From the NCBI GenBank assembly GCA_030630935.1, contig DAOVMD010000026.1, forward strand, positions 1 to 14,326: 14,326 bases of DNA, in the 5' to 3' direction. The notes under the pieces were generated by a model. The model was not told the DNA's origin. It worked only from the letters and a program-made list of their open reading frames with translations, and did not search any database. The translations under genes and the position numbers were made by a program. This document shows positions 1-14,326 of the stretch, in pieces. This DNA comes from Candidatus Mcinerneyibacteriota bacterium. Lineage in GTDB: Bacteria > AUK180 > JAQVHJ01. Numbering within the stretch: position 1 is the stretch's first letter; every line of letters begins with the position of its first letter.

Positions 1-1
1 G

Positions 2-2071
2 GTTTATCTGTCTTCCATAGCTTTTGGTGATTATGATAATGATGGTGACCTGGATCTTGCTGTAACCGGTTGGGATAAAATATATAGAAGGTTTATAATC
101 TTTCAAAATAATGGCGGGACATTTACAAAAGTTCAGGAGCCAATGGGTGAAAATAAAGGTGTTTACTGGTCCTCCATAGCTTTTGGTGATTATGATAATG
201 ATGGTGATCTTGATCTTGCTGTCACCGGTGTTGATAATGAAGGAGATTATAGGTTTATAATCTTTCAAAATGATACTGGGACATTTTCAAGCGAGCAAGA
301 GCCGATAGGAGCCAATAATTGTTTTTGGAGACCCTCAATTGCCTTTGGTGATATAGATAATGACGGGGACCTGGATATTTCTGTAGTCGGAGGAGGAGGG
401 GATGAACCATCTGGAAGGTTTTTAATCTATGCTAATGATGAAGAGAATACTTCCACGAATAACTCACCATCAGTACCGACAGGTATGTCAACTACAGATG
501 TTGGAGGTTATTGGAAGTTATCCTGGAACCAATCCACAGACGACCATACTAATCAAGATGTATTACGTTATCAAATAGCCATAGGTACAAGCCCCAATTA
601 TTATAATTACACAAGCACAAGTATAGATTATCCCCAGGGTCAGGCAAATTTGGGTAATGTTATGTTAACAACAGGTATTCCAAATTACCAAACAAAAATA
701 CCTTCAACACAACAAATATATTGGAAAGTTTGTGCAATAGATTCTGCATTTAAAAATTCAGATTATTGTTTAGAACAGAAATTTGTGATCTCAATCAGTG
801 GAACTACCACAGATGGGACAAATCCTTTACCAGGGGTTACAGTTAATCTTACTGGCGATTCAACATCAATTACCATTACTGATGCTTCAGGGAACTATGC
901 TTTTAATAACCTTGATGTGGGTTCAACCTATATTGTAACTCCATTAAGAACACATTGTACATTTTCCCCTTTAAATATAACATATATAGATTTAAACAGC
1001 AGTATAACAGATGCTGATTTTATTAGTACTTGTGATACTTATTCAATAAGCGGCATAGTTACAAATGGTGTAGAGCCTTTATCGGGAATTACCGTTAATC
1101 TTACAGGTGATTTTACAGGAAGCACCGTTACTGATAACTCGGGAAATTATGCGTTCCATAATATCATTGCGGGCTATACTTATATTATTACACCAGCAAA
1201 CCCACACTATACATTTTCACCTTTAAATAGAACTTATGTAAATTTAACCGGTGATATTAATAATGCCGATTTTTCCGGTGTATTACATCAGTGGTCAATC
1301 AGTGGAACTATCACAGATGGAGCAAATCCTTTTCAGAATGTTACAGTTAATCTTACAGGTGATTCTACTGCAAACACTACTACAAATAGTTCTGGTAGCT
1401 TTACATTTAATAACCTTGATGCGGGATGTGTCTATACGGTTACTCCTATATATACTGACTATAATTTCACACCGGTAGATAGATCTTATATTAACTTAAG
1501 CAGCGATATTACAAATGCTGATTTCACCGGAAATCTTAATAAATGGGCTATCAGCGGAACTATAACAGATGGAACAAATCCTGTATCAGGTGTTACCGTT
1601 GATCTTACCGGTGATTATACAGCATCAACAATTACCAATGCATCAGGAAATTATACATTTAATAACCTTGATACCGGAGCAACTTATGTTGTTACACCAA
1701 CAAAGATAAATTATATATTAAATCCCGTAAATAGAATATATACAAATTTAAGTAATGATATTACAGATGCTGATTTCTCCGGAACAAAGATTTTTGCAGA
1801 GAATTTGGAGAATATAATAGCTTATCCTAATCCATATAAACCGGATATGCAAACAGATTCGGTTACATTTGCAAATCTGACAGAGAATGTTGAGATAAAA
1901 ATATTCAATATTGCCGGGGACCTTGTGTTTGAGATAAAACCAGATGGCATTAACTACAAATGGTATTTGAAAAATAACAACGGTGAAAAAGTCTCATCAG
2001 GTGTTTACATTTATCTAATATCTAACAACAGTGGTGAGAAAAAGACCGGCAAATTTGTAATCATCCGTTAG
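2..2071 (+). CDS. Secreted FG-GAP / carboxypeptidase-regulatory-like repeat protein with C-terminal sorting (FlgD-Ig-like) domain, 5' partial
   Basis: The reading frame is open from base 2, before the first in-frame ATG at 143, so the gene starts outside the window and this is its 3' part (689 codons). In order it has three FG-GAP/VCBS-type units (about nt 11-400, each with 'IAFGD-x-DNDGDLD', a calcium-binding DxDxDGxxD loop), an Fn3-like segment (about nt 461-790), four 84-residue carboxypeptidase-regulatory-like beta-sandwich repeats (nt 794-1801, each 'ISGxxTDGxxPxxxVTVxLTGD'), and a tail (nt 1804-2068) with 'YPNPYKP', 'VEIKIFNIAGDLV' and 'SSGVYIYLI...GKFVIIR'. Such tails are known from type IX-secreted and FlgD-Ig-like proteins. 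A secreted or surface-attached, adhesin-like role is inferred; no catalytic domain is visible. It converges on the minus-strand gene ending at 2364. No clear terminator follows the stop. Confidence 0.88.
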   Translation, partial: VYLSSIAFGDYDNDGDLDLAVTGWDKIYRRFIIFQNNGGTFTKVQEPMGENKGVYWSSIAFGDYDNDGDLDLAVTGVDNEGDYRFIIFQNDTGTFSSEQEPIGANNCFWRPSIAFGDIDNDGDLDISVVGGGGDEPSGRFLIYANDEENTSTNNSPSVPTGMSTTDVGGYWKLSWNQSTDDHTNQDVLRYQIAIGTSPNYYNYTSTSIDYPQGQANLGNVMLTTGIPNYQTKIPSTQQIYWKVCAIDSAFKNSDYCLEQKFVISISGTTTDGTNPLPGVTVNLTGDSTSITITDASGNYAFNNLDVGSTYIVTPLRTHCTFSPLNITYIDLNSSITDADFISTCDTYSISGIVTNGVEPLSGITVNLTGDFTGSTVTDNSGNYAFHNIIAGYTYIITPANPHYTFSPLNRTYVNLTGDINNADFSGVLHQWSISGTITDGANPFQNVTVNLTGDSTANTTTNSSGSFTFNNLDAGCVYTVTPIYTDYNFTPVDRSYINLSSDITNADFTGNLNKWAISGTITDGTNPVSGVTVDLTGDYTASTITNASGNYTFNNLDTGATYVVTPTKINYILNPVNRIYTNLSNDITDADFSGTKIFAENLENIIAYPNPYKPDMQTDSVTFANLTENVEIKIFNIAGDLVFEIKPDGINYKWYLKNNNGEKVSSGVYIYLISNNSGEKKTGKFVIIR
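11..400 (+). repeat. Three tandem FG-GAP (VCBS-type) coding repeats
   Basis: Units begin near 11, 170 and 332, giving periods of 159 and about 162 nt. The cores of the first two units (11-70 and 170-229) match at 56 of 60 bases, and all four differences are synonymous. The third unit has drifted further. Each core encodes 'FGDxDNDGDLD'. More copies probably lie upstream of the window. Confidence 0.8.
794..1801 (+). repeat. Four tandem 252-nt (84-residue) carboxypeptidase-regulatory-like repeats
   Basis: Repeat starts fall at 794, 1046, 1298 and 1550, an exact 252-nt period with no net indel. Shared protein landmarks are 'ISGxxTDG', 'VTVNLTGD', 'SGxYxFNNLDxGxTYxVTP', 'F(S/T)P(L/V)xRxYxNL' and 'ITDADF'. 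The units are diverged in DNA, so they are old or were held to length by structure. Confidence 0.85.
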
Positions 2072-2363
2072 TTTAAAGAATGACTGTTGACCTGTTTGAC
2101 TTATTAATCAGATCGAGACGGTACTAATTGCTTTCAATACTCTGTCTCAATCTAGTTCTCAATCTCAATCTGATATATTTAAATAACCAAATGTTCATAA
2201 ATGTACATCGTGATAAAAAGTTAATGTACGTCCCCCTTTTGTTTCCACTTTCCGACACTTCGCTAGATCTTCGATTTGTTAATGACAATACTTTTGTTTT
2301 TCCTAGTAAAAAATTATCCGCAAGTTATCAGACAGCCTCTTCGCAGTGCTTGTAACCGGCACT
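2072..2363. other. Convergent intergenic region, no gene recognised
   Basis: These 292 bases separate the stop codons of two convergent genes. Short frames here have no ribosome site or recognisable protein. There is an imperfect inverted repeat (AGATCGAGAC at 2110-2119 against GTCTCAATCT at 2144-2153, one mismatch) and a short 'CTCAATCT' direct repeat around 2146-2170. Neither has the T-tract of an intrinsic terminator. Confidence 0.5.
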
Positions 2364-3044
2364 CTATTCCCCAAATAATAATGATAACAAAGATTCAATT
2401 GGCTGGGGTAATTTATTCATACCAGATGGCTCAACAGGAAAATTTTCATCTTTATAATCCTCGTCGTCTTCTATTTCAAATCCATATTTTTGCCAGACTC
2501 CGTATAGTAATCGGTAATCTCCAATTTTAAGATATTCTCGATTTTGCATTAATAGGTTCAATAGAAAATCATCTGATTCTATTGCCGTATCAAGATCATC
2601 TTCATCGTAATCATTGTAATCGTGATAGTCATTATCAAAACCTAATCCTGGATCAAGATGACAGAAAATGGAAACGATTACCCGCTTTCCTTGGGATTCC
2701 ACAGTTACACCCATATCATCAATTCCATCAAATTCGAAATTACTAATTTCTTTAATTATCTTTGCTTTTGTCTCAAAAGCCATTACGAGAGTCCACCAAC
2801 TGTAACTTTCGGAATACATAACATCATAGTAATTCCCCATAAGTGGTTCCCAACCACCTGGAAGGTCATTCCATTCACCATGGTAGATAAAGCTTACTCT
2901 TCGTTTAGTTGGTCTGGCTCTACTTGATAGACTGGCAACCTTTTTCCTTTGAGATTTGTTTAAAGGTTTATCAATAGCTAAAAATTCATAAGAGGTTGAG
3001 CTGTGATCAGCTTGAAATCCTTTACGAATACTAAATATCTTCAT
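2364..3044 (-). CDS. Conserved protein of unknown function, partner of radical SAM enzyme
   Basis: I cannot assign a function. The protein (226 aa from the chosen start) is soluble, with no signal peptide or TM segment. Visible blocks are an N-terminal 'FSIRKGFQADHSSTSYEFLA' (residues 4-23), a basic stretch 'SSRARPTKRR', an aromatic block 'YYDVMYSESYSWW' (72-84), a 'GIDDMGVTVESQGKRVIVSI' strand pair, a Tyr/Asp-rich acidic stretch (137-152) and a second acidic stretch near residue 200. I recall similar 'HSSTSYEFLA' hypothetical proteins from other bacteria, which suggests a real family; this is memory, not a search. Start: ATG at 3044 lies 9 nt after AAGGAG, whereas the in-frame ATG at 3053 abuts that site. 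It overlaps the upstream radical SAM gene by 14 nt, implying translational coupling. It could be the substrate, a substrate-binding partner or a separate enzyme. Confidence 0.82.
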   Translation of the reverse strand: MKIFSIRKGFQADHSSTSYEFLAIDKPLNKSQRKKVASLSSRARPTKRRVSFIYHGEWNDLPGGWEPLMGNYYDVMYSESYSWWTLVMAFETKAKIIKEISNFEFDGIDDMGVTVESQGKRVIVSIFCHLDPGLGFDNDYHDYNDYDEDDLDTAIESDDFLLNLLMQNREYLKIGDYRLLYGVWQKYGFEIEDDEDYKDENFPVEPSGMNKLPQPIESLLSLLFGE

Positions 3045-4695
3045 AATCTCCATCTCCTTCTTTATTTTTGGACTGAAACCAGGAATCTTTTGTCTTTAAT
3101 CTAATCCATTCGGGATAATTTTCCAGATATTCCAGAAACGGATGACACTCAATGCATTCTGGTATTTGTTTATAAGTATCTTTTTTCTTTCTAACAGGTT
3201 TACCAGTCGTACTTAATGTATATGGAGATGCGTTAAGCTCCTTGATGGCTCTTCGTTGACTTACCCCATAGCGATCCATATATTCCTCCACTGAAATTAT
3301 ATTATAGCTCTTCAAATATTCAACTAAATCCAAGCTTCTCCCAATTTTGCCAATCTTGCTTAATTTGGGTAAAACAGGTTGAGGGCAATCGGTATCTCCT
3401 CCTAATCCATCCACAGCAAAAACACGACAGCCGCCGCAGAAATGTCTTGCCTGACAAACACCACACCAGCTATACTTAAATGACTTTTTATTCCGAAAAG
3501 AACGGTATTTACGAAGTATTCGCGACTGTTCCCATAGTACTGTCGGTTCAGATTCTAATAAATTACCGGCATAACAATCCGGATGTACAAGCTGGGAACA
3601 AGGATAGACAGAACCATCTGGCGCCAGTGCAAGAATCCGGTCAGCTGCAACACAGCCTTTAATCCCAAATTGTGCCGATAATTTCCTGGATAAATATCGC
3701 TGAACAAAACTTAATGCACAATCTATTCTAATATTTAATTGAGGATTTTCCTTGATAATTTCATATATTTTTTTATGCAGTTTTTTTGTCTGATAATGGT
3801 CAGGTTTTTCAGATTCCCAACGTTCAATACTTTCAGGTGGTTTGTATCTCAGTAGAATAATTCGGTTAAAACCAACATCAGCAAGAATTTTAATAAGTTT
3901 CTCGAACTGTTTAATCGCGGATTTGGTTAAAAACAGATTTGCACCAGGAGTTATACCCAGTTTTTGAAGGGTAATAAATAAATCTTGAAGCTGGTGAATT
4001 GTTTTTATTAAGTTTGACCCTATAAGATCATCTGGCTGGATACCAAATTGTAGATTTTGGATTGAGCTGCATAATGATTCTAAAAGGTAAGAATCTATCT
4101 TCAGCTTACCTGTGGTGATATTGACAGATAATCCCCGATTAGCAGCATACTGAACAAGCTTTAATAAATCCTTCCTGAGTAACGGTTCACCTCCACCTAT
4201 AGCTAATTGAAATACACCCCAGTCTGCAATTTTATCAATGAGTTTCATGGCATCTGTGGTACCAAGCTCATTTTTAATGAATGAAAAACGACGGGTATAA
4301 CAATCAGGGCAATCTCTATTGCAGCTATAGGTTACAGCCCAATGCACGGTTTCCGGAGCTGAAAGCCATGGTTTTGATGTAATTTTAACCGGTTTTGGAA
4401 TTATTGATTGTGGAAGTGATGACGCTTCATTCTGCTTTTCTATTATCCTCAGCTCGAATAATTTTTGCAAGGTTTTATCTATTGACTTATCTTCCCTTTT
4501 TATAATATTGTTTTGAATTAAAAAGGTGATGGCATCGTTTAGTTTTAGAGCTCTATCCTTTATCAAATTGAGCAGGTGAAAAGCGCTGTTGTCAACTTCC
4601 AGAATATTACCATTACGAGTGTCATAAACTAGACCGCCAAAATATTCTTTACGCAAACGGATACCATAAACAAGACGAATAATAAGATTTTGCAT
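3031..4695 (-). CDS. Radical SAM/SPASM enzyme with N-terminal PqqD-like domain
   Basis: Residues 1-88 resemble a PqqD-type RiPP recognition element ('GGLVYDTRNGNILEVDNSAFHLL'). The radical SAM core follows, with the 4Fe-4S motif C-NRD-C-PD-C (Cys126, 130, 133, counting from the alternative GTG) and 'GGGEP' (168-172) for SAM binding. A SPASM-type region for extra clusters follows: Cys349, Cys367 in 'DGSVYPCSQL', Cys375, then Cys412, 415, 421, 424 and Cys438. SPASM enzymes of this build modify peptides or small proteins, for example thioether, C-C bond or decarboxylation chemistry; which reaction applies here is unknown. A C-terminal extension (about 450-555) has a helix-turn-helix-like 'YMDRYGVSQRRAIKEL' and an extra CIEC pair (515, 518). 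ATG at 4695 sits about 7 nt after GGGA; an adjacent GTG at 4698 is the alternative. It is first in an operon with the 226-aa gene. Confidence 0.9.
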   Translation of the reverse strand: MQNLIIRLVYGIRLRKEYFGGLVYDTRNGNILEVDNSAFHLLNLIKDRALKLNDAITFLIQNNIIKREDKSIDKTLQKLFELRIIEKQNEASSLPQSIIPKPVKITSKPWLSAPETVHWAVTYSCNRDCPDCYTRRFSFIKNELGTTDAMKLIDKIADWGVFQLAIGGGEPLLRKDLLKLVQYAANRGLSVNITTGKLKIDSYLLESLCSSIQNLQFGIQPDDLIGSNLIKTIHQLQDLFITLQKLGITPGANLFLTKSAIKQFEKLIKILADVGFNRIILLRYKPPESIERWESEKPDHYQTKKLHKKIYEIIKENPQLNIRIDCALSFVQRYLSRKLSAQFGIKGCVAADRILALAPDGSVYPCSQLVHPDCYAGNLLESEPTVLWEQSRILRKYRSFRNKKSFKYSWCGVCQARHFCGGCRVFAVDGLGGDTDCPQPVLPKLSKIGKIGRSLDLVEYLKSYNIISVEEYMDRYGVSQRRAIKELNASPYTLSTTGKPVRKKKDTYKQIPECIECHPFLEYLENYPEWIRLKTKDSWFQSKNKEGDGDYEDI

Positions 4696-4731
4696 CACTT
4701 TATCCCAAATCCAAATATAGAATTTATTTCT

Positions 4732-4809
4732 TTATTTTTTCTGATTAAACCTCTCAAGTTCATCCGGGTTATCTAAATTCAACTTAATCTTCTCTCTTAA
4801 ATCATTTAT
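4732..4809 (-). other. Candidate 25-codon leader ORF (ATA start) upstream of radical SAM gene
   Basis: A strong GAGGAG site (4820-4815, minus strand) is followed 5 nt later by ATA at 4809. That opens a 25-codon frame ending in TAA at 4732 and reading 'xNDLREKIKLNLDNPDELER' plus a few residues. The peptide looks protein-like (amphipathic, charged). The only ATG nearby, at 4805, is in another frame and stops after two codons. ATA is a very rare start, so this may be a leader peptide, a mutated small gene or the remnant of a longer gene's N-terminus. It lies between the consensus promoter and the radical SAM gene, with 36 nt to that start. Confidence 0.3.
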
Positions 4810-4837
4810 AAATTCTCCTCAAAATTAACTCAATTCT

Positions 4838-4866
4838 ATTATACTCTGAAACCTCATCTTTGTCAA
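4838..4866 (-). promoter_or_regulatory. Consensus sigma70 promoter for the radical SAM operon
   Basis: On the minus strand TTGACA (4866-4861) is followed by exactly 17 nt and TATAAT (4843-4838), a full match to the housekeeping consensus. Transcription would start near 4831, giving a leader of about 135 nt before the radical SAM start. A perfect promoter suggests strong expression unless a regulator blocks it. Confidence 0.85.
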
Positions 4867-4910
4867 GATTAAAAAGTTAAATAGTTAAAGTGTTCAAATG
4901 TTATTGGAAA

Positions 4911-4943
4911 TTTTGGAGTGCATTGATGGGGGTGAAACCCCAT
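4911..4943. repeat. Hairpin repeat with 'TTTGGAGTGCAT' lead, copy 1
   Basis: TTTTGGAGTGCAT (4911-4923) is followed by the hairpin GGGGT-GAA-ACCCC (4929-4941), which can also pair as ATGGGG/CCCCAT (4926-4931 with 4938-4943). The lead GGAGTGCAT recurs at 9347-9355 in front of a hairpin of different sequence, suggesting a dispersed element. Confidence 0.45.
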
Positions 4944-4993
4944 TCTTTATGCGTAGCAATAATACATGAGATTATATAAAAGTATTAACATCA

Positions 4994-5016
4994 TCACGTT
5001 CCAGTTTGGAACGTGA
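4994..5016. repeat. Perfect 9-bp inverted repeat (TCACGTTCC/GGAACGTGA)
   Basis: TCACGTTCC (4994-5002), loop AGTTT, GGAACGTGA (5008-5016). No T-tract follows on either strand, so it is not a classical terminator. Its place between divergent promoters makes it a possible operator or a dispersed REP-like element; I favour the latter. Confidence 0.55.
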
Positions 5017-5098
5017 CATGATTAGGTTTACAACTATTTCTTTTTAGAATCAATGCAAAAACCTTGCTTAAAATATTTAAAAAATTCAAGATTTTTAC

Positions 5099-5127
5099 TT
5101 GACTTTTATAATTATTTATGTTAAAAT
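5099..5127 (+). promoter_or_regulatory. Promoter 1 for the 5200 gene
   Basis: TTGACT (5099-5104), 17-nt spacer, TAAAAT (5122-5127). This is a close match to the sigma70 consensus, about 70 nt upstream of the start codon. Confidence 0.65.
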
Positions 5128-5137
5128 ACGAAACTTA

Positions 5138-5167
5138 TTGACTTTATATATAATAAGGTATTATATT
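5138..5167 (+). promoter_or_regulatory. Promoter 2 for the 5200 gene
   Basis: TTGACT (5138-5143), 18-nt spacer, TATATT (5162-5167). It is in tandem with the previous promoter. A start near 5174 would give a short leader containing the AGGTGA ribosome site (5188-5193), 6 nt before ATG 5200. Confidence 0.5.
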
Positions 5168-5199
5168 AACAGTAAAATATTAAAAAAAGGTGAGTAAAA

Positions 5200-6648
5200 A
5201 TGAAGAGTAAACTTTTACTATCGATTTTTCTGGTTAGCCTATTGACCGGGGCAGTTTTTGGTGCTGCCTTCAATGGAAGTACCGGACTTGTCAACATTCC
5301 CACCGCCGATGTTCTTGAGCATCTTGGTTATGATTTAGGAGTATGTAATTCAATGGCTTTTGCCAGTGAGGAAGAATATCTTGATCCACGTATGAGCAAT
5401 GAGCAGGATGCGAGATTCAATTTAGGTCTTCATATTCCAACCCGTGCACTTATGGTAATGAATTTAGAAATTGGAGTTACTCAATACACATTATTAAGTG
5501 AAGAAGGCCGTAAGGATGGAGTTGTCAATTTCAAGCTTCAGTTATTCCGTGATCCTACAGACAAGACCTTACATCATGGTCATGTTAACCAGGCCGCTCC
5601 CATGTGGATGCCTTCGATTGCTTTAGGCGTAAAGAATATTGTTGGTGACGGTTTAAAATATATTACCCCCGCGGGTCCCTATGCAGAATATCCACAGAAC
5701 AATTCAGCCTACCTTGTAATGACTAAGAAATTAAATCTTTCTCCGAGCTTTGGATTAAAAATGCACTATGGTTTTGGCGGTAATTCTTTTCAGGGTCATG
5801 GTAAGGATGCATCACCCGGAGCATTTTTTGGATTTTCATCATTATTCTTACTTGGTCAGACCGGAAACCCATTAGAAGTTATGTTAGATTATGATGGGAA
5901 TGCTTATGCTTTTGGATTAAGTTTCATTTTAAATAATCCACAGATGTATGGGAAGATGTCAAATAGTGGAGTTAGAAGATTTCTCCCCGGTTTAAAGGTT
6001 CAAGTAGGGATTTCCGATTTTGAAGAAGCTATGCGTGACTATGAAGATGCAAAATATGACGGGAAGAAATTCTCACCGAAGATTGAATTTTCCTTAGGTA
6101 TAACGAATGATTATACAATTAAATCTATGTCAGATGGAACTCCTCCGCCACCGCGTCCACCGAAACCGCCGAAGCCATCGAATAAGGAGAAGGAAGAAGC
6201 AGAACAGGCCAGGGCTTATGCAGAAGCATTAAAAGCACGTAAGCTTGCAGAGCTTGCAAGAACGAAAGCTAAGTTAGCTTCAATGCGAGTTCAGGGTATA
6301 AATGTAGATGAATTGAAAGCAGACATTAAACCTATATTCCCATTAGTGAAATTTTCAGGGAACGGTTTTGAAATAACAATGATTGGCGTTGTCTTTAAAC
6401 CAAACTCTTCTGACTTAGCAGATGTTTCAAACAGGAAACTTGATAAGCTTACCCCGATACTCAGGAAGTATCAGAGTAAAGGAGTAAAAGCAACCATAAT
6501 TGTTTCTTCTGCAAATGTAGGTTTGGCACTTAAGCGAGCCGGAGTTCTTGAGCAATACTTAATTCAGAATGCAGGTTTTGCTCCTACAAAGATTAAAAAG
6601 AAACCGAAAACCGGTAGAGATAGAATTATCTTAGTTATTTACAAATAG
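5200..6648 (+). CDS. Outer-membrane beta-barrel protein (YjbH-like start) with Pro-rich linker and divergent OmpA-like C-terminus
   Basis: A 482-residue envelope protein. Residues 1-21 are a signal peptide (MKSKLLLSIFLVSLLTGAVFG). 'FNGSTGLVNIPTADVLEHLG' follows, an opening I associate with YjbH-type outer-membrane barrels, then a Gly/aromatic strand-rich part to about 310. Next come a proline-rich linker 'PPPPRPPKPPKP' (about 314-326), an Ala/Glu/Lys coiled coil (about 328-368) and a C-terminal region (about 380-482). That region has OmpA-like 'GVVFKPNSSDLADVSNRKLDKL', but the usual peptidoglycan-binding Asp before the 'LKRAGV' helix is not evident. An anchor between outer membrane and wall is inferred. 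The start is supported by AGGTGA 6 nt upstream and by two promoters. It probably shares a transcript with the 6678 gene, 29 nt downstream. Confidence 0.8.
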   Translation: MKSKLLLSIFLVSLLTGAVFGAAFNGSTGLVNIPTADVLEHLGYDLGVCNSMAFASEEEYLDPRMSNEQDARFNLGLHIPTRALMVMNLEIGVTQYTLLSEEGRKDGVVNFKLQLFRDPTDKTLHHGHVNQAAPMWMPSIALGVKNIVGDGLKYITPAGPYAEYPQNNSAYLVMTKKLNLSPSFGLKMHYGFGGNSFQGHGKDASPGAFFGFSSLFLLGQTGNPLEVMLDYDGNAYAFGLSFILNNPQMYGKMSNSGVRRFLPGLKVQVGISDFEEAMRDYEDAKYDGKKFSPKIEFSLGITNDYTIKSMSDGTPPPPRPPKPPKPSNKEKEEAEQARAYAEALKARKLAELARTKAKLASMRVQGINVDELKADIKPIFPLVKFSGNGFEITMIGVVFKPNSSDLADVSNRKLDKLTPILRKYQSKGVKATIIVSSANVGLALKRAGVLEQYLIQNAGFAPTKIKKKPKTGRDRIILVIYK

Positions 6649-6677
6649 AGATTTTGGTAAATAAATCAGGATAAGAA

Positions 6678-7337
6678 ATGGCAGACAAGAAGAAATTTAT
6701 TCCAATACTAAGGACTGTTTTAATCGTTATCTTCTTATTTTATCTTATTACTCTTTTTGGAGTGATTAAATCCAAGTTCATAAAAGAGCATATAGATTTT
6801 CCGTGCGATGCTGAAGTAACTTCGGATGGTTGTTTGAACTATTTAAAGTCTAAAGATGATAATCGGAAAGATAAGAAACTTGAAGTTTTTATAACAGTAT
6901 TTTTTGCCGGTGTTCATGGAGCTACTTGTGAGCATATTTCTACTTCCAGTTCAAAATTAAGGGTTCTTGGTTATAAAATAGAAGTTGACGGTGAAACTTT
7001 AACAATAAATAATAAGATTACTTTAACAAAGGGCAACACCTGGCATCGGGAACGGGTCAGTGCATTCCTAAATCCCTGGCGTATAACGAAGAGATTTATA
7101 AAAATAAAGAATTACGGAACAGTAAACCGGATGTTCGATATGAAAACAGGAATATCTTATCCTTATGGACCAACAGTTATTGCACTTGGTCGAGGTGGAA
7201 CTTTTTATAAAACAAACTGGAATGGCATATTTACCTTAATAATTCTTATTGTGATTTTTGTTTTAACATTTGTATTTAAGAAGAAAGAAAAACCAGAAAA
7301 ATTTATAGAACCAGAAGAATTAGAAAAGTTAAAATAA
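6678..7337 (+). CDS. Two-TM membrane protein of unknown function
   Basis: I do not recognise this 219-residue protein. It has a TM helix at about 9-30 and a second at about 184-200. Between them is an extracytoplasmic domain with three cysteines (43, 52, 84) and predicted strands ('LGYKIEVDGETLTINNKITL'). The tail is Lys/Glu-rich and charged ('KKKEKPEKFIEPEELEKLK'). AGGA (6668-6671) lies 6 nt before ATG. The gene starts 29 nt after the barrel gene with no terminator or promoter between, so the two are probably co-transcribed and may act together in the envelope. N-in/C-in topology is inferred from the basic N-terminus and the charged tail. Confidence 0.75.
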   Translation: MADKKKFIPILRTVLIVIFLFYLITLFGVIKSKFIKEHIDFPCDAEVTSDGCLNYLKSKDDNRKDKKLEVFITVFFAGVHGATCEHISTSSSKLRVLGYKIEVDGETLTINNKITLTKGNTWHRERVSAFLNPWRITKRFIKIKNYGTVNRMFDMKTGISYPYGPTVIALGRGGTFYKTNWNGIFTLIILIVIFVLTFVFKKKEKPEKFIEPEELEKLK

Positions 7338-7406
7338 TCTCTATTTGTTTTAGATACATCTCTTACATACTAATACCCTAATTTTATAATTAAATAGAAT
7401 AAAAAA

Positions 7407-9314
7407 ATGATTAGTTTTAACAATATACTTTTAAGATTTGGTGAGAAGGAACTATTCCGCGGTATTAATTGGATGATCCCTGACGGTGCTAAGGTAGGTT
7501 TAGTTGGAGATAACGGTACAGGAAAAACAACGTTATTCAGGTTAATCTTGAAGAAGCAGCTATTTGACAGCGGAACAATTGAAGTTGCCAAGAAGAAAAA
7601 GATTGGCTATCTTCCCCAGGATCTTGTTGAGATTGAACCTTTACCGTTAATGGAATACTTGAAGAAGAAATGCGGAATCCTTGATCTTGAAGAGAGGATT
7701 AAAAAATATGAACATGAACTTTCAGACTATTCTGAATCATCTTCCGAGCATAAGAAAATACTTAATGATTACGGAAATGCTTTAGAGTCTTATAATCACA
7801 TGGACGGTTATTCATTTAATGCCAAAGCAGGATTCATCCTTCATGGTCTGGGTTTTAAATCAGGTGATGAATTTAAGGATTCAATAGAATTCTCCGGTGG
7901 TTGGAAGATGCGTATTTCCTTAGCTGTAATCTTATTAAATAAACCGGATATAATGCTCCTTGATGAGCCGACAAATCACCTTGATACAGAGAGTATGGAA
8001 TGGTTGGAAGGGTACTTAAAAAGTTATAAGGGAACATTGATTACAATCTCTCATGATAGGATGTTTCTAAATAAAATGGTTACGCAGATAGCCGAATTAT
8101 TCAGGGGTAAATTGACAGTATACAAAGGTAATTATTCGTATTATTTGAAGGAGAAGGAGTTAAGGCTTGAGCAATTGAAGAAGGAACTCGCAGGTCAGCA
8201 GGAAGAGATTAAGAGAACGAAAGCTTTTATCGAAAGATTCAGATATAAAGATTCTAAGGCACGTCAAGTTCAGAGCCGTGTTAAGAAGCTTGAGAAACTT
8301 GAAGAGATTAAGATTGAAGACGAAGGGAAGAAAATTAAAATTGTTTTTCCTGAACATAATCGAAGCGGAAAGGAAGTTGTAAGGATAGAGAATCTCTCAA
8401 AAGCCTATGGAGACTTAGAGGTTTTAAAGGATATTGATCTAACTATTTATCGCGGGAAAAAAATTGCTTTAGTAGGAGTTAATGGAGCAGGGAAGTCGAC
8501 ATTCTCCAGGTTATTAAGTAAATCAGAAGACCCAACTTCAGGTTTGGTAGAGTCTGGATATAATGTGAAGATGTCATTTTTCTCACAGGAAAGTACTCAA
8601 AATGTAAACTATGAAAATACTATTTGGAATGAAGTTTTTACAGCAGGTTCCAAATTAAATGATAATGAACTCAGGAATTTTTTAGGGGCATTCCTTTTTT
8701 CTGGTGACGATATCCTTAAAAAGATATCCATCCTTTCAGGGGGCGAGAAATCGAGGTTGGGCTTATTAAAAATTCTACTTAAGGATTCAAATTTATTAAT
8801 TCTTGACGAACCTACAAATCACCTTGATGTAAAGACAAAGGATATTTTTCAGGATGCCTTATTACAATATTCCGGGACAGTGATCATAGTTTCTCACGAT
8901 AGATATTTCCTTGATAATCTTGTTACAAAAGTCATTGAGATTCGGGATAAGAAATTCTTTGAATATACAGGGAACTATTCTTATTTTATTGAGAAGCGAG
9001 CGAAAATGGCCATCGAAAATCAGGTAATTGAAAATAAGGAAGTTAATACGGTTTTACACGGAAAAGTGAATGTAAAGAAATCCGCAAAATTACGACGTGA
9101 GCTTCGAAGTAAAATCAGATTATTAGAAAAAGAAATTGCCAATTTAGAAGAGCTGAAAAAAAGTAATGATTCACTACTCTGCGACCCGGCGATTATTAAA
9201 GATATCAAGAGAAGCAGAGTTCTGGTAAGAGAGAATCGAAAGACTGGAAAGGAATTGAAAAAAATGTACAAGGACTGGGAGCAATTAGAATCAAAGCTGA
9301 AGGAATTAGTTTGA
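7407..9314 (+). CDS. ABC-F family ATPase (Uup/YdiF-type, ribosome-associated)
   Basis: A soluble 635-residue protein with two ABC nucleotide-binding domains and no membrane segment, the normal length for ABC-F. Domain 1: Walker A GDNGTGKTT (34-42), Q-loop Q71, signature FSGGW (162-166), Walker B/D-loop 'IMLLDEPTNHLD' (182-193), switch His216. A charged coiled linker (about 243-308), the P-site tRNA-interaction motif of the family, follows. Domain 2: GVNGAGKST (356-364), LSGGEKSRL (442-450), 'LLILDEPTNHLD' (462-473), His496. The C-terminus (about 550-635) is a basic coiled coil typical of Uup/YdiF-like members. ABC-F proteins act on ribosomes to resolve stalling or confer antibiotic resistance; which applies here is not readable. 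The ribosome site is weak. There are 69 nt after the previous gene with no clear promoter. All catalytic motifs are intact. Confidence 0.93.
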   Translation: MISFNNILLRFGEKELFRGINWMIPDGAKVGLVGDNGTGKTTLFRLILKKQLFDSGTIEVAKKKKIGYLPQDLVEIEPLPLMEYLKKKCGILDLEERIKKYEHELSDYSESSSEHKKILNDYGNALESYNHMDGYSFNAKAGFILHGLGFKSGDEFKDSIEFSGGWKMRISLAVILLNKPDIMLLDEPTNHLDTESMEWLEGYLKSYKGTLITISHDRMFLNKMVTQIAELFRGKLTVYKGNYSYYLKEKELRLEQLKKELAGQQEEIKRTKAFIERFRYKDSKARQVQSRVKKLEKLEEIKIEDEGKKIKIVFPEHNRSGKEVVRIENLSKAYGDLEVLKDIDLTIYRGKKIALVGVNGAGKSTFSRLLSKSEDPTSGLVESGYNVKMSFFSQESTQNVNYENTIWNEVFTAGSKLNDNELRNFLGAFLFSGDDILKKISILSGGEKSRLGLLKILLKDSNLLILDEPTNHLDVKTKDIFQDALLQYSGTVIIVSHDRYFLDNLVTKVIEIRDKKFFEYTGNYSYFIEKRAKMAIENQVIENKEVNTVLHGKVNVKKSAKLRRELRSKIRLLEKEIANLEELKKSNDSLLCDPAIIKDIKRSRVLVRENRKTGKELKKMYKDWEQLESKLKELV

Positions 9315-9346
9315 ACTGCTTTTCGATAACATTACTTGGTTATTAT

Positions 9347-9375
9347 GGAGTGCATCACGTGCTTGCTCGTGATGT
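9347..9375. repeat. Hairpin repeat with 'GGAGTGCAT' lead, copy 2
   Basis: GGAGTGCAT (9347-9355) runs into a hairpin of CATCACG (9353-9359), loop TGCTTGCT and CGTGATG (9368-9374), 7 bp perfect. A-rich rather than T-rich sequence follows on the plus strand, so it is not a standard terminator of the ABC-F gene. It shares its lead with 4915-4923 but has an unrelated stem. Confidence 0.5.
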
Positions 9376-9409
9376 AAAAAAAAGTGAAAAAACTCTCGGG
9401 TTAAACGTA

Positions 9410-9438
9410 TTGATAATTATATAGATTTATGATAAACT
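9410..9438 (+). promoter_or_regulatory. Possible promoter for the 9474 gene
   Basis: TTGATA (9410-9415), 17-nt spacer, TAAACT (9433-9438). A start near 9445 would place the upstream in-frame ATG at 9429 outside the transcript, agreeing with the start at 9474. Confidence 0.35.
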
Positions 9439-9473
9439 ATTATCAAATTTTAAAGTCAACCAGGAGACGTGGG

Positions 9474-10184
9474 ATGAAGAAGAGATATCTTTTATGGAGT
9501 GCGTTTATTGTAATTGCAAGTGTATTGATATTTTCGTTTTTAAGTAATGGGTGTTCAAATTCCAAACATTTGTTTAAAAAGAAAAAAGAATTGAAGTATC
9601 CCGATTGGCCCGGATTGGATGAGAAGATTGAAAAATATAATAAATTAGTCGAGGGTTCTCCTCCTGAACTAAATGCAACGAGCCTATTTAAAATGGGAGT
9701 TGAAGAAGAAGACATTAGATGGCATTTTGTGATTACTTTAAGGTATAAAATGTCACAAAATGAAATTAAAAATATAATTGAGAAAATTAATAAAAAAGAT
9801 GGAAAGATTTACAAAAATGTACAAAACCGATCTCTATATATTACTATTTTAAGTATGGATAGATTTAAAGAATATTATAATTATTTAAATTCCTTAAAGA
9901 AGACTGATAAAAGAATAAGAAGCATTTATATGAATGATTTAATTGAATATTCTTGTTATCACTACTCTCCAATTGATAACACTATTCATATCATATTCAA
10001 TAAAATTTTATCAGATGAAGAAAAGAAGGTTTTTGCAAAAAAATATAATTTAAAATTTAAAGAAAGAAATTATTTCAAATTTATCCCAGGACGAGATTTT
10101 ATTAAAGCTTATATAAAAATATTTGAAGACCCACTTGTAAAAAGGGTTGCTCTCAATGATCTTTATGCTATTAAAGCTCTATAA
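9474..10184 (+). CDS. Putative lipoprotein / membrane-anchored protein with two ferredoxin-like modules
   Basis: 236 residues, function unknown. The N-terminus is a basic-then-hydrophobic signal (MKKRYLLWSAFIVIASVLIF) ending in 'SNGC' at Cys27. The lipobox is imperfect (S-N-G-C), so lipidation is uncertain. Two parts (about 80-155 and 168-234) each follow a strand-helix-strand-strand-helix-strand pattern: 'ITLRYKMSQNEIKNII...' and 'IHIIFNKILSDEEKKVFAKKY...', closing on 'IRSIYMNDL' and 'VKRVALNDL'. This resembles subtilase-prodomain/I9-like folds, but no protease is attached. The start at 9474 is chosen because AGGAG (9462-9466) lies 7 nt before it; the in-frame ATG at 9429 has no such site and would put arginines ahead of the signal. 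The protein is Lys/Ile/Tyr-rich, in line with the AT-rich genome. Confidence 0.72.
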   Translation: MKKRYLLWSAFIVIASVLIFSFLSNGCSNSKHLFKKKKELKYPDWPGLDEKIEKYNKLVEGSPPELNATSLFKMGVEEEDIRWHFVITLRYKMSQNEIKNIIEKINKKDGKIYKNVQNRSLYITILSMDRFKEYYNYLNSLKKTDKRIRSIYMNDLIEYSCYHYSPIDNTIHIIFNKILSDEEKKVFAKKYNLKFKERNYFKFIPGRDFIKAYIKIFEDPLVKRVALNDLYAIKAL

Positions 10185-10202
10185 AATAGTTTTAAATTTT
10201 TC

Positions 10203-10231
10203 TTGACTTTTTAACTTTAATTTAGTATAAT
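10203..10231 (+). promoter_or_regulatory. Consensus promoter for the SUKH-RDD operon
   Basis: TTGACT (10203-10208), exactly 17 nt, TATAAT (10226-10231). Transcription would begin near 10238, giving a leader of about 23 nt with AGGGAG (10249-10254) 6 nt before the TTG start at 10261. Confidence 0.85.
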
Positions 10232-10260
10232 AATTATTCATTGTAAAAAGGGAGTAGTAC

Positions 10261-10698
10261 TTGGACTGGATAAAAGAACTTTCCGCACAATTTGAGAACA
10301 TTGAGTTCTTCCCCCCCGTAAAAGAGAAAGACGTCAGAGCACTCGAGAGAAAATTTGACATTAAATTTCATAAAGAGCTTAGAAGACTGCTGAAATCAAC
10401 AGATGGTTTTTTAGCAAAGTTTGATGCAAATATCTGCTGGAGTATTCTGGAGAATGAAAACAATACCGATATCTATACTGAGAATATGTATATCTGTGAG
10501 AATAATAATGCCCCTGAGGGAGTTGACTTTAAAGAGGTTGTTTTCTTCGGTGATGATGGAGCAGATATTTTTTGGGGTTTCAAATTAGAAGACGGGAAGA
10601 TGACCGATACTATCGTTTCATGGAACAGAATGAAGAATTCTGTCCGCGAATATCAGATGCCTCTAAAAAATTTCTTCAGGATGGTTGCAGAATCTTAG
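10261..10698 (+). CDS. SMI1/KNR4 (SUKH) family protein
   Basis: 145 residues, the usual size of a single SUKH domain. The 'FFPPVKEKDVRALERKFDIKFHKELRRLLKSTDG' opening (16-49) and 'VVFFGDDGADIFWGF' (about 93-107) match the SMI1/KNR4 pattern (helix, 'P.yk.fL...nGg', then 'fgdd..Gd..f.f'). Bacterial SUKH proteins are best known as immunity proteins against polymorphic toxins, but some have other binding roles; no toxin is in this window. The start is TTG at 10261, supported by AGGGAG 6 nt upstream and by a consensus promoter. The next in-frame Met is deep in the domain. Six nt separate its stop from the first RDD gene, so they are co-transcribed. Its terminal codons recur at 12206-12223. Confidence 0.83.
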   Translation: MDWIKELSAQFENIEFFPPVKEKDVRALERKFDIKFHKELRRLLKSTDGFLAKFDANICWSILENENNTDIYTENMYICENNNAPEGVDFKEVVFFGDDGADIFWGFKLEDGKMTDTIVSWNRMKNSVREYQMPLKNFFRMVAES

Positions 10699-10704
10699 GA
10701 TAAA

Positions 10705-12180
10705 ATGAAAGATTTGGACCAACAATTTAATCAAAAATTAAATCAAATTACCCTCATTTTAGCTGTAAGTTTAATTATAGTTACCGTTTTGGTTTTTGTA
10801 ATTATTAATACTACATCAAATTGTATTTACCCCAAATTAAATACAAGCTGTGATTATAATAAAGAACTTTATTTTATAGGAGAAATCAGGTATCGTTATC
10901 CTTTTAGAGTGTTGAATAAGTTGATTTTAAAAAAGAAATTATGCTTATGTAGATTTAACCCCGGAGAAAAAACGCACGAGGTTATTTTTAAATTTCGGTG
11001 TAATCCTGAATATATAAATATAATTTCTAATTCAGAAGAGATCTTTATCTTGACCGAGAAAAACCTATATCGGTATAATGGCAAAGTTGTATGTCAGGAT
11101 CCATTTAGTGGATATAAAATTGATTCAAAGTTATTTATTGTTAACGATAACCCGTCATTTTTAACTTTTACAAATTATGACTTTGAGATATATTCATTGA
11201 TAGGACAAGAATGGAAAAGAAATACTGAAGTCGAAGAGCAGCTTAACTTAAAATATAGTGAGTTAAGAATAGCAAGTTTACAAAAAATTGAAAGAAATTC
11301 TTTGTACCTTTTTTATATCCATGATCAAATATTAATTGCGGATAAAGTTTATAAAAAATATAATTTAACATCCAAACGTTTATTCCAATATCGTCAATTG
11401 AGAAATGAAGTAGTCCTTTTTAAAGCAGGTTATTTAATAGATTTTGGTTATCACAGGATCTCCGGTAGAACAATATATCCAACAGAAGAGAAACATGATA
11501 TCTTTTTTGATAGAAAAACAGAACATATGTTTGGTAAAGATGTAACAATCTACGAATTTGGAGTCTACAATTGTAATGGTCCACGTAATTTTGATCTGCT
11601 AATGTTTAGTACCGGGAATTATTGCTTCCTTGAATTTAGAAATGGAAAAGTAAAAGAATATGGAATTTTTATGGATGATTATTTTTTTAAATCAATTTTA
11701 ACTTTTGATATTATTCGATATTCATATGTTTTTTTATTAGTTAGCATTTTATTCTTTTATCAATTCTTCTTCAATGCAAATAAGATTTCAATCGCAAAAA
11801 TATATTGGGAAACGGGACACTTTGCGTCTCTTTCTAAAAGATTACTTGCCCGAGTGCTTGATTTTATTTTAATGTTTATCATAATTATGTGGAAATTAGA
11901 ATTGAATTATATTTTTGTGATTCTGTTTATCCTGCTATTTTTTGAAGGATTTACTGGATATACTCCAGGGAAATTTCTTTTAGGAATAAAGGTGGTTAAT
12001 AGATTTTATGAACCCATAGGATTTTTAAAAGCTTTGGTAAGGAATTTCATGCTTCCTTTCGATTTAATCCCGTATTTTTTAATATTTGATTGCTTCTTGA
12101 TAGGGAAATCAGATAAGTGGCAGAGATTAGGTGATGTGATAACCGGATCAATAGTTGTAGAAAAATTTAAGGAGATATAA
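10705..12180 (+). CDS. RDD-domain membrane protein with large extracytoplasmic domain (paralogue 1)
   Basis: 491 residues: one TM near 15-36, an extracytoplasmic domain of about 300 residues, a second TM (about 341-357) and a C-terminal RDD domain. RDD landmarks are 'LSKRLLARVLDFI' (R379/R383, D386), 'EGFTGYTPGKFLLGIKVV' (414-431) and 'RLGDVITGSIVV' (474-485), with further TM helices around 385-413 and 449-467. The extracytoplasmic part is rich in short strands ('EEIFILTEKNLYRYNGK', 'NDNPSFLTFTNYDFEIYSL'), which could form a beta-propeller-like sensor; this is inference. RDD domains are of mostly unknown function, with transport roles reported for some. It starts 6 nt after the SUKH stop, the TTAGGA around that stop serving as ribosome site, and is followed 55 nt later by its paralogue. 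Confidence 0.82.
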   Translation: MKDLDQQFNQKLNQITLILAVSLIIVTVLVFVIINTTSNCIYPKLNTSCDYNKELYFIGEIRYRYPFRVLNKLILKKKLCLCRFNPGEKTHEVIFKFRCNPEYINIISNSEEIFILTEKNLYRYNGKVVCQDPFSGYKIDSKLFIVNDNPSFLTFTNYDFEIYSLIGQEWKRNTEVEEQLNLKYSELRIASLQKIERNSLYLFYIHDQILIADKVYKKYNLTSKRLFQYRQLRNEVVLFKAGYLIDFGYHRISGRTIYPTEEKHDIFFDRKTEHMFGKDVTIYEFGVYNCNGPRNFDLLMFSTGNYCFLEFRNGKVKEYGIFMDDYFFKSILTFDIIRYSYVFLLVSILFFYQFFFNANKISIAKIYWETGHFASLSKRLLARVLDFILMFIIIMWKLELNYIFVILFILLFFEGFTGYTPGKFLLGIKVVNRFYEPIGFLKALVRNFMLPFDLIPYFLIFDCFLIGKSDKWQRLGDVITGSIVVEKFKEI

Positions 12181-12205
12181 ACGATTAATAAGATTAAAAT
12201 TAAAA

Positions 12206-12225
12206 ATGATTGCAGAGTCTTAGGA
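12206..12225 (+). repeat. Remnant copy of the SUKH gene 3' end
   Basis: ATG-ATT-GCA-GAG-TCT-TAG (12206-12223) matches the last codons of the SUKH gene, ATG-GTT-GCA-GAA-TCT-TAG (10681-10698), at 16 of 18 positions; two more bases (GA) follow in both. Both copies sit directly upstream of an RDD gene. Upstream of 12206 the similarity stops. Confidence 0.55.
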
Positions 12226-12227
12226 GG
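12222..12227 (+). promoter_or_regulatory. Strong Shine-Dalgarno site AGGAGG for the second RDD gene
   Basis: AGGAGG lies 8 nt before ATG 12236 and shares bases with the stop of the SUKH remnant. It fixes the start. No separate promoter is seen between the two RDD genes. Confidence 0.7.
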
Positions 12228-12235
12228 ATGTCATA

Positions 12236-13780
12236 ATGGATGATAAGGAAAAGTTAAAAAAGTCATTGAAATTTGCTTTGATTTCATTTTTAATAATTGT
12301 ATCTATTTTATTTCTTGTCTCAATGTTTTCTCCAATTTACTTACTAACCATGAGATTAGATTCAGTGCTAAATGAATCCTTTGTTTTTGAAGGGAAATAC
12401 TATATTTTATATCAACGTACAAAAGATTTTGATAATTTCAAGGCTCCACAGTTTAAAATATCGAAACAAATTCAAAAAAAATACTTACCCAATTTATTTA
12501 TTTATAAATTTGAAGATAATAATTTAACAATACTCGAAAGATTTAGTCTTGATAATCCTGTTTATACTCTTTGTACTGAAAATCTTGTTTATTTAATTTC
12601 AAGGGATAAAATAATTCTATTCGATGGAAAGCAGTTTGAATACAATGAAAATAAATTACCCGAATTGTATTCGGAGTTGTTTTTATATGAAGACCACCCC
12701 GCATATATTATATATGAAAATAAAAACTTCAAGGTTTTTATTCTGAAGGATAAGGAATGGGTTTTAAAGAAAAATGTTACCTTTTTAAATAGTGAAAAAT
12801 ATTTATGTGAAGATGATAGATATATAAAGAAGAGACTTATTCCGGGAATGCAAATCCTTGTTAATAAAAATAATGAAATATTTATTAGCTATTATCCTTT
12901 GGATGAAAAGGATTATTACGTTAAAAATACTCATGTATTATTACACAAAGATAAAATTATTTTATTTTCTATGAAAAGAGACAAGAGAGGTCTTTTAAAA
13001 AGAAAATTAACAATCAGTGAATTAAAAAATGATTCAAACATAACTTTAATTAAAGAGATTATAATCTCTCAATTTGAAGATATTCGATTATGGGATTTTA
13101 AAGTTTTTAATTATAATGATCCTGCAAATTTTGAAATATGTTTTTGTTCAAAATCCGGAAATTTGAAATTGTTGACATATTCAAATGGTCAATTTATTAA
13201 ACTAAATAAATCCGATTTTAAGTATAATGAGGTTCAAAAAATATTATTAATATTAGGTGCTACGTCATTTTATTGGATTCATTTTTTTATTTTAATTATT
13301 TTTCATATAATTATTGCAAAATACAAACCTAAAATTGTAGAATTAAATGGAAATGAATATAAAGTTCCGGGTTTATTGAAAAGAGCTTTATCGAAATATG
13401 TAGATATAATTATATGTTTTGTTTTCTTAATAGGGTTTGGCTTTTTGTGGAGTCTTATTCAACAGATATCGATTGATCTTGAATGGTTATCAGTTTTATT
13501 TGGTTTTATCGGATTATTTTCAGGACCTTTGTTTATTGTTTTCCTTGAAGGCTTAACTGGTCGCTCTCCGGGAAAATTATTATTTGGCTTGAGGGTTGTC
13601 GATATAAATCTTAAGAAACCCGGATTCAATAGAGCTTTAATCAGAAATGTTTCATTTTGTGTTGATGTTTTCCTCTGGCTTTTTGTTATAGATTGTTATA
13701 GAATTGGTATGACAGATGATTGGCTCAGACTTGGCGATAATGTTGCAAGAACGATTGTGATTGAAAATAAAATAGATTAA
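12236..13780 (+). CDS. RDD-domain membrane protein with large extracytoplasmic domain (paralogue 2)
   Basis: 514 residues with the same plan as the preceding gene: TM1 (about 11-31), extracytoplasmic domain (about 34-335), TM2 (about 336-359), RDD domain (about 379-510). RDD landmarks: 'GLLKRALSKYVDIII' (R383, D390), 'EGLTGRSPGKLLFGLRVV' (439-456) and 'RLGDNVARTIVIEN' (498-511). The extracytoplasmic parts align loosely: 'IILFDGKQFEYNEN...LYEDHPAYIIYENKNFKVFIL' against 'LYRYNGKVVCQDPF...VNDNPSFLTFTNYDFEIYSL'. The proteins are thus diverged tandem duplicates; the RDD halves are more alike than the outer domains. Its start is fixed by AGGAGG 8 nt upstream. It is the last gene of the SUKH-RDD-RDD operon; an inverted repeat at 13858-13908 may end the transcript. 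Function unknown; the layout suggests an envelope sensor or transporter. Confidence 0.82.
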   Translation: MDDKEKLKKSLKFALISFLIIVSILFLVSMFSPIYLLTMRLDSVLNESFVFEGKYYILYQRTKDFDNFKAPQFKISKQIQKKYLPNLFIYKFEDNNLTILERFSLDNPVYTLCTENLVYLISRDKIILFDGKQFEYNENKLPELYSELFLYEDHPAYIIYENKNFKVFILKDKEWVLKKNVTFLNSEKYLCEDDRYIKKRLIPGMQILVNKNNEIFISYYPLDEKDYYVKNTHVLLHKDKIILFSMKRDKRGLLKRKLTISELKNDSNITLIKEIIISQFEDIRLWDFKVFNYNDPANFEICFCSKSGNLKLLTYSNGQFIKLNKSDFKYNEVQKILLILGATSFYWIHFFILIIFHIIIAKYKPKIVELNGNEYKVPGLLKRALSKYVDIIICFVFLIGFGFLWSLIQQISIDLEWLSVLFGFIGLFSGPLFIVFLEGLTGRSPGKLLFGLRVVDINLKKPGFNRALIRNVSFCVDVFLWLFVIDCYRIGMTDDWLRLGDNVARTIVIENKID

Positions 13781-13857
13781 TGACATGGTTCCTCTCTCAA
13801 AAAGTTGTTAAAATAACAAAAAAACAAAAAAAAGAAAGTTTTTTAACAGGGACTTTA

Positions 13858-13908
13858 AAAAGACCTGTAATGGATATATTTATATCGTTTAGATTTGTTA
13901 GGTCTTTT
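13858..13908 (+). terminator. Possible (bidirectional) terminator-like inverted repeat after RDD operon
   Basis: AAAAGACCT (13858-13866) pairs with AGGTCTTTT (13900-13908), a perfect 9-bp stem enclosing 33 nt. Within the loop lies GATATA-TT-TATATC (13873-13886). The stem carries A and T runs at its ends, as in bidirectional terminators, but the large loop and only five non-A/T-tract pairs make it weak. Confidence 0.35.
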
Positions 13909-13930
13909 AATGCTATTGTCTTCAATCATG

Positions 13931-13953
13931 GTCAAGGTCAAACTGACCTTGAC
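13931..13953. repeat. Perfect 10-bp inverted repeat (GTCAAGGTCA/TGACCTTGAC)
   Basis: GTCAAGGTCA (13931-13940), loop AAC, TGACCTTGAC (13944-13953). TTCA (13921-13924) and TGAA (13954-13957) could extend the stem across a bulge. No T-tract follows. Confidence 0.6.
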
Positions 13954-14197
13954 TGAAGGTTAGTACTTTGAAAAGTATTGCAATTGGCCATAGCATTGGG
14001 CTTTTACCCCCTTAATGATTCGATTGAATGCAAAAAACAATTTCTTTAGCAGGTCGACAAACGGAGAGAGGAGATTGAGTTTACCCCGATTTGTCAGGGA
14101 TAGAGAAGCGTATCGGGAGACTTTTACGAGACTTGGAAGAGATAATATATAAAAAAGAATTTATTGTTTAAATCAAATGTTTTTGAAAGTCATTTAT

Positions 14198-14255
14198 GGC
14201 TATTATGAAAATGATTCATAGCCTAGGAGTTTACCCCTAGCGTGAGTTTATCACG
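14198..14255. repeat. Cluster of three adjacent hairpins
   Basis: GGCTAT (14198-14203)/ATAGCC (14218-14223) is followed by CTAGG/CCTAG around AGTTTACC (about 14223-14240), then CGTGA-GTTTA-TCACG (14241-14255). The second and third hairpins both show GTTTA in the loop. A similar 'CATAGC...GGG...TTTACCCC' string occurs at 13989-14010. Confidence 0.45.
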
Positions 14256-14326
14256 AAATACATTATTTTATATTTTTAAAAAAGATAAATATCGATATAT
14301 TGGAAAATTATGGTTACCTTTCGCCA

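Follow-up and report, generated by a model that had tools for sequence, protein, structure and literature searches.

Most discussion of RRE-containing SPASM enzymes treats them as producers of short modified peptides, and the locus studied here raises the question of what such an enzyme does when the gene overlapping its own encodes a protein of more than two hundred residues that belongs to no named family. The window, by which we mean the whole 14,326-nt stretch of DNA analysed, comes from a draft genome of 3.16 Mb in 471 contigs that is about 80% complete. Both open reading frames lie on the minus strand where the preliminary description had placed them (Table 1), and the other features it reported there are equally sound: the 14-nt overlap (partner ATG at 3044 against enzyme stop at 3031), the perfect sigma70 promoter, the only one in the window, and the CxxxCxxC, GGGEP and Cys-rich SPASM elements of the enzyme (Pfam Radical_SAM 1.8e-10, SPASM 2.3e-6). 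The ORF listing picks an adjoining GTG at 4698 for the enzyme, whose start we have taken as the ATG at 4695. For the partner, ATG 3044 is backed by the homologues, which begin MKIxS and give no support to an alternative start at 3053 (229 aa). The partner had been thought conserved from its looks, and both genes are indeed under purifying selection, with dN/dS of about 0.1-0.2.

Table 1. Features of the two-gene locus in window coordinates
Feature	Position	Strand	Remarks
sigma70-type promoter, TTGACA-17-TATAAT	4838..4866	-	12/12 match; 1 in window, 0.03 expected by chance
RRE-radical SAM-SPASM enzyme	3031..4695	-	554 aa from ATG 4695 (555 from GTG 4698)
N-terminal RRE (PqqD-like) domain, residues about 6-90	4429..4683	-	predicted from fold and profile alignment to SuiB
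Radical SAM cluster motif CxxxCxxC (C126, C130, C133)	4300..4323	-	invariant in 31/31 sequences
GGGEP SAM-binding motif (168-172)	4183..4197	-	GGGE invariant, P at least 90%
SPASM region, eight invariant Cys (C327, C349, C367, C412, C415, C421, C424, C438)	3385..3720	-	
C-terminal winged-helix-like domain (residues 450-496)	3211..3351	-	weak HTH_PafC / HTH_DeoR matches; AlphaFold2
Overlap of enzyme gene and partner gene	3031..3044	-	14 nt
Partner protein, 226 aa	2364..3044	-	ATG 3044, stop 2364; no Pfam or NCBIfam family
Partner N-terminal tail, residues 1-14 (MKIFSIRKGFQADH)	3003..3044	-	AlphaFold2 low-confidence, conserved, not in solo relatives
Tail motif DHSSTSYEF (residues 13-21)	2982..3008	-	only in partner genes, 14 whole genomes

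The rest of the window holds, at 2-2071, a protein of secreted type that carries FG-GAP repeats, four repeats of the carboxypeptidase-regulatory-like kind and a C-terminal domain for type IX secretion; at 10261-13780 come a SUKH (SMI1/KNR4) protein and, after it, two RDD membrane proteins that are paralogues of about 500 aa. No RNA families were found in it.

Architecture of the enzyme

The enzyme is a member of the radical SAM superfamily and a SPASM-domain enzyme, and PF04055 (Radical_SAM) and PF13186 (SPASM) are matched in 31 of 31 aligned homologues. Its AlphaFold2 model is confident (pLDDT 88) and has as its nearest solved structure the streptide synthase SuiB (Z 26.4 over 400 residues, model 6-440 on SuiB 1-439), with anSME (Z 24.5), SkfB, ChlB, PqqE and CteB following. 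Since the alignment to SuiB begins at residue 6, it covers the N-terminal domain, modelled as three strands followed by three helices (b-b-b-a-a-a); a profile alignment likewise brings the two N-termini together, with R-x-E-x-F-G-G shared, and the SPASM-region cysteines match those of SuiB as far as it extends. The Pfam PqqD model matches the N-terminus neither of the window enzyme nor of the family, and the PqqD-like domain proposed in the preliminary description therefore stands by fold and profile alignment and falls by Pfam; on the structural model, we assign the N-terminus to the RRE (PqqD-like) fold. Residues 450-555 (window 3351-3031) form a winged-helix-like domain and an IGYTSGGxPF/YPEW-type end, both present only in part of the family.

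Among NCBIfam models, the top match is MftC (1.1e-29), with NirJ2, AhbD and PqqE among the others, all far below cut-off. As these are cofactor enzymes, and as some family members carry the winged-helix-like domain, one could imagine a pair that produces or detects a small molecule, with a vestigial RRE and with the partner as a catalytic or regulatory subunit. We regard this as very improbable: the RRE does not look vestigial, because its core R-x-E-x-[FW]-G-G is nearly invariant in the 31 sequences, and the partner's tail, conserved yet flexible as set out below, would be left unexplained.

Linkage and neighbourhood of the two genes

A two-sequence profile run against 84,980 species genomes gave 40 partner loci, spread over Bacillota, Aminicenantes, Elusimicrobia, Aerophobetes, Omnitrophota, KSB1, Lentisphaerae, Bacteroidota, Poribacteria, Armatimonadota, Actinomycetota and others. 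At 36 of the 40, the gene immediately upstream, on the partner's strand and often overlapping it, belongs to the enzyme family. Four loci deviate. At L081, the partner is truncated close to a contig edge and a transposase-like ORF lies upstream; L082 and L084 are paralogues from a single termite-gut genome, the only enzyme of which is elsewhere; and L086, in the Deltaproteobacteria bin79 chromosome (G399), is a 44-aa remnant, about the first 44 residues, in a genome where no enzyme was matched. Among 299 genomes drawn evenly from the phylum of one carrier, partner and enzyme are each found in the identical five (hypergeometric p=5e-11), and in a broader set of 386 genomes, the linked partner type occurs only in the window genome and one other. 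In the one case with the genes on two contigs, G479, the contig ends have 21 nt in common, and the genes are therefore adjacent there as well. The distances of the two genes are correlated (r=0.80), as expected of any co-inherited pair, and phage and viral contigs contained no partner homologue. The adjacency and co-occurrence that the preliminary description had proposed to look for are thus both found, and together with the single clade formed by the linked partners (see below), they lend strong support to its idea of a conserved two-gene system.

A termite-gut Clostridiales genome (G398; L136, L123-L126) has one enzyme and, at different places, four partner paralogues, three of them tailed and one without the tail, which suggests that a single enzyme serves several partners there.

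The minimal unit is two genes. Across the linked loci, no third gene is common to more than a few, a conserved short ORF or precursor peptide is lacking within 2.5 kb, and neither an exporter nor a protease recurs beside the pair; what had been remarked of the window, that no exporter or protease lies next door, thus holds family-wide, and both marks of a RiPP cluster, a nearby short precursor and a linked protease or exporter, are missing. As candidates for a conserved third gene, we considered SEC-C, CxxCxxCC, UPF0158, PRiA4_ORF3 and DUF6880, which recur only in a scattered manner. The first four of these lie near the pair at L050, L054, L057, L059, L060, L064, L083 and L085, that is, in several unrelated genomes and not universally. 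A role in defence was likewise discarded: PADLOC gave no match for the partner and, for the enzyme, only the generic viperin radical SAM core of about 100 residues. Nor do we equate the enzyme with the peptide-effector radical SAM genes of vWA-MoxR/FtsH conflict systems, because neither vWA-MoxR nor FtsH genes are common to the linked loci and the enzyme of those systems is described as related to the enzymes of the Memo-Ammecr1 system (PMC7159879).

The partner, its tail and its solo relatives

Neither the single partner sequence nor the family of 36 matches any Pfam or NCBIfam family, and a sequence search of the PDB returned nothing credible. In the AlphaFold2 model (pLDDT 84 overall), a compact alpha/beta domain follows residues 1-14, which have a pLDDT below 50. 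Among the best matches listed, Foldseek comparisons gave a TM no higher than 0.22 by query length, and VIA-align placed ARPC2 at the top (Z 5.3), followed by biotin ligases and by type III secretion chaperones (Z 3.0-3.9); a Z of about 5 may reflect no more than a common arrangement, and we have drawn no function from these matches.

The most conserved stretch of the partner is the tail with the strand that follows it, of consensus MKIxSxRKGFxxDHSSTSYEF. Mean identity is 0.76 for residues 1-12, 0.65 for residues 61-130 and 0.47 for residues 131-226; for residues 13-20 it is 1.0, a value that is biased and partly reflects selection of the sequences because DHSSTSYE was one of our two scan patterns, while residues 1-12 are unaffected by this. 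Profile searches bring in the variants DHSSTSYQF and DRSSSSYEF and one tail-less paralogue. In 14 whole genomes, D[HR]SS[ST]SYEF occurs in partner genes only, the reversed control pattern occurring 0 times. The synonymous positions of the tail vary freely, which places the selection at the protein level. Judged by the model, the tail is apparently flexible, though its low confidence may mean that it docks elsewhere and nothing more.

Distant relatives of the partner, which we call solo, are found in eleven plasmid records and several genomes; they are mostly 270-390 aa long, start MSEYQYYEF, lack the tail and have no radical SAM neighbour that we could see. A tree of 52 sequences groups the linked partners in one clade, supported at 100/100, apart from the 16 solo relatives. 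Given this single linked clade and the tail-less solo relatives, the tail and the enzyme mark one derived lineage of an otherwise solo domain, and since the solo relatives exist without an enzyme, the fold itself functions without one. This MSEYQYYEF...DRPL family, of about 370 aa and made up of plasmid and chromosomal hypotheticals, shares with the partner a homologous domain at about 30% identity but has no N-terminal tail, carries an additional C-terminal part in most members and forms a separate clade. Loci L002-L011 and L032-L042 represent it on plasmids and chromosomes of cyanobacteria, actinobacteria, rhizobia and others, and no Pfam model covers it.

These comparisons bear on where in the partner an enzyme might act. 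The invariant residues of the folded domain include Y54, Y81 and D74, and C128 is nearly conserved (91%), no Cys being invariant in the 36 partners. Such aromatic and acidic residues, or C128, could be the site at which a protein-derived cofactor is made, the tail serving as a recognition handle, and a precedent exists in QhpD, a radical SAM enzyme whose target for crosslinking is a protein subunit (PMC8172795). Some of the domain residues, Y54, D74 and W83 in partner numbering, are nevertheless common to the enzyme-less solo family, and C128 is not invariant; we consider modification of the domain decidedly unlikely. Somewhat less so, but still on the unlikely side, is the idea that the partner is no substrate at all and is instead a subunit or peptide-presenting chaperone, docked through its tail, that brings a third, unlinked protein or peptide to the enzyme. 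The conserved tail could well serve as a docking peptide for the RRE, the weak likeness to ARPC2 and type III secretion chaperones would fit, and PqqD is a precedent for a separate chaperone protein (PMC8326336). The enzyme already has an RRE of its own, however, the pair has neither a third gene nor a short ORF conserved beside it, and the fold likeness is of the kind that a mere common arrangement may produce.

That the partner is the substrate, and not a carrier or a cooperating enzyme, is the reading that we infer from the conserved tail, from the enzyme's RRE and from the genome in which several partners go with one enzyme. A tail confined to the enzyme-linked lineage, bearing a unique motif and conserved though apparently flexible, would find its simplest account in such a role, as would the paralogues of G398.

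A possible reaction and its place among known systems

We propose that enzyme and partner are a dedicated enzyme-substrate pair, in which the enzyme captures the tail of the partner and modifies it oxidatively, with an intracellular product; we would put about even trust in this proposal as a whole. The N-terminal RRE and the cleft of the SPASM enzyme would together capture the flexible tail, and the 5'-deoxyadenosyl radical would take a hydrogen from within the invariant DHSSTSY or from beside it, at the junction of tail and folded domain. Auxiliary clusters would then accept the electrons, making the change an oxidative one. In SuiB, PqqE and anSME, the auxiliary clusters are fully protein-ligated and are proposed to be electron sinks, unlike those of sacti- and ranthisynthases (PMC8326336); if the clusters of the window enzyme are ligated in the same way, they would point to oxidative chemistry without direct binding of a Cys. 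The likeliest product would be a C-C or C-O crosslink or a dehydrogenation; a Cys thioether is unlikely because the partner has no invariant Cys. The modified partner would probably remain in the cell, given that neither a protease nor an exporter is conserved. One observation counts against capture of the tail by the RRE: in SuiB, the leader occupies the active site and not the RRE (PMC8326336).

Among known systems, SuiB comes closest in build. It has the identical three-domain order of RRE, radical SAM and SPASM, is the best match among solved structures and shares the auxiliary-cluster cysteines in the aligned region; its substrate, on the other hand, is the short precursor SuiA, whereas the conserved partner here is a folded protein with no exporter or protease, and the window enzyme has the additional C-terminal winged-helix-like and IGYTSGG...YPEW region. 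The second structure match, anSME, is a SPASM enzyme acting on a protein residue, but it has no RRE, and the present partner is not a sulfatase: C/S-x-[AP]-x-R is not a conserved motif of the partner alignment, and sulfatase families gave no match. QhpD is devoted to a protein subunit from the same operon, QhpC, the gamma subunit of quinohemoprotein amine dehydrogenase (PMC8172795); QhpC, however, has Cys-to-Asp/Glu thioethers, and our pair has neither the invariant Cys nor an amine dehydrogenase operon. With MftC and PqqE the enzyme shares a related SPASM core, but it reaches only 103.6 bits against the MftC cut-off of 265, and no conserved short precursor gene is linked. Sactipeptide and ranthipeptide maturases, finally, require a Cys-containing substrate for thioether formation, and the 36 partners have no invariant Cys. 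By these tests, the pair is not a mycofactocin, anSME, QhpD or sactipeptide system; it is of SuiB type in architecture and similar to anSME and QhpD in having a protein as its probable target. The best reading would then be a protein-directed modification system rather than a secreted RiPP.

The family libraries and the literature that we searched contain no description of the pair, an absence that is not proof of novelty. Tentatively, and with the doubts outweighing the confidence, we suggest a new class of protein-directed radical SAM modification in which an RRE-SPASM enzyme acts on the DHSSTSY tail of a folded intracellular protein dedicated to it and leaves there a crosslink or an oxidised residue, the two-gene cassette being scattered across bacterial phyla. 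As the partner is without any family model, tens of genomes hold a system that has no name. Cultured carriers include Paradesulfitobacterium ferrireducens, Fuchsiella alkaliacetigena and Natroniella, and the target for testing is a sharp one, about 20 residues and one enzyme. If the proposal is true, it would widen RRE-SPASM chemistry to the maturation of intracellular proteins.
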